From Geobacteraceae bacterium (lineage in GTDB: Bacteria; Desulfobacterota; Desulfuromonadia; Geobacterales; Geobacteraceae), in assembly GCA_024281055.1 (NCBI GenBank), contig JAMXLF010000033.1, positions 62,001 to 126,000 of the forward strand: a stretch of DNA of 64,000 bases. The letters run 5' to 3'. The position numbers and the translations under genes are program-made. This document shows positions 1-64,000 of this stretch, piece after piece. Positions within the stretch are counted from its first letter, which is position 1. Every line of letters starts with the position of its first letter. The notes below the pieces were generated by a model that worked only from the letters and a program-made list of their open reading frames with translations, did no database searches and had not been told where the DNA came from.

Positions 1-26
1 CTCATTTTCGAGCCATGCGTTTTCAT
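1..26 (-). CDS. 5' end of an unidentified gene leaving the window
   Basis: A start codon at 26-24 on the minus strand has a strong purine-rich ribosome binding site (GAGGGAGGG, about 7 bases upstream). It opens a frame reading MKTHGSKM before the window ends. Eight residues are too few to name a function. The frame is called because of the good binding site and its position divergent from the next gene. Confidence 0.45.
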
Positions 27-233
27 AGTTTTTCCCTCCCTCGTTGATTGTGTTGCTCAATAAAATTTTCCACCTGCATTTACAAACGGTGATCGATAAT
101 CTATGATGCTTATGGTCAATGTCATGTAAATGGCCCAGATGATAAACACTTTACAAGCACCTGTCAAGAAAGGGATTGACGGTCTTGCCGGGTATTCAGG
201 GAAAATATTATGACGCTACAGAGGTTGTCATTC
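27..233. other. divergent intergenic region
   Basis: About 200 AT-richer bases separate the minus-strand partial gene from the plus-strand lipoprotein gene, so promoters for both probably lie here. I see no convincing sigma-70 pair, terminator or repeat. Confidence 0.4.
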
Positions 234-926
234 ATGAGGATTCCTGCTGCAAAGCTCTTTCTTGCAGGAGTTCTATTTCTCGCCGGATGTGCAACGGTGC
301 CAAAGCCGCGGGAATTCATCCTTCCGGGGAAAGAGCTGGAAACCATCCAGTCTTCCGTCTCCATAACCGCCAGGACCGGAGAGAAGAGCACAGGCGGCCG
401 GGGCTACCTGGTGTATCAGCGTCCCGACCTGTTTCACCTGGTACTTCTTTCTCCTTTCGGGCAGACCGTGTTCGAGGTCTTCATGAATGGCGACCGTATC
501 ACCTGTCTCGTCCCGTCCAAAGATACCGCGTATACCGGCCTTGTATCCGAGCTTCCGGACGGCAATCCCCTGAAGAACTGGGGACTCATGCGCTGGGCAA
601 CGGAGCGCCCTCCAGGCGAAGGGCCCAAGCCCGGGGTCCGCAAATGCACAGGACCAGACGGACGTCCCGAACTGGTTACCTACGACAAGCAGGGACTGGT
701 TACTCAAAAGGAAAACGAATGGGGTGAGCGGGTCGTCTATGGCGACTACGAGGCCGTGAACGGCGTGGCGCTTCCCAAGACCGTGGAACTTGACGACCAG
801 CGCGGGGACACAATTCGGATCATGTTCGACGAACCGGAGGTCAACCAGTCAGTTGACGCGGCTACCTTTGTCCCCTCCTTGAAGGGGATAACCGTCCTCC
901 CTCTGACAGCGTTCCAGGGGCTGTGA
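234..926 (+). CDS. LolB-like outer-membrane lipoprotein
   Basis: A 230-residue exported lipoprotein. Residues 1-19 form a lipoprotein signal (MRIPAAKLFLAG, then FLAGC) with the lipidated cysteine at 19. The rest is predicted beta-rich (LVYQRPDLFHLVLLSPFGQ), as in the LolB/DUF4292 fold that receives lipoproteins at the outer membrane. The start at 234 is preferred because it leaves a tidy signal peptide; an upstream ATG at 210 adds eight residues and has its own AGGGA site. It converges on the PagL-like gene with a 14-base gap. The lipoprotein call is firm; the LolB role is an inference from fold-like pattern and length. Confidence 0.7.
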   Translation: MRIPAAKLFLAGVLFLAGCATVPKPREFILPGKELETIQSSVSITARTGEKSTGGRGYLVYQRPDLFHLVLLSPFGQTVFEVFMNGDRITCLVPSKDTAYTGLVSELPDGNPLKNWGLMRWATERPPGEGPKPGVRKCTGPDGRPELVTYDKQGLVTQKENEWGERVVYGDYEAVNGVALPKTVELDDQRGDTIRIMFDEPEVNQSVDAATFVPSLKGITVLPLTAFQGL

Positions 927-940
927 ACATAAACCATCAT

Positions 941-1558
941 CTAGCGGAAGAACGAAACCCCGATGAGAAACTTGCTGGAATTGAGGGCTTCGTTGGGTTG
1001 GGCGATATTGGCGTTGGAGACGTGATGATAGCGGTATTCGGCCAGGAGCGCCGTGTCCTTGCGCAGGAGGTACTGGATGCCGGTCCCCCCCTGGTAGTTG
1101 AAATCGAGACGACTCCCCATCTTCGGAAGCCCCAGGTCGACGTAGAGGACGCCGCCGCCGCCGAAGACGTAGGGAAAGAGCTGACGCCGGGCGAGGGCGG
1201 TGAACTTGTAACTCCCCAGAAGATAAGCGCCGGTCATGATCCGGCCGTCGTGGTCCACCGCCACGTGGAGCGGAAGCTCCACAAAGACCTCGTGGCGCCC
1301 CTGGTACCAGGAACCTTTACCCAATTCGTCCGACAGGAACCGGCCGAAGCGGAGGATGGCGTCGAAGGTCTGCACCTGGTTGTCGGTGGAGCCGATTCCC
1401 TCATGGGTGATGCCGTACCCGGTGAGAAAGGCGAATTCTCCGATGGCGGTGGCCACTGGTTGAGGCTCCGCGTCTGCACCGCGGGTGGGGGAAGGGGCGG
1501 CGAAGGCTAAAATCGCTGCGCCGAGAAAAACCGCTAAGATGCGGGTAAGGTAGGCCAC
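941..1558 (-). CDS. pagL: PagL-type lipid A 3-O-deacylase
   Basis: A 205-residue outer-membrane beta-barrel esterase that removes the 3-O-linked acyl chain of lipid A. A signal peptide covers about residues 1-26. The C-terminal strand carries the PagL hallmark His-x-Ser within YHHVSNANIAQPN (candidate catalytic His179, Ser181) and a nearby acidic residue (Glu190). The protein ends in Phe-Phe-Arg, not far from a barrel sorting signal. The GTG at 1558 was chosen because AGAAGGG lies just upstream and the signal peptide begins there; an ATG at 1666 would add 36 unrelated residues. It stands alone, convergent with the lipoprotein gene. Confidence 0.82.
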   Translation of the reverse strand: MAYLTRILAVFLGAAILAFAAPSPTRGADAEPQPVATAIGEFAFLTGYGITHEGIGSTDNQVQTFDAILRFGRFLSDELGKGSWYQGRHEVFVELPLHVAVDHDGRIMTGAYLLGSYKFTALARRQLFPYVFGGGGVLYVDLGLPKMGSRLDFNYQGGTGIQYLLRKDTALLAEYRYHHVSNANIAQPNEALNSSKFLIGVSFFR

Positions 1559-1771
1559 AATCCCTTCTCTTTCTTGATCTTGTCGATCAGCCGCTGCTTC
1601 AGATCGCACTATAGCTTTTTTGCCGCGAATGTCAAGGCGGAATGCAGAATGCCTCCCGCAGGACAAATGCTCTCAATGCCGGAAACCGCGGATTATCTTT
1701 TTCGACTGACTACTGAAACCGCTTGCCTGTTGAGCAATATTTCGCTAATCTGAGGCAGGTACGTATGAAGG

Positions 1772-2494
1772 GTGAAAGCGATGGCAGGATTCACCAAAAG
1801 AATGTGTTCGGGCACTGCCAAACAGTTCGGCAATGCAGCGCGGTACGGGCTTTTCCGGAGAAACCGGCGTGTCATGACAGGTTGCGGTGTCCTGGTAGTT
1901 GCTCTCATGGTATCGCTTCCCCTGCACAGCTGGGGACGGACGGCACCGCGTCTCTCGCCCCTGCCGCGGGACGCCGTCGTCCTGGCGTTCGGCGACAGCC
2001 TTACCTACGGTATCGGGGCGGTTTACGGGGAAAGTTATCCTGCAGTCCTGGAAAAGCTGATCGGAAGGAAGGTCGTTTCGGCTGGCATGCCGGGAGAATT
2101 GACCGCATCCGGCTTGAGACGGCTGCCGCAGGTGCTCGACAAGGTAAATCCGCGCCTGGTGATTCTGTGTCACGGCTGCAATGACCTGATTCACGGGATT
2201 GACGAACGGCAGGTGGCCAACAATCTTCGCGCCATGATCATGATGGCCCAGGAGCACGGCGCAGAGGTCGTTCTTATCGGTGTGCCGCGATTTCAGCAAC
2301 GGGTGCTCAATCCGCCCCCGCGGCTCTACCGGAGCGTGGCCGGAGAATTCGGCATCCCTTACACCGGCGATGCGCTTCAGGTCATACTTGCAAACCGTTC
2401 CTTCCGCGCCGACGCCGTTCATCCCAATGGCGACGGTTATCGCCGGCTTGCGGAAACGCTCGCCCACCTCCTGCGCATGTCCGGGGCGATCTGA
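1772..2494 (+). CDS. GDSL-family (TesA-like) esterase/lipase
   Basis: An SGNH hydrolase of about 240 residues, probably membrane-anchored or periplasmic. After a basic N-terminus and a hydrophobic stretch (VLVVALMVSLPL) come block I FGDSLTYG with the nucleophile Ser, block II glycine in SAGMPGE, block III HGCND, and block V DAVHPNGDGY with the Asp/His pair, so the active site is complete. It resembles TesA-type arylesterase/lysophospholipase; the substrate is unknown. The start is uncertain: GTG 1772 or ATG 1781, the latter having AAGGGTG eight bases upstream. A terminator follows at 2537. Confidence 0.85.
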   Translation: MKAMAGFTKRMCSGTAKQFGNAARYGLFRRNRRVMTGCGVLVVALMVSLPLHSWGRTAPRLSPLPRDAVVLAFGDSLTYGIGAVYGESYPAVLEKLIGRKVVSAGMPGELTASGLRRLPQVLDKVNPRLVILCHGCNDLIHGIDERQVANNLRAMIMMAQEHGAEVVLIGVPRFQQRVLNPPPRLYRSVAGEFGIPYTGDALQVILANRSFRADAVHPNGDGYRRLAETLAHLLRMSGAI

Positions 2495-2536
2495 CATCTT
2501 CGGGACGCAGGCGGAATGGCTACGGGTGATCTCGAC

Positions 2537-2567
2537 CCCAGGGACGCAAAGGCGCCTGGGTTTTTTT
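2537..2567 (+). terminator. Rho-independent terminator after the GDSL gene
   Basis: The arms CCCAGG (2537-2542) and CCTGGG (2555-2560) form a hairpin followed directly by seven Ts, 43 bases after the esterase stop codon and just before yacG. Confidence 0.75.
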
Positions 2568-2576
2568 GTGTGAACC

Positions 2577-2768
2577 ATGGTAACGACTCGACTGAAAACA
2601 TTCAAGTGTCCCCAGTGCGGCAAGGAAACAGCGTGGGAAGGCAATCCCTGCCGCCCCTTCTGCTCCGAGCGGTGTCGCCTCATCGATCTGGGCGCCTGGT
2701 CCGGCGAAGAGTACCGTATTCCCGGGGAGAAAAAGCCGTCAGACGATACACCGGAAAACGGGGAATAG
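2577..2768 (+). CDS. yacG: YacG-family zinc protein (DNA gyrase inhibitor)
   Basis: A 63-residue zinc-ribbon protein. In E. coli YacG binds GyrB and inhibits gyrase. The family pattern is intact: CPQCGKE near residues 11-17, then [16 protein letters not shown] with the second Cys pair (FCSERC) and the conserved LIDLG-W. The tail after residue 45 is acidic and low-complexity, as usual. It sits 52 bases upstream of gltX in the same direction and could share a transcript, although a terminator precedes it. Confidence 0.9.
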
Positions 2769-2820
2769 AGGCGGTTTTACCCGTCCTGAGCCCTAGTCCC
2801 TCAAGAAAAAGGAGTAAACG

Positions 2821-4221
2821 ATGTCCGAAGTCCGTCTTCGTTTCGCCCCGAGCCCTACCGGCTACCTGCACATCGGCGGTGCCCGCACCGCTCTGTTCAA
2901 CTGGCTCCTTTCCCGGAAGGAAAAGGGGACGTTCATCCTCCGCATCGAGGATACCGACGTGGCCCGCTCCACCCAGGAATCGGTGGACGCCATCCTCGAG
3001 GGGATGACCTGGCTCGGCCTTGACTGGGACGAGGGGCCCTTCTACCAGTCAGAAAGCTTCCCCCTCTACAAGGAATTCGTGCAGAAGCTGCTGAACGAAG
3101 GGAAGGCCTACAAGTGCTACTGCACCCCCGAGGAACTTGAGGCGAAGCGGGAGCTGGCCATGCGGGAGGGTCGCAAGCCCAAGTACGACGGCACCTGTCG
3201 TAACCGCACCGAAGATATCCCCGGGAAACCCTTCGCGGTCCGTTTTCGTGCCCCCCAGACCGGGGAGACCGCCTTCCACGACCTGATCAAGGGGCCGATC
3301 TCCTTCGCCAATGAGGAGTTGGACGACCTTATCATCCAGCGCAGCGATGGTACTCCCACCTACAACTTCACCGTGGTCATCGATGACGCCACCATGGGGA
3401 TTACCACGGTCATCCGCGGCGATGACCATGTCAACAACACGCCTCGCCAGATCATGCTCTACGAGGCACTCGGCTACCCGGTGCCGAAATTCGCCCACGT
3501 GCCGATGATTCTCGGTGCTGACAAGACCCGGCTTTCCAAGCGCCACGGCGCCACGAGCGTCATGGCCTACCGCGATATGGGTTTTCTCCCGGAAGCCATG
3601 GTGAACTACTTGGTCAGACTCGGCTGGAGTCACGGCGATGACGAGATTTTCTCCCGCGAGGAGCTGATCGAAAAGTTCTCCATCGAGGCGGTCGGCCGCT
3701 CCGCCGGGGTCTTCAACCCGGACAAGCTCCTCTGGCTGAACCATCATTACATAATGAACGGCGACCCACAGCGACTTGCAGAGCTTCTTGTTCCTTTCCT
3801 CCAGGAGAGGGGTATCGACCCGGGCAAAGGTCCTGATCGTGTTGCCGCGGTGAAGACGCTTCAGGAGCGCTCCAAGACCATGGTGGAGATGGCCGATGGG
3901 GCGGCATTCTACTACCGCTCCGAGTTCGCCTACGACGAGGAAGCGGCGGCCAAGTTCCTCAAACCCGAGGTTGTCCCCCTCTATAAGGCGCTTCTCGCCA
4001 AGCTGGACGGCCTGCCGGACTTCGGCCACGACGCTATCGAGGCGGCGTTCAAGGAGTTCTGCGCGGAGCAGGGAATCAAGATGGGGCAGATCGGCCCGCC
4101 GGTACGGGTAGCCCTCTGCGGCGGGACAACCTCCCCGTCGATCTACGAGGTGCTGGAGGTACTCGGCCGGGACGAGACGCGACGCCGGATCGAGCGGACA
4201 ATCGCCTTCGTCGCGAAGTGA
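2821..4221 (+). CDS. gltX: glutamyl-tRNA synthetase
   Basis: A class I aminoacyl-tRNA synthetase of 466 residues, the normal length, charging tRNA-Glu. The nucleotide-binding HIGH motif appears as HIGG at residues 17-20 in [14 protein letters not shown]. The KMSKS-type loop is RLSKRHG near residue 238. The GDDHVNN substrate region and the C-terminal anticodon-binding helices are present. AAGGAG lies about 7 bases before the ATG. A second GluRS-like gene at 56236 is the shorter tRNA-modifying paralogue, so this is the genuine synthetase. A strong terminator follows. Confidence 0.97.
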
Positions 4222-4233
4222 TGCGGCAGAGCG

Positions 4234-4263
4234 GGCGTCCGGCGGAAACGGACGCCTTTTTTT
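4234..4263 (+). terminator. terminator after gltX
   Basis: The perfect arms GGCGTCC (4234-4240) and GGACGCC (4250-4256) are followed by seven Ts, a few bases beyond the gltX stop. Confidence 0.9.
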
Positions 4264-4300
4264 ATGATCGGTTTCGACGACGGGAAATAGGAGAATCGTG

Positions 4301-5593
4301 ATGGTCAACATGCAGGAACTGCGCATCGAAGGGATATATCAACAGCGTCAGGACGGCTATTTCATGCGGCGGATCAAGCTTCCGGCTGGAGTTCTTTCGA
4401 CGGAGCAGGCGATTGCCATCTGCGCTATCGCCGACCGGTTCGCCCGCGGACGGGTCCACCTCACCACCCGCTGCAGCATGGAGCTCCACTGGCTGCGGGA
4501 GGAGGACTTACCCCAGGTGGCCCGGGAGTTTGTGGCAGCGGGACTTACCTCCAGGGGAGCCTGTGGCGGGGCGGTGCGCGGGATTACCTGCAGCACCCAG
4601 GCCATGGCCGGATTCCCGGCGGTGGAGCGGCTGGCATGGCAGCTCCATTCCCATTTTACCGACAATCCGCGCTTCGAGAGGCTGCCGAAGAAGTTCAAGA
4701 TTGCCGTGGAAGGTGGATACGCGGGAGGGCGGCACCTCATCCAGGATGTGGGACTCGTCCTGGTTCGCCTGGACGGAGAGAAGGCGTGGTACGATGTCTG
4801 GACCGGTGGCGGACTCGGCCGGGCCCCGGTCCCCGGGTTTCTGCTGACCGAGGCGGTCCCCGCGCAGCAGATCATTCCCCTCGTTGAACGGGTGGTGCGG
4901 GTCTACGCAGCTAACACCCCGGTGGGAAAGCGACTCAAGCACTTGGTTGCGGAGGTCGGCCAGGATGGCTTCCGGCAGCTTCTCGCCGAGCAGGCGGAGG
5001 AGACGGAGGCATCGATGCCCGTACCAGCCCCGAGACGAGTTGTCGCCGCAGCCCCCGGTCGCAGGATCGAGGCACGTCCCTTTGCCGGGGAGGTGACCAC
5101 AGCAGAACTGCGGACCGTCGCCGAGACTGCTCAAGCCTTCGCCGAAGGGACGCTGATCGTGACCGCTGAGCAGAACCTCGCCCTTCACCTTGCCCATGAC
5201 GCTGATCCGGCAGATGCGGTTGCCATGCTGACCAGGGCGGGCTTTGCCGGTACAGCCCGGGAGGAACGAATGGCCTTCCGCATCTGTCCCGGAAACCATG
5301 AGTGCCGCATGGGGCTCGGACCTACTCGCGATATCGCCCGCTCCATCATGGATCGGCTGGGGCCGGCAGCGGAAAAGCTCACCTGGGCCATGTCCGGGTG
5401 TCACAATTCCTGTGCCCAGCCCCAGCTTGCCGAGGTCGGCGTGGTCATAGCCGGGCTCGACAAGGATGCGGCCGGTGAGCGCCATCCCCGCTTCGATCTG
5501 CTGCGTGGCGGTTCCGGGGAAGCCTTTGCCCAGCCGGTGGCAACGAGCCTCACCTTGGAGGAGCTCCTCGACGCTGTGGAGCGCCTCGGCTGA
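4301..5593 (+). CDS. siroheme/[4Fe-4S] nitrite/sulfite reductase family protein
   Basis: A 430-residue protein built as two ferredoxin-like half domains with a siroheme-4Fe4S module. The cluster ligands are CPGNHEC (C-x5-C) and CHNSC (C-x3-C) near residues 329-371, the arrangement of the NirA/CysI/CobG family. It is shorter than typical NirA (above 500 residues), and no partner flavoprotein is adjacent, so the substrate (nitrite, sulfite or a cobalamin precursor) is open. ATG 4301 is preferred over GTG 4298 because AGGAG at 4289-4293 is then 7 bases away. It is flanked by terminators on both sides and so is probably monocistronic. Confidence 0.8.
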   Translation: MVNMQELRIEGIYQQRQDGYFMRRIKLPAGVLSTEQAIAICAIADRFARGRVHLTTRCSMELHWLREEDLPQVAREFVAAGLTSRGACGGAVRGITCSTQAMAGFPAVERLAWQLHSHFTDNPRFERLPKKFKIAVEGGYAGGRHLIQDVGLVLVRLDGEKAWYDVWTGGGLGRAPVPGFLLTEAVPAQQIIPLVERVVRVYAANTPVGKRLKHLVAEVGQDGFRQLLAEQAEETEASMPVPAPRRVVAAAPGRRIEARPFAGEVTTAELRTVAETAQAFAEGTLIVTAEQNLALHLAHDADPADAVAMLTRAGFAGTAREERMAFRICPGNHECRMGLGPTRDIARSIMDRLGPAAEKLTWAMSGCHNSCAQPQLAEVGVVIAGLDKDAAGERHPRFDLLRGGSGEAFAQPVATSLTLEELLDAVERLG

Positions 5594-5628
5594 TCGGGCA
5601 TTTTTTACGCGGCAGGCCAACTTGACAG

Positions 5629-5669
5629 AGGCCGCTTCGGGCAGGAACATTTCCCGGAGTGGCCTTTTT
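5629..5669. terminator. bidirectional terminator between convergent genes
   Basis: Arms AGGCCGCTTCGGG (5629-5641) and CCCGGAGTGGCCT (5653-5665) pair with minor mismatches and are followed by Ts on the plus strand. The hairpin lies between the siroheme reductase gene and the convergent BioD-like gene ending at 5674. Confidence 0.6.
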
Positions 5670-5673
5670 GTCG

Positions 5674-6810
5674 TCAGGCTGCCGAAAGGGGAACGTGTCG
5701 TGACCCTTCGTGCGAACGCCAGACCAGCCGGTCGATGGCGTCGAAGTCGATGATCTGCTCGGCTGAAGAACGAATGTGCTCGATCTTCTCGGCATCCTCG
5801 GCGCTGATCTTGGCGACATGGCCGGTGACGGCGGAGAAGGCGTCGGCGGTCCGTTCGTGGATCCGGACGTAAGGGATGCCGCTTGCGTCGAGAATCTGCT
5901 GGGTCACGGCGGAAACTGGGGCGTGGCCGGAGACGACGAGTCCGGCGATCCTTGCCCTGTAGTCGGGGATGTGATAGAGCGAGGAGAGGGTGACGAGCAG
6001 CTCATCCCGGGAACCGGTGCTGACGAGCAGCGTCGAGGCGGCAAGGCCGTCGATAACCTTCTGGGAGGACGCGGCGCCGAGTTGGATGTGATGGATGATA
6101 CGGTTGCGGGCTGTCGGGTCTCCCTGTAGTGGTGCACCGAGGAGCCGGGATATGTGGTTGAGGGTCGGGTTGGCGAGGACGGGTGAGTAGTCGAAGGCAC
6201 CCATCACCGGGAGTCCGAGCGGAGTGAACGCCTTTGCCAGATAGCTGAGCGATTCATCGCGTTTCTCCGCCAGGAGACGGTTGACGAGCAGCAGCGTGGC
6301 TGGGGCACCCTCGGCGCGGTACAGGGAGAGGTTCAGAAGAACCGAGTCGATGACGTTGCCGATGCCTCCACCGCTTACCATCACCACCGGTGCATCGCAG
6401 AGTCGCGCCACCCTGGCGTTGTTCAGCCCCACCACGGAGCCAACACCGCCGTGTCCCGCCCCCTCGATGACCAGGAAGTCGTACTTGCTCTCCATCTCCC
6501 TGCAGGCTGTCAGGAGCCGATCTTCCAGTTCGGCGGTAGTCAGCGCACCGTCGAGAAAGCGTTTCGTCGAGCCGCGTCCCAGGACCACCGGCGACATATG
6601 GCAGATATCTTCCTCCAGGCCGAAGACCCGGGCCATGAGGGCGGCGTCCTTATCGACCACCGTGCCGTTGAACTCCTGGCATTTGGGACCGACAGCCTTG
6701 ATGAAGCCGACCCGCTCGTATTTCTGGCGAGCCAGGTGCACGAGGGAGAGGCTAATGGTGGTTTTTCCCGTGTTCTGGCCGGTTGCGGCAATGAATATTT
6801 TTCTGCACAT
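5674..6810 (-). CDS. BioD-like P-loop / DRTGG-domain protein
   Basis: A 378-residue protein of the COG0857 type: an N-terminal dethiobiotin-synthetase-like P-loop domain (ATGQNTGKTT, residues about 8-17; IEGAGHGGVGS in the active-site region) followed by a DRTGG domain (about 225-330). The same domains form the N-terminal regulatory part of long phosphotransacetylases, but the catalytic acetyltransferase part is absent. The function is therefore unknown, possibly a sensor. ATG 6810 has GGGAGG upstream. It is transcribed divergently from the DUF1857 gene, with a perfect palindrome in the shared promoter region. Confidence 0.75.
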   Translation of the reverse strand: MCRKIFIAATGQNTGKTTISLSLVHLARQKYERVGFIKAVGPKCQEFNGTVVDKDAALMARVFGLEEDICHMSPVVLGRGSTKRFLDGALTTAELEDRLLTACREMESKYDFLVIEGAGHGGVGSVVGLNNARVARLCDAPVVMVSGGGIGNVIDSVLLNLSLYRAEGAPATLLLVNRLLAEKRDESLSYLAKAFTPLGLPVMGAFDYSPVLANPTLNHISRLLGAPLQGDPTARNRIIHHIQLGAASSQKVIDGLAASTLLVSTGSRDELLVTLSSLYHIPDYRARIAGLVVSGHAPVSAVTQQILDASGIPYVRIHERTADAFSAVTGHVAKISAEDAEKIEHIRSSAEQIIDFDAIDRLVWRSHEGSRHVPLSAA

Positions 6811-6886
6811 GGGCGGACCTGCCTCCCGGATGCTGGCGATACTATTGATACCACTATAGACAAGCTCCGGTCGGGCGGGCAATAAT

Positions 6887-6908
6887 GTATACCGCATGTG
6901 CGGTATAC
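6887..6908. promoter_or_regulatory. perfect palindrome in a divergent promoter region (candidate operator)
   Basis: The arms GTATACCGCA (6887-6896) and TGCGGTATAC (6899-6908) are exact reverse complements around a two-base centre. The site is 77 bases upstream of the BioD/DRTGG gene and 94 bases upstream of the DUF1857 gene. A further GTATAC occurs at 6956-6961. The symmetry and position suggest a dimeric repressor site; no regulator gene is adjacent, so the protein is unknown. Confidence 0.55.
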
Positions 6909-7001
6909 GTTACATTAGCAAGGTGTCTCGCGGAAAGTAATTCAGGAAAGGGATGGTATACTTCTGGCTGGAGAGGAGAAAATTCTGCCAGGAGGTGGAC
7001 C

Positions 7002-7454
7002 ATGCTGGTCAATTCGTTCCGTACGTTGGTGCATGCCCAGTTGGATACGGTCTGGAGACTTCTCCTGGACCGCATCGAGAACCCGCAAAACTACCTGCAC
7101 GGGGTGGAGGAGGTAAGGATCGCCGAGACGTCGGCCGCCGGTATAATCCGGGAGCTGAAGTGGGAGGGGAAGAGTGTCCGTGAAAGAATCATCCCGGATG
7201 GTACCGCCTACAGCATCACGCAGGAAATCCTGGAACATCCGCTCTATACTGGCAGCACCGTTATCCGCGCCCTTCCCACCTCGGTCCAGAACCCCATGTC
7301 CCCGACCTATATCGAGGCCGATGTCCGGCTGGAGCGGAAGTCTTTCCAGCTGGAGCAGATGGTGAAGACCGAAGCGGAGATGGTTGCCGACCTTGAAAAA
7401 GAGCTTCAGGCCGTCAAGGAGAAGGCCGAAAGGCTTGAGCAGAGCGGAGCCTGA
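7002..7454 (+). CDS. DUF1857 (SRPBCC/AtaL-like) protein
   Basis: A 150-residue cytosolic protein resembling the DUF1857 branch of the SRPBCC (START/Bet v1) hydrophobic-ligand fold, with the pattern ...QLDTVWRLLLDRIENPQNY followed by alternating strands and a long C-terminal helix (EAEMVADLEKELQAVKEKAE, probably coiled coil). The ligand and role are unknown. ATG 7002 is set by the strong AGGAGGTGG site just upstream. It is divergent from the BioD/DRTGG gene. Confidence 0.7.
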   Translation: MLVNSFRTLVHAQLDTVWRLLLDRIENPQNYLHGVEEVRIAETSAAGIIRELKWEGKSVRERIIPDGTAYSITQEILEHPLYTGSTVIRALPTSVQNPMSPTYIEADVRLERKSFQLEQMVKTEAEMVADLEKELQAVKEKAERLEQSGA

Positions 7455-7472
7455 TTCCCCCTTTCAAATACG

Positions 7473-7502
7473 TTGACAGCAACCATCGTCCAGGTGTATG
7501 TA
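7473..7502 (+). promoter_or_regulatory. candidate sigma-70 promoter
   Basis: TTGACA (7473-7478) and TATGTA (7497-7502) are 18 bases apart. Transcription would start near 7509, well upstream of the CAP gene, and would first cross the terminator-like hairpin at 7575-7617. Confidence 0.45.
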
Positions 7503-7574
7503 AGACGGCGTTAATAGTTTGTACTGTTCGGGAGGGAAGATGGTAGCCGGAAACGATGCCATTGCTGTGCGCTC

Positions 7575-7617
7575 AAGCCGCCCATTGCCAGCTGTCCGCT
7601 GGGTGAGCGGCTTTTTT
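7575..7617 (+). terminator. terminator or attenuator hairpin upstream of the CAP gene
   Basis: Outer arms AAGCCGC (7575-7581) and GCGGCTT (7607-7613) enclose an inner hairpin (CCAGC / GCTGG), followed by a T-tract. It could end the DUF1857 transcript, or end a short RNA of about 110 bases that starts at the promoter at 7473. Confidence 0.65.
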
Positions 7618-7681
7618 AGTCCATGCCGGCATTTCTCGCGATACGACAAACTGACCGGCAGGACAGGGAGGACGCGCAGAG

Positions 7682-8305
7682 ATGACCTCTGCCGTGGTAA
7701 AAACGCTCTGCCTGCTCTGGATTTTGTTTACCACAACGGTCGTCTACGGTGGAGACGCCAAGCTTGCCCGGGAGGTCCTCGCTGAGGTTAATGCAGCCCG
7801 CACCGCGCCACAAGCGTACGCCGGCTTCCTGCGGACGTTCCGCCGGCAGTTCGCGGGGAAATCATTCCGCATCCCGGGCTCGCGGACCCTGGTGAATACC
7901 AACGAGGGCGTGGCCGCGGTGGATGAGGCGATCCGTTTCCTGTCGAGCCAGCGTCCGCTGCCGCCTCTGTCGTGGTCGACGGGGCTTGCAGCGGCTGCGG
8001 CCGATCTCGTCGTCGAAGAAGGGATAAGCGGTGCCGTTGGGCATGCGGGGAGACGGAGCGGTTCGCCCCGGGTGCGGATCGATCGCCATGGTGTCTGGCG
8101 GGGGCAGATCGGCGAGTGCATTTTCTATGGGCCCGGTTCGGCGCGATTCGTTGTAATGCAGCTCATCATCGACGATGGCGTGCGAGACAGGGGGCACCGC
8201 AAGAGCATCTTCAATCGTCCCTTCCGCCTGGCTGGCGCATCCTGCGGTTCTCATCCCCGTTTCGGCGGCATGTGCGTGATCGATTTTGCCGCCGGCTTCC
8301 GTTAG
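7682..8305 (+). CDS. secreted CAP/SCP-domain protein
   Basis: A 207-residue exported protein with a signal peptide (about 1-23, ending VVYGG) and one CAP domain. Family features visible are the helix with VNAARTAPQAYA, the histidine in GAVGHAGRR, GECIFYG, and the second histidine in RDRGHR with the acidic residues between, i.e. the conserved cavity ligands. CAP proteins in bacteria are secreted and often of unknown activity. It is preceded by a hairpin that may attenuate its expression, and the gene stands alone. Confidence 0.8.
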   Translation: MTSAVVKTLCLLWILFTTTVVYGGDAKLAREVLAEVNAARTAPQAYAGFLRTFRRQFAGKSFRIPGSRTLVNTNEGVAAVDEAIRFLSSQRPLPPLSWSTGLAAAAADLVVEEGISGAVGHAGRRSGSPRVRIDRHGVWRGQIGECIFYGPGSARFVVMQLIIDDGVRDRGHRKSIFNRPFRLAGASCGSHPRFGGMCVIDFAAGFR

Positions 8306-8428
8306 GGGGACTAGGTCTGTCACGGAAAGATTTATGGGGTTTGACGATGAGAATGAGAACTTAAGTAACAGGTAAGTAGATACGGTGGTAAATGTATGTG
8401 TCGATAAGGAAACGGTGAGGGGATCCAG

Positions 8429-8992
8429 ATGATTGACGTGTTATGGCCGTATCTGAAGTACTTTTTCAGCTTTATCGGGTCGGTTGCCATCGCCGAGATT
8501 TTCGTCAGCGCCAGATGGTGGCCGGGCTATTTCATGGCCGGTATACCCGTTTACCGACATACACTCAAGGTTATGACAGATAATCGGCAAGTGCTTTCCG
8601 CCGAGCAAATAGAGGCAGCCATACCGGGGAGCGGGTGGGGGGCGCCGATCCAGGTACGCCGTCTATCCGGGAACCGCTTTGCCTTCCGTGAGTCGCTGCT
8701 CAACCTGAACTTCGGCTACATCCCGGTCATGCACGGTCTGCTCAGCTGTGACGAGCAGCGGGGCGAGATCGTCGTACACGGCTTTGCAAACCTCTCCGCA
8801 GCCTTGTTTGCCGTTTTCTTTCTTGTTGCGCCGTTTTCATTGTCGCTGGAAGCGGTCGATTTTGTATTCCCGCTGTTCCTGGTGGGGCTGTTCCTCTGGA
8901 TCTACCGGATTCAGGCCAAGCGGTTCAGTCAGGTGGGAGAGGCGGTGCAGAAGCTCTGGACCGAGAAGTGCGCCAGCGAAGGGCCATCATAA
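8429..8992 (+). CDS. membrane protein of unknown function
   Basis: A 187-residue inner-membrane protein, not recognised. A hydrophobic N-terminal segment (FFSFIGSVAIAEIFV) is followed by about 90 soluble residues, then two adjacent membrane spans (LSAALFAVFFLVAPFSL and FVFPLFLVGLFLWIY) and a short basic cytosolic tail. No catalytic motif is visible. GAGGGG upstream of ATG 8429 supports the start. The neighbours do not suggest a role. Confidence 0.7.
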   Translation: MIDVLWPYLKYFFSFIGSVAIAEIFVSARWWPGYFMAGIPVYRHTLKVMTDNRQVLSAEQIEAAIPGSGWGAPIQVRRLSGNRFAFRESLLNLNFGYIPVMHGLLSCDEQRGEIVVHGFANLSAALFAVFFLVAPFSLSLEAVDFVFPLFLVGLFLWIYRIQAKRFSQVGEAVQKLWTEKCASEGPS

Positions 8993-9014
8993 CAGAAGCG
9001 GGTGAAACTCTTGC

Positions 9015-9028
9015 CTGATCCAGATCAA
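9015..9028. promoter_or_regulatory. FNR/CRP-type box upstream of def
   Basis: CTGAT-CCAG-ATCAA differs by one base from the symmetrical FNR consensus (TTGAT, four bases, ATCAA). It lies 40 bases before the def start codon. It may bind a member of the CRP/FNR family; this is motif evidence only. Confidence 0.4.
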
Positions 9029-9068
9029 GTAATTGCTTAAGGGGCGTAATCTAAATAAAGGATTTTGC

Positions 9069-9608
9069 GTGGAGAAAACACACGATAAGCCAATCCTGCG
9101 ACAGATTGCACAACTGGGCCAGCCGGTCCTGCGCGAACCGGCCCGCCCCGTCGATGACCCGGCAGATCCGGCTGTACAGGCCCTGATTGACGACATGCTC
9201 GTGACAGTGTCCGACGCAAACGGGGTCGGGATCGCCGCGCCGCAGGTTCACGAACCGCTCGCCCTCTTCATCGTCGCGTCCCGCCCCAATCCCCGCTATC
9301 CCCATGCCCCGGTCATGGCGCCGACCGCAATGCTCAACCCCGAGATAGTCTGGGGATCCGACGAGACCGAGAAAGGGTGGGAGGGGTGCCTGAGCGTCCC
9401 CGGCCTGCGCGGCCTCGTGTCACGCCACCGGAAGATCGGCGTTCGCTACCTCACCCGTGCCGGCGAACTGCGCGAAGAGGAGTACACCGACTTTATCGCC
9501 CGGATCTTCCAACACGAGTTCGACCACATCCGGGGGCTCGTCTTCGTCGATCGGGTGGATACGCGCGACCTTGTGTCCGAGAAGGAATATCTGCGGATCA
9601 TCGCGTGA
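9069..9608 (+). CDS. def: peptide deformylase
   Basis: A 179-residue metalloenzyme that removes the N-terminal formyl group from nascent proteins. All three signature motifs are present: GVGIAAPQV (motif 1), EGCLS with the metal Cys (motif 2) and QHEFDH with the two metal His and catalytic Glu (motif 3). GTG 9069 is chosen because AAAGGA lies just upstream; a TTG at 9033 would add 12 unrelated residues. An upstream FNR-like box is unusual for this housekeeping gene, which may be a second, conditionally expressed copy. Confidence 0.92.
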   Translation: MEKTHDKPILRQIAQLGQPVLREPARPVDDPADPAVQALIDDMLVTVSDANGVGIAAPQVHEPLALFIVASRPNPRYPHAPVMAPTAMLNPEIVWGSDETEKGWEGCLSVPGLRGLVSRHRKIGVRYLTRAGELREEEYTDFIARIFQHEFDHIRGLVFVDRVDTRDLVSEKEYLRIIA

Positions 9609-9663
9609 TCCCTGTCACGATGTCTTGAGCATTGAGGCAAACGGCTGCCCATATGGTGACCTG

Positions 9664-10248
9664 ATGACGTATAATCCAGACATTCATGATCGCCAAACCA
9701 TCCGTCTGAAATCGTACGATTATCGCTCGGCCGGTGTGTATTTCATAACGGTCTGTTGCCAGAACCGGGAATGTCTTTTCGGAAAGCTCGACGATGGAAA
9801 GATGGCATTGAATCAGCTTGGGAAAATAGTCTGCGAGGAATGGCAAAGAACGCCATTGCTTAGACCATATGTATTCTTGGATGAATTCATTATTATGCCA
9901 AACCATTTCCACGGGATTATGATTTTTTCCGATGAGGTAGGGGCGACCCGCTGGGTCGCCCAAAATACTTCAACCTCGATAGAAAGGGCGACCCAGCGGG
10001 TCGCCCCTACAGGGCCTGCCTCGGGTTCCATCGGGGCCATCATCGGACAATTCAAATCCGCCAGCACAAAAAGGATCCGCGATTTACAGAAAATGGCAGG
10101 GCTTCCGGTTTGGCAGCGTAATTTCTATGAGCGCATTGTCCGCAGCGATGAAGAACTGCATGCCCTCCGGATGTATATCAGGAGCAACCCGTCACGATGG
10201 TCGGTGGATGAGGAAAACCCTTCTCAACACGCAGGCAAGGAGAGATGA
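9664..10248 (+). CDS. REP-associated tyrosine transposase (RAYT, Y1/HUH family)
   Basis: A 194-residue single-strand DNA nuclease/transposase of the TnpA-REP branch of IS200-like enzymes. The HUH metal motif is PNHFHG near residues 78-83, and the probable nucleophile Tyr is in FYERIVRS near residue 156. A typical GAIIGQFKS stretch precedes it. Residues about 92-117 are encoded by an inverted pair of REP-like palindromes inserted in frame. RAYTs are single-copy domesticated transposases that act on REP elements flanked by GTAG. The gene starts 55 bases after def and is probably an insertion into ancestral sequence. Confidence 0.85.
   Translation: MTYNPDIHDRQTIRLKSYDYRSAGVYFITVCCQNRECLFGKLDDGKMALNQLGKIVCEEWQRTPLLRPYVFLDEFIIMPNHFHGIMIFSDEVGATRWVAQNTSTSIERATQRVAPTGPASGSIGAIIGQFKSASTKRIRDLQKMAGLPVWQRNFYERIVRSDEELHALRMYIRSNPSRWSVDEENPSQHAGKER
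9937..10010. repeat. inverted pair of REP palindromes inside the RAYT gene
   Basis: A 25-base unit at 9937-9961 (GTAGGGGCGACCC, GCT, then GGGTCGCCC) is repeated exactly in reverse complement at 9986-10010, with a 24-base spacer. Each unit is itself a hairpin with the GTAG foot characteristic of REP elements recognised by RAYTs. The frame stays open across the whole pair. Confidence 0.8.
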
Positions 10249-10287
10249 AAAGGCACCTCTCCTATTTCTTGATATGAAAGGAAGTCA

Positions 10288-10728
10288 ATGGAATATCAGG
10301 TAGGAAAGCCGGGCAGGGTCGTGGTGGTGCGTTTCAGCGACGGTGACGATGTGCTCGCGGGCCTTGCGGAAGTCGTTCGGCGGGAGAACATCCGTGCCGC
10401 CTCCTTCAACATGGTCGGCGGGATGAAAAAGGGGCGCTTCGTGGTCGGGCCTGAGTCGGAGACCATGCCGCCCCAGCCGGTCTGGCGAGAGTTGGCGGAG
10501 AGTCACGAAGCGGTCGGCTTCGGGACCATCTTCTGGCAGGAAGACCAGCCCAAGGTGCACTTCCACGGAGCCTACGGCAAACTGGACAGCGTCAAGGCCG
10601 GCTGCCTGCGGGAAGGGAGCGAGACATTCCTCGTGCTGGAAGCGGTCATCACCGAGATCCTCGGGGTGGATGTGGTGCGCGAGATGGATCCGGTGTCGGG
10701 GATGGTTCTGATGCGGTTTCGGCGGTAA
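10288..10728 (+). CDS. PCC (DUF296) domain protein
   Basis: A 146-residue protein consisting of one PCC/DUF296 domain, the fold of plant AT-hook proteins and of free-standing bacterial proteins that form trimers. The conserved core is visible: RFSDGDDVLAGL, FNMVGGMKKG, and the histidine pair in KVHFHGAYG, then the VLEAVITE strand. No AT-hook is present. Function in bacteria is poorly known; suggestions include DNA binding or small-molecule sensing. A hairpin follows at 10757. Confidence 0.8.
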   Translation: MEYQVGKPGRVVVVRFSDGDDVLAGLAEVVRRENIRAASFNMVGGMKKGRFVVGPESETMPPQPVWRELAESHEAVGFGTIFWQEDQPKVHFHGAYGKLDSVKAGCLREGSETFLVLEAVITEILGVDVVREMDPVSGMVLMRFRR

Positions 10729-10756
10729 GGCAGAAAGGGTTTGCACCATGACCATG

Positions 10757-10788
10757 GAAAAAAGGGACGGTTACAAGCGCCGTCCCTT
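10757..10788 (-). terminator. terminator of the Spy-like gene
   Basis: Arms AAGGGACGG (10762-10770) and CCGTCCCTT (10780-10788). Read on the minus strand the hairpin is followed by a T-run, so it ends the minus-strand gene stopping at 10826; it may also slow plus-strand reading. Confidence 0.75.
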
Positions 10789-10825
10789 CCATTCTCACGG
10801 TGGGGGTCTCCTCTGAACCGTCCCG

Positions 10826-11323
10826 CTATTGTTTCTTCATCATCCTTTTCTTGCCCGGTTTTTTCTCCCCCATTTTCTCGCGCATCAGTTTCTGCATTTT
10901 CCTGAACTGGTCCTCCGTCAGGATAGAACGCACCTCTTTCATCCCTTTCAGCATCTCCATTTGATGCGCCGTCCGCAGGTCGGAGATTTTCTTCACTTGG
11001 CCACTCGCCTTCTCCATGTCGAAATCCTTCACATCCATGATTTCCTTCATGTCGATCTCGGCAATCTTCAGGTCGGCCTGGAACTGGGCCCGCTTCTTCT
11101 CCATTTCCCGGTGGATCGGCTTGATCTTCTTGATCTGCTCGTCGGTAAGTCCTATCTTGTCAGCATTCGCGAGGCACATGCCCATCATGTCCACACCTAT
11201 TCTGCCCATGCCCATCCTAGGTCCATAACCTCCACCCGGCTCCATCGGCATATCCATCATCTGGGCGTAAGCGGGAAGCGCGAACACAACCGTCAACAGC
11301 AGCGGCAGCACCAATCTTTTCAT
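10826..11323 (-). CDS. Spy/CpxP-like periplasmic protein
   Basis: A 165-residue exported, Met- and Lys-rich helical protein with a signal peptide (1-20, ending AYA). The segment IGLTDEQIKKIKPI and the later RSILTEDQFRKMQKL match the paired LTxxQ motifs of the Spy/CpxP/ZraP family of ATP-independent periplasmic chaperones and metal-stress sensors. The Met-rich stretch near residues 22-50 (MMDMPMEPGGG, MGMGRIG, MMGM) could bind copper or another metal. The C-terminus is strongly basic. AGGAGG stands upstream of the ATG. It probably forms its own unit, terminated at 10757. Confidence 0.82.
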   Translation of the reverse strand: MKRLVLPLLLTVVFALPAYAQMMDMPMEPGGGYGPRMGMGRIGVDMMGMCLANADKIGLTDEQIKKIKPIHREMEKKRAQFQADLKIAEIDMKEIMDVKDFDMEKASGQVKKISDLRTAHQMEMLKGMKEVRSILTEDQFRKMQKLMREKMGEKKPGKKRMMKKQ

Positions 11324-11421
11324 GACTTCCTCCTCCTTGGCTGAGATATTTCAAGTATTTGCCAAAATGAAAATTTGTCAAGGCATAGCATAAACATTCA
11401 AGCAATTCCTCATCACGACAC

Positions 11422-11448
11422 AAAAAGCCCGCAGCGAGCGGGCTTTTT
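11422..11448 (-). terminator. terminator of ric
   Basis: Perfect arms AAAAAGCCCGC (11422-11432) and GCGGGCTTTTT (11438-11448) with a five-base loop, 20 bases past the ric stop codon on the minus strand. Symmetrical, so it can work in both directions. Confidence 0.9.
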
Positions 11449-11467
11449 AGATAGATAAAGAACAGCT

Positions 11468-12175
11468 TTAAAGCTCTGCCGCCTTCGGGAAGAGGATGTT
11501 GTTCTCCAGGTGGACGTGCTTGTGGAGGTCGTCCTCGAACTCCTTGAGCAACCGGTAGGTGAGCGCATAGGTAGTACAGGCGTCTCCCGGCACCGCATAC
11601 TCCCTGGCGAGGTCGCGGATCGTGTGGACTGCCGTGCCGATTTCGTCGTGCTCGTGATGCAGGTTCGCGAGGCACTCCCGGAGAGCCGCACTGTCCTGTG
11701 CATCTTGCGCCGTGCCTGCCTTTCTGGCCGCTTCGAGCCGTTTGATGGCCGGGAAGAACTCCTCTTCTTCCGCGCGGAGATGGAGCATCATGTCGGTGGC
11801 GATCCGGTCGAAGATTTCGGATATCTGGATCACTTCGGGGTGATGCGTGCCGTGAACTCCCGCTATCTTGTGGGCGTAGGCGGAGATTTTCTCCATGTTC
11901 TCCCTGAGCCAGGCATGGTGGGTGTTAACGATGTAATCGGCGAGAAACGAAAGATCCCACGCACCGTAGTTCGGGCTCCGCTCGCCCGGCTCGCTCCTGA
12001 CCGCCTCGATTTCCCGCAAGAGCACGGCAGCATCGATCCCCTTTTCCCGGCAGGCTGCAGCGAGGGTAATTTTGCCGCCGCAACAGAAATCGATCCGGTA
12101 TTTCTCGAACACCCTGGCTGTCCTGAAGTCGGCGACGACGATCTCGCCGATGGTTCTGTTAACGGTTTCGTTCAT
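11468..12175 (-). CDS. ric: iron-sulfur cluster repair di-iron protein (RIC/YtfE/ScdA)
   Basis: A 235-residue protein that repairs Fe-S clusters damaged by nitric oxide or oxidants. Residues about 5-60 are the ScdA_N (DUF542) domain with RTARVFEKYRIDFCCGG. The rest is a hemerythrin-like four-helix domain whose metal His/Glu ligands are visible in NTHHAWLRENM, HHPEV, HLRAEEEEFFPAI, LHHEHDEIG and HKHVHLENNILFPK. ATG 12175 is set by AGGAGG upstream. An FNR/Dnr-like box lies 50 bases upstream and a nitroreductase is divergent, consistent with nitrosative-stress control. Confidence 0.93.
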   Translation of the reverse strand: MNETVNRTIGEIVVADFRTARVFEKYRIDFCCGGKITLAAACREKGIDAAVLLREIEAVRSEPGERSPNYGAWDLSFLADYIVNTHHAWLRENMEKISAYAHKIAGVHGTHHPEVIQISEIFDRIATDMMLHLRAEEEEFFPAIKRLEAARKAGTAQDAQDSAALRECLANLHHEHDEIGTAVHTIRDLAREYAVPGDACTTYALTYRLLKEFEDDLHKHVHLENNILFPKAAEL

Positions 12176-12224
12176 GATGAATCCTCCTTTGTATTCTAGC
12201 CTACTACTCAGGCGGGGAAATTCC

Positions 12225-12238
12225 ATGACCAAGATCAA
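12225..12238. promoter_or_regulatory. FNR/Dnr-like box between ric and the nitroreductase
   Basis: Read on the minus strand the site is TTGAT-CTTG-GTCAT, a near-palindrome like CRP/FNR-family boxes that control NO-stress genes. It sits about 50 bases before the ric start. Motif evidence only. Confidence 0.4.
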
Positions 12239-12433
12239 TTCCCTGTAAATGTCTCAATAGGAAAGCTTTCTTCGTGTTACTTGGGCTTCATGTGGGCATC
12301 GTTGCATTTTTTGCTTGCACGCACGGCCGGACGGCTTTATTACTTTCTATAAAGAGAGGCCGGAACTGGGCTGGTATACTGATACCTGTGGGTTTTATTT
12401 CACTCTGGATTCAATAGGCAAGGAGGCTCAACC

Positions 12434-12994
12434 ATGGATACACTCGAAGCGATCAAGACGAGACGCAGCGTACGCAAGTTTTCCAACCGACCGGTGGAAC
12501 CGGCGAAGCTCCAGGGGGTGCTGGACGCGGCCCGCATGGCCCCTTCCTGGGCGAATCTCCAGTGCTGGCGGTTCGTAGTGGTCACCGACCCGGCAACGAA
12601 GGCGCGGATCAGCGAACTGTCATACGTTGAGGCGTTCTTCGGCCCGAAGGGATACAAGGCGAACCCTGCGCAGAAGGCTCTTGCCGAAGCACCGGTGGTC
12701 ATCGTCGCCTGCGCCGATCCGGGCCAGTCGGGGGACCTGCGCGGCCAGCAGTACTACCTGGCCGATGTGGGGATCGCAGCGGAAAACCTTATGCTCGCCG
12801 CCCATGCCCTCGGGCTGGGAAGTGTGTTCGTTGGAGTTTTCGACGAGCAGGAGTTGGGCGAACTGCTCAACATTCCCCCCGAACTCCGCATCGTCGGGCT
12901 CTTCCCCCTTGGCTATCCGGAAGGGGAGCCGAAGGCTGGGCCACCCCGCAAGGAGCTGGATGACATCGTCCATTACGAGAAATGGCAGGCGTAA
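12434..12994 (+). CDS. nitroreductase-family flavoprotein
   Basis: A 186-residue FMN-binding oxidoreductase. The N-terminal [16 protein letters not shown] with the Arg-rich FMN phosphate contact and the central [14 protein letters not shown] are diagnostic, as is [22 protein letters not shown] near residues 117-138. Such enzymes reduce nitroaromatics, quinones or related compounds with NAD(P)H; the natural substrate is not evident. AAGGAGG precedes the ATG. The gene is divergent from ric. Confidence 0.9.
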
Positions 12995-13037
12995 CAAACA
13001 GTTGCACTATTAATTCTGCAAAGGATTTTAGTCTATT

Positions 13038-13829
13038 ATGAAGCTGCTCGACAGGCTGGAAAAACTACTGGGCAGGTTTGGCCTGCCAAATGTGACCGTA
13101 TACCTTATCGCCGGCCAGACGGTCTTCTATGTCCTTTTCATGACCGGCAAACTTGACCGGAGCGTGACCTGGCTCTCCGCCGATCTCCTCCTGGAAGGTC
13201 AATGGTGGCGTATCGCCACCTTCCTCTTCGACCCGCCCCTCTCGAACCCGATATTCGCCTTTTTCGCGTGGTACATCTTCTATCTGATGGGGTCGGCCCT
13301 GGAAGGATACTGGGGCGCCTTCCGCTACAATGTCTTTCTCCTCATCGGCGTATTGCTCACCGTCGCGGTCTCCTTCCTCATCCCGGCCTTTCCGGTGACG
13401 AACGCCTTTATCGGCGGCTCGGTCTTCCTCGCCTTCGCCTTTCTCTACCCCGACTTCGTTCTCCAGCTCTTCTTCATCCTTCCGGTACGAATCAAGTGGC
13501 TCGCCCTCCTCACCTGGCTCTACTACGGTTACCTGGTGCTTTTCGGCGGCTGGCCCACACGCCTCATGGTGCTCGCATCGGTCGGCAACTTCCTCCTCTT
13601 CTTTGCCGGAGACCTCGTCTGGATGATCAAGAGCGGCAGGCGACAGATGGCCAGGCAGGCGCAGCAGTTCGCGCGGCGTGATGACGAGCCGTTCCACCGC
13701 TGCACCGTTTGTGGCATAACTGACAGAAGCCATCCCCGGATGGATTTCCGCTACTGCCCGGAGTGCGATGGGCAGTACGGTTACTGCCAGGATCATATCC
13801 GCAACCATGAGCACGTGAAAAAGAAGTAA
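13038..13829 (+). CDS. rhomboid-like membrane protein with C-terminal zinc ribbon
   Basis: A 263-residue protein with six hydrophobic segments laid out like a rhomboid (about residues 15-195) and a cytosolic C-terminal Cys/His cluster: HRCTVCGI, YCPECDGQYGYC and HIRNHEHV, probably a zinc ribbon. The rhomboid catalytic Ser and His do not appear in their usual settings: the GxSG-like position reads FIGGSVFLAF and the last-helix position reads ASVGNFLLF with no His. It therefore looks like a catalytically inactive rhomboid relative. The role may be membrane-protein binding. It lies 43 bases after the nitroreductase and has no strong terminator between. Confidence 0.7.
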   Translation: MKLLDRLEKLLGRFGLPNVTVYLIAGQTVFYVLFMTGKLDRSVTWLSADLLLEGQWWRIATFLFDPPLSNPIFAFFAWYIFYLMGSALEGYWGAFRYNVFLLIGVLLTVAVSFLIPAFPVTNAFIGGSVFLAFAFLYPDFVLQLFFILPVRIKWLALLTWLYYGYLVLFGGWPTRLMVLASVGNFLLFFAGDLVWMIKSGRRQMARQAQQFARRDDEPFHRCTVCGITDRSHPRMDFRYCPECDGQYGYCQDHIRNHEHVKKK

Positions 13830-13868
13830 TGTCGGCGGCGACCCGCAACGGACTCACATTGCGGAATG

Positions 13869-14363
13869 TCAGCGGATGTCCGTTTCGAAACCGATCTCGA
13901 AATTCAGTGCTGCGGGCGGCGTTTCATTTTGATGATTCCAAAGGTGCATTTCGCGGACGCTGAGGACCGGGTAGAGATACCGGGATTTGCCGACGGGAAT
14001 GACTTTTTGCCCCTCAACCTGTCCCACGATGGTCACGAAAACCCCCGTGCGGTAGACATCGGGGTCGAGGAATCTGGGAACCAGGGCGATGAAGCGGCCG
14101 CCGGATGTGGCTGTTTCGGTCACTCTCCCTTCCTCATCGGTCTTAAACTGGACTACCTCCATTTCACACCAGTCGCTTGTGTTCCTGATGCCGGCGATCT
14201 CCCCGCCAAGCAGCAGGTACTGACCGGAATAGCGAAGCGGGTCCTGACGGAGCTCCGTGAAGGTTACGTTCCGGTCGACGAGGCGCAGCGTCTGGTTGCT
14301 GATGATGGGAGCGCACCCGGCAAGGAAAAGAAGCACTGTGGCAATGAACAGGGCTGGCCGCAT
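13869..14363 (-). CDS. Slp-family outer-membrane lipoprotein
   Basis: A 164-residue lipoprotein with the lipobox FLAGC (Cys17). The body matches the Slp family (starvation/stationary-phase lipoprotein): APIISNQTLRLVD, DPLRYSGQYLLLGGEI, the FIALVPRFLDPDVYRTG stretch and YPVLSVREMHLW. E. coli Slp is stress-induced and of unclear biochemical role. It converges on the rhomboid-like gene with 39 bases between and is divergent from the small Cys-rich gene. Confidence 0.85.
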   Translation of the reverse strand: MRPALFIATVLLFLAGCAPIISNQTLRLVDRNVTFTELRQDPLRYSGQYLLLGGEIAGIRNTSDWCEMEVVQFKTDEEGRVTETATSGGRFIALVPRFLDPDVYRTGVFVTIVGQVEGQKVIPVGKSRYLYPVLSVREMHLWNHQNETPPAALNFEIGFETDIR

Positions 14364-14511
14364 AATGTAGTTTCCCCATGGAGTTCCTTCTTTCAGTTTG
14401 GCCGTAAACCGCAGGTTGTCAAGTCACGATGATGGCTTGACAAGGGGAGGTTAGCGGGCAAGATTGAGAACGGGGGCAGATGCGGGCAGAGTGAAGGGGC
14501 GGAGGGGCACC

Positions 14512-14673
14512 ATGGAGAGCGGCAAATGCAGATGCGGCAACGGACGGCAGGAAGGGGCGTGCCCGATATGCCGGGGCCGGGAGGCACCAAAGTACTGGTG
14601 TGCTGTGTGTGAACGGGAGGTTTCGGAAAAGCGATGCCCTCTGTGCGGGCTCAAGGCGCGGAGGATCCGGTAA
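14512..14673 (+). CDS. small Cys-rich zinc-ribbon protein
   Basis: A 53-residue protein with four Cys pairs: CRC, CPIC, WCAVC and CPLCG, enough for two zinc sites. The start at 14512 is fixed by GGAGGGG seven bases upstream; an upstream in-frame GTG/ATG-type start at 14464 would add only Arg/Gly-rich sequence. No known family is recognised. It ends one base before the convergent TauE gene. Confidence 0.6.
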   Translation: MESGKCRCGNGRQEGACPICRGREAPKYWCAVCEREVSEKRCPLCGLKARRIR

Positions 14674-15468
14674 CTATAACAGCCCCATGAGCATCTTTGT
14701 CCCCATGGCGAGGAGCAGAAGGGCGAAGACCTTCTTGAGCCGCGAAACGGGGAGGCTGTGGGCGAGACGCGCTCCGAGCGGTGCTGTGAGAATGCTGGCA
14801 AAGGAGACGCCGGCCAGGGCCGGGAGGTAAACAAAACCGAGGCTCGATGGCGGGAGGGGTGCTGCCGCAAGGCCGTTAGCCACATAGCCGGCTGTGCCCG
14901 CCAGAGCGATGGGAAAACCGATGGCTGCCGAGGTGCCGATGGCGTTGTGCATGGCGACGTTGCACCAGACGAGGAACGGCACCGACATGCTGCCGCCGCC
15001 GATGCCCACGAGGCTCGAGACGCCACCGATGATGCTTCCTGCCCCGAACATGCCCCCTGCATTGGGAAGCTGGCGGGACGGGGTGGGGCGGACATTGAGG
15101 AGCATCTGCAGCGCCACGTTGTAGAGAAAGCAGACGAAGAATCCTTTCAGGAAGCGGGTGGAGAGCTGCGCCGCCACCCATGAACCAAGGAATGTGCCGA
15201 TGAGGATTCCCGGGGTAATGCGGCGGAACACCCGCCAGTCGACGGCTCCACGGCCGTGGTGGGCACGGAGACTGGATATCGACGTGAACATGATGCTCGC
15301 CAGCGAGGTGCCGAGCGCCATATGCAGGATGAAGGGGTCCGGAAGATGCTGGGCGGCAAAGAGAAAAACGAGCACCGGGACGATGATGATCCCGCCGCCG
15401 ACGCCGAGCAGTCCCGCGAGGCAGCCTGCGAACGCCCCGAGGACGATGTAGCAGAGCCAGTAGACCAT
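14674..15468 (-). CDS. TauE/SafE-family anion exporter
   Basis: A 264-residue inner-membrane protein with about eight spans in two repeats. Each half begins with the family Gly-rich motif: GLLGVGGGIIIVP near residue 19 and SSLVGIGGGSMSVPFLV near residue 151. Members export sulfite, sulfoacetate or other small organosulfur anions. No sulfur gene is adjacent, so the substrate is unknown. The two-gene convergence with the Cys-rich protein has no terminator between stop codons. Confidence 0.88.
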   Translation of the reverse strand: MVYWLCYIVLGAFAGCLAGLLGVGGGIIIVPVLVFLFAAQHLPDPFILHMALGTSLASIMFTSISSLRAHHGRGAVDWRVFRRITPGILIGTFLGSWVAAQLSTRFLKGFFVCFLYNVALQMLLNVRPTPSRQLPNAGGMFGAGSIIGGVSSLVGIGGGSMSVPFLVWCNVAMHNAIGTSAAIGFPIALAGTAGYVANGLAAAPLPPSSLGFVYLPALAGVSFASILTAPLGARLAHSLPVSRLKKVFALLLLAMGTKMLMGLL

Positions 15469-15559
15469 AGCTCATGATATCCCATCGGATATGGGTATTT
15501 CAACTGGTTTAAAAGGGGTCGAACCAAATCTTGAAAAATTTGCAGGGGAGGGACCGGGT

Positions 15560-16396
15560 TTATTTCCGCAGGTTCTTCATGAGCTCGAAGGCCCGTTTCA
15601 CCCGGGTAACGACCCGGACCGGCTGGACGGGCTTGGAGATGAAATCGAGGAATCCCGATTCGAGAGCTTTCTGCTCGTCCTCGCCGCTGGCCTTGGAGGT
15701 GAGAAGAATGAGGGGGACGGCTGCGGTGGCGGGATTCTCTTTGACGGCCCGCAGGAGAGCATAGCCATCCATGCGCGGCATCACCGTGTCGCAGATGATA
15801 AGGTCGGGAATGTGGGAAAGGGCAAGTTTCAGCCCTTGCACACCGTCGTGGGCTACAAGGACATCGTAGCCTTCCTTTTTCAGTGCCACCTCGATGATCG
15901 TGGATATGGCCCGGGAGTCGTCGACAACGAGGACGGTCGGCCGCTTTTCACCAGGTTCCTTCCCACCGAGGTAATGGACTCTTATTGCCGCGTGGATTTC
16001 TTTCCTGGTGGCAAGAACGGGAAAGATCTTCATCCCGTTCTTTTTAGCGAGATAATCGAGGGTATCTGTATCGAAGGGGTCCGTTATGGCGACGGCCAGC
16101 ATGGTATCCTTGTGCTGGAGGGGAAAGACGAGCTTTTGCACTGCCAGGTCTTCAGGAACGAGCTTGAGGAGATCCCAGGTAAAAGTGCGGCTGGCAAACC
16201 CCTTGACCGTTTTGAAGCCGAACTGTCTGGCGAGGGCATCGATCAGCTCTTCGTCGGTCAGAACCCCCATTTCCTCGAGGACCGCACCGAGGCGTTTGCC
16301 ACTTCCTTTCTGCCGCTCGAGCGCCCGGTCAAGGGTCTTGACAGTGATGATCCCTGCCTCCACCAACAGATCGCCGAGCTGTTTCTTGTCAGCCAT
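15560..16396 (-). CDS. MshEN (GspE-N) domain fused to a response-regulator receiver
   Basis: A 278-residue cytosolic protein. Residues 5-62 contain two consecutive copies of the MshEN motif, KQLGDLLVEAGII then ALERQ, and RLGAVLEEMGVLTDEELIDA then LARQ, the pattern that binds c-di-GMP in MshE. A further GspE-N part runs to about 145. A canonical receiver domain follows (VLVVDDS, phospho-acceptor Asp203 in ICDTVMPRMDG, Lys in FISKPVQP). No output domain follows, so it probably works by protein contact. No histidine kinase is adjacent. Confidence 0.85.
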   Translation of the reverse strand: MADKKQLGDLLVEAGIITVKTLDRALERQKGSGKRLGAVLEEMGVLTDEELIDALARQFGFKTVKGFASRTFTWDLLKLVPEDLAVQKLVFPLQHKDTMLAVAITDPFDTDTLDYLAKKNGMKIFPVLATRKEIHAAIRVHYLGGKEPGEKRPTVLVVDDSRAISTIIEVALKKEGYDVLVAHDGVQGLKLALSHIPDLIICDTVMPRMDGYALLRAVKENPATAAVPLILLTSKASGEDEQKALESGFLDFISKPVQPVRVVTRVKRAFELMKNLRK

Positions 16397-16481
16397 GCCC
16401 CGTTCCCGCCCTGCAAAGTCTTTTATTAATGTCTACCATAACAACCGCCCCATTTCCAGTGCTTAAAGGTGAATAAAATTT

Positions 16482-16506
16482 AAAAGGCCTCAAAAAGAGG
16501 CCTTTT
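16482..16506 (-). terminator. terminator of amtB
   Basis: Arms AAAAGGCCTC (16482-16491) and GAGGCCTTTT (16497-16506) with an AAAAA loop, 25 bases past the amtB stop on the minus strand; further Ts follow in that direction. Confidence 0.85.
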
Positions 16507-16530
16507 GGGGTCGGCAGTACGGGACAGAGA

Positions 16531-17751
16531 CTAACGGACGTGCTCCTCCGGATAGGCACCGATACTGTGGATGGAAAGATCGGCCCCGGCGAATTCCTCT
16601 TCGTCGGAGAGCCTGATGCCGACGGTCTTGCTGAGAAGGCCGTAGACGACAAAGCCGCTGGCGAGGGCAAAAACAATGGCGCTGAGGCTGCCGAGGAGTT
16701 GCGAGACGAAGGTGACGCCTCCCATTCCCCCCAACTCCTTGAGGCCGAAAATGCCGGCGGCGATCCCGCCCCAGGAACCGATCACCCCATGAAGGGGCCA
16801 GACCCCGAGCACGTCGTCGATCTTCAGTTTTTCCTGCTCGATATGGAAACCGTAAACGAAGATGAGCGAAGCGATCCCGCCGGTAAGGAAGGCGGCAAGG
16901 GGGTGCATGATGTCGCTGCCTGCGCAGATGGAGATGAGTCCGGCGAGGGCACCGTTGTGGGCGAAACCGGGGTCGTTTTTCCCAGCCACAACGGCGAAGA
17001 GCACGCCGCCGATCATGGCGAGAAGGGAGTTGACCGCCACGAGGCCGGATATCTTGTCGAAATGGCCGGCGCTCATGACATTGAAGCCGAACCAGCCTAC
17101 CGCAAGGATCCAGGAACCGAGGGCGAGGAACGGGATGTTGCTGATGGGAATCGGGTGGGACTTGCCACGGACGTAACGCCCCATGCGCGGTCCAAGGATA
17201 AGGACTGCGGGCAGGGCGATCCAGCCGCCGATGGAATGTACGACCACCGACCCGGCATAGTCGTGGAACTCGGCACCGCCAATGCTCTTGAAGATATCCT
17301 GGAGCAGGGATGCGTTTTTCCCCCAGATGAGGGATTCGAAAAGGGGGTAGCTCAGGCCGGCAAAAATGGCGCCGGCGACTACCTGGGGCCAGAACTTGGC
17401 CCGTTCGGCGATCCCGCCTGAGATAATTGCCGGAATGCAGGCCGCAAAACAGAGGAGGAAGAAATAATGCACCAGGTCGTATCCCTGAGCGACATTCACG
17501 AGATCGCCTGCGGGTTTCAGGAATGAGATGCCATAAGCGAGGGGAAAGCCGATGAGGAAATAGAGGATGGTGGAAACCGACCAGTCGGTGAGGATCTTGA
17601 CAAAGGCGTTGACCTGGTTCTTTTGTCTGACCGTGCCCACCTCGAGAAAAGCGAAACCGGCGTGCATGGCGAAGACCATGACCGCACCCAGCATGAGAAA
17701 CAGCACGTCAGAGCTGTTCCGCAGGCTCGTCACCATTGACGCTGCGTCCAT
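16531..17751 (-). CDS. amtB: ammonium transporter
   Basis: A 406-residue channel of the Amt/Rh family with about eleven spans, normal length. It starts without an obvious cleavable signal. The twin pore histidines are seen in VVVHSIGG and WPLHGVIGSWGG, and family stretches FAACIPAIISGGIAERAKFW and VGWFGFNVMSAG are present. It imports ammonium under nitrogen limitation. A sigma-54 promoter lies about 60 bases upstream at 17811-17827, as expected for an NtrC-controlled gene. No glnK/glnB gene is adjacent, which is less common for amtB. Confidence 0.95.
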   Translation of the reverse strand: MDAASMVTSLRNSSDVLFLMLGAVMVFAMHAGFAFLEVGTVRQKNQVNAFVKILTDWSVSTILYFLIGFPLAYGISFLKPAGDLVNVAQGYDLVHYFFLLCFAACIPAIISGGIAERAKFWPQVVAGAIFAGLSYPLFESLIWGKNASLLQDIFKSIGGAEFHDYAGSVVVHSIGGWIALPAVLILGPRMGRYVRGKSHPIPISNIPFLALGSWILAVGWFGFNVMSAGHFDKISGLVAVNSLLAMIGGVLFAVVAGKNDPGFAHNGALAGLISICAGSDIMHPLAAFLTGGIASLIFVYGFHIEQEKLKIDDVLGVWPLHGVIGSWGGIAAGIFGLKELGGMGGVTFVSQLLGSLSAIVFALASGFVVYGLLSKTVGIRLSDEEEFAGADLSIHSIGAYPEEHVR

Positions 17752-17810
17752 ATTGTTTACCCCCGTTGGTAAATGTGTCTTTTACTCCATTGTGAAAGAC
17801 ATGCCGCTCT

Positions 17811-17827
17811 ATGCAACCTCTTTGCCA
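17811..17827 (-). promoter_or_regulatory. sigma-54 promoter of amtB
   Basis: On the minus strand TGGCAA-AGAGG-TTGCAT gives the -24 GG and -12 GC elements at the required spacing. Transcription would start near 17799, 48 bases before the amtB ATG. The match to the TGGCAC-N5-TTGCW consensus is nearly complete. Confidence 0.8.
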
Positions 17828-17948
17828 TACTGCTAACGTGCTGGAATTGCATAGTTTACCTAAAAAGCGGTAGCCAGAATGAGGGATGTCATGCATAAAT
17901 TAGCGGCGCAACTGCCTAAATGCTAGGCAATGTGACCGGAAATAGTAG

Positions 17949-17978
17949 TTGACGGAGTCCGGTACGACAAGGTAAATT
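17949..17978 (+). promoter_or_regulatory. candidate sigma-70 promoter of the deacetylase operon
   Basis: TTGACG (17949-17954) and TAAATT (17973-17978) are 18 bases apart, giving a start near 17985 and a leader of about 43 bases before the TTG start codon at 18028. Confidence 0.5.
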
Positions 17979-18027
17979 CAGATATTAAGGGGTTTTAAAC
18001 GCTTTTGTTGACGGCAGGGTTCAGGAA

Positions 18028-19170
18028 TTGCACGGTAAGACCGCCCTTATTTATTCCAGCGATTTCGGCCGTTACAGTTACGGCACCGATCATCCTTTCA
18101 AGGTGCAACGTTATCAGCTCGCCTTCGAGTTGATGCAAGCATACGGGCTTGTTGCGCTTCCCGGCGCAGACGTCGTCGAATCCCGGCCGATCGAGGAGGA
18201 CACGCTCCTTACCTTCCATTCTCCCGATTATCTTGCGCGTCTCAGGGAGTTCAGCGCCTCGGACGTGCCGCGGGCCGACTTCCGCTACGGCCTTGGTGAT
18301 GTGGAGAATCCGGTATTTCGGGGCCTCTATGACTGGGCGCTGCGCGGGACCGCCGGTACCGTGGAAGCGGCACGTCTTGTTACCGAAAATGGTTACGCTG
18401 TCGCCTTCAATCCTGCTGGGGGATGGCATCATGCCCACCGGGCCAAGGCATCGGGCTTCTCCTACCTGAACGATGCGGTCATCGCCATCAATTGGCTCAT
18501 CGCCAGGGGAAAGCGGGTGGTCTACCTCGATATCGACGCCCATCATGGTGACGGCGTGCAGGAGGCATACTACGATACTGACCGGGTGTTGACTATTTCC
18601 ATCCATGAGAGCGGGATCTATTTTTTCCCGGGAACCGGCTTTGAGCACGAAACCGGAACCGCTGCGGGGAAAGGTTACTCGGTCAATGTGCCGCTCCTTG
18701 AGCATGCAGACGACGCCCTCTTCATGAAGGCGTTCGATGAAGTTGCCTTCCCGCTCATTGCCGTGTACAACCCCGATGTGCTGGTAACCCAACTGGGTGC
18801 CGATACTTTCCGCACCGATCCCCTGACCCGCCTGGAGATCACCACCCACAGCTATACCTACATCCTCCGCAAACTGAAGGCGCTCAAGATCCCCTGGGTC
18901 GCCGTGGGTGGGGGTGGGTATGACAACGTTAATGTGGCGCGGGCCTGGACCATCGCTTGGGCGGTGATGAACGGGGTGGAACTGCCGTCTCGACTCCCTG
19001 CCTCCTTTGTGAAGATTATTGAGGAGATGGGCTTTCCGAACAAAATGCTTTTCGATGCCATGCACTGGGCAGAGGAGGATGACCGCAACCGGGCGCTCGA
19101 TGCCGTGGAGAAGAGTATCGCGGCCATCAGAAAAACGGTTTTCCCCCTGATGTTGGAACGTCATGGCTAA
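18028..19170 (+). CDS. histone-deacetylase-family protein (AcuC-like)
   Basis: A 380-residue zinc-dependent deacetylase of the arginase-deacetylase fold. The active site is complete: the His-His relay in GWHHAHRAKASG (about 133-144), the zinc Asp/His in DIDAHHGDGVQ (about 169-179), the third zinc Asp in LGADTFRTDPL, and the transition-state Tyr in GGGGYDN. Bacterial relatives deacetylate acetyl-lysine (AcuC acting on acetyl-CoA synthetase) or acetylpolyamines. The start is a TTG at 18028 with AGGG upstream. Its last 8 bases overlap the next gene, so the two are translationally coupled. Confidence 0.88.
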   Translation: MHGKTALIYSSDFGRYSYGTDHPFKVQRYQLAFELMQAYGLVALPGADVVESRPIEEDTLLTFHSPDYLARLREFSASDVPRADFRYGLGDVENPVFRGLYDWALRGTAGTVEAARLVTENGYAVAFNPAGGWHHAHRAKASGFSYLNDAVIAINWLIARGKRVVYLDIDAHHGDGVQEAYYDTDRVLTISIHESGIYFFPGTGFEHETGTAAGKGYSVNVPLLEHADDALFMKAFDEVAFPLIAVYNPDVLVTQLGADTFRTDPLTRLEITTHSYTYILRKLKALKIPWVAVGGGGYDNVNVARAWTIAWAVMNGVELPSRLPASFVKIIEEMGFPNKMLFDAMHWAEEDDRNRALDAVEKSIAAIRKTVFPLMLERHG

Positions 19171-20011
19171 GCTTGTCGGCAACGAACAGCTCCGTGATGC
19201 GCGTGGGAAACCGCTGCACAGTCTGAGCGACATCAACGGCCTTGACGTATCGGCAAAGGAACTGATTTACGGCAGACTCATTCCACCGCGCCTGTATGAC
19301 ATGTTTGGAATCGACCCGGAAACGTTCCTCGGCACAGACGGAGAGCGCAAGGTCGGCTTCATCGCACCGGCAGGTCTGGGCCTGCTCCGTATCGAGGTGC
19401 GGCTCAATTCCGAGGACCGGGACCCGGTCTTTTTTCTCGACCTGGCCGACACCCACTACCGACAGATGGAACTTGCCTTCTGCATCATCGGCGATCCCGC
19501 TGCGCCCAGGTTCGATGTGGACCGGGACAGCACCGGGCGTGATAACTGTTTTGCAACCCTCGGGCGCAACATCCCCGAAGAACTGCGGGCCATGGCAGCG
19601 GGACTCTTTCCCAACCAGACGCGCCGTGGCCTCAAGCTCTTCGCGGAATTCTTTCCGCTCTTCGAACGGTTCGTGGACAGTCTTGGAATCGAAATGATCC
19701 TGGCCGAGCCCCTTACCTACGATAACGCCATCCGTTATGAAAAGTACGGCTTCGACTATCTGACGGGAAAGCGGCTGATGCAGGAAATCAACGAAGGCTT
19801 CCGGCCGGGAGGGGCTCTCTACTGCCGCCTTGACGGCACGACGCCATTCCGGGTGCCCGGACAGGAGCGGACGGTGCGAGGGAGAAGCTGGGCTATCCAT
19901 GACGGCATTCTCGATGAGCCGTGGGATGAAATCCGCATATACAAGATGGTGGGAGAGCATGCCGGCATCAATACCTTCCCGGAACGGGAAAACGAGGAGG
20001 ATCAGCCATAA
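19163..20011 (+). CDS. conserved protein of unknown function, coupled to the deacetylase
   Basis: A 282-residue soluble protein with no firm family. Residues about 180-200 read AEPLTYDNAIRYEKYGFDYL, which resembles the last motif of GNAT acetyltransferases (Asn ... Tyr-x-Lys-x-Gly-Phe), but the acetyl-CoA loop (R/Q-x-x-G-x-G/A) is not clear. Its ATG lies inside the end of the deacetylase gene in another frame (8-base overlap) and 5 bases separate its stop from the TPR gene. An acetyl-transfer or binding role is a speculation from the motif and context. Confidence 0.6.
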   Translation: MAKLVGNEQLRDARGKPLHSLSDINGLDVSAKELIYGRLIPPRLYDMFGIDPETFLGTDGERKVGFIAPAGLGLLRIEVRLNSEDRDPVFFLDLADTHYRQMELAFCIIGDPAAPRFDVDRDSTGRDNCFATLGRNIPEELRAMAAGLFPNQTRRGLKLFAEFFPLFERFVDSLGIEMILAEPLTYDNAIRYEKYGFDYLTGKRLMQEINEGFRPGGALYCRLDGTTPFRVPGQERTVRGRSWAIHDGILDEPWDEIRIYKMVGEHAGINTFPERENEEDQP

Positions 20012-20016
20012 ACAAC

Positions 20017-20967
20017 ATGAATTACCATGAATCGACGCCGCTGGCCGGCATCCGATACTATACTCCTCCCGAAGACGCTGTTCTGTCGGCGTTTGACGGC
20101 AGGGTCAAGATTCCCTATGGGGATTTGCCCATACCGCTCCTGGAACTGGATTTCAACGCGCTTGGCGGCGCTCAGCCTTCCTATGATGCGATCGGGCGTG
20201 GGATCTACCAAGCGTTGCGGATGAATCCGGACTGCTCTTTTGCGGAGCGCTACGCGTACCTCCTGAAAGAAGCCTACCCTCACTTCGTTGCGGAGCTGGC
20301 GAACCATATCGTCATGCTCGACAAAAAAGACGTGGACATCGCGTATCTCGATCGCAAGATCACCTGTTTGAAGATCTTCGCTCTCATCGAACAGGGAAAT
20401 CCCCATTTCCCGCTGGAAATCGGGTTGGCTCTGATGGAGAAAGGGATGGATCTGTCCACCCTCGATTCGGTCACCGCGTCACTCTACCAGGCGGAAGAGT
20501 TCCTGCAGCGCGCGCTTGAGCTTTCTCCCGCTTCGGTGCCTGCCCGGCACCACCTGGGGGAAGTATCCTATCTTCTGGGAAAATATGATGCCGCCACCTG
20601 TCTGTGGCGTGGCATACTGGCAGCCTTGCCAGGCGATGAAGCGGTAAAGCTTGAAGAGCGTCTAGGCAGGATGGCCGAGGGTAATGTGCCGCGAGTGCCG
20701 GTGGTCGATTATCTCGAGGCGGTCGGTGCGGCCTTCAGCTGCTATCAGCGGAATGAATGGGAAGAGGCGGCTGCCATTCTCCACGATGTTCTTAATGACG
20801 GGGTTTTCCGGACAGAATTTTCCCTGCCGGATCTCTGGCATGTACTGGGCCTTTGCTGCGCCAGGCTGATGATGCCGCACTATGCCGAAGAATATCTTCG
20901 GCAGGCGCTGGAACTCGACCCCAGCCGTGAGGATGTCCGGCAGGCGCTGGAAGATCTTAACAAATGA
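20017..20967 (+). CDS. TPR-repeat protein
   Basis: A 316-residue soluble protein. The C-terminal half has recognisable tetratricopeptide repeats (LYQAEEFLQRALELSPASVP, HHLGEVSYLLGKYDAATCLW, and WHVLGLCCARLMMPHYAEEY ending RQALELDPSRED). The N-terminal half is helical and unrecognised. TPRs are protein-binding scaffolds, so it may bring partners to the deacetylase encoded two genes upstream. It overlaps a tiny membrane-protein frame at its stop codon. Confidence 0.75.
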   Translation: MNYHESTPLAGIRYYTPPEDAVLSAFDGRVKIPYGDLPIPLLELDFNALGGAQPSYDAIGRGIYQALRMNPDCSFAERYAYLLKEAYPHFVAELANHIVMLDKKDVDIAYLDRKITCLKIFALIEQGNPHFPLEIGLALMEKGMDLSTLDSVTASLYQAEEFLQRALELSPASVPARHHLGEVSYLLGKYDAATCLWRGILAALPGDEAVKLEERLGRMAEGNVPRVPVVDYLEAVGAAFSCYQRNEWEEAAAILHDVLNDGVFRTEFSLPDLWHVLGLCCARLMMPHYAEEYLRQALELDPSREDVRQALEDLNK

Positions 20968-20975
20968 GGACATTC

Positions 20976-21074
20976 ATGTTCGGATACAGTATAGCCGACT
21001 GGATTTTCATAGTCGGGGTGTTGGCGGTGATTTTCGTCTGCGTCGCGGTAAGTGACATGAGGAAGAAGAAATAA
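20976..21074 (+). CDS. tiny single-span membrane protein
   Basis: A 32-residue frame (start ATG 20976; ATG 20964, overlapping the TPR stop, would add four residues). It has a short N-terminus, one hydrophobic span (DWIFIVGVLAVIFVCVAV) and a basic cytosolic tail (SDMRKKK), the build of small bacterial membrane peptides. It is the last gene of the deacetylase-TPR group. Function unknown; expression not shown by sequence. Confidence 0.5.
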   Translation: MFGYSIADWIFIVGVLAVIFVCVAVSDMRKKK

Positions 21075-21221
21075 CCCGTGTCGCTGGCCCAAGCACAGTC
21101 AGGTGCACTGCCAATAACACCGGCGCGCTGGCGGCTATTCAGCCTCTCGAGCGATGAAACTTGCCATAGCGATCGCAAGTTGCTAGAATTTTCAGATCCA
21201 ATTCGCCGCGGCGAGGTTGCC

Positions 21222-21665
21222 ATGATGGATATTGACGAAAACGAGATACGCCGCCCCTTGGGCCTGACTCTTCTGACCGGACTTTACCTGTTTTTCTTTC
21301 TCGTATCGGCGTCCACTTTCGGGAATCCTTTTCCGTTCCTCGGAAAGATCTACGAAGGATCCGCCGCCAAGCTGCTGGTCTTTGTCGACAGCCTCGTCTG
21401 CCTCTATCTGTTCCTGGGAATCCTGAAACGGCAGCTCCTTACCTGGTACCTCGTGCTTTGCTACAATTTCTTCGAGATTGTCAACACTGTCGTCAACCTT
21501 AAATTCATCTCTTTGGCAGAGCTTGAGCAAATCGCCGGCGGCCGCGTGAATCGCGAGGCCCTGTTTACCAATAACGTCGCTGCGGCGCTCGGCATTCTGC
21601 TCCTTACCCAGTTTATCTATCGTCATAAAGACTACTTCACAAGCAGACAGAAATATCTTTTCTGA
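21222..21665 (+). CDS. membrane protein of unknown function
   Basis: A 147-residue inner-membrane protein with about four spans (LGLTLLTGLYLFFFLVSA, LLVFVDSLVCLYLFLGIL, LLTWYLVLCYNFFEIVNTVV and NNVAAALGILLLTQFIYR). It is similar in general layout to small DUF2569-type proteins but I cannot assign a family. The start at 21222 follows GCGAGG; an upstream frame to 21078 has no membrane character and a different composition. Confidence 0.65.
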   Translation: MMDIDENEIRRPLGLTLLTGLYLFFFLVSASTFGNPFPFLGKIYEGSAAKLLVFVDSLVCLYLFLGILKRQLLTWYLVLCYNFFEIVNTVVNLKFISLAELEQIAGGRVNREALFTNNVAAALGILLLTQFIYRHKDYFTSRQKYLF

Positions 21666-21751
21666 CATCTACCTTGGCCACTCTCTGCTTGCAACCTCAT
21701 CCCTATGTCTGGTATCATTAACACCATTTCAGAGTCAATCAGGATAGTCTC

Positions 21752-22627
21752 GTGTTTCTGCAATCCCTTATGAATCACAAGAAGGCCAATGGCCTGTTCG
21801 ACAAGCTCATGCACGGGTTGACCGGTTCAATTCTGCAGTCCGGGGAATCGGAATGCCGCATCGATCTGGGAGAAACCCGTGGAGTCGGTATTCGCGTGGA
21901 CGGTCTCAACAAGTTTTACAGCGACCACCATGTCCTCAAGGATATACGCCTTGAGATTCTCGCCGGAGAGACCTTTTGCATTATCGGACCCTCAGGCACC
22001 GGTAAAAGCGTCCTGCTCAAACATATCGTCAAGCTGGAAATACCCGATAGCGGCGAAATATACATCGACGATCATCCCATGTTCAATCCGCAGCATGGGG
22101 ACATCGCCAAGGATTACCGCTACAGTATGGTGTTCCAGTCTTCGGCGCTGTTCAACTCGCTGACAGTGGGTGAAAATGTCGGGCTCTGGCTCCGGGAAAA
22201 ACGCATCTGCAAGGAAGCCAGGATCAGGGAGATCATCCGGGAAAAGCTGGCGCTCGTGGGCCTGGAAGGGACCGAAGATCTCCGCACTGACGAGCTTTCC
22301 GGCGGCATGAAAAAGAGGGTCGCCATTGCCCGTTCGCTGGCAATGAACCCGGACCTCATCCTTTATGACGAACCGACCGCGGAACTCGATCCGGTAACTA
22401 CCGATGAGCTGGCCAATACCATTCTCAAGTTGAAGGAAACCACGAAGAACACTACGGTCATCGTCACACACGACCTGAACTTTGCCCTCTATATTTCCGA
22501 CCGGATCGCCATGATGCATGACGGGAAAATCATCGAAATCGGTACGCCGCTGGAAATCAAAAACAGCCAGAATCCGATCGTGAAGGGTTTCATCTATACG
22601 ACCACCAAGGGGATCAAGGGTGAGTAG
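21752..22627 (+). CDS. MlaF-type ABC transporter ATPase
   Basis: A 291-residue ATP-binding subunit with an N-terminal extension of about 45 residues. Walker A GPSGTGKS (about 86-93), the Q-loop VFQSSALF, signature LSGGMKKR, Walker B LILYDEPTAELD and the switch His in VTHDLN are all intact. The sequence type is that of MlaF/Ttg2A, the ATPase of phospholipid-trafficking (mce) transporters in the envelope. No permease or mce-domain partner gene is adjacent, so it is an orphan here. GTG 21752 has AGGA upstream; ATG 21770 is an alternative. Confidence 0.85.
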   Translation: MFLQSLMNHKKANGLFDKLMHGLTGSILQSGESECRIDLGETRGVGIRVDGLNKFYSDHHVLKDIRLEILAGETFCIIGPSGTGKSVLLKHIVKLEIPDSGEIYIDDHPMFNPQHGDIAKDYRYSMVFQSSALFNSLTVGENVGLWLREKRICKEARIREIIREKLALVGLEGTEDLRTDELSGGMKKRVAIARSLAMNPDLILYDEPTAELDPVTTDELANTILKLKETTKNTTVIVTHDLNFALYISDRIAMMHDGKIIEIGTPLEIKNSQNPIVKGFIYTTTKGIKGE

Positions 22628-22684
22628 CGGTCTGCCCGTGATGACGGGTGACAGCCAGCGCTCCATGAAAGGAGGGTCAGAACT

Positions 22685-23683
22685 GTGACACGACTTCGCG
22701 CCCACTTATTAGTTGTTTGCGTCCTTTCCCTATTAGCTGGTGCGTGCGCCGGTCTCAAGCAAAGCAAGCCGATTCTTCCCGTCAGGGAATATGAAAAGAT
22801 GATCGTCGGCAGGCTGGATGCCGACTATGTGGGAACCGACAACTGCGTTGCACGATGTCACAAGCACGATAAAATCACTGACGACTTCAAGCACAGTGTC
22901 CATGGCGAGCAGATCAAGCAGGAAACCGGGCTTCCCCTGGTCAACTGCGAGTCGTGTCACGGCCCGGGGAGCCTGGCCATTGCCGGTATCGGCGACGACG
23001 TCGCACTCAACGACCGTGAGGGGAAAAAGTGCAATACGAGCACATTCCTCGACATAAAGAATCTCCCGCCCCAGGCCCAATCCCTGATTTGCCTCAAGTG
23101 CCACTCTGCTGCATCCATCCCGGCCCTTGCTCACTGGAATGCCAGCCCCCATGCCCTCAATGACGTAAGCTGTTTTGATTGCCATAAGCTTCACCAGGGA
23201 CCGCAGCAGAAGGTGAGCCGGGATGAGATGGCGGAACTCTGCTACGGGTGTCACCCGGAGGTGAAAGCGCAAAACCGCCTTTTCTCCCATCATCCCGTCA
23301 TGGAAAAGAAAATGGCCTGTGACGATTGTCACGATCCTCACGGCTCGGTGCAGGACAACCTTCTCAGGGGCTCGACCCCCAAGGAGACCTGTACCAGGTG
23401 TCATATGGAGAAGCAGGGGCCATTCGTCTACGAACATGCCGATGTTACGGAGAACTGCGCTAACTGCCACTCTCCCCACGGTTCCGTCAATAATTACCTC
23501 CTTAATGCGGCGATGCCGTTTCTCTGCCTGCAGTGCCATGCAGGGCATATCCTGGATACCACACCCACCACACCCGGCGTAAAGCAGCTCTTCACCAATC
23601 GCTGTACGGATTGTCATTCCCAGATCCACGGTACCGACATCCCGGTTCCCGCCATCACCGGTCCCGGGACCATGCGGCAGTAA
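22685..23683 (+). CDS. decaheme c-type cytochrome (MtrA/DmsE-like)
   Basis: A 332-residue exported cytochrome with nine canonical CxxCH heme sites (CESCH, CLKCH, CFDCH, CYGCH, CDDCH, CTRCH, CANCH, CLQCH, CTDCH) plus one non-canonical CVARCH (C-x3-CH) at residues 54-59, giving ten hemes if the latter is loaded. The signal region is residues 1-22 with Cys21 as a possible lipid anchor. The pattern of paired CDPHG/CSPHG motifs matches MtrA/DmsE periplasmic electron carriers. It has a strong AAAGGAGG site. The barrel gene follows 37 bases later, pointing to electron transfer across the outer membrane. Confidence 0.9.
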   Translation: MTRLRAHLLVVCVLSLLAGACAGLKQSKPILPVREYEKMIVGRLDADYVGTDNCVARCHKHDKITDDFKHSVHGEQIKQETGLPLVNCESCHGPGSLAIAGIGDDVALNDREGKKCNTSTFLDIKNLPPQAQSLICLKCHSAASIPALAHWNASPHALNDVSCFDCHKLHQGPQQKVSRDEMAELCYGCHPEVKAQNRLFSHHPVMEKKMACDDCHDPHGSVQDNLLRGSTPKETCTRCHMEKQGPFVYEHADVTENCANCHSPHGSVNNYLLNAAMPFLCLQCHAGHILDTTPTTPGVKQLFTNRCTDCHSQIHGTDIPVPAITGPGTMRQ

Positions 23684-23719
23684 CGGCAGCGCGAATTCTC
23701 GCTTCAAAGGAGCCTGAAG

Positions 23720-25834
23720 GTGACAAGTTGTCGTGACATTTTCTGCAAGGTGGCGGTGGTAAAGGTTCTCGTACTGCTCCTGGTGTCGCATGCCTTCGGC
23801 CAGGAACAACCCGTGGATACAACCAGGGAGGATTCACCCGCAACCGAAATCAGGGTCGAGGATAAGGCAGAGCAGGAGGATGTCGCCATCGAAGGGGAAG
23901 AAGCGCCGAAACTGGAAACTCACACCATTCTCGGAGGCTTTTCGGGTTATAGGTTTTTGTCTATCAATTCGTTCGGCGGGAGAGCCGCGCCCTATGACTA
24001 TCTCCATTCAAGCCCGGTTGGTGGTGTCTTCGTCAACAGCCTCGGCAAAGACCTCAAATTCAGCGTAGACGGTGCTTACACCAATGAAAAGGATTACTAC
24101 GGTGATCTCCTTTTTGATTATGCCGGCTACTACCGCGTCCACCTGCGGACCGAATCCTTTTTTCACAACCTGTCTCACGAACTGCTGTTTTCACCCGCAT
24201 TTCAGCTACCCCCGACCAACGCAACCTATACTCCGGTCGATCTGGACCCGGCAGGCAGATACGGCATCCGGACAGAACAGGACACCGCCGCGTTTCGCGT
24301 GAAACTCCACGATTTCCCGATGCACTTGAATCTCGGGTACTGGCGCATGTTAAAGGAAGGGAACAAGCAACTTATCTTTGCCAACCAGTCTTTTGAGGCA
24401 ACGACCAACTTTATCAATGCCACTAATCGAGCAATCGATCAGCAGACCCACGAGGGGGCCATCGGGTTCGATGCCCATCTGGGTTACGTGGATGTCATTT
24501 ACGATTTCAAAATCAGGCAGCTCGATAACCAGGCATCGACGCCCTTGGCCCAGTTCATGGCACTATCTGATTTGGCAGGGAACATCGTCAGGAATGCCGG
24601 ATTCCAGCAGCATAACGAATATCCGGACAGCCGCTTGATTTCAAATACCATCAAGCTCCATACATCCCTCTCCGGCGGACTTGTCGGAGCTGCTTCCTAC
24701 ACATACGGCAAACGGGAGAACCTTTCCAACCTTACGGACATCAGAGGTGCGAACCAGGCGGTAACTACGTTCCAGAACGTGGCAGGAGACATGACCTATA
24801 CGCCATGCGGGGAGTTCTCTCTGGCATTGAAATACAGGAGACAGCAGGTGGATAACGACAACCCCACGACTCTGGTCAGTCTTTTTGCCGTTTCGCCGCT
24901 GGTTGCTGCCCGGCCGTCCATCGATACCGCCAAGGATACTATGACCGCCACTTTGTCGCTGCGACCCGTCAAGCTTCTGACCCTTAAGGGCGAATTCAAG
25001 GGAGAATTTCTCCATCGCGACAACGTATCCGCTGTTCAATCTGCATCCAGTTGGTATCTGCCCGAGAATACCGACCGTTACACAGGCACCTTTTCTATCC
25101 TGAGTCGCCCGCTTTCTGGGCTCAGGTTCAAGGCACTCTATTCTTACAGCACCACTGTTCACCCCTCCTATGGCACTTCCTTTGCCGATAGGAATGAAGG
25201 GCAATTCCTGATAACTTACAACAAGACGGGCACATGGGGAGTGACGGCAAATTATCGGACACGGCGGGACAGCGATGGCGAGATGAGCAAAAACACTATA
25301 GTTTCGGTCAATCCCCTTGAATACTCGCCATACTTCGCACCATTGGGAAGAGGACAATCAACGGACAATGCTACGGCAAGCATTTGGTTTGCGCCCTTGA
25401 ACAAACTGATTATAACCGGCAGTTATGGTTTCCTGCGGAGCAGCGTTGATCAAGCGGTTCTCTTTACTGTTATCAACCCGGCGATTGCTGACGCGACCAA
25501 TTACACCAACCAGGCACAGATCTATTCCCTCAATTTCGCATATCAGTTGAACGAGCGACTCGACCTGTCACTGTTTCTCCAACAGGTGCGTTCCTTCGCC
25601 GAATTTTCACCCCAGTTTATCGTCGTGAACGGGACGACGAATACTGCCGGCATCAACCTGATTTCCCGCACCAATACCGTTGAAAGCTCCCTTTCTATGC
25701 GGGCTCATTACCAAATTACCAAGAATATCTCCTGTGCGGTCGATTACACTTACAGGGATTATGACGAGAAAAATACGACGTTTTTTAACGGGAGCGTGAA
25801 CAGTGTCATTGCCTACCTGTCGGCAAAATGGTAG
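23720..25834 (+). CDS. outer-membrane beta-barrel, MtrB/PioB-like partner of the cytochrome
   Basis: A 704-residue exported protein. A signal peptide (about 1-27, ending HAFG) is followed by an acidic, disordered linker (about 30-65) and about 640 residues of alternating amphipathic strands rich in Tyr, Asn and Thr, ending with Trp as barrels often do (SVIAYLSAKW). Size and position after a decaheme cytochrome fit the porin of a porin-cytochrome conduit. The CxxC seen near the N-terminus of classical MtrB is not found in the mature part. GTG 23720 has AAGGAG upstream. Confidence 0.75.
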   Translation: MTSCRDIFCKVAVVKVLVLLLVSHAFGQEQPVDTTREDSPATEIRVEDKAEQEDVAIEGEEAPKLETHTILGGFSGYRFLSINSFGGRAAPYDYLHSSPVGGVFVNSLGKDLKFSVDGAYTNEKDYYGDLLFDYAGYYRVHLRTESFFHNLSHELLFSPAFQLPPTNATYTPVDLDPAGRYGIRTEQDTAAFRVKLHDFPMHLNLGYWRMLKEGNKQLIFANQSFEATTNFINATNRAIDQQTHEGAIGFDAHLGYVDVIYDFKIRQLDNQASTPLAQFMALSDLAGNIVRNAGFQQHNEYPDSRLISNTIKLHTSLSGGLVGAASYTYGKRENLSNLTDIRGANQAVTTFQNVAGDMTYTPCGEFSLALKYRRQQVDNDNPTTLVSLFAVSPLVAARPSIDTAKDTMTATLSLRPVKLLTLKGEFKGEFLHRDNVSAVQSASSWYLPENTDRYTGTFSILSRPLSGLRFKALYSYSTTVHPSYGTSFADRNEGQFLITYNKTGTWGVTANYRTRRDSDGEMSKNTIVSVNPLEYSPYFAPLGRGQSTDNATASIWFAPLNKLIITGSYGFLRSSVDQAVLFTVINPAIADATNYTNQAQIYSLNFAYQLNERLDLSLFLQQVRSFAEFSPQFIVVNGTTNTAGINLISRTNTVESSLSMRAHYQITKNISCAVDYTYRDYDEKNTTFFNGSVNSVIAYLSAKW

Positions 25835-25857
25835 GTTAATTTTTCGCGGATAAATTC

Positions 25858-26820
25858 ATGTCCTCCAGGCTACTGCGACATATACTACTCGTCTGTTTAC
25901 TGCTCTGCTGTGCTGCACCGGCCCATGCTGCCGGCAAGCTCGTCGCGGCCGTGATGACGGGCGATCTCTCCCGCTACCGGGATGCCCATCGTGCTTTCGT
26001 CAAAGCTCTTGCTCAGAAAGGATATGACCAGGGAAGTATCGACATTGTTGTTCAGAGCCCGAATCCAGACCCGATCTCCTGGGCGAATGCGATCAGAAAA
26101 TTCACCGCACTCAACGCCGACCTCATCATAACCTACGGTGCTCCTGCTACCGTTGCGGCGATACACGAGGCAACTGACATCCCCGTTGTTTTTGTCGATG
26201 TGTACGGCCCCGTGGAAACGGGAATCGCCAAAAGCAATTCGCTGTCCGGGCGCAATATGACCGGGGTGAGTTCGAAGGTGCCTATGGCGACGATGATCAA
26301 GACCGCGATGGAAACGCGGCCGATAAGAACCATGGGCGTTCTGTACAACTCACGGGAGGTTGGATCGGTCGTTCAATTGAAGGAGATCAAGCGGTTGGCA
26401 GTCCAGCACGGATTTGCAGTTATCGAGGCCAACGCCCCATCCGCCGCTGCTCTTGATACGGCACTCTCTGCACTACTCTATAATAAAGTGGATTGGATAT
26501 TTGTCACGGAAAGTGCCGTGGCAGGCCGCGGAATCGAGAAGATCATCCACCGCGCGAACAGCGGCAGGATCCCGGTCATATCGTTGATCCCGGATTCATG
26601 TGAAAAGGGAGGACTCCTTTCCCTGGAGGTTAATCCAACGGAACAGGGGCAGTTGGCTGCGGATTTCGCAGCGAGAATTCTGAGCGGCAAGAAGGCGGGG
26701 CAGATACCTATGGCGACCGCCAAGAAAGTCGATTTGACTGTCAACATGCGGGCTGCTAAAGCCCTTGACATTCACATTCCTTTTCAGGCTCTCAGTGTTG
26801 CAACCAGGATCATCAAATAG
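25858..26820 (+). CDS. periplasmic ABC substrate-binding-like protein (DUF534/COG2984)
   Basis: A 320-residue exported protein with a signal peptide (1-24, ending AHAA) and two Rossmann-like lobes typical of the DUF534 (TrpX-like) binding proteins: TYGAPATVAAIHEATDIPVVFVDV and later YNKVDWIFVTESAVA. Relatives bind small hydrophobic or amino-acid-like ligands. No permease or ATPase is in the cluster, so it may act as a ligand sensor or accessory part of the neighbouring electron-transfer unit. It follows the barrel gene by 24 bases. Confidence 0.85.
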   Translation: MSSRLLRHILLVCLLLCCAAPAHAAGKLVAAVMTGDLSRYRDAHRAFVKALAQKGYDQGSIDIVVQSPNPDPISWANAIRKFTALNADLIITYGAPATVAAIHEATDIPVVFVDVYGPVETGIAKSNSLSGRNMTGVSSKVPMATMIKTAMETRPIRTMGVLYNSREVGSVVQLKEIKRLAVQHGFAVIEANAPSAAALDTALSALLYNKVDWIFVTESAVAGRGIEKIIHRANSGRIPVISLIPDSCEKGGLLSLEVNPTEQGQLAADFAARILSGKKAGQIPMATAKKVDLTVNMRAAKALDIHIPFQALSVATRIIK

Positions 26821-26908
26821 GTCATTAAGCCGATTCACTGCTGCTATCGTCGTAGTCCAGCAATACGCATGCAAGTTATCGGGAACGTAGTGCTATTGTA
26901 AGGTTATC

Positions 26909-27292
26909 ATGGGAAAAATATTGATTATCGATGATGACGAGGCTTTTTCCTTGTTTCTGAGCAATTATATCAGGGACACTTATTCGCTCTTACAGGTAGA
27001 GACCTGCTCAAATCCGCTCCGGGCACTTGCCGCTGTGAAAAAGAAAGGGCTCGATCTCCTCATTGTCGACCTTGAAATGCCTATGCTTGACGGCAACAAG
27101 ATTTATCGCTTTGCAACCGAAGCTGGGATCGACAAGAAAAGAATCATCATTCTGTCGGGTCGGGACGCCGAGTATCTCCATGAACACTTCCCCCTCGGAA
27201 CCTGCCTTGCGGTGTTGAACAAGTACGAGGCGAAACAGAAGGCGGTACTTGACATGATCTTCAACTCCCTGCAAAGTAAGGCGGCAGGATAA
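26909..27292 (+). CDS. stand-alone response-regulator receiver protein
   Basis: A 127-residue single receiver domain. The acidic pocket is IIDDDE (residues 6-11), the phospho-acceptor Asp54 sits in LLIVDLEMPMLDG, and the switch Ser in ILSGRD and Lys in LNKYEAK follow. No output domain is present. It lies 88 bases after the binding protein in the same direction and may couple a remote histidine kinase to the cytochrome cluster. Confidence 0.9.
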   Translation: MGKILIIDDDEAFSLFLSNYIRDTYSLLQVETCSNPLRALAAVKKKGLDLLIVDLEMPMLDGNKIYRFATEAGIDKKRIIILSGRDAEYLHEHFPLGTCLAVLNKYEAKQKAVLDMIFNSLQSKAAG

Positions 27293-27378
27293 TGAAGTCA
27301 TGCAGACTCGGGAGAAAAGCAGTCACCCGTGGGGGGTAGGGAATTTTTGATTTTTGCACGGAATGAGGACAGTAAACG

Positions 27379-27771
27379 ATGACAGGCAAAAAGATGGCGG
27401 TGACATTTTATCGGCAGAACCATGTGCGGCCCGATTGGCGTGTTGACGTCGGAAGTTCGCACTTTGAGCTCTTTTTTATCGAACTGGCGGAGGACCTGGC
27501 TCGATTTGGCGTCGAACTTACCAGAATGGACAACGACGACATAACCATCGACATCAATAGCTATGCGGACGTTCTGAACGCCGTCCGTATCGCTTCGCCG
27601 GCCGACGGTTTCTCAAGCCTCTGTGTCGGTCATATCATCGACAAGAGCCCGAATCTTGATCTGATGGAAGATATCAAAAGGGCGGTAAACCGGGTGGCGT
27701 TCGCTCCCGAAACGATCGCTCCGGAAGACCACAACAGACGGGTTTGCCACAATTGCGGCTGTGGATGTTGA
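27379..27771 (+). CDS. unknown protein with a CHNCGCGC tail
   Basis: A 130-residue soluble protein, not recognised. The first 115 residues are a mixed alpha/beta domain (FELFFIELAEDLARFGVELTR). The last eight residues are CHNCGCGC, four cysteines and one histidine at the very end, suited to binding a metal or a thiol redox role. It has GAGGAC upstream and no terminator between it and the receiver gene. The TGA after the last Cys is taken as a normal stop. Confidence 0.6.
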   Translation: MTGKKMAVTFYRQNHVRPDWRVDVGSSHFELFFIELAEDLARFGVELTRMDNDDITIDINSYADVLNAVRIASPADGFSSLCVGHIIDKSPNLDLMEDIKRAVNRVAFAPETIAPEDHNRRVCHNCGCGC

Positions 27772-27786
27772 CCGGACAATCCGGAG

Positions 27787-28284
27787 TCAAGCGGCAATAG
27801 TGCCGATTTCAGCCGTAATGGTACCGGAACGAATGCTGATAACGGCATAACTTCCGGTTCCCTCCTTGGTAAAACAACCCGGATTTATAAAAAGTATTTC
27901 CTCGATCATTTCGATGGATGCCGCATGGGTATGGCCGTAGAGCACCACCTGGACGCCTTCCGCAAGGGCCTTCCGAAGAAGACGGCCGAGACCGGCCTTG
28001 ACCTGGTACCGGTCTCCATGGGTGATGAAAAATTTCTTGCCGTCGAAGGTTCTCTGGAGATCCCGGGGTTCCGTTGCACCATGATCACAGTTTCCCGGTA
28101 CCTTGACAAGCGTCGCTTCTGCACTAGTCTCGATGATGCGGGCATCCGCCATGTCATCGCCGAGATGGATGATGTAGTCAACCTCGCCAGCCTGGTCGAT
28201 GGCCCTGATTGCGAGCGGATAGTTACCGTGTGTGTCTGAGAGGACCATGATTTTCACGAGGCCACGATAACAGAATGACTTCAT
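27787..28284 (-). CDS. MJ0936/YfcE-type metallophosphoesterase
   Basis: A 165-residue phosphodiesterase of the calcineurin-like fold. The metal motifs are present: VLSDTHGNYPLA, HLGDDMAD, VPGNCDHG, ITHGDRY and LYGHTHAASIE. YfcE-like enzymes hydrolyse phosphodiesters with Mn or Ni, with unclear natural substrates. The start is uncertain because ATG 28284 and GTG 28257 both lack a clear ribosome site. It is convergent with the Cys-tailed gene (15-base gap) and divergent from sppA. Confidence 0.88.
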   Translation of the reverse strand: MKSFCYRGLVKIMVLSDTHGNYPLAIRAIDQAGEVDYIIHLGDDMADARIIETSAEATLVKVPGNCDHGATEPRDLQRTFDGKKFFITHGDRYQVKAGLGRLLRKALAEGVQVVLYGHTHAASIEMIEEILFINPGCFTKEGTGSYAVISIRSGTITAEIGTIAA

Positions 28285-28362
28285 GCGTCAAGCCATATTA
28301 TATCATGCATGCTCTACAGGAGCATCCGTAACGGCGAGGACAGAGCAATCCTTGGAGTGGAT

Positions 28363-29271
28363 ATGAAAAATAAATGGATATGGGTAGGGGGGGCTGTCGC
28401 TATCGGGAGCGTTCTGCTCTTTGCCGTTGCGGTCTTTGTTGCATCAAGGATCCTGGGTGAAGACCAGCACCTGGTGGTAGGAGGCGGGGTAGGTCTGGTC
28501 GAGGTGCGGGGCCTCATCGTCGATTCCCAGGAAACCGTCAAGCAGTTGCACGATTTCGCCCGCGACGACCGAGTAAAGGCGGTGGTGCTGCGAATCGAGT
28601 CCCCCGGCGGGGTGGTCGGACCCTCCCAGGAAATCTACGCCGAGGTAAAGAAGCTCGCTGCCGGCAAGAAGGTGGTGGTTTCCATGGGGAGCGTTGCTGC
28701 TTCCGGCGGTTACTACATTGCTGCGCCGGCCAATGTGATCTTTGCCAATCCTGGGACGATCACCGGCAGCATCGGTGTCTTGATGAAATTTACCAACGTG
28801 GAAGGACTCATGGGCAAGATCGGCATGAAGGCGTTCACCCTGAAAACGGGGAAATACAAAGACGCCGGTTCGCCGCTGCGCCCGATGAGCGACGATGAAA
28901 AGGCGATGCTTCAGGGTGTCATCGACAATACAAGGGACCAGTTCGTCAATGCCGTGGCTGAGGGAAGAAAGCTGCCGCGGGAACAGGTCGCCGGCATTGC
29001 CGATGGGAGGATATTCACCGGGGAACAGGCGAAGGGAGTGAAACTGGTGGACAAACTCGGAACACTCCAGGACGCCGTTGACGAAGCGGGCAGACTGGCC
29101 GGCATCAAGGGCGAACCACAGCTGATCCGTCCGCCGAAAAAAAAGAAATTACTTCTCGATCTGCTCGCCGAAGAAACTGCGTCCCGCATCGGGAGCGCCA
29201 TTCGGAAGGAAAGCGGCCTGAATCTCAACGGTCTCAGCGTCAACTACGAGCTGTTCGGAGCGGGGGACTGA
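28363..29271 (+). CDS. sppA: signal peptide peptidase SppA (S49)
   Basis: A 302-residue membrane-anchored serine protease that clears cleaved signal peptides. One N-terminal span (IWVGGAVAIGSVLLFAVAVF) is followed by a single S49 domain. The catalytic Ser is in GSVAASGGYYIA and the Lys in TGKYKDAGSPLR. The length is that of the short single-domain form. ATG 28363 is chosen for TGGAG just upstream; a start at 28309 would put an odd hydrophilic extension in front of the span. Confidence 0.93.
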   Translation: MKNKWIWVGGAVAIGSVLLFAVAVFVASRILGEDQHLVVGGGVGLVEVRGLIVDSQETVKQLHDFARDDRVKAVVLRIESPGGVVGPSQEIYAEVKKLAAGKKVVVSMGSVAASGGYYIAAPANVIFANPGTITGSIGVLMKFTNVEGLMGKIGMKAFTLKTGKYKDAGSPLRPMSDDEKAMLQGVIDNTRDQFVNAVAEGRKLPREQVAGIADGRIFTGEQAKGVKLVDKLGTLQDAVDEAGRLAGIKGEPQLIRPPKKKKLLLDLLAEETASRIGSAIRKESGLNLNGLSVNYELFGAGD

Positions 29272-29317
29272 GAGGGGGCGTTGGAATGCCAGGCCAGGGA
29301 ACTACGCCATCGGCACC

Positions 29318-29878
29318 CTACCAGGTTCTGACATTACCGGAATCGATGTGCACAAATCCGGCGTCGGGGTAATAGCCGACGCCTCCGTACCTCATGTTGA
29401 GGGCCACATTTCGCACCCTGTCCAACTCCACTCCGGGGATCTGGATATCGATCGCTTTCCCCTCCATGTGCAGGCTGTGTCGGGCGACCTTGTGTCCCTC
29501 CTGGAGCAGCAGACCGTTATAGCGTGGTGAGCGGTATCCGGAGATGACATGGATGTCGTGGTTTCCTCCGAGTTTATTGTCCACTTCATTGAGAAATTCG
29601 AGGGTACGGATGTCCATAGTGGCTACCTCACCGGTAAAGTGGCAGCGTAGGATCCAGTTGATCCGGTTGAGTGCCTCGAAGTCATAATTGCCCGCCCTGT
29701 CACGGTACGTGACCTGGATCCTTTCCCTGGAATGGGTATTGAACAGTGAAAGTCGTCCTTCCGATGACTCCTCGGTGGCAAATTCGCTGGCAAAGGCAGG
29801 GGTGCTGCCGAAGAGCATCAGTGCACCGATCAGAGACCCTTTGAGAAACGACCTTCTGCTCCACGATAGATTGATCAT
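29318..29878 (-). CDS. Tat-exported DUF882 (YcbK/MepK-like) murein endopeptidase
   Basis: A 186-residue protein with a twin-arginine signal (SRRSFLKG, then a hydrophobic stretch to about residue 31). The body is an M15-like peptidase: ISGYRSPRYNGLL, the His in ARHSLHMEGKAIDIQ and Asp in the same strand, and the final His in GFVHIDSGNVRTW. YcbK/MepK cleaves peptidoglycan cross-links. Export as a folded, metal-loaded enzyme through Tat is usual for the family. It is convergent with sppA and divergent from yhbY. Confidence 0.9.
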   Translation of the reverse strand: MINLSWSRRSFLKGSLIGALMLFGSTPAFASEFATEESSEGRLSLFNTHSRERIQVTYRDRAGNYDFEALNRINWILRCHFTGEVATMDIRTLEFLNEVDNKLGGNHDIHVISGYRSPRYNGLLLQEGHKVARHSLHMEGKAIDIQIPGVELDRVRNVALNMRYGGVGYYPDAGFVHIDSGNVRTW

Positions 29879-29989
29879 TTACCCCTCCTTGTCCTATCCG
29901 CCGCTCGTTGGCATTTGCGCATTGCCTAATCATGCGGCCGGTGGTATACAAATATGCAGGAATGACACACCTCCCTAAGGAAGGATCCA

Positions 29990-30295
29990 ATGCTGACAGG
30001 AAAACAGAAGAGATATCTCAGGGGGCTCGGACACGCTCTCCGGCCGGTGATTACCGTTGGGAAGGGCGAGATGAGTGAATCCCTGGTGGCGGAAACGTGC
30101 GAAGCCCTGAAATCCCATGAACTGATCAAGGTAAAAATTCTTGAAAGCTGCCTAACGGATCGCAACGAGGTGGCGGCCGAACTTGCCGCAGCCAGTGAGG
30201 CCGAGGTTGCCCAGGTCCTCGGCAGGACCTTCCTCCTCTACAAACGGGGTGAAACTCCGCGACTTGAATTACCGATTGATACCGGGAAGAAATAG
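29990..30295 (+). CDS. yhbY: YhbY-family CRM-domain RNA-binding protein
   Basis: A 101-residue protein of one CRM domain that associates with pre-50S ribosomes. The sequence LTGKQKRYLRGLGHALRPV, the GxxG-type loop VGKGEMSES, and the closing RTFLLYKR motif are diagnostic. AAGGA precedes the ATG. A GC hairpin (30295-30313) overlaps its stop. Confidence 0.93.
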   Translation: MLTGKQKRYLRGLGHALRPVITVGKGEMSESLVAETCEALKSHELIKVKILESCLTDRNEVAAELAAASEAEVAQVLGRTFLLYKRGETPRLELPIDTGKK

Positions 30296-30343
30296 GCGGG
30301 GACGCCCCCCGCCCAATTTCCGTTTTGAGAACGCACCCGGCGC

Positions 30344-30898
30344 TTAGTCTTCACCGTGCCTGCCGTGCCTCCCTTCGTCGTGTCTGTGCTCCTCTCGATC
30401 CCACTTCCTCTCGTCCTTTGCCAATCTCTTGTCCTCTCTCCCCTCCCTGCCCGGTCGGAAGTGTCTCCCACGATAATGGTCGGCGTCACCACGGTACATA
30501 CGGTATTCCTCGTCTCGCAGATGACGGATATTTTCGAGCCGGTGCTTGCGCAGGCCGGGCGGCAGGGCTTTGTATCGCACAACATCCCACGGCCCGTTGT
30601 AGCGCGGAGAGCGGTACCAGACGTTTCCCTTGCAGACATAGTAGTTGTTTCCCGTGAAATAAAGATCGTAAGGTACCCCGACTGCCACATAGAAACCGAG
30701 AGCAGGGGGGGCGACGAACTCGGGTGGCTCTTCGATGACGACCGGCGGGGTAGCCGGAGCGACCGGGACCGGCACGGGAACAACCTCTCTGGGCTGGTTA
30801 CCGATGTTGATATTGAGGTCGACGCCGACATTGCCGGCCCGCGCCAGCGGAGCCGCGCTGACAAGTAACACGGCCGTCAACAGAATCTGCTTTTTCAT
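30344..30898 (-). CDS. exported Tyr/Trp-motif protein under a cGAMP riboswitch
   Basis: A 184-residue exported protein with a signal peptide (1-21, ending ARAG). A Pro/Val-rich linker (about 35-65) is followed by a core with VWYRSPRYNGPWDVV (about residues 97-111), a pattern seen in small exported proteins of Desulfuromonadota, and a long His/Arg/Asp/Glu-rich charged tail from about 125. The biochemical role is unknown; envelope or surface attachment is possible. AAAGGAG precedes the ATG by 7 bases. A GEMM-Ib riboswitch with its own promoter lies about 110 bases upstream. Confidence 0.75.
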   Translation of the reverse strand: MKKQILLTAVLLVSAAPLARAGNVGVDLNINIGNQPREVVPVPVPVAPATPPVVIEEPPEFVAPPALGFYVAVGVPYDLYFTGNNYYVCKGNVWYRSPRYNGPWDVVRYKALPPGLRKHRLENIRHLRDEEYRMYRGDADHYRGRHFRPGREGREDKRLAKDERKWDREEHRHDEGRHGRHGED

Positions 30899-31009
30899 GA
30901 TGATCTCCTTTGGTTGGTGGTAACTCCGGAGAGTTCCGGTAAACTTGAATGGCTGGATGGGTCAACGTGCCTCAAGAAACGCGGCAGAGGGTTCCGAACC
31001 GCAGAACGC

Positions 31010-31055
31010 AAAAAAGCCGGGGCTGAATATCGTATGATATTTCGGCAACCCGGCT
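31010..31055 (-). terminator. riboswitch expression-platform terminator
   Basis: On the minus strand AGCCGGG (31055-31049) pairs with CCCGGCT (31021-31015), with an inner GATATT-rich hairpin, and six Ts follow to 31010. The left arm is also the 3' part of the riboswitch aptamer, so aptamer and terminator cannot form together. Ligand binding should therefore allow read-through. Confidence 0.8.
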
Positions 31056-31113
31056 GTCTCGATGAGACCCTGTAGGCTTTCCGCCCCACCTTCGCAGGTG
31101 GTTTAGTATTATC
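31036..31113 (-). promoter_or_regulatory. GEMM-Ib riboswitch (3',3'-cGAMP class)
   Basis: Minus-strand sequence follows the known Geobacter cGAMP aptamer closely: AATACTAAACC (31111-31100), P2 CCACCT-GCGA-AGGTGG with a GNRA tetraloop (31101-31086), the conserved GGGGCGGAAAGCC (31087-31075), P3 with GTCTC-ATC-GAGAC, and the closing AGCCGGGTTGCCGAAATATC (31055-31036). P1 is GATA with TATC. The type is set by established GEMM-Ib knowledge; ligand choice (cGAMP over c-di-GMP) is inferred from overall similarity, not from one residue. Confidence 0.9.
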
Positions 31114-31151
31114 GTCTATCGTGTTACTTGATTCTTCAAGTGTCGGAAAGG

Positions 31152-31181
31152 ATTATCCACCAGAGCAGCACAATGCGTCAA
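31152..31181 (-). promoter_or_regulatory. sigma-70 promoter of the riboswitch transcript
   Basis: On the minus strand TTGACG (31181-31176) and GATAAT (31157-31152) are 18 bases apart. The start near 31145 leaves about 30 bases before the aptamer. Confidence 0.6.
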
Positions 31182-31233
31182 GATTTTTCTGCAGGGTTAG
31201 GGCGTAAACTGGCGGTCTTCAAGGAGGTACGTA

Positions 31234-31425
31234 ATGACAAAGGTTGTCTGGGTCGATCGTGAAAGCTGCATAAGCTGCGGGCTGTGTGTTTCACTAGCGC
31301 CCGAAGTCTTTCGCTTTGAGGACGGGAAGTCTATTGCTTACAACCCGTCCGGTGCACCAGAAGAAAAGATTCAGGAATGCATCGACGGGTGTCCGGTCAG
31401 TGCAATCCACTGGCAGGAACTGTAG
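31234..31425 (+). CDS. small [4Fe-4S] ferredoxin
   Basis: A 63-residue electron carrier with one cluster: CISCGLC at residues 12-18 and the distal Cys in CIDGCPVSAI. The SLAPEVFRFEDG stretch is typical of the single-cluster, Thermotoga-type bacterial ferredoxins. AAGGAGG lies 6 bases before the ATG. It stands alone, convergent with dgt. Confidence 0.93.
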   Translation: MTKVVWVDRESCISCGLCVSLAPEVFRFEDGKSIAYNPSGAPEEKIQECIDGCPVSAIHWQEL

Positions 31426-31472
31426 ATGGAGGAGTGACACCGGGAAAAATTCAGCCGATCCGCCTCCCGTTC

Positions 31473-32621
31473 CTAGACCCGCTCGTACGGCTCAAACAGA
31501 CGCTTGAATTCATCCAGGGCAAAGCGGTCTGTCATGCCGGCGATATAGTCACAGATGACCCGTTCCCGGCTTGTGCTCTCCATTCGTTTCAGGTACTTCC
31601 GTGGAAGAAGCGTCGGGTGCTTGACGTAGATTTCGAAGAGGGACGTCAGGTAGCGCTCCGCCTTTACCCGCATCCGCTCAACCTTATAGTGACGATAAAG
31701 ATTCTCCATCAGGAATAGTTTCATCTCCCGGTTCTTCCGGGCAAGCTCTGGGCTGAAAGCAACCACCTGTCGGTTGACCCGGCGCAGGTCGTCGAGGGTT
31801 CTGATGTTGAACTCACGCAAATTTGCCATGGCAGTATCGGTCAGATCCCTGATGAACAGGCCGATCAGGGCACTGATGGTCTGATGCTTCTTCCGCTCGG
31901 CGTCAATCCCGGGATACCGGGTGCCGACGCCCTCGAAAACATGGCGCCACAACTCAACCTGCTCCAGTTGGCCAATGGTGATATAGCCAGACTTGAGGCC
32001 GTCATCGATATCATGGTTGTTATAGGCGATTTCATCGGCAAAATTGATGATCTGGGCTTCGATTGTGGGGACTACTCCCGGGAGAAATTCGGTGATGATC
32101 CCGGCGGGCCGGTCATAGGGCGAAGAGTGCTTGATGATTCCTTCGCGAACTTCCCAGGAAAGGTTAAGGCCATTGAATCCGGGATAGCGCTCCTCCAATT
32201 CGTCCACTACCCGGAGCGACTGGAGATTGTGCTCGAAGCCTCCGTGCTGTTCCATGAGTCGGTTCAGCACCTCTTCTCCTGTATGGCCGAACGGCGTGTG
32301 GCCGAGGTCATGGGCCAGAGCCAGGGCTTCTGTTAACTCTTCATTCACCTTCAGACGCCGGGCGATCGCTTTGCCGATCTGGGCAACTTCCAGGGAATGG
32401 GTCAACCGGGTGCGATAATAGTCACCCTCGTGATTCACGAAAACCTGGGTCTTGTACTCCAGCCGACGAAAAGCCGCACAATGGACGATGCGGTCCCGGT
32501 CCCGCTCGAACGCCGGGCGTTCGTCGCGGAATTCCTCCGGATGCCTCCTTCCCCTGGAATGGGCGCTTCTCGCGGCGAATTCCGCCAAGTCCGGTCGTTC
32601 CATGGCACTTTCATTGCGCAT
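31473..32621 (-). CDS. dgt: deoxyguanosinetriphosphate triphosphohydrolase-like dNTPase
   Basis: A 382-residue HD-domain enzyme that removes triphosphate from dNTPs. The HD metal ligands are in THSLEVAQI and AHDLGHTPFGHTGE (about residues 75-115), with a further Asp in INFADEIAYNNHDIDDG. N-terminal RDRIVHCAAFRRLEYKTQVF is characteristic of the Dgt family; its length fits the shorter group 2 form. GGAGG lies 9 bases upstream of the ATG. It faces the aldolase gene divergently. Confidence 0.92.
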   Translation of the reverse strand: MRNESAMERPDLAEFAARSAHSRGRRHPEEFRDERPAFERDRDRIVHCAAFRRLEYKTQVFVNHEGDYYRTRLTHSLEVAQIGKAIARRLKVNEELTEALALAHDLGHTPFGHTGEEVLNRLMEQHGGFEHNLQSLRVVDELEERYPGFNGLNLSWEVREGIIKHSSPYDRPAGIITEFLPGVVPTIEAQIINFADEIAYNNHDIDDGLKSGYITIGQLEQVELWRHVFEGVGTRYPGIDAERKKHQTISALIGLFIRDLTDTAMANLREFNIRTLDDLRRVNRQVVAFSPELARKNREMKLFLMENLYRHYKVERMRVKAERYLTSLFEIYVKHPTLLPRKYLKRMESTSRERVICDYIAGMTDRFALDEFKRLFEPYERV

Positions 32622-32754
32622 CTGCTTTGTCCTCCATGATTGGTGTAATTTAAACCCGCAGTCAGAGCTTGTGTCAACCTCAAAGTTTACTTGACTCAGG
32701 TTTCGATATCATGCTAAATTTTAAACCTTTTTTAAGAGAGGAGCTGACAACGGT

Positions 32755-33840
32755 ATGCAAAAAAAACTCAGTGAACTGGTCCCAACGAGGATAAAAGCTA
32801 AGCTCGGTTCCGGGAGCAGTATCTGCCTCCTGAACGGCAGGGATATATTCAACGCTCTACGGCACGAGAACATGATCGTGATGGCATGCAACGCACGGAT
32901 CAAGCACGTCATTCCCGGCATCATGCGGGCAGCCGAGGAGCTTGATGCCGTCGTCGCTTTTGAGCTGACCAGAACCGAATGCGGTCTCGACGGCGGATAT
33001 ACCGGCCAGACACCTAGTCGCTTCTTTGATACGATTATCGAATATGCCAACCAGTGTAATTTTTCAAAACCGTTTCTCATTCATGGTGACCACATAACCG
33101 TCAGAGACACCACGCCGGGTGAACTGGCCGAAGCGGAAAAACTTCTCATGGCAGAAATCGACGCAGGTTTTACGTCATTTGCCCTTGATGCATCGTTCAA
33201 CCCGCTGGATGATAATATTGCCATCGTCACAACACTTGCGCAGTCCGTAATTGCCGAAGGGTATGGCCTTGAGGTCGAGCTTGGGGAGGTCCGGCCCGTG
33301 GGAAGCGAGTCGAACCTGACGACGGTCGAGGAAACCGAAATATTTCTGTCCAGCCTGGCCGAAAGGGGAGTCAGGCCTCAGATGCTGGCGATAGACAATG
33401 GCTCCAAAAGCGGTAATTATCTTGAAGGAGAAATGGTCCGCATTGACCTGGAGCGGACAATGGAGATATACCGGAAAGCCGTCAGTTTCGGCATTACCGG
33501 GCTCGTGCAGCATGGCATTACCGGCACGCCGCTCCGCATCGTTGGCAAGCTAGCCGACTACGGCATCAGGAAAGGGAATATAGGCACACTCTGGCAGAAT
33601 GTGGCCCATGCCGGCCTTCCCCTCGATTTGATGGATGCCATGCGGCGTTGGTCCAAGGAACACCGGCGGGATATCAAGTATGCCACCGGTGTTTTCAGGT
33701 CGGATATCGACGCTATCTCCGAGGAAAATGTACGCCAGATCCATGATATGGCCTACCGTGAAGCGAAGGAATTCCTTCTGGCTTTCCGTGCCAAGGGAAG
33801 TGCGACCAGGCTTGCCCAGAACCTCCAGGAGGCCGATTGA
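32755..33840 (+). CDS. class II fructose-bisphosphate aldolase family protein
   Basis: A 361-residue Zn-aldolase-type TIM barrel. Zinc-site motifs include FLIHGDH (about 102-108), VELGEVR near 179 and VQHGITGTP near 255. These match the class II aldolase layout, although the family also includes tagatose- and other sugar-phosphate aldolases, so the exact substrate is inferred. The stop overlaps the start of rsmD (4 bases), indicating coupling. A GAGGAG lies about 11 bases upstream of the ATG. Confidence 0.8.
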   Translation: MQKKLSELVPTRIKAKLGSGSSICLLNGRDIFNALRHENMIVMACNARIKHVIPGIMRAAEELDAVVAFELTRTECGLDGGYTGQTPSRFFDTIIEYANQCNFSKPFLIHGDHITVRDTTPGELAEAEKLLMAEIDAGFTSFALDASFNPLDDNIAIVTTLAQSVIAEGYGLEVELGEVRPVGSESNLTTVEETEIFLSSLAERGVRPQMLAIDNGSKSGNYLEGEMVRIDLERTMEIYRKAVSFGITGLVQHGITGTPLRIVGKLADYGIRKGNIGTLWQNVAHAGLPLDLMDAMRRWSKEHRRDIKYATGVFRSDIDAISEENVRQIHDMAYREAKEFLLAFRAKGSATRLAQNLQEAD

Positions 33841-34406
33841 GGATTATCGGGGGAACGGCCGGAGGACGGAAACTCACCCCTCCAAGGGGGAAAAGAGTGC
33901 GGCCAACGTCGGACCGGGTGAAAGAGGCGCTGTTCAATATCCTTGCGTCGCTTCTGGGAACACTTTCCGACTGCAGAGTTCTCGATCTCTTTGCCGGAAC
34001 CGGCAACCTTGGGATTGAAGCATTGAGCCGCGGCGCCGCGGAGGCAGTTTTTGTCGATAACCATCGGGAATCTGTCGCGCTCGTTACAAGGAACCTGCGA
34101 TCACTCGGATTTATCGAACGAAGCCGAGTCATCGACAAGGAAGTGCTGGTCGCTCTGCGCGTGCTTGAAAAAGACGGAGCATCGTTCCGCCTAATTTTTC
34201 TCGATCCACCATACCGGGAAGGGATAGCCATCGAAGTACTTGATCGCTTGGCATCCTCTCCGCTGCTCGATGAATCTTCCGTGGTTGTCGTTGAATCTGC
34301 TACAGGCGAAGCGATACCGGCCTGTTTCGGTGCTCTTCGGGAATTCGACAGGAGAATTTACGGCGATACGTCATTGGCCTTCTTCCGACTGACGGGAAAA
34401 GAATAA
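33837..34406 (+). CDS. rsmD: 16S rRNA guanine-966 N2-methyltransferase
   Basis: A 189-residue SAM-dependent methyltransferase. N-terminal [13 protein letters not shown] and [13 protein letters not shown] are family-specific. SAM-binding motif I is [20 protein letters not shown] (about 48-67) and the catalytic motif IV is IFLDPPYR. The start is a TTG (33837) overlapping the aldolase stop. coaD follows after 13 bases, a common rsmD-coaD pairing. Confidence 0.95.
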
Positions 34407-34419
34407 AGAAAGGCTTGTC

Positions 34420-34905
34420 ATGCCCCGAAAAATCGCGGTTTATCCCGGTTCGTTCGATCCCATAACCTTCGGCCACCTCGATATCATAAACCGCGGGCTG
34501 CGTATCTTCGACGAGGTGATCATCGCTGTTGCCCGTAATTCGGCAAAGAATTCTCTCTTTACCATCGAGGAACGGGTGGAGCTCATCAGGGAAGTTCTTG
34601 CCGCCAACGGTCGTGCGAAGGTTGATACGTTCGACGGCCTTCTTGTAAATTATGTTCTTTCCAAGAATGCAACGGTGATCATCAGGGGGCTGCGGGCGGT
34701 CTCCGATTTCGAGTATGAATTCCAGATAGCCCAGATGAATCGGGGGATTTCTCAGGATGTAGAGACACTCTTCATGATGACCTCTGTTCCTTACAGCTAT
34801 CTGTCTTCTTCCATTGTCAAGGAAGTGAGTTCTCTCAACGGACCGGTCGACGGACTCGTTCCTCCTGTCGTGAAAAAGGCTTTGGACCGGAAATACAACC
34901 GATGA
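34420..34905 (+). CDS. coaD: phosphopantetheine adenylyltransferase
   Basis: A 161-residue nucleotidyltransferase for the fourth step of coenzyme A synthesis. The nucleotide motif TFGH is in [16 protein letters not shown], and the second motif [12 protein letters not shown] is near residue 126. Length is normal. It follows rsmD directly in an operon. Confidence 0.97.
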
Positions 34906-34965
34906 CTTCTCTGGAAGGATGGCGCCCGGTCATTTCATACGCGCGACAACGGTTGTTTGACAATA

Positions 34966-35008
34966 TAGGAAAAGCGAGAGTACTGGAAGAGTTACCTCGC
35001 CTTTTCCT
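34966..35008 (+). terminator. candidate terminator after coaD
   Basis: The arms AGGAAAAGCGAG and CTCGCCTTTTCCT pair with one bulged base, with a 17-base loop. There is no strong T-run after it, so its strength is uncertain. Confidence 0.45.
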
Positions 35009-35023
35009 TAGAAAGGGGCAGAT

Positions 35024-35218
35024 ATGATTACCAAAGAAATGACGATCGGTGAGATCATTCGTCGTTATCCACAGACTCTGCCCATCTTTGAGAGATACGG
35101 CCTTACCTGTTACGAGTGCCAGATAGCGGAATATGAGGCCCTGGAGCACGGCGCCGGGGTGCACAAGGTAGATGTGGAGAAACTGCTCGAAGAGTTGAAT
35201 CAGATCATTACCGGATAG
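35024..35218 (+). CDS. DUF1858 (ScdA_N-like) redox-disulfide protein
   Basis: A 64-residue single-domain protein. The family pattern TIGEIIRRYPQTLPIFERYGLTCYEC has a C-x2-C pair at 29-32. Such domains accompany hybrid-cluster and iron-repair proteins. It resembles the N-terminus of ric and the 65-residue protein at 53235. A T-rich run follows its stop. Role is likely redox or metal delivery but not shown. Confidence 0.88.
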   Translation: MITKEMTIGEIIRRYPQTLPIFERYGLTCYECQIAEYEALEHGAGVHKVDVEKLLEELNQIITG

Positions 35219-35742
35219 GGCTTTTTTTTGTTCAGCATGTCCACTCACGTACCCCTTTCCTTTCTTAACGATTGAAGACTTCGATCCTCCCCTTAGCCAC
35301 TCCCAGGTAAAAAACGCTGCACATGGAGTGCGAATGATCATATTCGTGCTCTCAACCTCCTTGTTCTTGCGCAGCATCGATGTCTGACAATCAATTGGAT
35401 GTCGCGAAAAACCGGCCACTAACCGTTTATCCTGTAAACAATTCTGGTGACCATGAGGAGTTGTTTAAATGATTCAATTTTTAGTGTGTAATCAGTAAAC
35501 ACTGCCGAGTATCATAACCACTCACAGCATGTATCAGAATGCCCAAACTGAGTGCAGTTGCTGATCCCTGAAATGCTCAATCTCTGACACACAAGAACTT
35601 ATCCAACAATTACAGTAGGTTATATTCCTGGCTGTTACTTTGTGGTTCTTAATATTTTATGGCATGCAAATAGCATTCATCCTCTCGCTCCATCTTTTCC
35701 GGCTAGTCCGACGATATGCCTAGCCGCTCACGGAGGTTGAAA
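35219..35742. other. 500-base intergenic region upstream of the glutamate synthase locus
   Basis: This stretch has no credible gene. It begins with a T-run (35221-35228) after the DUF1858 gene and contains AT-rich sequence and a sigma-54-like promoter at 35660. I see no repeat, terminator hairpin or riboswitch of known type. Its length suggests upstream activator (NtrC-type) sites. Confidence 0.5.
35660..35676 (+). promoter_or_regulatory. sigma-54-like promoter of the glutamate synthase locus
   Basis: TGGCAT-GCAAA-TAGCAT has the GG and GC elements exactly ten bases apart (GG at 35661, GC at 35673), one base off the -12 consensus. The expected start, near 35688, is 55 bases before the GTG at 35743. 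Confidence 0.6.
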
Positions 35743-37272
35743 GTGCTTTATAAAACCGTCACCGAATCGTTCAATGAATTCATCATCGACAGGGCAGACC
35801 CCAAGTGCATCCGCTGCAAGGTCTGCGTCCGGCAATGTGCCTATGAGGTACACTCCTACGATACGGCAACCGATTCGCTTGCCGAGGACAATACCCTCTG
35901 CATCGGCTGCCGTCGCTGTTCAGCCCTTTGCCCGACCGGTGCCATAACCATCCGGTCCAATGAAGAGGTCTTCAAGCGCAACGAATCGTGGTCAAACGCC
36001 CATATCCGGAATCTCTATGCCCAGGCGGACACCGGCGGCATTCTCCTCGCGGCCATGGGGAATCCCTCGAAATACCCCATTTACTGGGACCATATACTCC
36101 TCGATGCCTCGCAGGTGACCAACCCATCCATCGACCCCCTCCGTGAACCGATGGAGCTGCGCACCTACCTGGGGAAAAAGCCCCACTCCATTGAGGTGGT
36201 ACGTGACGTGAAGAGCGGCAAGGTGAAGCTGGCAACCAAACTTACACCGCAACTCAAACTGGAATATCCGTTCATCTTCTCCGCCATGAGCTACGGCGCC
36301 CTGAATCTGAACGCCCACAAGGCTATGGCTGCCGCCGCCCAGGAGCTCGGAACCCTCTACAACACCGGCGAGGGGGGGCTGCACAAGGATCTCTACCAGT
36401 ACGGCAAAAATGTCATTGTTCAGGTCGCTTCGGGACGATTCGGGGTGAGTGAGGCATACCTGAACGCCGGCGTTGGGATCGAGATCAAGGTGGGGCAGGG
36501 TGCCAAGCCGGGAATCGGCGGCCATCTCCCCGGTGAAAAGGTGAACGACCAGATTTCCGAGACCCGTATGATCCCTATGGGAAGCGATGCCATCTCTCCG
36601 GCGCCGCACCATGATATATACTCCATCGAGGATTTGCGTCAGCTTATCTTCGCCCTCAAGGAAGCAACCAATTACGAGAAGCCGGTGTCGGTGAAGATCG
36701 CAGCCGTCCACCACGTGGCCGCCATCGCTTCGGGCATTGCCCGGGCGGGCGCCGATATCATCACCATCGACGGTTTCCGTGGAGGGACTGGAGCTGCCCC
36801 CCAGGTAATCCGCGACAATGTCGGAATTCCCATGGAGCTTGCCCTGGCTGCGGTCGACTCGCGGCTGCGCGACGAGGGAATCCGCAACCAGGTCTCCATC
36901 GTCGTCGGTGGTGGAGTGCGCAACTCCTCTGACGCCATTAAGGCAATCGCCCTCGGCGCCGATGCCATCAACCTCGGCACCTCGACCCTCCTGGCGCTCG
37001 GCTGTACCCTCTGTCAGCGCTGTTACACCGGCAAGTGCCCGTGGGGGATCACTACCAACAATCCGTATCTCGCCAAAAGGCTCAACCCCGAAATCGGCGC
37101 CGAGCGTCTCGTCAATCTGGTCCACGCCTGGGGGCACGAGATGAAGGAAATCCTCGGCGGCATGGGATTGAACGCCCTCGAGTCGCTCCGCGGCAACCGC
37201 TACAAGCTGCGGGCCGTGGGGTTAAGTGAAAAGGACATGAATCTGCTTGGCGTTATGCCTGCTGGAGAATAA
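35743..37272 (+). CDS. glutamate synthase FMN/ferredoxin subunit (archaeal-type)
   Basis: A 509-residue central domain of glutamate synthase that makes glutamate from 2-oxoglutarate and ammonia. An N-terminal 2[4Fe-4S] part (CIRCKVCVRQC and CIGCRRCSALCP) is followed by the FMN barrel (MSYGALNLNAHKAMAAAAQ, TGEGGLHKD, GQGAKPGIGGHLPG, GGTGAAP) and the cluster motif CTLCQRCYTGKCPWG. GTG 35743 follows GGAGG by 7 bases; an ATG at 35716 would add 9 residues. The amidotransferase and GXGXG domains lie downstream as separate genes. Two electron-input genes follow directly. Confidence 0.92.
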   Translation: MLYKTVTESFNEFIIDRADPKCIRCKVCVRQCAYEVHSYDTATDSLAEDNTLCIGCRRCSALCPTGAITIRSNEEVFKRNESWSNAHIRNLYAQADTGGILLAAMGNPSKYPIYWDHILLDASQVTNPSIDPLREPMELRTYLGKKPHSIEVVRDVKSGKVKLATKLTPQLKLEYPFIFSAMSYGALNLNAHKAMAAAAQELGTLYNTGEGGLHKDLYQYGKNVIVQVASGRFGVSEAYLNAGVGIEIKVGQGAKPGIGGHLPGEKVNDQISETRMIPMGSDAISPAPHHDIYSIEDLRQLIFALKEATNYEKPVSVKIAAVHHVAAIASGIARAGADIITIDGFRGGTGAAPQVIRDNVGIPMELALAAVDSRLRDEGIRNQVSIVVGGGVRNSSDAIKAIALGADAINLGTSTLLALGCTLCQRCYTGKCPWGITTNNPYLAKRLNPEIGAERLVNLVHAWGHEMKEILGGMGLNALESLRGNRYKLRAVGLSEKDMNLLGVMPAGE

Positions 37273-37275
37273 CTG

Positions 37276-37725
37276 ATGAAACGAATCTATACCCTAGAAG
37301 ACGTCTGCATCGGCTGTCACCTTTGCGAGGTGGCCTGCGTCACCGAGCACTCCCTTTCCAAGGACCCGGTCAAGGCCTTTCTCCACGAGCAGGCACGTCC
37401 TATTTCTCGCTGCACCGTTGAAGAGTGGGACGGAGGGGTCATCTCCCTTTCCACCACCTGTCGTCACTGCGACGAGCCGGACTGCCTGCGGGCCTGCATT
37501 TCCGGCGCGATCCAGAAGAACGACGCCGGGGTGGTCAGGATCGATACCGAACAATGCGTAGGTTGCTGGTCATGCGTCATGGCCTGTCCCTACGGAGCCG
37601 TGCAGAGAAACCTGGCGAAGAAGAAAGCGAACAAGTGCGACCTCTGCCCTGACCGGAAAAACCCGGCCTGCGTCGACGCCTGCCCCAACAGAGCACTCGT
37701 TTACAAGGAGGGGAGCCAGAAATGA
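37276..37725 (+). CDS. 4Fe-4S ferredoxin-type electron-transfer subunit
   Basis: A 149-residue iron-sulfur protein of the HycB/DmsB kind with Cys motifs CIGCHLCEVAC, CRHCDEPDCLRAC, CVGCWSCVMACP and CDLCPDRKNPACVDACP, enough for up to four clusters. It starts three bases after the FMN subunit and its stop overlaps the flavoprotein start by 4 bases. It probably relays electrons between the flavoprotein and the synthase. Confidence 0.88.
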   Translation: MKRIYTLEDVCIGCHLCEVACVTEHSLSKDPVKAFLHEQARPISRCTVEEWDGGVISLSTTCRHCDEPDCLRACISGAIQKNDAGVVRIDTEQCVGCWSCVMACPYGAVQRNLAKKKANKCDLCPDRKNPACVDACPNRALVYKEGSQK

Positions 37726-38999
37726 ACTACGTGATCATCGGCAATTCAGTGGCCGCAGTTGGCGCCATCAGGGGGATCAGGAGCGTTGACCTTGAGGGGA
37801 ACATCACTGTCATCTCCCGTGAACGCCACATCGCCTACGGCCGTCCCCTCATCTCCTACCTCCTTGGCGGGCTCATCACGGAAAAGCGGATGGCCTACCT
37901 GCCGGAGGATTTCTACGAGAATAACCGCGTCAATCTCCTCCTGAACTCGGAGGTGGTCGGCGTGGAAACCGACAAGAAGCGGGTCAGGCTTGCTGCCGGC
38001 GATGCCATCGGCTATGACAGCCTCCTCATCGCCACCGGCGGGGACCCATTCGTCCCCCCTATCGAGGGGATGGCAGACAAAGAAAAGGTCTTTACCTTTA
38101 CCACCTGGGACGATGCAGCGAAACTTAAGGGGATCGCCCACGATATCGACAGGGTGGTGGTGATTGGTGGTGGTCTCATCGGCCTGAAGGCCGCTGAAGG
38201 TCTCCATCTCCTCGGCAAGCAGATCGCCGTGGTGGAACTGGCCGACCGTGTTCTTTCCTCCGCTTTCGACCGGACCGCCGGCCGTATCGTAGCCAAGAAA
38301 ATGAAGGCCAACGGCATCGAGGTCCTTACCGAGGAAACCGTGGTTAGGATAGAGGGGGAAGGTGGCGTCATCACCGGCGTCACCCTCAAGTCCGGGGATT
38401 TTGTCCCGTGCGACACGGTCATCGTCGCTATCGGGGTCCGCCCGGCGGCTGGATTTCTCAAAGGGAGCAAGATCGAGGTAAACCGCGGAGTCGTAGTCGA
38501 CGACACCATGGAGACTTCGATGAAGGGAGTATTTGCTGCCGGCGACGTGGCCGAAGCGCGGGATTTCTTCTCCGGGAGCAAGAACCCGCTGCCGATCTGG
38601 CCCGACGCCTATATCCAGGGAGATATCGCCGGCTGCACCATGGCCGGCGGCGAAAAGACGTACAGCGGTGGACTCGCCATGAACTCCATCGAGTTCTTCA
38701 AGGTTTCAACCATTTCCATGGGGATCACCAATCCGGCGGATCCGAGCGCCTATGAGGTCCTCACGTACCAGGACCTGGAAAACTACCAGTACCGCAAGAT
38801 CATCCTGCAAGGAAACCTGCTCGTTGGGGCCGTCCTCGTCGGGAACGTGGAGCGTGCAGGGATCCTCGCCGGCCTGATCCGGGAGAAGGTTGACGTAGCG
38901 CCTTTCAAAGATAAGCTTCTGGCGCCCGATTTTGGCTTCATTCTGCTTCCCCGCGAGATCCGCAGCGCTCTCTTCGCCCCTATGGGGAAAGTGGCTTAA
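37722..38999 (+). CDS. NAD(P)/FAD-dependent oxidoreductase
   Basis: A 425-residue pyridine-nucleotide-disulfide-type flavoprotein. FAD motif IIGNSVAAVGAIRGIR at the N-terminus, NAD(P) motif VVVIGGGLIGLKAAEGLHLLG near residue 145 and the second FAD contact GVFAAGDVAEA near 270 are present; no redox-active Cys pair. It likely feeds NAD(P)H electrons to the ferredoxin-like subunit. The context supports this. A 74-base gap follows before the amidotransferase. Confidence 0.88.
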   Translation: MNYVIIGNSVAAVGAIRGIRSVDLEGNITVISRERHIAYGRPLISYLLGGLITEKRMAYLPEDFYENNRVNLLLNSEVVGVETDKKRVRLAAGDAIGYDSLLIATGGDPFVPPIEGMADKEKVFTFTTWDDAAKLKGIAHDIDRVVVIGGGLIGLKAAEGLHLLGKQIAVVELADRVLSSAFDRTAGRIVAKKMKANGIEVLTEETVVRIEGEGGVITGVTLKSGDFVPCDTVIVAIGVRPAAGFLKGSKIEVNRGVVVDDTMETSMKGVFAAGDVAEARDFFSGSKNPLPIWPDAYIQGDIAGCTMAGGEKTYSGGLAMNSIEFFKVSTISMGITNPADPSAYEVLTYQDLENYQYRKIILQGNLLVGAVLVGNVERAGILAGLIREKVDVAPFKDKLLAPDFGFILLPREIRSALFAPMGKVA

Positions 39000-39073
39000 A
39001 GGCAGGCTCTCAGCTCTTGGCGCGTGGCAAAAGGAATCACGGTGCTTAGAATGTACCCACTAGAGGTAATAAT

Positions 39074-40195
39074 ATGACGAACAAGCAAAAACCGACCCAC
39101 AGCTTCCAAAAAGACATCTCAAACTGCGGTCTCACCGGTTTTATCTCCAAATCGGGGCAGCAGGTGGAGGGAAGCGTCATCATCAAATCGATCGCCCTCA
39201 TGCACGACAGGGGGAACGGTCTCGGTGGCGGCTTTGCTGCCTATGGGATATATCCGGACTACCGGGACTTCTTCGCCTTTCATCTCATGTATGAAAACGG
39301 CATGGCCCTCCAGTTGACGGAGGAATACCTCGAGCAGCACTTTTTCATCGAACAGGAGGAAGATATTCCGACCAGGCGGACCCCGGCCATCGCCAATCCC
39401 CCGGTGTTCAAGCGCTACTTCGTCAAGCCGCTCCAAACCGCCCAATACCAGGAGGCGATCGAGTTTCAGAAGATGACCGACGAGGACGTCATCGTCAGTC
39501 ACGTGATGCGGATCAACAACGAAATCGAGGGGGCGTTCGTCGTCTCCTCGGGCAAGAACATGGGAGCTTTCAAAGGGGTCGGCTATCCCGAGGATATCGC
39601 CGATTTCTTCCGTCTCGAAGAGTACAAGGGGCACATCTGGACTGCACACAACCGCTTTCCGACCAATACGCCGGGCTGGTGGGGTGGGGCACATCCCTTC
39701 ACGCTCCTCGACTGGTCCATCGTCCACAACGGCGAGATCTCTTCCTACGGCATCAACAAGCGCTACCTGGAGATGTACGGCTACCTTTGCACCATGCTCA
39801 CCGATACCGAGGTGGTCGCGTATATGCTCGACCTCCTCATCAGGAAGCATGGACTTCCCCCCGAACTGGCCAGCCTCGCCCTGGCTTCGCCATTCTGGGA
39901 CATGATCGATACCTTTCCCACCGAAGAGCGCGAGCTTCTGACCGCCATCCGCCAGGTATACGGCAGTGCCCTTCTGAACGGGCCGTTTGCCATTCTATTC
40001 GCCAGCAACGAAGGGCTGATCGGTCTCAATGACCGCGTAAAGCTCCGCCCCCTCGTCTGCGCCGAGAAAGACGATTTCGTCTACATGGCCTCCGAGGAAG
40101 CGGCAATCCGCGAGATATGCGCAAATCCTGACCGTGTCTGGGCACCGCGGGGAGGCGAACCGGTCATTGCCAAGCTGGACAAGGGAGTCGCATAA
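39074..40195 (+). CDS. glutamate synthase amidotransferase (class II GATase) subunit
   Basis: A 373-residue Ntn glutaminase domain that frees ammonia from glutamine. The N-terminal nucleophile is Cys18 in [10 protein letters not shown], so a 17-residue propeptide must be removed for activity. Other family segments are [19 protein letters not shown] with the conserved Asn/Arg and [20 protein letters not shown] stands upstream. In classical GltB this domain is fused; here it is a free gene between the flavoprotein and the GXGXG gene. Confidence 0.88.
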
Positions 40196-40200
40196 AACCT

Positions 40201-40251
40201 GTTCAATGTTCGAAGCTCAGGTTTCGGAAATTGAACGTTTGAATATTGAAC
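40201..40251. repeat. short inverted repeat in the gap before the GXGXG gene
   Basis: GTTCAATGTTC (40201-40211) and GAATATTGAAC (40241-40251) are reverse complements with one mismatch. It lies between the amidotransferase and GXGXG genes; it has no T-run. Confidence 0.4.
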
Positions 40252-40276
40252 GCTGAACTTTTTCGAGGTGTACGAA

Positions 40277-41023
40277 ATGAAAATCGATGCACAAGGCGTA
40301 TATTACCGGGACCTGAACGACAAGATCCGTGCGGCGGTAGCCACCGGTGCGGACAAGATCGAGCTCGTCAACGTGAACGGCCAGTACTTTATCGGCGACG
40401 GCATCAACCGGCCGGTCACCATCACCATCAACGGCGTGCCGGGAAACGACCTCGGTGCTTTCATGAACGGAGCCACCATCGTCGTCAGGGAAAACGGTCA
40501 GGACAACATCGGCAACACCATGAACGCCGGAAAAGTGATCGTCCATGGCCATGCAGGGGATGTCCTCGGCTACGGGATGCGCGGCGGCAGAATTCACATC
40601 CTCAAGGACGTCGGCTATCGGGTCGGCATCCACATGAAGTCCTACCAGGAGAACAAACCGGTATTGATTGCCGGTGGAAAGGCAGGGGACTTCTTCGGCG
40701 AATACATGGCCGGCGGCGTCCTTGTCCTTCTCGGCATGTTCAGTGACGACCCCGCCAAGCCGAAGCACGGTTTCCGTTTCGGCACCGGCATGCACGGCGG
40801 AGTTATCTATGTCCGCGGTGCGGTTGACGAGTCGCGCCTCGCCCGGGAGGTCGGAGCGTTCGAGCTGACCGCCGAGGACGAAAAAGAGTTGAAAGGTTAC
40901 CTGCAGGAGTTCTGCCGGGACTTCAAGCTCGATATCAAAGAGGTGCTCGCGGAACGTTTCGTCAAGATCCTTCCCCGAAGCAAGAGGCCATACGGGAATC
41001 TGTACTGTCCCATGCCTCGCTGA
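40277..41023 (+). CDS. glutamate synthase GXGXG-domain subunit
   Basis: A 248-residue right-handed beta-helix (the C-terminal domain of GltB). Gly-rich helical turns are seen in GNDLGAFMNG, NIGNTMNAGKVIVHGHAGDVLGYG and GGRIHILKDVGYRVG, with later MAGGVLVLLG. In the split synthase it is a structural partner that joins the ammonia channel to the FMN barrel. ATG 40277 is chosen for AGGTG seven bases upstream; a GTG at 40268 adds three residues. A terminator ends the locus. Confidence 0.9.
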   Translation: MKIDAQGVYYRDLNDKIRAAVATGADKIELVNVNGQYFIGDGINRPVTITINGVPGNDLGAFMNGATIVVRENGQDNIGNTMNAGKVIVHGHAGDVLGYGMRGGRIHILKDVGYRVGIHMKSYQENKPVLIAGGKAGDFFGEYMAGGVLVLLGMFSDDPAKPKHGFRFGTGMHGGVIYVRGAVDESRLAREVGAFELTAEDEKELKGYLQEFCRDFKLDIKEVLAERFVKILPRSKRPYGNLYCPMPR

Positions 41024-41097
41024 TCAGCATCCCTGGAAACACGACAGGGTCTTCTGCTGCCGTTTCCGATCCATGCAAATAAACGACTGAAATGAAC

Positions 41098-41133
41098 AAA
41101 CACCGGCATGCCACCAAGGCGGCCGGTGTTTTT
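41098..41133 (+). terminator. terminator of the glutamate synthase locus
   Basis: AAACACCGGC (41098-41107) pairs with GCCGGTGTTT (41122-41131) and more Ts follow. Confidence 0.8.
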
Positions 41134-41200
41134 ATTTCTTTACAACTACTGCAGTGCTACGCTATTCTAGAAAGGTTGAGCGCTAGTCACTAAGGAATTT

Positions 41201-43000
41201 ATGAAAATAGAGAACATCCGCAATTTTTCAATCATAGCCCATATCGATCACGGCAAGTCGACCCTTGCTGACCGACTGCTGGAATATACCGGTGCCCTTT
41301 CCGAGCGGGAACGACAGGATCAGTTCCTCGACAAAATGGACTTGGAACGGGAGCGGGGAATCACCATCAAGGCGCAGACCGTCCGCCTCAATTACCGGGC
41401 TGCTGACGGCCGGGATTATGTCCTGAATCTCATCGACACTCCGGGACACGTGGATTTCACGTATGAGGTTTCGCGGTCGCTGTCCGCCTGCGAAGGTGCC
41501 CTCCTCGTGGTAGATGCTTCCCAGGGGGTCGAGGCCCAGACCCTTGCCAATGTCTACCTGGCCATCGACAACAATCTGGAAGTCTTTCCGGTCCTCAACA
41601 AGATCGACTTGCCTGCAGCGGAACCGGAGCGGGTGCGGCAGGAAATCGAAGAGATCATCGGTATCGATGCCCACGATGCGGTGCTCGCCTCTGCCAAAGA
41701 GGGAATCGGTACGAAGGATATCCTCGAAGAGGTCGTCGTCAAGATACCTCCCCCTGATGGGGACTCAAAAAGCCCTCTGAAGGCGCTCCTCTTCGACTCA
41801 TGGTATGACCAGTATCAGGGGGTGATCATCCTCGTACGGATCGTTGACGGCACGCTGAAAAAGGGGGAAAAGATCCTCCTCATGGCCACCCGAAAGAGTT
41901 ACGAAGTGCTGAAGGTTGGGGTGTTTGCACCTGATATGAGGGAAATGACGCAGCTCAGCGCGGGCGAGGTCGGTTTCATCATTGCCGGAATCAAAGAAGT
42001 GCAGGACGCCAAGGTCGGGGACACTGTCACCCATCTCAACACTCCTTGCTCGGCACCACTCCCTGGATTTAAGGAAGTGAAGCCGATGGTGTTCTCGGGC
42101 CTCTATCCCATCGACACTGCCCAGTACGAGCAGTTGCGGGATGCCCTTGCCAAACTCAAGCTGAACGATTCCTCCTTTTCCTACGAGCCGGAGACTTCCC
42201 TGGCCCTCGGGTTCGGATTCCGCTGCGGTTTCCTCGGCCTTCTTCACATGGAGATCATCCAGGAACGCCTGGAGCGGGAATTCAACCTTGAGCTGATCAC
42301 AACCGCGCCGACGGTCGTCTATAAGGTCAACCAACCCAACGGCAACGTGGTTACCATAGAGAGCGCCAACCAGCTCCCTCCTCAGCAGGAGATCGATTAC
42401 ATCGAAGAACCCTACATTCTCGCTTCCATCCATACGCCCAACGAGTATGTGGGCGGGATCCTCTCCCTGTGCGAAGAGAAGCGGGGGATACAGCGTGAGA
42501 TCAAATATCTGACCCCCACACGCGTGATGATCATTTACGAACTTCCCTTCAACGAGGTGGTCCTCGATTTCTACGACCGGCTGAAGTCCATCAGCAAAGG
42601 ATATGCCTCCCTCGATTACGAACAACTCGATTACCGGCGGGGCGACTTGGTCAGGATGAACATCCTCATCAACGGTGACCCGGTCGATGCCCTTTCCCTC
42701 ATTATCCACCGCGACAAGGCCTATTATCGCGGCCGGGACCTGGTGGCGAAGATGAAAGAGCTGATCCCCCGGCAGATGTTCGAAATTGCCATCCAGGCGG
42801 CCATTGGCACCAAGGTGATCGCCCGGGAAACGGTCAAGGCCCTGCGCAAGGACGTCCTCGCCAAATGCTATGGCGGTGACATCACCAGGAAACGGAAGCT
42901 CCTTGAGAAGCAGAAAGAGGGGAAAAAACGGATGAAGAGTGTGGGGAACATCGAGTTACCCCAAGAGGCATTTCTGGCGATTCTGAAAGTCGAGGAATAA
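41201..43000 (+). CDS. lepA: elongation factor 4 (LepA)
   Basis: A 599-residue translational GTPase, normal length. G-motifs: [14 protein letters not shown] (P-loop), [13 protein letters not shown], and NKIDLP. LepA domains II, III/V and the C-terminal domain follow. It back-translocates or remodels ribosomes. It is followed 27 bases later by lepB, a common lepA-lepB operon. The preceding gene unit ends in a strong terminator. Confidence 0.98.
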
Positions 43001-43027
43001 TATTCTCTCAAAAAAGGACTTATTGTT

Positions 43028-43687
43028 ATGGATCGGGACAATAATACGGAACGGACGGCATCTGCCCCCGCTACAGTGATTGGAAAAAAACATATCGTCA
43101 GGGAATATGCAGAGTCGATCATCGTTGCCGTCATTCTGGCGCTTATAATCAGGACCTTCATCGTCCAGGCCTTCAAGATACCTTCCGGTTCCATGGAAGA
43201 TACACTGGCGATCGGCGATCATATCCTCGTCAACAAGTTTATCTACGGCACTAAAATTCCTTTTACCGACGGGCGGGTACTGAAAATACGCGACCCGCGG
43301 CGAGGAGATGTCATCGTCTTCGAGTACCCGGAGGACGCCTCTAAGGATTTTATCAAGCGGGTTATCGGTGTGCCGGGTGACGAGGTCCAGGTGATAAACA
43401 AGCGGGTCTACGTCAACGGCAAGCCCTACGACAATCCCCATGAGGTGCACAAAGAAAAGGAGCTCTATCCCAAGGAGCAAAACCCGCGGGACAATTTCGG
43501 GCCGGTCCGGGTGCCGGAAAATTCGTTCTTCGTCATGGGAGACAATCGGGATCGCTCCTACGACAGTCGCTTCTGGGGGTTCGTAAAGAATTCCAAGATC
43601 AAGGGACTCGCCTTCATCAAGTATTGGTCGTGGGACTCGGAACATTTTCGGGTGCGGTGGCGGAACATCGGGAAGCTGATCGACTGA
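43028..43687 (+). CDS. lepB: signal peptidase I
   Basis: A 219-residue inner-membrane serine protease cleaving signal peptides. One N-terminal span (SIIVAVILALIIRTFIV) precedes the catalytic Ser in PSGSMEDT and the general base Lys in KRVIGVPGD; the last box GDNRDRSYDSR is intact. GGACTTATTGTT leads to the start; there is no strong ribosome site, so translation may be coupled to lepA. Confidence 0.96.
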   Translation: MDRDNNTERTASAPATVIGKKHIVREYAESIIVAVILALIIRTFIVQAFKIPSGSMEDTLAIGDHILVNKFIYGTKIPFTDGRVLKIRDPRRGDVIVFEYPEDASKDFIKRVIGVPGDEVQVINKRVYVNGKPYDNPHEVHKEKELYPKEQNPRDNFGPVRVPENSFFVMGDNRDRSYDSRFWGFVKNSKIKGLAFIKYWSWDSEHFRVRWRNIGKLID

Positions 43688-43707
43688 AAAACAGACTAAA
43701 AATTCCC

Positions 43708-43736
43708 TTGACTCCCCGTTTCCCGGGTGTTAAATT
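43708..43736 (+). promoter_or_regulatory. sigma-70 promoter of the pyr operon
   Basis: TTGACT (43708-43713) and TAAATT (43731-43736) are 17 bases apart, 195 bases upstream of pyrR. Confidence 0.6.
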
Positions 43737-43767
43737 CAGAGAAAATTTAACCGTACTGCCTTTTAAT

Positions 43768-43858
43768 TTAACCCCGTGAGGTTAGCAAAGGTGATAAAGC
43801 TTGATACCCTCAGAGTATATAAGAGCCTTTCCGCCTGCCTGCGGGAAGGCTCTTTTTT
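43768..43858 (+). promoter_or_regulatory. PyrR-controlled attenuator leader
   Basis: AACCCCGTGAGGTTAGC (43770-43786) matches the PyrR-binding loop consensus (CC-N-G-N-GAGG). Downstream, AGAGCCTTTCCGC (43822-43834) pairs with GCGGGAAGGCTCT (43841-43853) and a T-run follows, giving a strong terminator. PyrR bound to UMP would stabilise the upstream structure and favour termination. Confidence 0.8.
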
Positions 43859-43912
43859 GTGTCACAGGGGTACCCTGGCGCATCACACCGGAGGACAACG
43901 TTTTCGTCCTAG

Positions 43913-44467
<555 letters not shown>

Positions 44468-44547
44468 TTCCTGCAGGGGCACCTCCTGTGGTAACCAAGA
44501 CCCTGGGCGACCGCACGGGCTGCTTCTCCGATGATGAGGGGGGAAAC

Positions 44548-45483
44548 ATGGGATTCAAGCACAAGGACATCATTGCGTTGAAGGACCTGACGAAAGAGGA
44601 GATAGAACTGCTCCTCTCCACTGCCGAGAACATGCGGGAGATCAATAGTCGGGACATCAAGAAGGTGCCGACGCTCCGCGGCAAGACCATCGTCAATCTT
44701 TTCTACGAGGCTTCCACCCGGACCCGCACCTCGTTCGAAATTGCCGCCAAGCGACTCTCCGCCGACACCGTCAACATATCTCCGTCAACCAGTTCAGCCA
44801 CAAAGGGGGAAACCCTCTCCGACACGGCGCTCAACCTTCTGGCCATGAAGCCTGACATCATCGTCATGCGCCATGCCATCTCCGGCTCTCACTACTTCCT
44901 CGCGAAGCGGCTCTCCTGCTCGATCATCAATGCCGGCGACGGGGCCCACGAACATCCCTCCCAAGGGCTCCTCGACATGCTCACCATGCGGGATAAATTC
45001 GGGACCCTCGCTGGACTCAAGGTGGCTATTGTCGGGGACATCACCCACAGCAGGGTGGCCCGATCCGACATCGCCGGGCTGACAAAAATGGGTTCGCATG
45101 TGTTCCTGGCCGGCCCTCCCACCATGATACCACCGGGAGTGGAAAAGCTTGGCAATGTCACGGTCTGTAAGGATATGCGGGAGGCAGTCGAGGATGCGGA
45201 CGTCGTGATGATGCTCCGCATCCAGCTGGAACGGCAGGGAAAGACCCTGCTCCCCTCGCTGCGGGAATACGCCCGCTACTACGGACTCAACCCCGAGGTG
45301 CTCAAACTGGCAAAAAAAGACGCCATGGTGATGCATCCAGGGCCAATCAACCGCGGTGTTGAGCTATCGTCTTACGTTGCCGACGGAGCCCAGTCGCACA
45401 TACTGAACCAGGTGGAGAACGGTGTGGCGGTGCGGATGGCGATGCTTTACCATGTCAGTGGCGGCGAACTGCCAACGGAATAA
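44548..45483 (+). CDS. pyrB: aspartate carbamoyltransferase catalytic subunit
   Basis: A 311-residue enzyme making carbamoyl-aspartate. The carbamoyl-phosphate motif is [13 protein letters not shown], and the aspartate region [10 protein letters not shown] is near residue 265. The start 44548 is fixed by the strong GAGGGGGG site just upstream; upstream starts add 20 unrelated residues. No regulatory pyrI is present. It follows pyrR by 80 bases. Confidence 0.96.
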
Positions 45484-45510
45484 CCACGAACTCATTTAGC
45501 GAGGTGACCT

Positions 45511-46788
45511 ATGAATCTGTTGATAAAGGGAGGGCGGGTAATCGACCCGTCACAGAACATCGATGAAACCCTCGACGTTCTCGTGGTCGAGGGCAAGATC
45601 AAAGAACTTGGAAAGGGATTGAAGGCACCGCAGGGGGGAGATGTCATCGACGCCAAGGGACTTCTTGTGACCCCAGGTCTGCTCGATATGCATGTACACC
45701 TGCGCGACCCGGGTCTCGAGTACAAGGAGGACATCGTTACCGGCACGCGGGCCGCCGCCGCCGGCGGGTTCACCTCCGTCGCCTGCATGCCGAACACAAA
45801 GCCGGTTAACGACAACAAGGCAATAACTTCGTACATTGTCGCCAAGGCAAAGGCCGAAGGAACCGTCAATGTTTTCCCTATCGGCGCCATCACCCAAGGG
45901 AGCAAGGGGGAAACCCTCGCGGAAATGGGAGACATGAAAGAGGCCGGCTGCGTGGCTGTCTCCGACGACGGAAGGCCTGTGGCCAACGCTGAGCTTATGC
46001 GGCGCGCCCTGGAGTATGCAAAAGGAATGGGGATCATGGTCATTGCTCACTCCGAAGAGATTGCCCTGGTAGGGGAAGGAGTAATGAACGAGGGATTCAC
46101 CGCAACCGAACTCGGCCTCAAGGGGATCCCCCGGGTGGCAGAGGATATCGCTGTAGCCCGGGACGTGTACCTGGCGGAGTATACCAATTCGCCGCTCCAT
46201 GTCGCCCATGTCTCGACAAAAGGATCGGTGCGCATCATCAGGGATGCCAAGGCGCGTGGAGCCAAGGTGACGTGCGAGACTGCCCCTCACTACTTCAGTC
46301 TCACCGACGACGCGGTGCGCGGCTATGACACCAGTGCAAAGATGAATCCGCCATTGCGCGAGGCTGATGATGTGGCCGCCATCAAGACGGGACTGTTCGA
46401 CGGCACCATCGATGCCATTGCCACCGACCACGCCCCCCATCATTTGGATGAGAAGGATGTCGAATTCAATCTTGCACTTAACGGCATCATCGGCCTGGAA
46501 ACTGCGTTGCCTCTAGCGCTGAAGCTGGTCGGAGAGAAGGTTCTCGACCTTAAGGGACTTGTCGAGAAGATGTCACTCAACCCGGCGAAAATTCTAGGAT
46601 TGGACCGCGGCACCCTTAAGCCAGAGGCCATAGCCGATATCACGGTCATTGACCCGGAGCAAGAATGGACCGTAACTCCGGAAGGGCTCGCGAGCAAGTC
46701 GAAGAATTCTCCGTGGCTCGGCGCAAAGATGAAGGGTGCCGCAGTCTATACCATCGTAGCAGGGAAGGTCGTTTACAAGAATGCTTGA
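45511..46788 (+). CDS. pyrC: dihydroorotase
   Basis: A 425-residue type I dihydroorotase. Metal motif [10 protein letters not shown] near residue 56 and the final metal Asp in ATDHAPHH near residue 305 are clear. GAGGT lies upstream of the ATG. It is in the middle of the pyrR-pyrB-pyrC-carA chain. Confidence 0.96.
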
Positions 46789-46842
46789 AATACAGGGCAC
46801 GTTTGAAACGCAGCAGATTAATCGGATATACGGGAGATGTTC

Positions 46843-47967
46843 ATGAAAGCAGTACTTGCGCTCGCCGACGGGCGCGTTTTCGAGGGAAAATCGTTCGGGG
46901 CTTCCGGCGAAGCGAGCGGCGAGGTCGTGTTCAATACCGCCATGACCGGATACCAGGAGGTCCTGACCGACCCTTCCTACAAAGGACAGATGGTCACCAT
47001 GACCTACACCCAGATCGGCAACACCGGGATCAACCCCGAGGACATCGAGAGCAGCCAGCTCTATCTCTCCGGTTTCATCGTCAAGGAGTACCACGACTGC
47101 TACTCCAACTGGCGGGCCACCATGAGTCTCGATGCCTATCTCAAGGAGAACGGCGTGGTCGGGATCCAGGGGCTCGACACCCGGGCGTTGACCCGCCATC
47201 TGAGGGACAGAGGGGCACAGAACGGCATTATCTCTACGGTCGACTTTAACCATGAAAGCCTTGTCAGTAAGGCGCGTGCCATTCCCTCTATGGCCGGCCT
47301 CGACCTGGCCACGGGCGTCACATGCGAGAAACCCTATCACTGGACAGAAAAACTTTGGGAGCTCGGGAGCGGCTATCCCCAGGCTGGTCCGTCAGAGCTG
47401 ACGTACAAGGTCGTCGCCTACGATTTCGGTATCAAGTACAACATCCTCCGCTGCCTGATTTCCGCGGGGTGCGATGTGACGGTGGTGCCGGCCACATTTC
47501 CGGCTGAGGAGGCGCTCGACCTGAATCCTGACGGCATCTTCCTCTCCAACGGCCCGGGCGACCCGGAACCGATGACCGAGGTGATCGAGAACATACGAAA
47601 ATTTATCGGCAAGAAGCCGATCTTCGGCATCTGCCTGGGACACCAGCTCCTCGGTCTTGCCCTTGGCGGAAGGACCATCAAGCTCAAGTTCGGCAACCAC
47701 GGCTCCAACCTGCCGGTCATGGACCTGGCCACCCGCAAGGTGGAGATCACCGCCCAGAATCACGGCTTCTCCGTGGACATCGTTTCACTTACCCATGCCG
47801 GCGAGCTGGCCCACGAAAACCTCAACGACCAGACCGTAGAGGGGATGCGACACAAAGAACTCCCCATCTTCTCGGTGCAGCACCACCCCGAGGCATCCCC
47901 CGGCCCCCACGATTCCCACTACCTGTTTGGCAGGTTCGTGGAGATGATGGAGAATAACAGGAACTAG
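46843..47967 (+). CDS. carA: carbamoyl-phosphate synthase small subunit
   Basis: A 374-residue glutaminase subunit. N-terminal LADGRVFEG and FNTAMTGYQE are family-specific; the class I amidotransferase Cys is in FGICLGHQLLGLA (about 260-272) and the His/Glu pair in QHHPEASPGPHDS. ATG 46843 gives better spacing to GGGAG than ATG 46837. carB is separated by two other genes, not adjacent. Confidence 0.97.
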   Translation: MKAVLALADGRVFEGKSFGASGEASGEVVFNTAMTGYQEVLTDPSYKGQMVTMTYTQIGNTGINPEDIESSQLYLSGFIVKEYHDCYSNWRATMSLDAYLKENGVVGIQGLDTRALTRHLRDRGAQNGIISTVDFNHESLVSKARAIPSMAGLDLATGVTCEKPYHWTEKLWELGSGYPQAGPSELTYKVVAYDFGIKYNILRCLISAGCDVTVVPATFPAEEALDLNPDGIFLSNGPGDPEPMTEVIENIRKFIGKKPIFGICLGHQLLGLALGGRTIKLKFGNHGSNLPVMDLATRKVEITAQNHGFSVDIVSLTHAGELAHENLNDQTVEGMRHKELPIFSVQHHPEASPGPHDSHYLFGRFVEMMENNRN

Positions 47968-48031
47968 GGACCTGGGATCGGGGACCGGTAAGAGCCGAAT
48001 CTGAATCAGGTTTCAACCGTTTCCCGATCTC

Positions 48032-48949
48032 TTGATCACGGCATTTATGCGGTACATCGATCTTTTTCAATCGGGCGAATTGCGGGAGCGGGTAAAGCAG
48101 GCCTATGCCCGGCTGGCGCACTGCGACTTCTGTCCCCACGGGTGCGGGGTAAACCGACTGGCAGGAGAGAGGGGGACCTGCCGGAGCAGCGTCCGGCCGA
48201 AGGTGGCATCGACCAATGTCCATCGAGGTGAGGAGCCACCCATCTCTGGCACCCGGGGTTCCGGTACCATTTTTTTCAGCGGCTGCACTCTGGGCTGCAG
48301 GTTCTGTCAGAACTTCCCCATCAGCCAGTTGGGGAACGGCACGGAACTTACCACGCCTGAGTTTGCCGCGCGAATGTTGCGACTCCAGAAGCAGGGGGTA
48401 CACAACATCAACCTCGTCACACCCGGGCACTTTCTGCCGCAGTTCCTTGCCGCCCTCTGGCTGGCCATCCCGCAGGGGTTCCATCTGCCCATCGTCTGGA
48501 ACTCCAGCGGCTACGAGCGGGTGGATGCCTTGAAACTTCTCGATGGTGTCGTAGACATCTACCTCCCTGACATGAAGTACGTGGCGGAAGAACAGGCGGT
48601 ACGTTTTTCTGCTGCACCTGGTTATCGGGGTGCCAATCGCCAAGCGGTTCTGGAAATGCTCCGGCAGGTGGGGCATCTGGAAGTCGATGACAAAGGGATT
48701 GCTCGGCACGGACTCATCATCCGCCACCTAGTGCTTCCTGAGGGAGGGGCGGGAACCGCGGAAACCCTTAACTGGATCGCGACAAACCTGGGAAATGAAA
48801 CCCACATTTCCCTGATGAAACAGTTTTTCCCTGCTCACGAAGCAGCCTCGGTTCCCGGTATTCACCGCAAGATTACCGATGAGGAGTACGAGGAGGCTCT
48901 CGCGGCCCTGGAGGAAGCTGGGCTCGAGAACGGCTGGGTGCAGAGATAG
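48032..48949 (+). CDS. radical SAM protein (PflA-like)
   Basis: A 305-residue radical SAM enzyme with its cluster motif CTLCGC replaced by the CxxxCxxC in SGCTLGCRFCQN (residues about 84-95). An upstream CDFCPHGCGVNR pair precedes it, as in the AmrS/PflA-like group. It may be an activating enzyme for a glycyl-radical or other modification, but no target is near. The start is ambiguous (TTG 48032 or ATG 48047). A DUF486 gene follows after 3 bases. Confidence 0.85.
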   Translation: MITAFMRYIDLFQSGELRERVKQAYARLAHCDFCPHGCGVNRLAGERGTCRSSVRPKVASTNVHRGEEPPISGTRGSGTIFFSGCTLGCRFCQNFPISQLGNGTELTTPEFAARMLRLQKQGVHNINLVTPGHFLPQFLAALWLAIPQGFHLPIVWNSSGYERVDALKLLDGVVDIYLPDMKYVAEEQAVRFSAAPGYRGANRQAVLEMLRQVGHLEVDDKGIARHGLIIRHLVLPEGGAGTAETLNWIATNLGNETHISLMKQFFPAHEAASVPGIHRKITDEEYEEALAALEEAGLENGWVQR

Positions 48950-48952
48950 TTT

Positions 48953-49282
48953 ATGAGAACAATCGTATTACTGATGTTGTCCAACGTCTTCATGACCTTC
49001 GCATGGTACGCCCACCTGAAAAATCTGCGTACCGCCCCCTGGTACGTCGCTGTGATGGTCAGCTGGGGAGTGGCCTTTTTCGAGTACATGCTGCAGGTAC
49101 CGGCCAATCGGGCCGGTTACGGTACCTTCAATCTGGGGCAGCTGAAGATTCTCCAGGAAGTCATTGCTCTCTCGGTTTTCGTGCCGTTTGCAGTCTTCTA
49201 CATGGGGACCCCCCTCAAGCTCAATTACCTCTGGGCTGGCTGCTGTTTGGCGGGTGCGGTGTTTTTCATATTCAGAGGATAA
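48953..49282 (+). CDS. DUF486 membrane protein
   Basis: A 109-residue inner-membrane protein with about four spans (LLMLSNVFMTFAWYAHL, WYVAVMVSWGVAFFEYML, LQEVIALSVFVPFAVFYM and LNYLWAGCCLAGAVFFIF), matching the DUF486/DMT-like family. The transport substrate is unknown. It sits 3 bases after the radical SAM gene and 81 bases before carB. Confidence 0.85.
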   Translation: MRTIVLLMLSNVFMTFAWYAHLKNLRTAPWYVAVMVSWGVAFFEYMLQVPANRAGYGTFNLGQLKILQEVIALSVFVPFAVFYMGTPLKLNYLWAGCCLAGAVFFIFRG

Positions 49283-49322
49283 TACACAGGTGACCCAAAC
49301 GTCACCCCGGGCTAGGTACGCC

Positions 49323-49332
49323 TTGCCCCTAC
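49323..49332. repeat. possible REP-type tail before carB
   Basis: TTGCCCCTAC upstream of carB shares the CCCCTAC end found at the edge of the REP units at 10003-10010 and 50861-50868. Only the tail is shared, so it may be a degraded copy or chance. Confidence 0.3.
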
Positions 49333-49363
49333 AGAAGAAATCACCGTAAGGAGTTGATAGATC

Positions 49364-52300
49364 ATGCCCAAAAGAACCGACATCAAGAAAATCCTCATCA
49401 TCGGCGCCGGCCCCATCGTCATCGGTCAGGCGTGCGAGTTCGACTATTCGGGGACCCAGGCGTGCAAGGCTCTCAAGGAGGAAGGATTCGAGGTGGTGCT
49501 GCTGAACAGCAATCCGGCTACCATCATGACCGATCCCGATTTTGCCGACCGCACCTACATCGAGCCGGTCACCCCCGAGTTCCTCGAGAAGATAATCGCC
49601 AAAGAGCGCCCCGATGCACTTCTTCCCACCCTCGGCGGCCAGACTGCCCTTAACACCGCGGTGGCAGTGGCAGAGAACGGCGTGCTCGAAAAATACGGCG
49701 TGGAACTCATCGGGGCAAAGCTTCCGGCCATAAAGAAAGCCGAAGACCGGACCCTCTTCAAGGAAGCGATGGAGAAGATCGGGCTTGAGGTTCCCCGCTC
49801 GGGTTTTGCCCACAATTACACCGAAGCGATGGAGGTCGTCAAAATCGTGGGTTTCCCGGCCATCATCCGCCCTTCCTTCACCCTTGGTGGGACCGGCGGC
49901 GGCATCGCATACAACATGGAAGAGTACGAAAAGATGGCCATGGCCGGAATCGAGGCATCGCCCACTTCGGAAATCCTCGTGGAGGAGTCGGTCATCGGCT
50001 GGAAGGAGTACGAACTGGAGGTGATGCGCGACACCAGGGACAACGTGGTGATCATCTGCTCCATCGAAAACTTCGATCCTATGGGGGTCCACACAGGCGA
50101 CTCCATCACCGTGGCGCCCGCGCAAACCCTCACGGATAAAGAATACCAGATCCTGCGCGACGCCTCCCTGAAGATCATCCGAGAGATTGGCGTTGACACT
50201 GGCGGCTCCAACATCCAGTTCGGAGTGAGCCCCACGAACGGGCGGCTCGTGGTGATCGAGATGAACCCGCGGGTATCCCGCTCCTCCGCACTCGCCTCCA
50301 AGGCAACCGGCTTCCCCATCGCCAAGATCGCGGCAAAGTTGGCAGTGGGCTACACCTTGGACGAGATTACGAACGACATCACCCGGGAAACTCCGGCCTG
50401 TTTCGAACCGACCATCGACTACGTGGTGACCAAGGTCCCCCGCTTCACCTTCGAGAAATTTCCGGCTGCTGACGCTACCCTCACCACCCAGATGAAGTCG
50501 GTGGGCGAGGTGATGGCCATCGGTCGCACCTTCAAGGAATCGTTCCAGAAGGCGCTCCGCTCTTTGGAAATCGGCTCCTGCGGTTTCGAGTCGCGGCTCT
50601 TCGACGTCATCAACGAAACCCGGCGGGCGCTTACCGCAAAAGAGCAGCAGCTGCTCACCGAAAAGCTCCGTACCCCCAATTGGGAGCGGCTCTGGTACCT
50701 GGGGGATGCATTCCGCAGCGGCATGACCGTTGAGGACATCTTCCGGTTGACCGCCATCGACCCTTGGTTCCTCTGCAACATCCAGCAGATCGTCGAGATG
50801 GAGGAAGAACTGAAGAATGCACGGGGGATGATAGATTTGTGTGGGAGTGACCGGCCGGTCGCCCCTACGGAAGAACTGCGCGACATCATCCGAGACGCCA
50901 AGCAGTGTGGTTTCTCCGACAAATTCCTCGGCCACCTGTGGGGCAAAGCTGAGGAGGAGGTGCGCACCCTGCGTCTTTCCCTCGGTATCCGACCGGTGTT
51001 CAAACGGGTCGATACCTGCGCCGCCGAGTTCGTCGCCTACACCCCTTATCTCTACTCCACCTACGAAGAGGAATGTGAGGCCGAGGTTACTGACCGGAAA
51101 AAGATCATCATCCTCGGTGGCGGGCCCAACCGGATCGGGCAAGGGATCGAGTTCGACTACTGCTGCGTCCACGGCGTGTTCGCTCTCGCCGAAGACGGCT
51201 ACGAGACGATCATGGTCAACTGCAACCCGGAGACGGTCTCCACCGACTACGACACCTCAGACCGCCTCTACTTCGAGCCCCTTACCTATGAGGATGTCCT
51301 CAATATCGTCGCGGTGGAGAAACCGGCAGGGGTCATCGTCCAGTTCGGCGGTCAGACACCGCTCAAGCTGGCGGTTGCCCTGGAAAAGGCAGGCGTCCCC
51401 ATAATCGGCACCTCTCCCGATTCCATAGACCGGGCGGAAGACCGGGAGCGATTCCAGGTGATGCTCCACAAGCTCGGGCTTAGACAGCCGGAAAATGGTA
51501 CGGCTCGCTCCTTCGAAGAAGCAGAAAAGGTTGCAGACCGGATCGGCTATCCAGTGGTTGTACGCCCGTCCTACGTCCTTGGCGGCCGCGCCATGGAGAT
51601 CGTCTACGACGTGGACGGGCTACGCCGTTACATGCATACCGCGGTGCAAGCGTCTCCCGAGCACCCGATCCTCATCGACAAGTTCCTTGACTCCGCGATC
51701 GAGGTTGACGTGGATGCGCTTTGCGACGGGACCGATGTGGTCATCGGCGGGATCATGGAGCATATCGAGGAGGCAGGGATCCATTCAGGCGATTCCGCTT
51801 GCTCGCTCCCTCCTTATTCGATTGCTTCGGAAACCGTGGAGGAAATCAGGCGCCAGACACGGCTCATGGCCCTCGAACTCAACGTCAAGGGGCTCATGAA
51901 TGTCCAGTACGCCATCAAAGACGGGGTCATTTACATCCTTGAGGTCAACCCGCGTGCCTCCCGCACCGCCCCCTTCGTATCCAAAGCCACCGGCCGTCCC
52001 CTCGCCAAGCTGGCCGCCCGGATCATGGCTGGCAAGAGCCTGAAGGAACTGGGGATTGAGGGAGATATCATACCCCGGCATATCTCGGTAAAGGAGTCGG
52101 TTTTCCCCTTCGTCAAATTCCCCGGAGTCGATACCATCCTCGGCCCTGAAATGAAATCGACCGGTGAAGTGATGGGAATCGATGACAACTTTGCCCGTGC
52201 CTTTGCAAAATCTCAGTTGGGAGCTGGCGTGCGACTGCCGATGGCCGGCAAGGTCTTCATAAGCGTCCGGGACGCCGACAAGAAACATATTGTCAGCGTG

Positions 52301-52639
52301 GCCAAAAATCTGTATGATATCGGTTTTAAACTGGTAGCAACCCGTGGAACCGCTGCCCACCTGCAGGAAAAGGGAATTGCGGTCCAAGTGGTCAACAAGG
52401 TGCTCGAAGGGCGTCCCCATATCGTTGACGCCATCAAGAATGGCGAAATCGCCATGGTGATCAACACCACCCAGGGTGCCCAGGCAGTGGCGGATTCTTT
52501 TTCCATTCGCAGAAACGCCCTGGTACACAACGTTGCCTATTTTACCACCACTGCCGGCGCCCGCGCGGCAGTGGACGGCATTATCGCCATGCGACAGGAA
52601 GAACTGGACGTGAAGCCGATCCAGGATTACCTGAGCTAA
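49364..52639 (+). CDS. carB: carbamoyl-phosphate synthase large subunit
   Basis: A 1091-residue synthetase with two homologous ATP-grasp halves, an oligomerisation region, and a C-terminal allosteric MGS domain. Gly-rich motifs [14 protein letters not shown] and [14 protein letters not shown] mark the two ATP sites. It is about 18 residues longer than the usual 1073. The extra piece falls near residues 487-505 and reads [19 protein letters not shown], encoded by a REP-like palindrome at 50841-50868. The frame stays open and all catalytic motifs are present, so it is expected to work. AAGGAG precedes the ATG. Confidence 0.96.
50841..50868. repeat. REP-like palindrome inserted in frame in carB
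   Basis: The right half CCGGTCGCCCCTAC (50855-50868) and the left half GTGGGAGTGACCGG (50841-50854) are near reverse complements (three differences). The right half shares GGTCGCCCCTAC with the RAYT-associated REP units. Confidence 0.65.
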
Positions 52640-52715
52640 ACAGGATCAGACCAAGAATCGCAACGGGGCGGCCTTAAGGCTGCCCTGCAAGTTTTGATGA
52701 GGAGTTACCGGAAAG

Positions 52716-53192
52716 ATGTCCCATTCAGTACCAATGACCAAAGAGAGCTACGATGCGCTGCAGGAGGAACTCAAACGCCTCATCCGTGAAGAACGACCGA
52801 GAGTGATCCAGGATATCGCCGAGGCGCGGGGACATGGCGACCTCTCGGAAAATGCCGAATACGACGCGGCCAAGCAGCGCCAGGGGTTCATCGAGGGTCG
52901 CATTCAGGAGTTGCAGGGAAAGCTGGCTCGCGCCTATGTGGTCGACCTCACGAACCTTAAACCCGACAAGGTGGTGTTCGGTTCCACCGTTACCCTTTAT
53001 GACACCGCCACCGAGGAGGAGGTCACCTACAAGATTGTCGGGGAAGATGAAGCAGACATCAAGCTCGGAAAGATTTCCTGCACATCGCCAGTTGGCAAGT
53101 CCCTCATCGGCCACAAGCTTGACGATTCGGTCAGAGTTAAGGTCCCGTCCGGCGTCAAGGAGTACGAGATCATCGACATCAAATACGAATGA
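52716..53192 (+). CDS. greA: transcription elongation factor GreA
   Basis: A 158-residue factor that rescues backtracked RNA polymerase. The N-terminal coiled coil carries the acidic tip (ENAEYDAAKQRQ, with the catalytic Asp/Glu); the C-terminal FKBP-like domain ends VKVPSGVKEYEIIDI. GAGGAG lies upstream. It follows carB and may be read from the pyr transcript. Confidence 0.97.
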   Translation: MSHSVPMTKESYDALQEELKRLIREERPRVIQDIAEARGHGDLSENAEYDAAKQRQGFIEGRIQELQGKLARAYVVDLTNLKPDKVVFGSTVTLYDTATEEEVTYKIVGEDEADIKLGKISCTSPVGKSLIGHKLDDSVRVKVPSGVKEYEIIDIKYE

Positions 53193-53234
53193 CACGCCAG
53201 CAGATATGTAGCTGACAACAGGGAGAATACACGT

Positions 53235-53432
53235 ATGAACAACCAAATCACCAAAGATATGACATTTGCCCAGGTTATGCGGATGCATCCGGATGTGGTC
53301 AAGGTCTTTGCAAAATATAATCTCGGGTGCATTGGCTGCATGGGTGCCCAGGCCGAAACTCTTGAGCAGGGATGCAGCGCCCATGGACTCGACGTTAACG
53401 AAGTGGTCAACGATCTGAACGCTTTGTTCTGA
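53235..53432 (+). CDS. DUF1858 (ScdA_N-like) redox-disulfide protein
   Basis: A 65-residue protein with TFAQVMRMHPDVVKVFAKYN and a C-x2-C pair in GCIGCMGAQ at residues 31-37. It is a second copy of the fold at 35024 (about one third identical by eye), and resembles the N-terminal domain of ric. It sits between greA and recG. Role unknown, probably redox or metal. Confidence 0.88.
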   Translation: MNNQITKDMTFAQVMRMHPDVVKVFAKYNLGCIGCMGAQAETLEQGCSAHGLDVNEVVNDLNALF

Positions 53433-53442
53433 TATGCACGGT

Positions 53443-53487
53443 CACCGTCGGTGGCTTCCCGGCTTCAGTGGCGGCCACCGGACGGTG
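53443..53487. other. GC-rich inverted repeat before recG
   Basis: CACCGTCGGTGGC (53443-53455) and GCCACCGGACGGTG (53474-53487) pair with one bulge. There is no T-run, so it may be a weak terminator or a structural site. Confidence 0.4.
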
Positions 53488-53508
53488 TCTCTCGTTACTT
53501 GAGGCGCC

Positions 53509-55812
53509 ATGCCGTTTATCAAGCTCTCCGCCGACGGACAGATTTCCCTTCCTTTAGAAATTAGGGAGAAACTCGGACTGAAGCCGGGTGATCTCCTCAG
53601 TATTGAACCCACAGATCAAGGTCTCTCGGTTGTCCCTGTGGCTGAACAGCCGCACCTCTCTGCCAAACCGATTCTGCAGGAATCGATCGCCAGAAAGAAT
53701 CTCGAAACAACCATGCAGTTTATCCGGGGGATCGGCCCGAAACTCTCAGAAGCCCTCGCTAAAAAAGGGATTGTAACGGTTGAGGATGCCCTCTGGCTTC
53801 TTCCCAATCGTTACGAAGATCGCCGAGCGCTGACTCCGATTGCTCGGCTCCGGCCCGGAACTACCGAAGTGTTCAGCGGAGAAGTACTTGCTGCCGACAC
53901 CGTGCAGACACGAGGAGGAAAGCGTTTCTTCGAAGTGATCATTGGCGACGGCACCGCAACCGTAACCCTCAAGTGGTTTCACTATAACCTCCGCTACATG
54001 AAAGGAATATGGAAACAGGGGAGACGGGGAATTTTCACCGGTGAAGTTGCTCAATACGGCTATCAGCGCGAAATACACCATCCCGATGTGGAATGGCTCG
54101 CTGACGGCGAGAGTCCAGCGGCAGCCATGGAGCGTGACCCGGTAAGCTTCGGGCGGATCGTTCCGGTCTACCCGCTAACGGAAGGACTTCACCAGAAGAC
54201 CATGCGGAAAGTGCTAAAAGCGGTGGTGGACCGCTACGTCGCAAGCGTCGGGACCAGCATCCCATCGGAAATTGCTGCCCGTCACAACCTTCTGCCACTC
54301 GACGAAGCCCTTCGGGAGGTGCACTTTCCGGCCAGCACGGATGATCTCGCCCCCTTTAACGAAAGTCGCAGCACAGCACACCGGACTCTCGCCTTCGATG
54401 AGTTCTTTTTCCTCGAACTCGGGCTCGCCCTCAAGAAGCAGGGCGTGACCATGGAAGAGGGGATTGCATTCCAGGTAACGCACCGATACACCCGGGAACT
54501 GCTGAAGCGCCTCCCGTTTCCGCTGACATCGGCCCAGCGCCGTGTCCTTTCCGAGATCAAGGAAGACATGATGGCGCCGCATCCGATGCACCGTCTCGTA
54601 CAGGGAGATGTGGGCAGCGGCAAGACCCTCGTAGCGCTCATGGCCGCGCTGATTGCAGCGGAGAACGATTACCAGGTCGCCATCATGGCGCCGACCGAGA
54701 TCCTTGCCGAGCAGCATTATCTCAATATCCATCGCTGGTGCGAGGAACTCGGCGTCAGAGTGACACTTCTGACCGCGGCCATGAAAGGGAAAACAAGAAG
54801 CTCAGCCTTGGCAGATATCGCTGCAGGCACGGCACAGATCGTTATCGGCACCCAAGCGGTTATTCAGGAAAAAGTGGAATTTGCCCGCCTCGGCCTCGGT
54901 ATCGTCGATGAACAGCACCGCTTTGGCGTGCTCCAGCGCGGCCTTCTTGGAAAGAAAGGGAAGAATCCCGACATTCTCGTGATGACCGCAACCCCGATTC
55001 CTCGCACCCTCGCCATGACTGTTTTCGGCGACCTCTCCCTGTCCGTGATCGACGAGCTTCCGCCCGGCAGAACCCCGATCGAGACCCGAGTCTGCCCTGA
55101 ATCCCGACGCACCACAGTTTACGACATTATCCGGGAGGAGGTGGCCAAAGGTCGGCAGGGATACATCATATACCCTCTCGTGGAAGAATCGGAGAAGTCG
55201 GATTTGAAAGCCGCGACCCAGATGGCCGAACATCTGGCATGGGACATTTTCCCTGACCTGCGGCTTGCCCTTCTCCACGGCCGGATGAAGCCGGAGGAGA
55301 AGGAGGCGGTCATGGCGGCCTTCAAGAACTGCGAGACCGATATCCTTGTGGCGACGACTGTCATCGAGGTGGGAATCGACGTCCCCAACGCTACCCTGAT
55401 GGTTATCGAGCATGCGGAACGTTTTGGTCTTTCCCAACTTCACCAACTCCGAGGACGGGTGGGGCGGGGGAGTGGCAAATCGCGCTGCCTCCTCCTTACC
55501 TCCGGCAAGCTCTCGGACGATGGAGAACGACGGCTCAGAGTGATGGAATCCACCAACGACGGCTTCATGATTGCTGAAGAGGACCTGTCGATCCGCGGCC
55601 CCGGCGATTTTCTCGGCACGCGCCAGGCAGGTCTCCCCGACTTTCGCGTGGCAAACATCCTGCGGGATGGGCGGATTCTCGAGGTGGCCAGAAAAGAGGC
55701 GTTTGCGCTCGCAGAAAAAGACCCGCACCTGACAATGCCCGAGAACGACAGACTTCGTGAGGAATTGCCGCGCAGGTGGGGTGGCAGGCTTGAACTGGCC
55801 GGTATAGCATAG
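53509..55812 (+). CDS. recG: ATP-dependent DNA helicase RecG with N-terminal AbrB-like domain
   Basis: A 767-residue branched-DNA helicase. The first 45 residues, IKLSADGQISLPLEIREKLG and KPGDLLSIEPTDQG, are a SpoVT/AbrB swapped-hairpin DNA-binding pattern not normal in RecG. A linker leads to the usual wedge (FIRGIGPKLSEALAKKGI from about residue 70) and the helicase motifs: QGDVGSGKTLVA, DEQHRFG, TATPIPRTLA, and QLRGRVGRG, with the C-terminal TRG region. GAGG lies 6 bases before ATG 53509; the internal Met before the wedge has no site, so the fusion is likely real. Confidence 0.92.
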   Translation: MPFIKLSADGQISLPLEIREKLGLKPGDLLSIEPTDQGLSVVPVAEQPHLSAKPILQESIARKNLETTMQFIRGIGPKLSEALAKKGIVTVEDALWLLPNRYEDRRALTPIARLRPGTTEVFSGEVLAADTVQTRGGKRFFEVIIGDGTATVTLKWFHYNLRYMKGIWKQGRRGIFTGEVAQYGYQREIHHPDVEWLADGESPAAAMERDPVSFGRIVPVYPLTEGLHQKTMRKVLKAVVDRYVASVGTSIPSEIAARHNLLPLDEALREVHFPASTDDLAPFNESRSTAHRTLAFDEFFFLELGLALKKQGVTMEEGIAFQVTHRYTRELLKRLPFPLTSAQRRVLSEIKEDMMAPHPMHRLVQGDVGSGKTLVALMAALIAAENDYQVAIMAPTEILAEQHYLNIHRWCEELGVRVTLLTAAMKGKTRSSALADIAAGTAQIVIGTQAVIQEKVEFARLGLGIVDEQHRFGVLQRGLLGKKGKNPDILVMTATPIPRTLAMTVFGDLSLSVIDELPPGRTPIETRVCPESRRTTVYDIIREEVAKGRQGYIIYPLVEESEKSDLKAATQMAEHLAWDIFPDLRLALLHGRMKPEEKEAVMAAFKNCETDILVATTVIEVGIDVPNATLMVIEHAERFGLSQLHQLRGRVGRGSGKSRCLLLTSGKLSDDGERRLRVMESTNDGFMIAEEDLSIRGPGDFLGTRQAGLPDFRVANILRDGRILEVARKEAFALAEKDPHLTMPENDRLREELPRRWGGRLELAGIA

Positions 55813-55838
55813 GCAGCAATAATTCCAAGGAGGAGAAG

Positions 55839-56153
55839 ATGTCCGAATTCCAGAACGTAACCGTAGTCCGCGAAGCCAACATATACTTCAATGGCGGGGT
55901 GACGAGCCGTACCGTCCTGTTCGCCGACGGCACAAAAAAAACCCTCGGCATCGCCCAGGCGGGAGAGTATGAATTTTCGACCGGTGCCGCTGAACTGATG
56001 GAAATACTTTCGGGGGAACTGGATGCGAAACTGCCGGGATGCGACGGGTGGCTGCGTTTTGTAGGGGGGGAGTCGTTCGAAGTGCCGGCCAATTCCATGT
56101 TCACCATCAGGGTATTGCGGCTGACCGATTACTGTTGTTCCTTTATTGTCTAA
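55839..56153 (+). CDS. ppnP: pyrimidine/purine nucleoside phosphorylase PpnP
   Basis: A 104-residue cupin-type enzyme (DUF1255) that splits several nucleosides with phosphate. The strand pattern ANIYFNGGVTSRTVLFADGTKKTLGI, then EYEFSTGAAELMEILSGEL and FEVPANSMFTIRV is diagnostic. AAGGAGG lies 7 bases before the ATG. It follows recG by 26 bases. Confidence 0.93.
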   Translation: MSEFQNVTVVREANIYFNGGVTSRTVLFADGTKKTLGIAQAGEYEFSTGAAELMEILSGELDAKLPGCDGWLRFVGGESFEVPANSMFTIRVLRLTDYCCSFIV

Positions 56154-56235
56154 TGGTGGCGCCGCCAGGATGTAGACTCCGCACGACATTGGTTTTTCCT
56201 GTGGGGTTTCGTCACTGCGAGGGTATAAACATTCC

Positions 56236-57150
56236 ATGATTGCCAGCCGTTTTGCCCCTTCTCCAACCGGGCCACTCCACATGGGCTCGCTCGTAACGGC
56301 CACAGGCAGCTATGTCATGGCCAAAAGAGCAGGCGGGCGATGGCTTCTACGCATCGAGGACCTGGACACTCCGCGCGTCATTCCCGGCATGACGGACGAT
56401 ATTCTGAAGACCTTGGAGCTGCTCGGTTTTCACTGGGACGGGGAGGTCATCTATCAGAGCCGCCGGAACAGGGCCTATCAGGACGCCATCAACAAACTGC
56501 GCGCAAAGGGTCTTGCGTACCCGTGCGGCTGCTCCCGTGCGGAAATCGCCCAGATTGCATCCGCCCCCCATGGCAACAATGAAGGGCTTATTTACCCTGG
56601 GACTTGTTGTGATGGTCTCACTGCTGGAAAGATGGCGAGGGCTTACCGGGTCAGGGTCGATGACAGCCTGATAGAGTTCGATGATGGCATCATGGGCCGT
56701 TGCACCCAGAAGCTCACTACTTCATGCGGCGACTTTGTCGTGCAAAGGGCCGACGGCCCATTCGCCTACCATCTGGCCGCGGTCGTGGATGATGCAGAGA
56801 GCGGCGTCAACCAGGTGGTGCGGGGCAGTGACCTGTTGTCCTCAACGCCGCGTCAGATCTACCTTCAGAAACTTCTCGGCTATCAAACTCCATCCTACTT
56901 TCACCTCCCACTCGTAACCAACGCCGACGGGACAAAACTCTCTAAACGAGAAAATGCCATTTCCCTTGCCTGTGGGCGGGAATTGACACAATACGGGGGG
57001 CTCCTTCTCTTTTCCTCGCTGAGGTTTCTCGGCCAATCCCCTCCTTCCTTTCTGAAGAATGCCCCATGTCATGAAATTCTCGCCTGGGCAGTTTCCTCGT
57101 TCGAGCCCGCACTGATCCCGACTGAAGACGCACCTTTGCGTAAGGGTTGA
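56236..57150 (+). CDS. gluQ: glutamyl-Q tRNA(Asp) synthetase
   Basis: A 304-residue GluRS paralogue without the anticodon-binding half; it glutamylates queuosine at position 34 of tRNA-Asp. HMGS (HIGH-type) in FAPSPTGPLHMGS, the KMSKS-type loop TKLSKREN, and zinc Cys ligands CGCSRAE and YPGTCC are visible. A relatively weak ribosome site precedes the ATG. The true GluRS is gltX at 2821. Confidence 0.93.
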   Translation: MIASRFAPSPTGPLHMGSLVTATGSYVMAKRAGGRWLLRIEDLDTPRVIPGMTDDILKTLELLGFHWDGEVIYQSRRNRAYQDAINKLRAKGLAYPCGCSRAEIAQIASAPHGNNEGLIYPGTCCDGLTAGKMARAYRVRVDDSLIEFDDGIMGRCTQKLTTSCGDFVVQRADGPFAYHLAAVVDDAESGVNQVVRGSDLLSSTPRQIYLQKLLGYQTPSYFHLPLVTNADGTKLSKRENAISLACGRELTQYGGLLLFSSLRFLGQSPPSFLKNAPCHEILAWAVSSFEPALIPTEDAPLRKG

Positions 57151-57271
57151 TTCACTGCCTTAAGGGACTCACCCGGTTTCGGTGACCGTACCTCTTGGGT
57201 TGTACCATGAGTATAAATGGTGTATAGTGGCGACAATTTAATGCTTAGTTCCGATAGCAGGAGGGAACACG

Positions 57272-57616
57272 GTGGATAATTGCATCTTCTGCAAAATAAT
57301 TAGAAACGAGATTCCCGCCAAGAAAGTTTACGAGGATGAACTGGTAGTTGCCATTGAGGACATCGCGCCAGTTGCGCCCGTACACTTTCTCATCATGCCG
57401 CGAAAACACATTGTCAGCTCTCTCGGACTCGTGCCAGACGACAATAACCTTATCGGCCATATCTTCCAGACCGCAGCCCATCTCGCCCGGGAAAAAGGCG
57501 TGGCCGAGGACGGTTACCGGATCGTCAACAATACCAATGCCGGTGCTGGCCAATCCGTTTTCCATATACACTTTCACTTCCTCGCAGGACGCCATCTCAC
57601 CTGGCCTCCCGGCTAA
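57272..57616 (+). CDS. HIT-family nucleotide hydrolase (HinT-like)
   Basis: A 114-residue purine-nucleoside phosphoramidase-type protein. The zinc-like N-terminal CIFCKIIRNEIPAKKVYED and the active-site His triad in VFHIHFHFLAGR are diagnostic. GTG 57272 follows AGGAGGG. The function in cells is poorly known. It is followed by the DUF4124 gene. Confidence 0.93.
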   Translation: MDNCIFCKIIRNEIPAKKVYEDELVVAIEDIAPVAPVHFLIMPRKHIVSSLGLVPDDNNLIGHIFQTAAHLAREKGVAEDGYRIVNNTNAGAGQSVFHIHFHFLAGRHLTWPPG

Positions 57617-57665
57617 ATATGCCTATATTGGCAAACGTAATCAGACCTCTCGAAGGAGCCACCCA

Positions 57666-58202
57666 ATGAATAAAGTTATCGTCATGCTGATCAGCGTTGT
57701 TATTCTTGCCACATCGGTGCAGGCAGCCACCTATAAATGGATGGACGACCAAGGGACGATCAACTTTACCGAAGACCCCGGCAACATCCCGCAGAAATAC
57801 CGGAAAAAGGCAAAGATCGTTGGCGAAGATGACACGGTAGATGCAGGAGTAGAGAAGAAAGATGCGGGAAGCGGGGGGAAAATACAGGAACCAACTGAGG
57901 TGCAGGGAGCAGCGCCGGCTGCTAAGCAGGAAAACAAGAAAGCCGTTTATGGTGGCAAGGATGCAACTGCTTGGAAATCAGAGTTTTCAAGGCTTGGAGG
58001 CGAGTTGAAATCGGTTGACGAACAACTTGACAGCAAAAGGACGCTATTCAGTGACTCGAGCAAACTGTCGAGAGCGCAATATAAATCACTCCAGTATGAC
58101 ATCAAGAACCTTGAACAATTAAGGGAAGATATCTTGACAAAACTGAAGTCCCTGCGTAATGAAGCAACTAAGGAAGGTGTCCCTGCCGAACTTCAGCAGT
58201 GA
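57666..58202 (+). CDS. exported DUF4124-domain protein
   Basis: A 178-residue exported protein with a signal peptide (1-21, ending VQAA). The DUF4124 motif ATYKWMDDQGTINFTEDPGN lies just after it. A low-complexity linker and a predicted coiled coil (about 100-165, LGGELKSVDEQLDSKRTLF) follow. The role is unknown. GAAGGAG lies upstream of the ATG, and a strong terminator follows. Confidence 0.85.
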   Translation: MNKVIVMLISVVILATSVQAATYKWMDDQGTINFTEDPGNIPQKYRKKAKIVGEDDTVDAGVEKKDAGSGGKIQEPTEVQGAAPAAKQENKKAVYGGKDATAWKSEFSRLGGELKSVDEQLDSKRTLFSDSSKLSRAQYKSLQYDIKNLEQLREDILTKLKSLRNEATKEGVPAELQQ

Positions 58203-58216
58203 CGAAATGCACATAC

Positions 58217-58249
58217 AAAAAAAAGCCCGGAATATTCCGGGCTTTTTTT
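58217..58249 (+). terminator. terminator after the DUF4124 gene
   Basis: GCCCGGAATATTCCGGGC (58225-58242) is a perfect palindrome, flanked by eight As and seven Ts. Confidence 0.95.
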
Positions 58250-58305
58250 GTTGGCGTTGCAGTGGAATGCTTTGTTCAAATCCGTCGGTGGGAATTTTCC
58301 GGGCA

Positions 58306-58341
58306 CATGACTGACCGCTCGGTAGCGACCGTCCAGTCATG
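58306..58341. repeat. inverted repeat
   Basis: CATGACTG (58306-58313) and CAGTCATG (58334-58341) pair, with an inner CGCT-CGGT-AGCG hairpin. No T-run, so not a normal terminator. Confidence 0.5.
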
Positions 58342-58408
58342 ATTTCACACCCCTCAATTCTCCCTTTTTTTTGCGGTTGATACGCGCCTGGCGGATGTGC
58401 CCCTAATA

Positions 58409-58555
58409 GATGTCAAGTGGTGACAAAGTTTTAATTTCGAGATGAAATCAAGCGGCCTAAACTCTGATATCAAAAGCCGTTCGGTGTTTCTGGGCGGTGG
58501 CTAACACTTCTTGTCAAGAGGCACTATATTGAAATTCCGATGTCAACTCGTGATA
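58409..58555 (+). repeat. imperfect direct repeat pair
   Basis: GATGTCAAGTGGTGACA (58409-58425) and GATGTCAACTCGTGATA (58539-58555) are 130 bases apart and match at 14 of 17 positions. They could be operator copies or element debris. Confidence 0.45.
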
Positions 58556-58625
58556 GGTTCTCGTGATTGACACTCATGGCTTTTGCTGATAGGTTAGGTC
58601 AATAGTCCCCGTTGTGAGGAGATGC

Positions 58626-59408
58626 ATGCAATTCCCTAGAATCAATCCTGTTTTCCTGCGCCTTGGCCCGCTTGAATTCCGCTGGTACGGACTTATGTAT
58701 ATACTCGGTTTTATAGCCGCGTATTTCATCATACGCTCAGGAGTCAAGAGAAAACACCTCACACTCAGCAAAGACGATGTTGCCGACCTAGTATTTGCCG
58801 CGGCCTTGGGGGTTATTTTAGGGGGGCGTACCGGCTATGTACTGTTCTATAACCTGTCGGAATATGTTGCTCATCCGCTGGAGATATTCGCCGTCTGGCA
58901 CGGCGGGATGTCGTTCCATGGCGGCTTGATCGGAGCGATACTGGGCGGCCTTTTTTTTGCACGAAAGAAGAAGATCAGCTTCTTTACTCTCGCCGATATC
59001 TGTATTATGGCTACACCGATCGGTTTGGGATTGGGAAGAATCGGCAACTTCATCAACGGAGAGTTATACGGCCGGGTTACCAAGGTCCCATGGGGAATGG
59101 TCTTTCCCGGGGGAGGAGATCTCCCGCGGCATCCTTCGCAACTTTACGAAGCTTTTCTCGAGGGCCCCGTGGCCTTTTCCGTCCTCTGGCTGCTTGCGCG
59201 TAAGGAACGGCCAGAGGGGGTTGTTTTCTGGTCATTTATCTCTCTTTACGGCCTTTTCCGTTTTATAGTGGAATTTTTCCGCGAACCTGACATCCAGTTG
59301 GGCTTTATTGTGGGGGGCTTCTCCATGGGACAGCTGTTAAGCTTGCCAATGCTGTTTCTGGGGCTGACGATGATATGGCGGTCGTACCGCAAGGAAAAAT
59401 TGGATTAG
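58626..59408 (+). CDS. lgt: prolipoprotein diacylglyceryl transferase
   Basis: A 260-residue inner-membrane enzyme that adds the diacylglyceryl group to lipoprotein cysteines. The signature GRIGNFINGELYGR near residue 137 is intact, with about seven spans and the essential His in AVWHGGMSFHGGLIG. ATG 58626 has GAGGA five bases upstream. The lipoproteins of this window (LolB-like, Slp-like) are its likely substrates. It converges on the RsbW gene with 23 bases between stops. Confidence 0.96.
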   Translation: MQFPRINPVFLRLGPLEFRWYGLMYILGFIAAYFIIRSGVKRKHLTLSKDDVADLVFAAALGVILGGRTGYVLFYNLSEYVAHPLEIFAVWHGGMSFHGGLIGAILGGLFFARKKKISFFTLADICIMATPIGLGLGRIGNFINGELYGRVTKVPWGMVFPGGGDLPRHPSQLYEAFLEGPVAFSVLWLLARKERPEGVVFWSFISLYGLFRFIVEFFREPDIQLGFIVGGFSMGQLLSLPMLFLGLTMIWRSYRKEKLD

Positions 59409-59431
59409 GGTGGCAAAGAAAACACGAAGTA

Positions 59432-59857
59432 TCAGTGCAGCCGTTTTCTCATTTCCAAAACATTTCCGTCACACACTTTTCGGTAGCTTACGAAGTCCAT
59501 GAGGGATCGTATAAGGAAAATCCCGCGCCCACGATCTTCCAATTGCGTAAAATCGGGGGGAGGGATGGCATTAATATCGAAGCCTTGGCCATTATCGTAA
59601 ACCCGGATAAAGAGCTCATTGTCGGTGATATTGATGAAAATATGGACAGTCTTGTCAGGGTCTCCCGCGTTGGCATGCTTGATGGCATTAACCATCGCCT
59701 CGGTAAGCACAAGGTTAATGTGATATGCGAGGGTTTCCCTGTCACCGGAATACTTGTCAAGCTCCTTGGCGATATCCTCTCCGATTCTGCCGATGAGACT
59801 CAGGTAACGGGTCTGGTTCGGTACCTTGATATCAACCTCGATTTCTCTCTTGTCCAT
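59432..59857 (-). CDS. RsbW/SpoIIAB-type anti-sigma serine kinase
   Basis: A 141-residue HATPase. The N-box is LTEAMVNAIKHANA and the G1/G2-type boxes are VYDNGQGFDINAI and DRGRGIFLIRSLMD. It would phosphorylate the STAS protein encoded just upstream (15-base gap) and may hold a target protein. No sigma factor gene is adjacent, so the target is unknown. It is the last gene of the module. Confidence 0.9.
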   Translation of the reverse strand: MDKREIEVDIKVPNQTRYLSLIGRIGEDIAKELDKYSGDRETLAYHINLVLTEAMVNAIKHANAGDPDKTVHIFINITDNELFIRVYDNGQGFDINAIPPPDFTQLEDRGRGIFLIRSLMDFVSYRKVCDGNVLEMRKRLH

Positions 59858-59872
59858 CTTGACCTCGTGTCT

Positions 59873-60208
59873 TCAGAAATTGTCCAGTGCCTCCGAAGTT
59901 GACGTGTATATTTCAAATACTCGATGGAGCCGTGTCAGTTCGAACATTGACTTTACCTGGGTCTGGAGGGTTGAAAGTTTCAAGTTCCCATGATGGGAGA
60001 TCGCGTTCTTGAAGCCTGAAACAAGAGCTCCCAAGCCGGAACTGTCAATGAACCGGACATCGTGCAAATCCACGAGGATATTCTTGCTCCCTTCTTCGAA
60101 AAGCCGTTGCATCTCGGTTTTCAAGTCTCCTGAATTATGGGCATCCAGTCTTTCTTCTTTCACATAGATGATCACGATTTCATTTTTCTTTTCGATTTTA
60201 AGATTCAT
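59873..60208 (-). CDS. STAS-domain anti-sigma factor antagonist
   Basis: A 111-residue STAS protein. The phosphorylatable Ser lies in VRFIDSSGLGALVSG (Ser56 or Ser57). In partner switching the RsbW-type kinase phosphorylates it and a PP2C phosphatase reverses this. A minus-strand TATAAT at 60280-60275 gives a possible own promoter. Confidence 0.92.
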   Translation of the reverse strand: MNLKIEKKNEIVIIYVKEERLDAHNSGDLKTEMQRLFEEGSKNILVDLHDVRFIDSSGLGALVSGFKNAISHHGNLKLSTLQTQVKSMFELTRLHRVFEIYTSTSEALDNF

Positions 60209-60274
60209 TCATAGCTCCTCTGCCGAGCTGCTTGCGGCAATATAGGGATTTTTCCTGATATACGGGCTGTTAAT

Positions 60275-60280
60275 ATTATA
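60275..60280 (-). promoter_or_regulatory. candidate -10 element for the STAS-RsbW pair
   Basis: TATAAT on the minus strand, about 67 bases before the STAS start codon. A clear -35 element at proper spacing was not found. Confidence 0.35.
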
Positions 60281-60336
60281 CTAAACTTGCAAGAAATCAA
60301 ACGTAAGAATTGTGACAAAAAAGCACGTAGTTCATC

Positions 60337-63300
60337 TCAATCTACTTTCATTACCACCATGGAAATGTCGTCTTCCAAGGATGCTCCCCCTGAATGTATC
60401 ACTACTTTCCGCAGTATCGTCTCTATAATCGTCTCAGGAGTACCCTGGTATCCTTCGGCGAGGATGCCGCACAATCGCTCGGCACCGAACAACTCTCCTC
60501 GATCGTTCTGCGCTTCGGTAATTCCATCCGTATAAAAGAGCACCATATCTCCTCGATTCAGTTGGATATTTCTTTCCTCGAATATTACATCTTGTTTAAC
60601 GCCAAGAATGAGCCCGTCGGCATCAAGTTCCCTACAGGAAGCCTTCTCGCCAGGATAGATCATGGGAGGATTATGTCCCGCGTTGGCATAAATGAGCTGA
60701 CGGGTGTCCGCGTTGTATTTGGCGTAAAACATGGTAATGAACAACTCTGCCCTGGTCAGGTCTTCATACAGGAGCCGATTCAGGTTGGCCAAAATTTTCC
60801 CTGCACTACCTGCTGCATAAACTTCGGCCCGCAGAACACTCCGCGTTTCCGCCATAATCAGGGCTGCGCCAACACTATGTCCAGAAACGTCGGCGATGAC
60901 GATGTCGACAACATTCTTGCCGCGGCGGAAAAAGTCATAATAATCCCCCCCTACATGGGTTGCTGGCAGACAACGACAGGCAAACTCAGCACCCGTCAGG
61001 TCCGGTGGCGTTGCCGGGAGGAGGGAGAGTTGTATTTGCTGGGCGATTTCCATATCACGCGCAACCCGAACATTTTCCAACTCCGCTTTTTCCTTGGCCT
61101 TCATTTCGGAATCGATTTTCACGGCCTGGGCCAATTGACCGGCAAGACTCGTCAAAAGGGCTATAAACGGCTGGGTAAAGAGTCCCACGATCGACTTCGA
61201 AAAGACCGACAGTACACCGAGCGGTGGCTCGCCCTCGCGGGCAATGGGAATATGCGCAAAGGACGTGATTCCTTCCCGTTCCATCAGTTCTTTCGATTCC
61301 GGCTTCAAGATGTGTTGAGTGTCATTCACAAACTGAGGCTTGTTGGCTAGAAAGGCTTCGCCGATGTAAGTATTGATTTCGGGCTGCACGCTCCGTTCGA
61401 TGATCGAGCGGAGCTCTTCTCCCTGGTAGCTCCTTCTTGTCAGTATTCCTTCATCGTTTCTGAGGCGAATTATCGTTAGATCAAACTTGAACTCCCGGCG
61501 CAACAAATCGAGAAGTTCATCCATGATAGCCTGCAGATCCTTCGTGCCGGCCATGATTTCGGATGCTCGAAGCCGCACGTAGAGGTTTTCGCTGCTTTCG
61601 GTCAGGTCCGCACGAACCTTGCTGTAGATGTCGTAAACAGGTTCCATCTTTGAACCGATATCGGACAGATAGCTTTCAACGATTGCTCCAGCAGCAGCAG
61701 CACCAACTGAAGCGGCAAGCGTCTTTTCCGTAAATCGCTTGAGATTTGGGAGTTCGAACTCCGATACTCCACCCCGTTCGTCAATTTCACTTTCTCCAAG
61801 GTATTCGCTAATGGCGGAGTGTGCCTGAGATTCACCTATAAATTTGGACATCAGGTTAACAAACTGCATTATAGTAATAGGCTTCGAGAGCCTTTTGGCT
61901 TCCCATGGGGCCTCTTCCTGGGGCGGAGCGAAGATATCGACGAACTTCCGTACCTGTTCCATTTCCTTTTCATCTTGCTGCAAAATAATCGAACAGGCCA
62001 GATAACCTCCGATATTAAAGAACATGCTCCAGAAAAGCGAGTGCGTCCAGATGTCAAAGCCGGTGAGGCCGAAGAGTGCTGTCGGTTTAAGGAAACCAAT
62101 CCCGAAGGGGCCCCTCACCATGATGTCAGTCTGCCACCAGCCCGCTTCGACCACTGAAGGCAGTAACAATGTGTAAAACCAAAGAAGGAAGCCGAGGAAA
62201 ATACCGCTAATCGCCCCCTTTTTATTACCTTTGCGCCAGTAAATCCCGCCGATGAGGGATGGGCCGAATTGAGCGGCCGCAGCAAAAGAGATAAGCCCGA
62301 TGTTCACGAGCATGTAGGTTTCGCCCACGATGCGGTGGTAAAGGTAGCCAAGAAAGACTACGAGGAAAATTCCGAAGCGCTTGAGGTTGATGAGTAGGAT
62401 GGAAAACCAGGCCCTCGGCTTGAGCTTGACAATGACCGGCATGACGAGATGGTTCAGGAACATGGTGGAAACAGCTACCGATTCTACCATGACCATACCA
62501 GCAGCAGCCGAGAAACCGCCAAGAAATGCAATGAGTGCCAACCACGGATGACCGCTTTTGAGAGGCAGGGTAAGAACGAAATAATCGGCGCCGCTGCTGC
62601 TCCCGGTATAGAGTATGCCACCCAACGCTATCGGCACGACGAACAGATTGATGAGGAACATGTAAATCGGGAACCGCCACATGGCGTCCTTTATATGCTC
62701 TTCAGCGGAGTTTTCGATGACCAGGATATGGAACTGGCGGGGGAGAAACATGATAGCCCCCATAGAGATGTAAAGCAGGGTGAACCAATTGGCATAAGAG
62801 ACTGCATTTGTTCTGCCGAAGGTGGTCAGTTGGTAGAGGAGGGCTGGATTAGCCTTCATCCGGACGAATATATCGCTTATTCCATTGAAAAGGAAATAGG
62901 TGATAAAAATGCCGACAATGAGAAAGGATGCCAGCTTGACGATTGATTCGACAGCAATGGCTGCGACCAGCCCCTCGTGTCGTTCGGAGGAAACCAGGTG
63001 ACGGGCACCGAAAATTACCCCGAAGACGCTCAGAATGAAAGCTGAAATGAAGGCGGTGTGACCGGTGAGTGGCGCTTGTCCATGCATGAACGGGAGCTGA
63101 ATGGTCGGGTAGTTGCAGATGATGTCGAAGGTTGTGGAGACCGCCTTCAGTTGCAGGGCGATATAGGGCATGATCCCGAGCAAGGCGATAACCGTGACGA
63201 GTGCTCCCAGCCATTGTGATTTGCCGTACCGTGAGCTGATGAAATCGGCTATGGAGGTTATGTTGTTCTCCTTGGCAATCCTTACGATCTTACGCAGGAG

Positions 63301-63555
63301 ATACCACCAGGAAAAAGCTGTCAGAGATGGGCCAAGATAGATGAGGAGAAAATCGAGGCCTGTTGTAGCAGCTTTGCCGACACTGCCGTAAAATGTCCAG
63401 GAAGTTGCATACACTGCGATGGAGAGCGAATAGACATAGGGGTTGGCGATGATGCTTTCCCCCTTCTCCTGTTTTCGTTCGGCGTAATAGGCAACCGAGA
63501 AAAGAAGAGCTATATAGAGGAGAGAGACCCCGATGACTATTTCTACACTCAGCAT
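60337..63555 (-). CDS. SSS-transporter-like / GAF / SpoIIE-phosphatase fusion
   Basis: A 1072-residue membrane protein. Residues about 1-540 are a sodium/solute symporter (PutP-like) domain with about 13 spans (SLLYIALLFSVAYYAERK, AVYATSWTFYGSVGKAATTG). About 540-660 is a linker, about 660-820 a GAF-type domain (LRREFKFDLTIIRLRND; IPIAREGEPPLGVLSVFS), followed by a coiled signal helix and a PP2C/SpoIIE phosphatase (about 850-1072) with ADVSGHSVGAALIMAE, HVGGDYYDF, YANAGHNPP, LFYTDGITEAQ and EDDISMVVMK. It should dephosphorylate the STAS protein in response to a transported or bound ligand. The 63555 start overlaps the upstream gene's stop. Confidence 0.9.
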   Translation of the reverse strand: MLSVEIVIGVSLLYIALLFSVAYYAERKQEKGESIIANPYVYSLSIAVYATSWTFYGSVGKAATTGLDFLLIYLGPSLTAFSWWYLLRKIVRIAKENNITSIADFISSRYGKSQWLGALVTVIALLGIMPYIALQLKAVSTTFDIICNYPTIQLPFMHGQAPLTGHTAFISAFILSVFGVIFGARHLVSSERHEGLVAAIAVESIVKLASFLIVGIFITYFLFNGISDIFVRMKANPALLYQLTTFGRTNAVSYANWFTLLYISMGAIMFLPRQFHILVIENSAEEHIKDAMWRFPIYMFLINLFVVPIALGGILYTGSSSGADYFVLTLPLKSGHPWLALIAFLGGFSAAAGMVMVESVAVSTMFLNHLVMPVIVKLKPRAWFSILLINLKRFGIFLVVFLGYLYHRIVGETYMLVNIGLISFAAAAQFGPSLIGGIYWRKGNKKGAISGIFLGFLLWFYTLLLPSVVEAGWWQTDIMVRGPFGIGFLKPTALFGLTGFDIWTHSLFWSMFFNIGGYLACSIILQQDEKEMEQVRKFVDIFAPPQEEAPWEAKRLSKPITIMQFVNLMSKFIGESQAHSAISEYLGESEIDERGGVSEFELPNLKRFTEKTLAASVGAAAAGAIVESYLSDIGSKMEPVYDIYSKVRADLTESSENLYVRLRASEIMAGTKDLQAIMDELLDLLRREFKFDLTIIRLRNDEGILTRRSYQGEELRSIIERSVQPEINTYIGEAFLANKPQFVNDTQHILKPESKELMEREGITSFAHIPIAREGEPPLGVLSVFSKSIVGLFTQPFIALLTSLAGQLAQAVKIDSEMKAKEKAELENVRVARDMEIAQQIQLSLLPATPPDLTGAEFACRCLPATHVGGDYYDFFRRGKNVVDIVIADVSGHSVGAALIMAETRSVLRAEVYAAGSAGKILANLNRLLYEDLTRAELFITMFYAKYNADTRQLIYANAGHNPPMIYPGEKASCRELDADGLILGVKQDVIFEERNIQLNRGDMVLFYTDGITEAQNDRGELFGAERLCGILAEGYQGTPETIIETILRKVVIHSGGASLEDDISMVVMKVD

Positions 63556-63833
63556 CAGCGCTGCTCTCCTTCATTCTGTCCAGTGTCTTTGTTTAAATTA
63601 TTCGTTTTGACGAAAATGTTCGCTTTGACGAAGAGGTAGATAACAAAAATGGAGATCAGCCAGCCTGCCTGGAGGTAAAGGTAGAGGAGGGGGATGTCGA
63701 AGATGGTAACGGGCTTATCGAATATGGTTATAAAGGGGAAATCCATCATGATGAGCCCAAGGATGAAGAAGATCACCCACGATTCCATGAGGCAGAGACG
63801 TCTGAATAACGCCATTCTGATCTTCGGCCACAT
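63555..63833 (-). CDS. small membrane protein before the symporter-phosphatase
   Basis: A 92-residue protein with about two spans (SWVIFFILGLIMMDFPFIT and LLYLYLQAGWLISIFVIYLFV) and a short polar C-terminus. Its stop overlaps the start codon of the symporter fusion and its start lies one base after the preceding partial gene. It looks like an accessory subunit, similar in position to small subunits beside SSS proteins. Function not known. Confidence 0.75.
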   Translation of the reverse strand: MWPKIRMALFRRLCLMESWVIFFILGLIMMDFPFITIFDKPVTIFDIPLLYLYLQAGWLISIFVIYLFVKANIFVKTNNLNKDTGQNEGEQR

Positions 63834-63834
63834 T

Positions 63835-63999
63835 TCAGAGGATCTCCAGGGCTTTTAGAATGACAAAGATATTATCAGAAACCCGCTTTGAAGTATCGAT
63901 AAAAATAAGTTTCCCCTCGCAAGGTTCCGGCGGTTCGAATTCCATTTTCTGTCGATGAAAAAGCTCCCATCTGCCGTCAGACACTTCGCCCGGAATCTG
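63835..63999 (-). CDS. 3' end of an unidentified gene entering from the right
   Basis: The minus-strand frame is open from the window edge for 54 codons and ends at TGA 63837-63835. Visible residues include KLIFIDTSKRVSDNIFVILK and the C-terminus ALEIL. It is separated by one base from the small membrane gene and so belongs to the same operon. No family is recognised. Confidence 0.65.
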   Translation of the reverse strand, partial: QIPGEVSDGRWELFHRQKMEFEPPEPCEGKLIFIDTSKRVSDNIFVILKALEIL

Positions 64000-64000
64000 C

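Follow-up and report, generated by a model that had tools for sequence, protein, structure and literature searches.

The closest described relative of the locus reported here is the pilM riboswitch of Geobacter metallireducens, a transcriptional ON switch with a GEMM-I aptamer, in which the 3' strand of the aptamer is shared with a terminator and the ligand-contacting cytosine is held by a terminator guanine (PMC9262584). This cytosine, C75, contacts the ligand by Watson-Crick pairing, and a C75-G102 pair abolishes ligand binding (PMC9262584). The equivalent of position 20 is described as a factor in selectivity and not as a hard filter (PMC9262584), and an A20G change makes the Gmet_0970 aptamer c-di-GMP-selective (PMC6456294). 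A second point of reference comes from G. sulfurreducens, with the pgcA (GSU1761) switch and the gacA regulon, a system of the GEMM-Ib class whose targets are of an exported or surface type and whose switches at times stand in tandem (PMC6456294, PMC8835794). In cells growing on particles of Fe(III) oxide, cGAMP runs a surface programme (PMC6456294).

We analysed a 64-kb stretch of Geobacteraceae DNA (the window), on the minus strand of which a leader runs from 31181 to about 30911, ahead of an open frame of 184 aa. In our assessment it is highly likely that this leader holds a 3',3'-cGAMP-sensing GEMM-Ib riboswitch by which the gene is turned on, and that the gene belongs to the cGAMP regulon as a recurrent member. 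The locus resembles pilM in architecture, on which, rather than letter by letter, the likeness was judged, and differs in the gene controlled. It shares class and target type with pgcA, although the product of pgcA is a cytochrome whereas the window protein has no heme motif. The features are as follows.

31152..31181, minus strand: sigma-70-like promoter, TTGACG-18-GATAAT, 10 of 12 consensus bases
31036..31120, minus strand: GEMM-Ib aptamer including P1 (RF01051 match 31117-31041, 46.2 bits; P2/P3 covariation)
31117..31120, minus strand: 5' strand of P1, GATA, pairing with UAUC at 31039-31036
31107, minus strand: specificity base A, position 20 (alignment to Rfam and own-genome aptamers)
31010..31055, minus strand: intrinsic terminator that uses the aptamer's 3' side as its left arm (RNA fold; -19.0 kcal/mol alone; T-run 31015-31010)
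31045, minus strand: expected ligand-pairing C, paired with G31023 in the terminator fold; counterpart of pilM C75 (PMC9262584)
30905..30910, minus strand: Shine-Dalgarno AAGGAG (from sequence)
30344..30898, minus strand: gene for a predicted exported protein of 184 aa with a WY-x(n)-GPW core and a charged tail (open frame; family in 35 of 38 genomes)
30293..30315, minus strand: terminator-like hairpin 3' of the gene (consensus scan)

The aptamer and its probable ligand

The search with RF01051 that the preliminary description had proposed matched the full GEMM-I model at 31117-31041 on the minus strand, with 46.2 bits (E 7.2e-6 in the 64-kb window) against a gathering score of 35, in agreement with the class and strand assigned there; the Rfam scan of the 64 kb gave one match besides this aptamer. 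Under a model made from 26 aptamers of its own genome (G000) the window aptamer scores 93.6 bits, a value that is partly so by construction, because it is one of the 26 members. Among these aptamers 11 of the 19 pairs of P2 and P3 are changed on both sides, which none of 500 shuffles reached, and this covariation and the Rfam score place the element in GEMM-I. A chance match was rejected on the Rfam score and the conserved arrangement. The aptamer bounds first given, 31113-31036, were correct to within a few bases; with P1 the extent is 31120-31036.

In the alignment to Rfam and to the 25 other own-genome aptamers, A31107 (core AAUACUAAACC) directly precedes the lower P2 pairs on their 5' side. 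We take this base to be position 20 in the Vc2 numbering. An A at this position places the aptamer in GEMM-Ib and is shared with the cGAMP-selective Gmet_0970, consistent with the cGAMP type predicted at the outset; the switch is as such a further GEMM-Ib of an already known class. Because of the A at the Gmet_0970 selectivity position, and because two of the genome's GGDEF domains carry the Hypr serine, the window switch very probably senses cGAMP rather than c-di-GMP. The GGDEF signature is readable in 20 of 26 own-genome matches, with the nucleotide-binding Asp in 17, Asn in one (L181) and Ser at that site in two, L171, which has a GAF domain, and L177, which has a response-regulator domain. 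In G. sulfurreducens two serine-bearing enzymes, GacA and GSU1937, both contribute to cGAMP (PMC8835794). These two serine-bearing domains suggest, from a single residue, that the genome is probably able to make cGAMP.

Terminator and predicted switching

The longer transcript (to 31000) folds into a terminator stem at 31055-31015 with the T-run at 31015-31010, whereas a shorter transcript ending at 31025 forms P2 and P3 in its place, with fold z-scores against shuffles of -3.19 and -2.09, respectively. The terminator uses strands of outer P3 and of P1, and its left arm belongs to the 3' side of the aptamer, as the preliminary description had it. In the predicted structure the terminator and the bound aptamer are mutually exclusive and C31045 lies within the stem, paired with G31023, which are the features of a pilM-type ON switch. 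A simple terminator scan did not list the 31055-31010 terminator, because the bulges in its stem fall outside what the scan allows.

By analogy with pilM, positions 31055-31036 on the aptamer's 3' side would, in the ligand-free state, pair with 31027-31015, and the terminator so formed would disrupt outer P3 and P1, sequester the ligand-contacting C31045 at G31023 and, we propose, stop transcription at 31015-31010. Once A31107 and C31045 have bound cGAMP, P1 (GATA/UAUC) and P3 would retain the 3' side, the terminator would not form, and RNA polymerase would read into the gene. We infer both cGAMP binding and this ON logic in the cell: as predicted for this locus, ligand would prevent termination, and the cGAMP ON arrangement put forward originally agrees with the published pilM riboswitch (PMC9262584).

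The leader, the gene and its product

The promoter assigned to 31181-31152 is present, with 10 of 12 consensus bases, and three sites of that quality occur in the region, where shuffles give 0.5. No such promoter is common to the homologous leaders as a group, however: a shared sigma-70 promoter was sought in 26 of them and not found (mean best 7.0 of 12, against 6.4 shuffled). The gene named as the target, 30898-30344, was recovered as an open frame of 184 aa with AAGGAG at 30910-30905, and the hairpin at 30293-30315 after it suggests a one-gene transcript.

The protein consists of a signal-peptide-like start, a proline-rich linker, the core and a tail with 75% charged or His residues, and fits the exported protein with a charged tail that had been predicted; we infer that its site of action is the envelope or the cell exterior. 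In the family alignment W94, G102 and W104 of the core are invariant and Y95 is nearly so. The WY-x(n)-GPW pattern is present, but the arginine in the "WYR" motif of the preliminary description is not conserved and that name is loose. Searches of the window protein gave only DUF7896 in Pfam, below threshold (E 0.32), and no match in NCBIfam, and a PDB sequence search with the family profile gave no matches at E up to 1. The WXXGXW repeat PF12779 matches 12 of 32 family members weakly (best E 5.4e-5); the window protein itself has no family match at E up to 0.1, and for this reason we do not assign it to PF12779. A structure model from three sequences was poor overall (mean pLDDT 51.7, pTM 0.47), with residues 71-120 at pLDDT 71-78 by blocks of ten and mostly in strands. 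Foldseek of this model against the PDB gave no match with E up to 0.001, and we therefore draw no conclusion on the fold. A contig search found two homologues in Thiobacillus MAGs, at 29% identity, so the protein has relatives also outside the bacterial order of the window.

Recurrence of the switch with the protein family

The new part of the finding is that this type of switch is met repeatedly ahead of genes for relatives of this protein. Family members are present in 35 of the 38 genomes; the window's own genome has seven matches including the window protein, with a GEMM aptamer ahead of three of the seven (contigs C33, C84 and C20). We searched 90 loci around family matches, a few of the weakest matches having been left out, with aptamer model R1, which gave 29 matches, 28 of them strong (82 bits or more); L046 and L104 contain one and the same aptamer of genome G006, and the strong aptamers therefore number 27. 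The aptamer lies 63-195 nt upstream on the sense strand in 25 of 74 family genes, and these direct links occur in 20 of 38 genomes spanning three families of the order. A 21st genome, G004, has its aptamer 696 nt upstream of the family gene (L061), and at L066 a strong aptamer lies downstream of the family gene. Positions 20-22 are A-C-U in every one of the 28 strong matches that lie near family genes. P1 can pair in all 26 upstream switches (G-U allowed), and 23 of the 26 have a strict U-run, with the ligand-contacting C paired in the terminator fold in those 23. Most linked proteins are 41-58% identical to the window protein, and one is 29% identical.

The 38 genomes hold 546 GEMM-I matches in sum; assuming one gene per kb, the expected number of links for 74 genes is about 0.3. 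The 25 links are not independent, as they share ancestry. On a tree of the 74 proteins the link label requires nine changes, at least five of these forced by well-supported branches, against a shuffled mean of 21.6, so the link is clustered yet has been gained or lost several times; this tree excluded L059, a fragment at a contig edge, and rows under 60 bits, and was scored with both members of the G006 tandem pair (L104a and L046) linked to their one aptamer and with G004 (696 nt) not linked. No switch was found at 48 of the 74 family genes, and so the family protein is not used only under cGAMP. A conserved partner gene was sought downstream of the switch-linked family genes and none was found. 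The statement that the family is a target in ten of ten genomes was discarded as biased, since the nine relatives had been chosen for having a switch-linked family gene; our conclusions draw only on the 38-genome counts and on the comparison with pilM. In G004, L061 771-1468 is a repeat-like sequence that separates the aptamer from the family gene. The window's own genome also carries a family paralogue at contig C92:20316-20804 (minus strand), with one TAA stop within the match and no adjoining aptamer in the R1 locus search.

As a yardstick, pilM was searched in the same 38 genomes, with 40 matches, 30 of which had loci; a strong upstream aptamer was present in 13 of the 30, and one further match was weak, at 31.6 bits. 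The link is thus no less widespread for the family (20 or 21 of 38 genomes) than for pilM (13 of 30 loci), in a comparison in which the family has more paralogues per genome. Given this recurrence, the family is a good candidate for a component of the cGAMP surface programme that has gone unstudied, and the useful part of the finding is the target, a little-studied, predicted exported family that would be a common cGAMP-type output in related bacteria. A wider reading, which is possible but which we hold to be rather doubtful, is that in this order the exported WY-x(n)-GPW proteins belong to the ancient core of cGAMP outputs, that their activation by the switch is at least as widespread as that of pilM, and that they function on the cell surface when cells touch solid electron acceptors; if true, following the cGAMP signal could reveal what an un-named protein family does. 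GSU1018 (PMC10599522) and KN400_1038 (PMC13194489) are reported as GEMM-controlled hypothetical genes, and either is a possible lead as the counterpart of the window gene. The family may already figure in published lists of GEMM targets as "hypothetical protein", and we therefore do not claim the switch-family link as unpublished.

Alternative explanations

It is conceivable that the aptamer is selective for c-di-GMP or truly dual, with the gene following c-di-GMP as much as cGAMP. GEMM-I does contain c-di-GMP switches, which RF01051 does not separate, omcST of G. sulfurreducens is reported to respond to both ligands (PMC6456294), and 11 of 41 own-genome aptamers have G at position 20. The A-C-U found at positions 20-22 both here and throughout the strong matches near family genes nevertheless argues for cGAMP, given that A20G is the very change that conferred c-di-GMP selectivity on Gmet_0970 (PMC6456294), and we regard c-di-GMP or dual control as unlikely.

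That the switch is a relic, either non-working or linked to the gene by accident, would be in keeping with the 48 family genes that have no switch and with the long distance in G004. Such a relic is very improbable in view of the 25 direct links in 20 genomes and three families, where 0.3 would be expected, and of an aptamer, P1 and terminator that have stayed intact while the proteins have mostly diverged to 41-58% identity. GEMM-I switches can also act in the opposite direction, as does the OFF switch Cd1 of C. difficile (PMC9262584). At the window locus, however, the terminator, like that of pilM, includes the 3' side of the aptamer itself and is incompatible with the bound form, and no separate anti-terminator strand was seen in the folds, so that an OFF switch is the least probable of these alternatives, with hardly any weight. 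The reading that we prefer remains a cGAMP-sensing ON switch.

Other regulatory elements in the genome and the window

The genome has 41 RF01051 matches, 40 of them above the cut-off. Read by model alignment, positions 20-22 of the 41 are A-C-U in 24, A-G-C in five, G-G-U in five and G-C-C in four, with one each of G-C-U, C-C-U and G-G-C. Sampled GEMM-Ib targets include CXXCH, PilM-like and LysM-like proteins (labels from sequence), which fits the published regulon of surface and electron-transfer functions; no role for the window protein follows from this. At L026 1501-1580 (minus strand, contig C24) an otherwise GEMM-Ib-like aptamer has G at position 20 (core AAUGCUAAACC), and may be a natural A20G variant with its ligand swapped to c-di-GMP. 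Five aptamers (L004, L006, L008, L009 and L017) combine A20 with G21-C22 rather than C21-U22. On contigs C8, C26, C29 and C35 GEMM aptamers occur as tandem pairs or a triple before one gene; on C26 an A-C-U pair is followed by a G-G-U aptamer, a possible two-ligand arrangement. Elsewhere in the window, 43755-43858 (plus strand) matches the PyrR binding site RF00515 with 54.5 bits against 54 and is followed by a terminator; it lies directly upstream of pyrR-, pyrB- and pyrC-like frames (named from sequence) and is a predicted PyrR attenuator.

Follow-up and report, generated by a model that had tools for sequence, protein, structure and literature searches.

A probable transporter-linked partner-switching module of the Desulfuromonadia and its relation to SLC5/STAC histidine kinases

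The closest described systems are the SLC5/STAC histidine kinases and the partner switches of the RsbU and SpoIIE type. The former, with RpuS (PMC9100948) linked to pyruvate, CrbS/MxtR to acetate and CbrA to histidine, carry SLC5 and STAC domains and signal through PAS and a histidine kinase to a response regulator. In the RsbU-RsbV-RsbW and SpoIIE-SpoIIAA-SpoIIAB systems, a PP2C phosphatase, a phosphorylatable STAS protein and a GHKL kinase are encoded together. In addition, a 2021 review (PMC7918813) mentions actinobacterial proteins that combine SSS with GAF and PP2C_SIG; these are known only as database architectures, which we liken to the present module by description, and they also carry HATPase_c in the same chain.

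In the window, by which we mean the whole 64,000-nucleotide stretch of Geobacteraceae DNA that was analysed, a single operon brings together two well-known kinds of signalling, the transporter-receptor and the partner switch, and nearly every genome of this metal-reducing class has kept it. In the order of transcription on the minus strand, the locus comprises the end of an AAA_33 kinase-like gene and the genes for a 92-aa membrane protein, a 1072-aa protein, a STAS protein and an RsbW-type kinase (Table 1), with lgt coming next in the opposite orientation. A preliminary description of this DNA had placed an SSS-GAF-SpoIIE protein beside STAS and RsbW-type neighbours and had read them as a transporter-linked partner switch. 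All three genes are where it put them, as borne out by Pfam and by comparison with CbrA, RpuS and SLC5 proteins, and the reading itself is supported by domain matches, invariant catalytic residues and class-wide gene order.

Table 1. Genes and domains of the module, with positions in the window
Feature	Positions	Strand	Evidence
RsbW-type GHKL serine kinase (switch protein), 141 aa	59432..59857	-	Pfam HATPase_c_2 3e-24
STAS antagonist (RsbV/SpoIIAA-like), 111 aa, phospho-site motif DSSGLG	59873..60208	-	Pfam STAS 1e-18; TIGR00377 above cut-off
SSS(SLC5)-STAC-GAF-SpoIIE protein, 1072 aa	60337..63555	-	Pfam, phmmer, BLASTP and fold matches
SLC5/SSS domain, residues 1-535	61951..63555	-	10ed_A E=3.5e-70; SLC5 fold matches; K207 invariant
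STAC domain, residues about 555-640	61636..61893	-	RpuS alignment through STAC; model vs Af1502 5a1q (weak Z)
GAF domain, residues 672-812	61120..61542	-	Pfam GAF_2 1e-15; 2qyb E=1.7e-63
SpoIIE/PP2C phosphatase domain, residues 883-1071, signalling helix before	60343..60909	-	Pfam SpoIIE 3e-50
CbrX-like two-helix membrane protein, 92 aa	63555..63833	-	Stop/start overlap; homologs upstream of SSS gene
AAA_33 kinase-like gene, 3' end (520 aa, runs past the window); not a necessary part	63835..64000	-	Independent occurrence

The module shares the SLC5 and STAC domains with the SLC5/STAC kinases, and the Na2-site lysine is common to the module, CbrA and RpuS; a small two-helix membrane gene upstream in the module resembles, in position, size and overlap, the one of CbrA, of which it may be a counterpart, and it has a homolog in a Cupriavidus relative. 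In contrast to the kinases, the module has GAF instead of PAS and PP2C leading to STAS/RsbW instead of a histidine kinase leading to a response regulator. Pfam found no histidine kinase output (HisKA plus HATPase_c) in the 1072-aa protein, SpoIIE being its sole output domain; because this kinase output is absent, the protein is a relative of the SLC5/STAC histidine kinases and not a member. As in the RsbU and SpoIIE systems, PP2C, STAS and GHKL kinase are encoded together with their motifs intact, but the sensor of the phosphatase is a transporter fold, and neither the operon nor the family genomes searched yielded a SigB, SigF or SigG factor. The RsbW and SpoIIAB equivalog models score the window kinase at 52.8 and 43 bits, short of their cut-offs of 145 and 135, and given these scores and the absence of a SigB/F/G factor, the module is not a sigma-B/F system.

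A literature search, with subscription papers largely outside its scope and hence not a proof of novelty, returned no description of an SSS.SpoIIE-STAS-RsbW operon, which is apparently unstudied. In Geobacter, which is without SigB, the locus makes the control exerted by RsbW directly testable. Furthermore, this sensor occurs in the phylum with either a kinase or a phosphatase as its output, and it has been deleted naturally in some lineages; these output variants and deletions are useful for studying SLC5/STAC signal transmission and the role of CbrX-type peptides.

Sensor domains, ligand pocket and the small membrane protein

The Pfam search proposed in the preliminary description recognized the GAF and SpoIIE domains, but the SSF model gave no match to the 1072-aa protein at E<=0.1, and this part of the proposed check would accordingly have failed. 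Pfam SSF was dropped as the test for the SSS part and replaced by comparison with the solved CbrA and with RpuS, as follows: 1) phmmer aligned residues 7-468 with the solved CbrA chain 10ed_A (E=3.5e-70); 2) BLASTP gave 38% identity to Sinorhizobium fredii RpuS over residues 6-630, STAC included; 3) residues 1-534 of the AlphaFold model superpose on SLC5 transporters, among them CHT1 (9bim) with a Z of 27.8 and 467 aligned residues at an rmsd of 3.9. The full-length model is middling (mean pLDDT 69.8, pTM 0.44) and was used for domain folds, not for their arrangement. A homologous protein from the same phylum (L231) does pass the Pfam SSF cut-off. The identity of the N-terminus as an SSS domain is certain, and this domain is of the CbrA/CrbS/RpuS type.

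The window protein also contains a STAC domain, which was absent from the preliminary description. When modelled in isolation, its top PDB match is the STAC prototype Af1502 (5a1q; Z 5.8, rmsd 3.4, 69/69 residues), a match that is weak by itself and that agrees with the RpuS alignment. The STAC profile matched a Cupriavidus kinase (P=94%, E=2e-7), matched the CbrA-type STAC poorly and found no chain among the PDB sequences. For the GAF domain that follows, the structure of its counterpart in the G. sulfurreducens ortholog has been available since 2007 (PDB 2qyb).

In CbrA, K196 occupies the Na2 site and has been linked to proton coupling (PMC13022988); its equivalent in the window protein, K207, is kept in every relative examined. 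Of the residues lining the CbrA pocket, the window protein retains W55, F71, Y75, Y51 and F406; it has Thr in place of S53 and A56, and Ser in place of F248. The nine pocket positions are all equal to those of the Cupriavidus SSS kinase (9/9) and seven of them to those of RpuS (7/9); across 15 family orthologs, only two of the nine vary, and the changes are conservative (Tyr at F71 in two orthologs, Ala at F248 in one). With the pocket being nearer to that of the monocarboxylate-linked RpuS than to the histidine pocket of CbrA, we would guess, as a first guess from these nine positions, that the ligand is a small carboxylate. Greater change in the pocket was seen in several paralogs without STAS/RsbW neighbours (L058, L060, L192, L209 and L218), but not in L195 and L217. 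One such second paralog (L058 4211-17178, and L059) lacks the small gene, STAS and RsbW, and has as neighbours an acetyl-CoA hydrolase/transferase, a sigma-54 activator, RecG and proline utilisation A; the paralog in L217 precedes a DctP-type TRAP binding protein. These paralog neighbourhoods give hints of organic-acid signals for the SSS.SpoIIE family.

The TGA of the small gene overlaps the ATG of the SSS gene (TGATG at 63553-63557). A similar stop/start arrangement couples the translation of cbrX and cbrA in Pseudomonas putida (PMC6591292), and the cryo-EM structure of CbrA has the CbrX hairpin bound to the SLC5 domain (PMC13022988). A homolog of the small protein is also present upstream of the Cupriavidus SSS histidine kinase, several histidine-kinase loci of the wider phylum have a small gene as well, and the small protein is never found where the SSS part is lacking. 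Comparison with the small gene preceding an Amphritea CbrA-type kinase gave no sequence match, and a profile of the small protein found chance matches only among the PDB sequences. The preliminary description had expected the unnamed upstream genes (63555-63999) to be part of the system, which holds for the 92-aa gene but not for the gene ending in 63835-64000, as the latter is found without the module and vice versa. On the upstream side, the DNA beyond 64000 continues this independent 520-aa AAA_33 kinase-like gene. We rejected the AAA_33/APH gene as an obligatory part given that it occurs without the module in five genomes (G001, G002, G538, G561 and G566) and is missing in the module-bearing G303 and G448.

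Switch proteins, gene order and natural deletions

The catalytic sites of all three switch components are intact. The PP2C metal-site residues D871, D889, D1010, D1062 and D1063 are invariant in 18 relatives, the STAS motif D55-S56-S57-G58-L59-G60 (DSSGLG) is present in 67/67 relatives, and residues E53, N57, D88, G90, G92, G110 and G112 of the RsbW-type kinase (N, G1 and G2 boxes) in 68/68; the best solved relatives of this kinase are RsbW (6m36) and SpoIIAB. Elsewhere in the window's genome, a PAS-SpoIIE protein (L239 4802-6094), with similar proteins across the family, has a phosphatase domain 52% identical to that of the module and might act on the same STAS protein. A second RsbW-like kinase, without a STAS neighbour, occurs in two genomes of the order (L246 6917-7357; L247 6510-6950), near a gene resembling aldehyde:ferredoxin oxidoreductase.

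At E<=1e-180, the full-length SSS.SpoIIE protein is found in 169 of 200 class genomes (about 85%) and in 61 of 67 genera; at the looser E<=1e-60, which lets in free SpoIIE relatives as well, 44 of the 48 family genomes match. The fusion of an SSS domain to a phosphatase had been called unusual, a view that does not hold with the module in about 85% of the class, 2qyb on record since 2007 and the Actinobacteria architecture already described (PMC7918813). Of the 62 loci read, 52 have STAS and RsbW immediately after SSS.SpoIIE, while the remaining ten are either paralogs or truncated at the end of a contig. As to whether the gene order recurs, the arrangement small protein - SSS.SpoIIE - STAS - RsbW is fixed in 51 of these 52 module loci, with a homolog of the small protein immediately preceding the SSS gene. 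Related families keep the order of the flanking genes as well, and with regional gene order conserved beyond the module, adjacency is weaker evidence than it appears.

Natural deletions take the locus apart in several lineages. In one genus of the family, g13 (L232-L238), the AAA_33 gene, STAS, RsbW and lgt are still in place at this locus, though gene calling did not list STAS or RsbW on its own in every case. Lost are the small gene and SSS-STAC-GAF, while SpoIIE survives as a free protein (L232, L235-L238) of 254-269 aa that is 55-59% identical to the SpoIIE domain of the window. In family f118 (L242-L245, L251), both the large and the small genes are gone and STAS-RsbW is retained, in genomes with 2 to 5 other SpoIIE proteins each. 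One genome (G007), the sister species of which carry the module, lacks SpoIIE, RsbW and SSS.SpoIIE altogether. Among the 200 class genomes, SSS.SpoIIE and RsbW are both present in 167 and both absent in 14, with SSS.SpoIIE only in 2 and RsbW only in 17; this co-occurrence gives a Fisher p of about 2e-11, uncorrected for ancestry, the 14 double-negatives coming from one genus (ten) and three other genera. Together, the natural deletions and the coupled loss of SSS.SpoIIE and RsbW support a layered system, with STAS-RsbW as the core, SpoIIE as its phosphatase, and the SSS part plus the small protein as a sensor that can be lost as a unit. Separately, G033 and G458 (L063 8604-11596; L248 676-3890) have an SSS.SpoIIE gene broken into two reading frames beside a retained STAS and RsbW, reflecting either real decay or sequencing error.

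In the wider phylum, matches to the protein end after GAF, and the three such proteins scanned have HisKA and HATPase_c instead of SpoIIE. In a quick-search tree of SSS-STAC-GAF, the SpoIIE versions are all on one side of a branch with an SH-aLRT of 99, which fits a single exchange of output; the backbone was unresolved in a tree of the SSS part alone. The scan of the genome collection used SpoIIE motifs as its sole patterns and thus says little on the spread of the fusion outside the class, and a search for CbrA in five other genomes gave no match and is uninformative. A protein of the same SSS family, encoded on plasmid pAZKH of Azoarcus sp. KH32C (L285 4235-7177) and 47% identical over residues 6-592, has its output annotated as EAL (c-di-GMP phosphodiesterase type) vs. 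SpoIIE in the module, which, with the histidine kinase, brings the outputs of this sensor to three kinds.

Proposed switch, its alternatives and the target of RsbW

Given the observed parts, their intact catalytic sites, the class-wide gene order and the coupled loss, we surmise that the module is probably a transceptor-driven partner switch in which SSS input reaches RsbW by way of SpoIIE and STAS. Together with STAC and the small membrane protein, the SLC5 domain would sense, and may also transport, a small nutrient; binding or transport of this ligand, together with input from GAF, would set the activity of SpoIIE via the helical linker. We infer the ensuing phosphorylation steps, the direction of the signal and its end at a target of the switch: SpoIIE would dephosphorylate STAS-P, the dephosphorylated STAS would draw RsbW off its target, and RsbW would reset the switch by rephosphorylating STAS. 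Viewed in this manner, the module looks like a route from nutrient uptake to a regulatory switch. A counterpoint is that some SSS.SpoIIE paralogs are without adjoining STAS/RsbW.

The sensor could contribute less than this proposal assigns to it. Overexpressed CbrA can activate its targets even without the membrane domain, and it depends on its PAS domain (PMC6591292, PMC7918813), implying that the SSS part may merely modulate and that the signal may be cytosolic. Applied to the module, GAF, which is kept in all full-length versions and in the histidine-kinase versions of the phylum, would read a cytosolic signal and control SpoIIE through the adjoining helix, with the SSS part mainly serving as a membrane anchor or modulator. 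We consider this unlikely, as an inert anchor would have no need for the pocket and lysine that are conserved class-wide, and the small partner gene is retained alongside the SSS domain.

The signal might also run in the reverse direction, with the switch regulating transport through the SSS domain and the phosphatase tail acting as a docking site, which would agree with the role in regulating solute transport proposed for STAC when the domain was named (PMC4834066). However, the invariant metal-site residues leave SpoIIE catalytically intact, and SpoIIE-STAS-RsbW persists without the transporter part, signifying that the switch has a use of its own; reverse flow is thus very improbable. Least probable of all, and hardly to be expected, is that the transporter-phosphatase has nothing to do with the STAS-RsbW pair and merely shares one conserved region with it. 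While the conserved order of flanking genes in related families and the one family with STAS-RsbW but without the big gene would accommodate such a separation, the coupled loss in four genera and the retention of exactly the SpoIIE domain beside STAS-RsbW when the rest is lost argue against it.

For the transceptor-driven switch, the target of RsbW is not a SigB/F/G factor. None of the 48 family genomes, the window's own included, has such a factor over the TIGR02980 cut-off, a level that one control genome exceeded, and the absence of an adjacent sigma factor, as claimed in the preliminary description, extends to the 20 kb read around the module. The published list of Geobacter sigma factors comprises RpoH, RpoE, RpoN, RpoD, RpoS and FliA (PMC2700814). 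Three module-bearing genomes (G008-G010) have three sigma-70 matches only, of RpoD, RpoS and RpoH size, making RpoS the likeliest target by elimination, if the target is a sigma factor at all. FliA was rejected as an obligatory target on the basis of G008, in which the sigma classes were assigned by size and rank and not with a FliA model.

It is also conceivable that RsbW is not an anti-sigma factor and binds some non-sigma protein as the output, a kind of target that the preliminary description had considered, or that STAS, once dephosphorylated, acts on a target itself, and to this we would give slightly less than an even chance. In line with such an output are the 48 genomes without a SigB/F/G factor, the lack of an adjacent sigma gene, the scores of RsbW far under the equivalog cut-offs, and the precedent of STAS-as-output systems in proteobacteria, as proposed for SypA and RbaV (PMC8256260). 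On the other hand, RpoS, RpoD and others remain as possible sigma targets, and no alternative partner was identified here. More broadly, and as a tentative proposal, the module might represent a class-defining, Desulfuromonadia-type system, wherein a transporter-fold receptor and its small partner govern serine phosphorylation of STAS, the target of RsbW is a non-sigma protein, and the output was exchanged once, from histidine kinase to phosphatase.

Two observations concern the genes further along the window. A gluQRS-like gene (56236-57150) lies 2.3 kb from the module, and the Amphritea CbrA-type locus (L284) has the order dksA-gluQRS-small gene-CbrA; the presence of gluQRS near both is probably a coincidence. 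RecG (53509-55812) has an N-terminal stretch (MPFIKLSADGQISLPLEIREKLGLKPGDLLSIE) that, by eye, resembles a swapped-hairpin domain of the AbrB/MazE type, and the RecG beside the paralogs in L058/L059 has the same AbrB/MazE-like N-terminal stretch.
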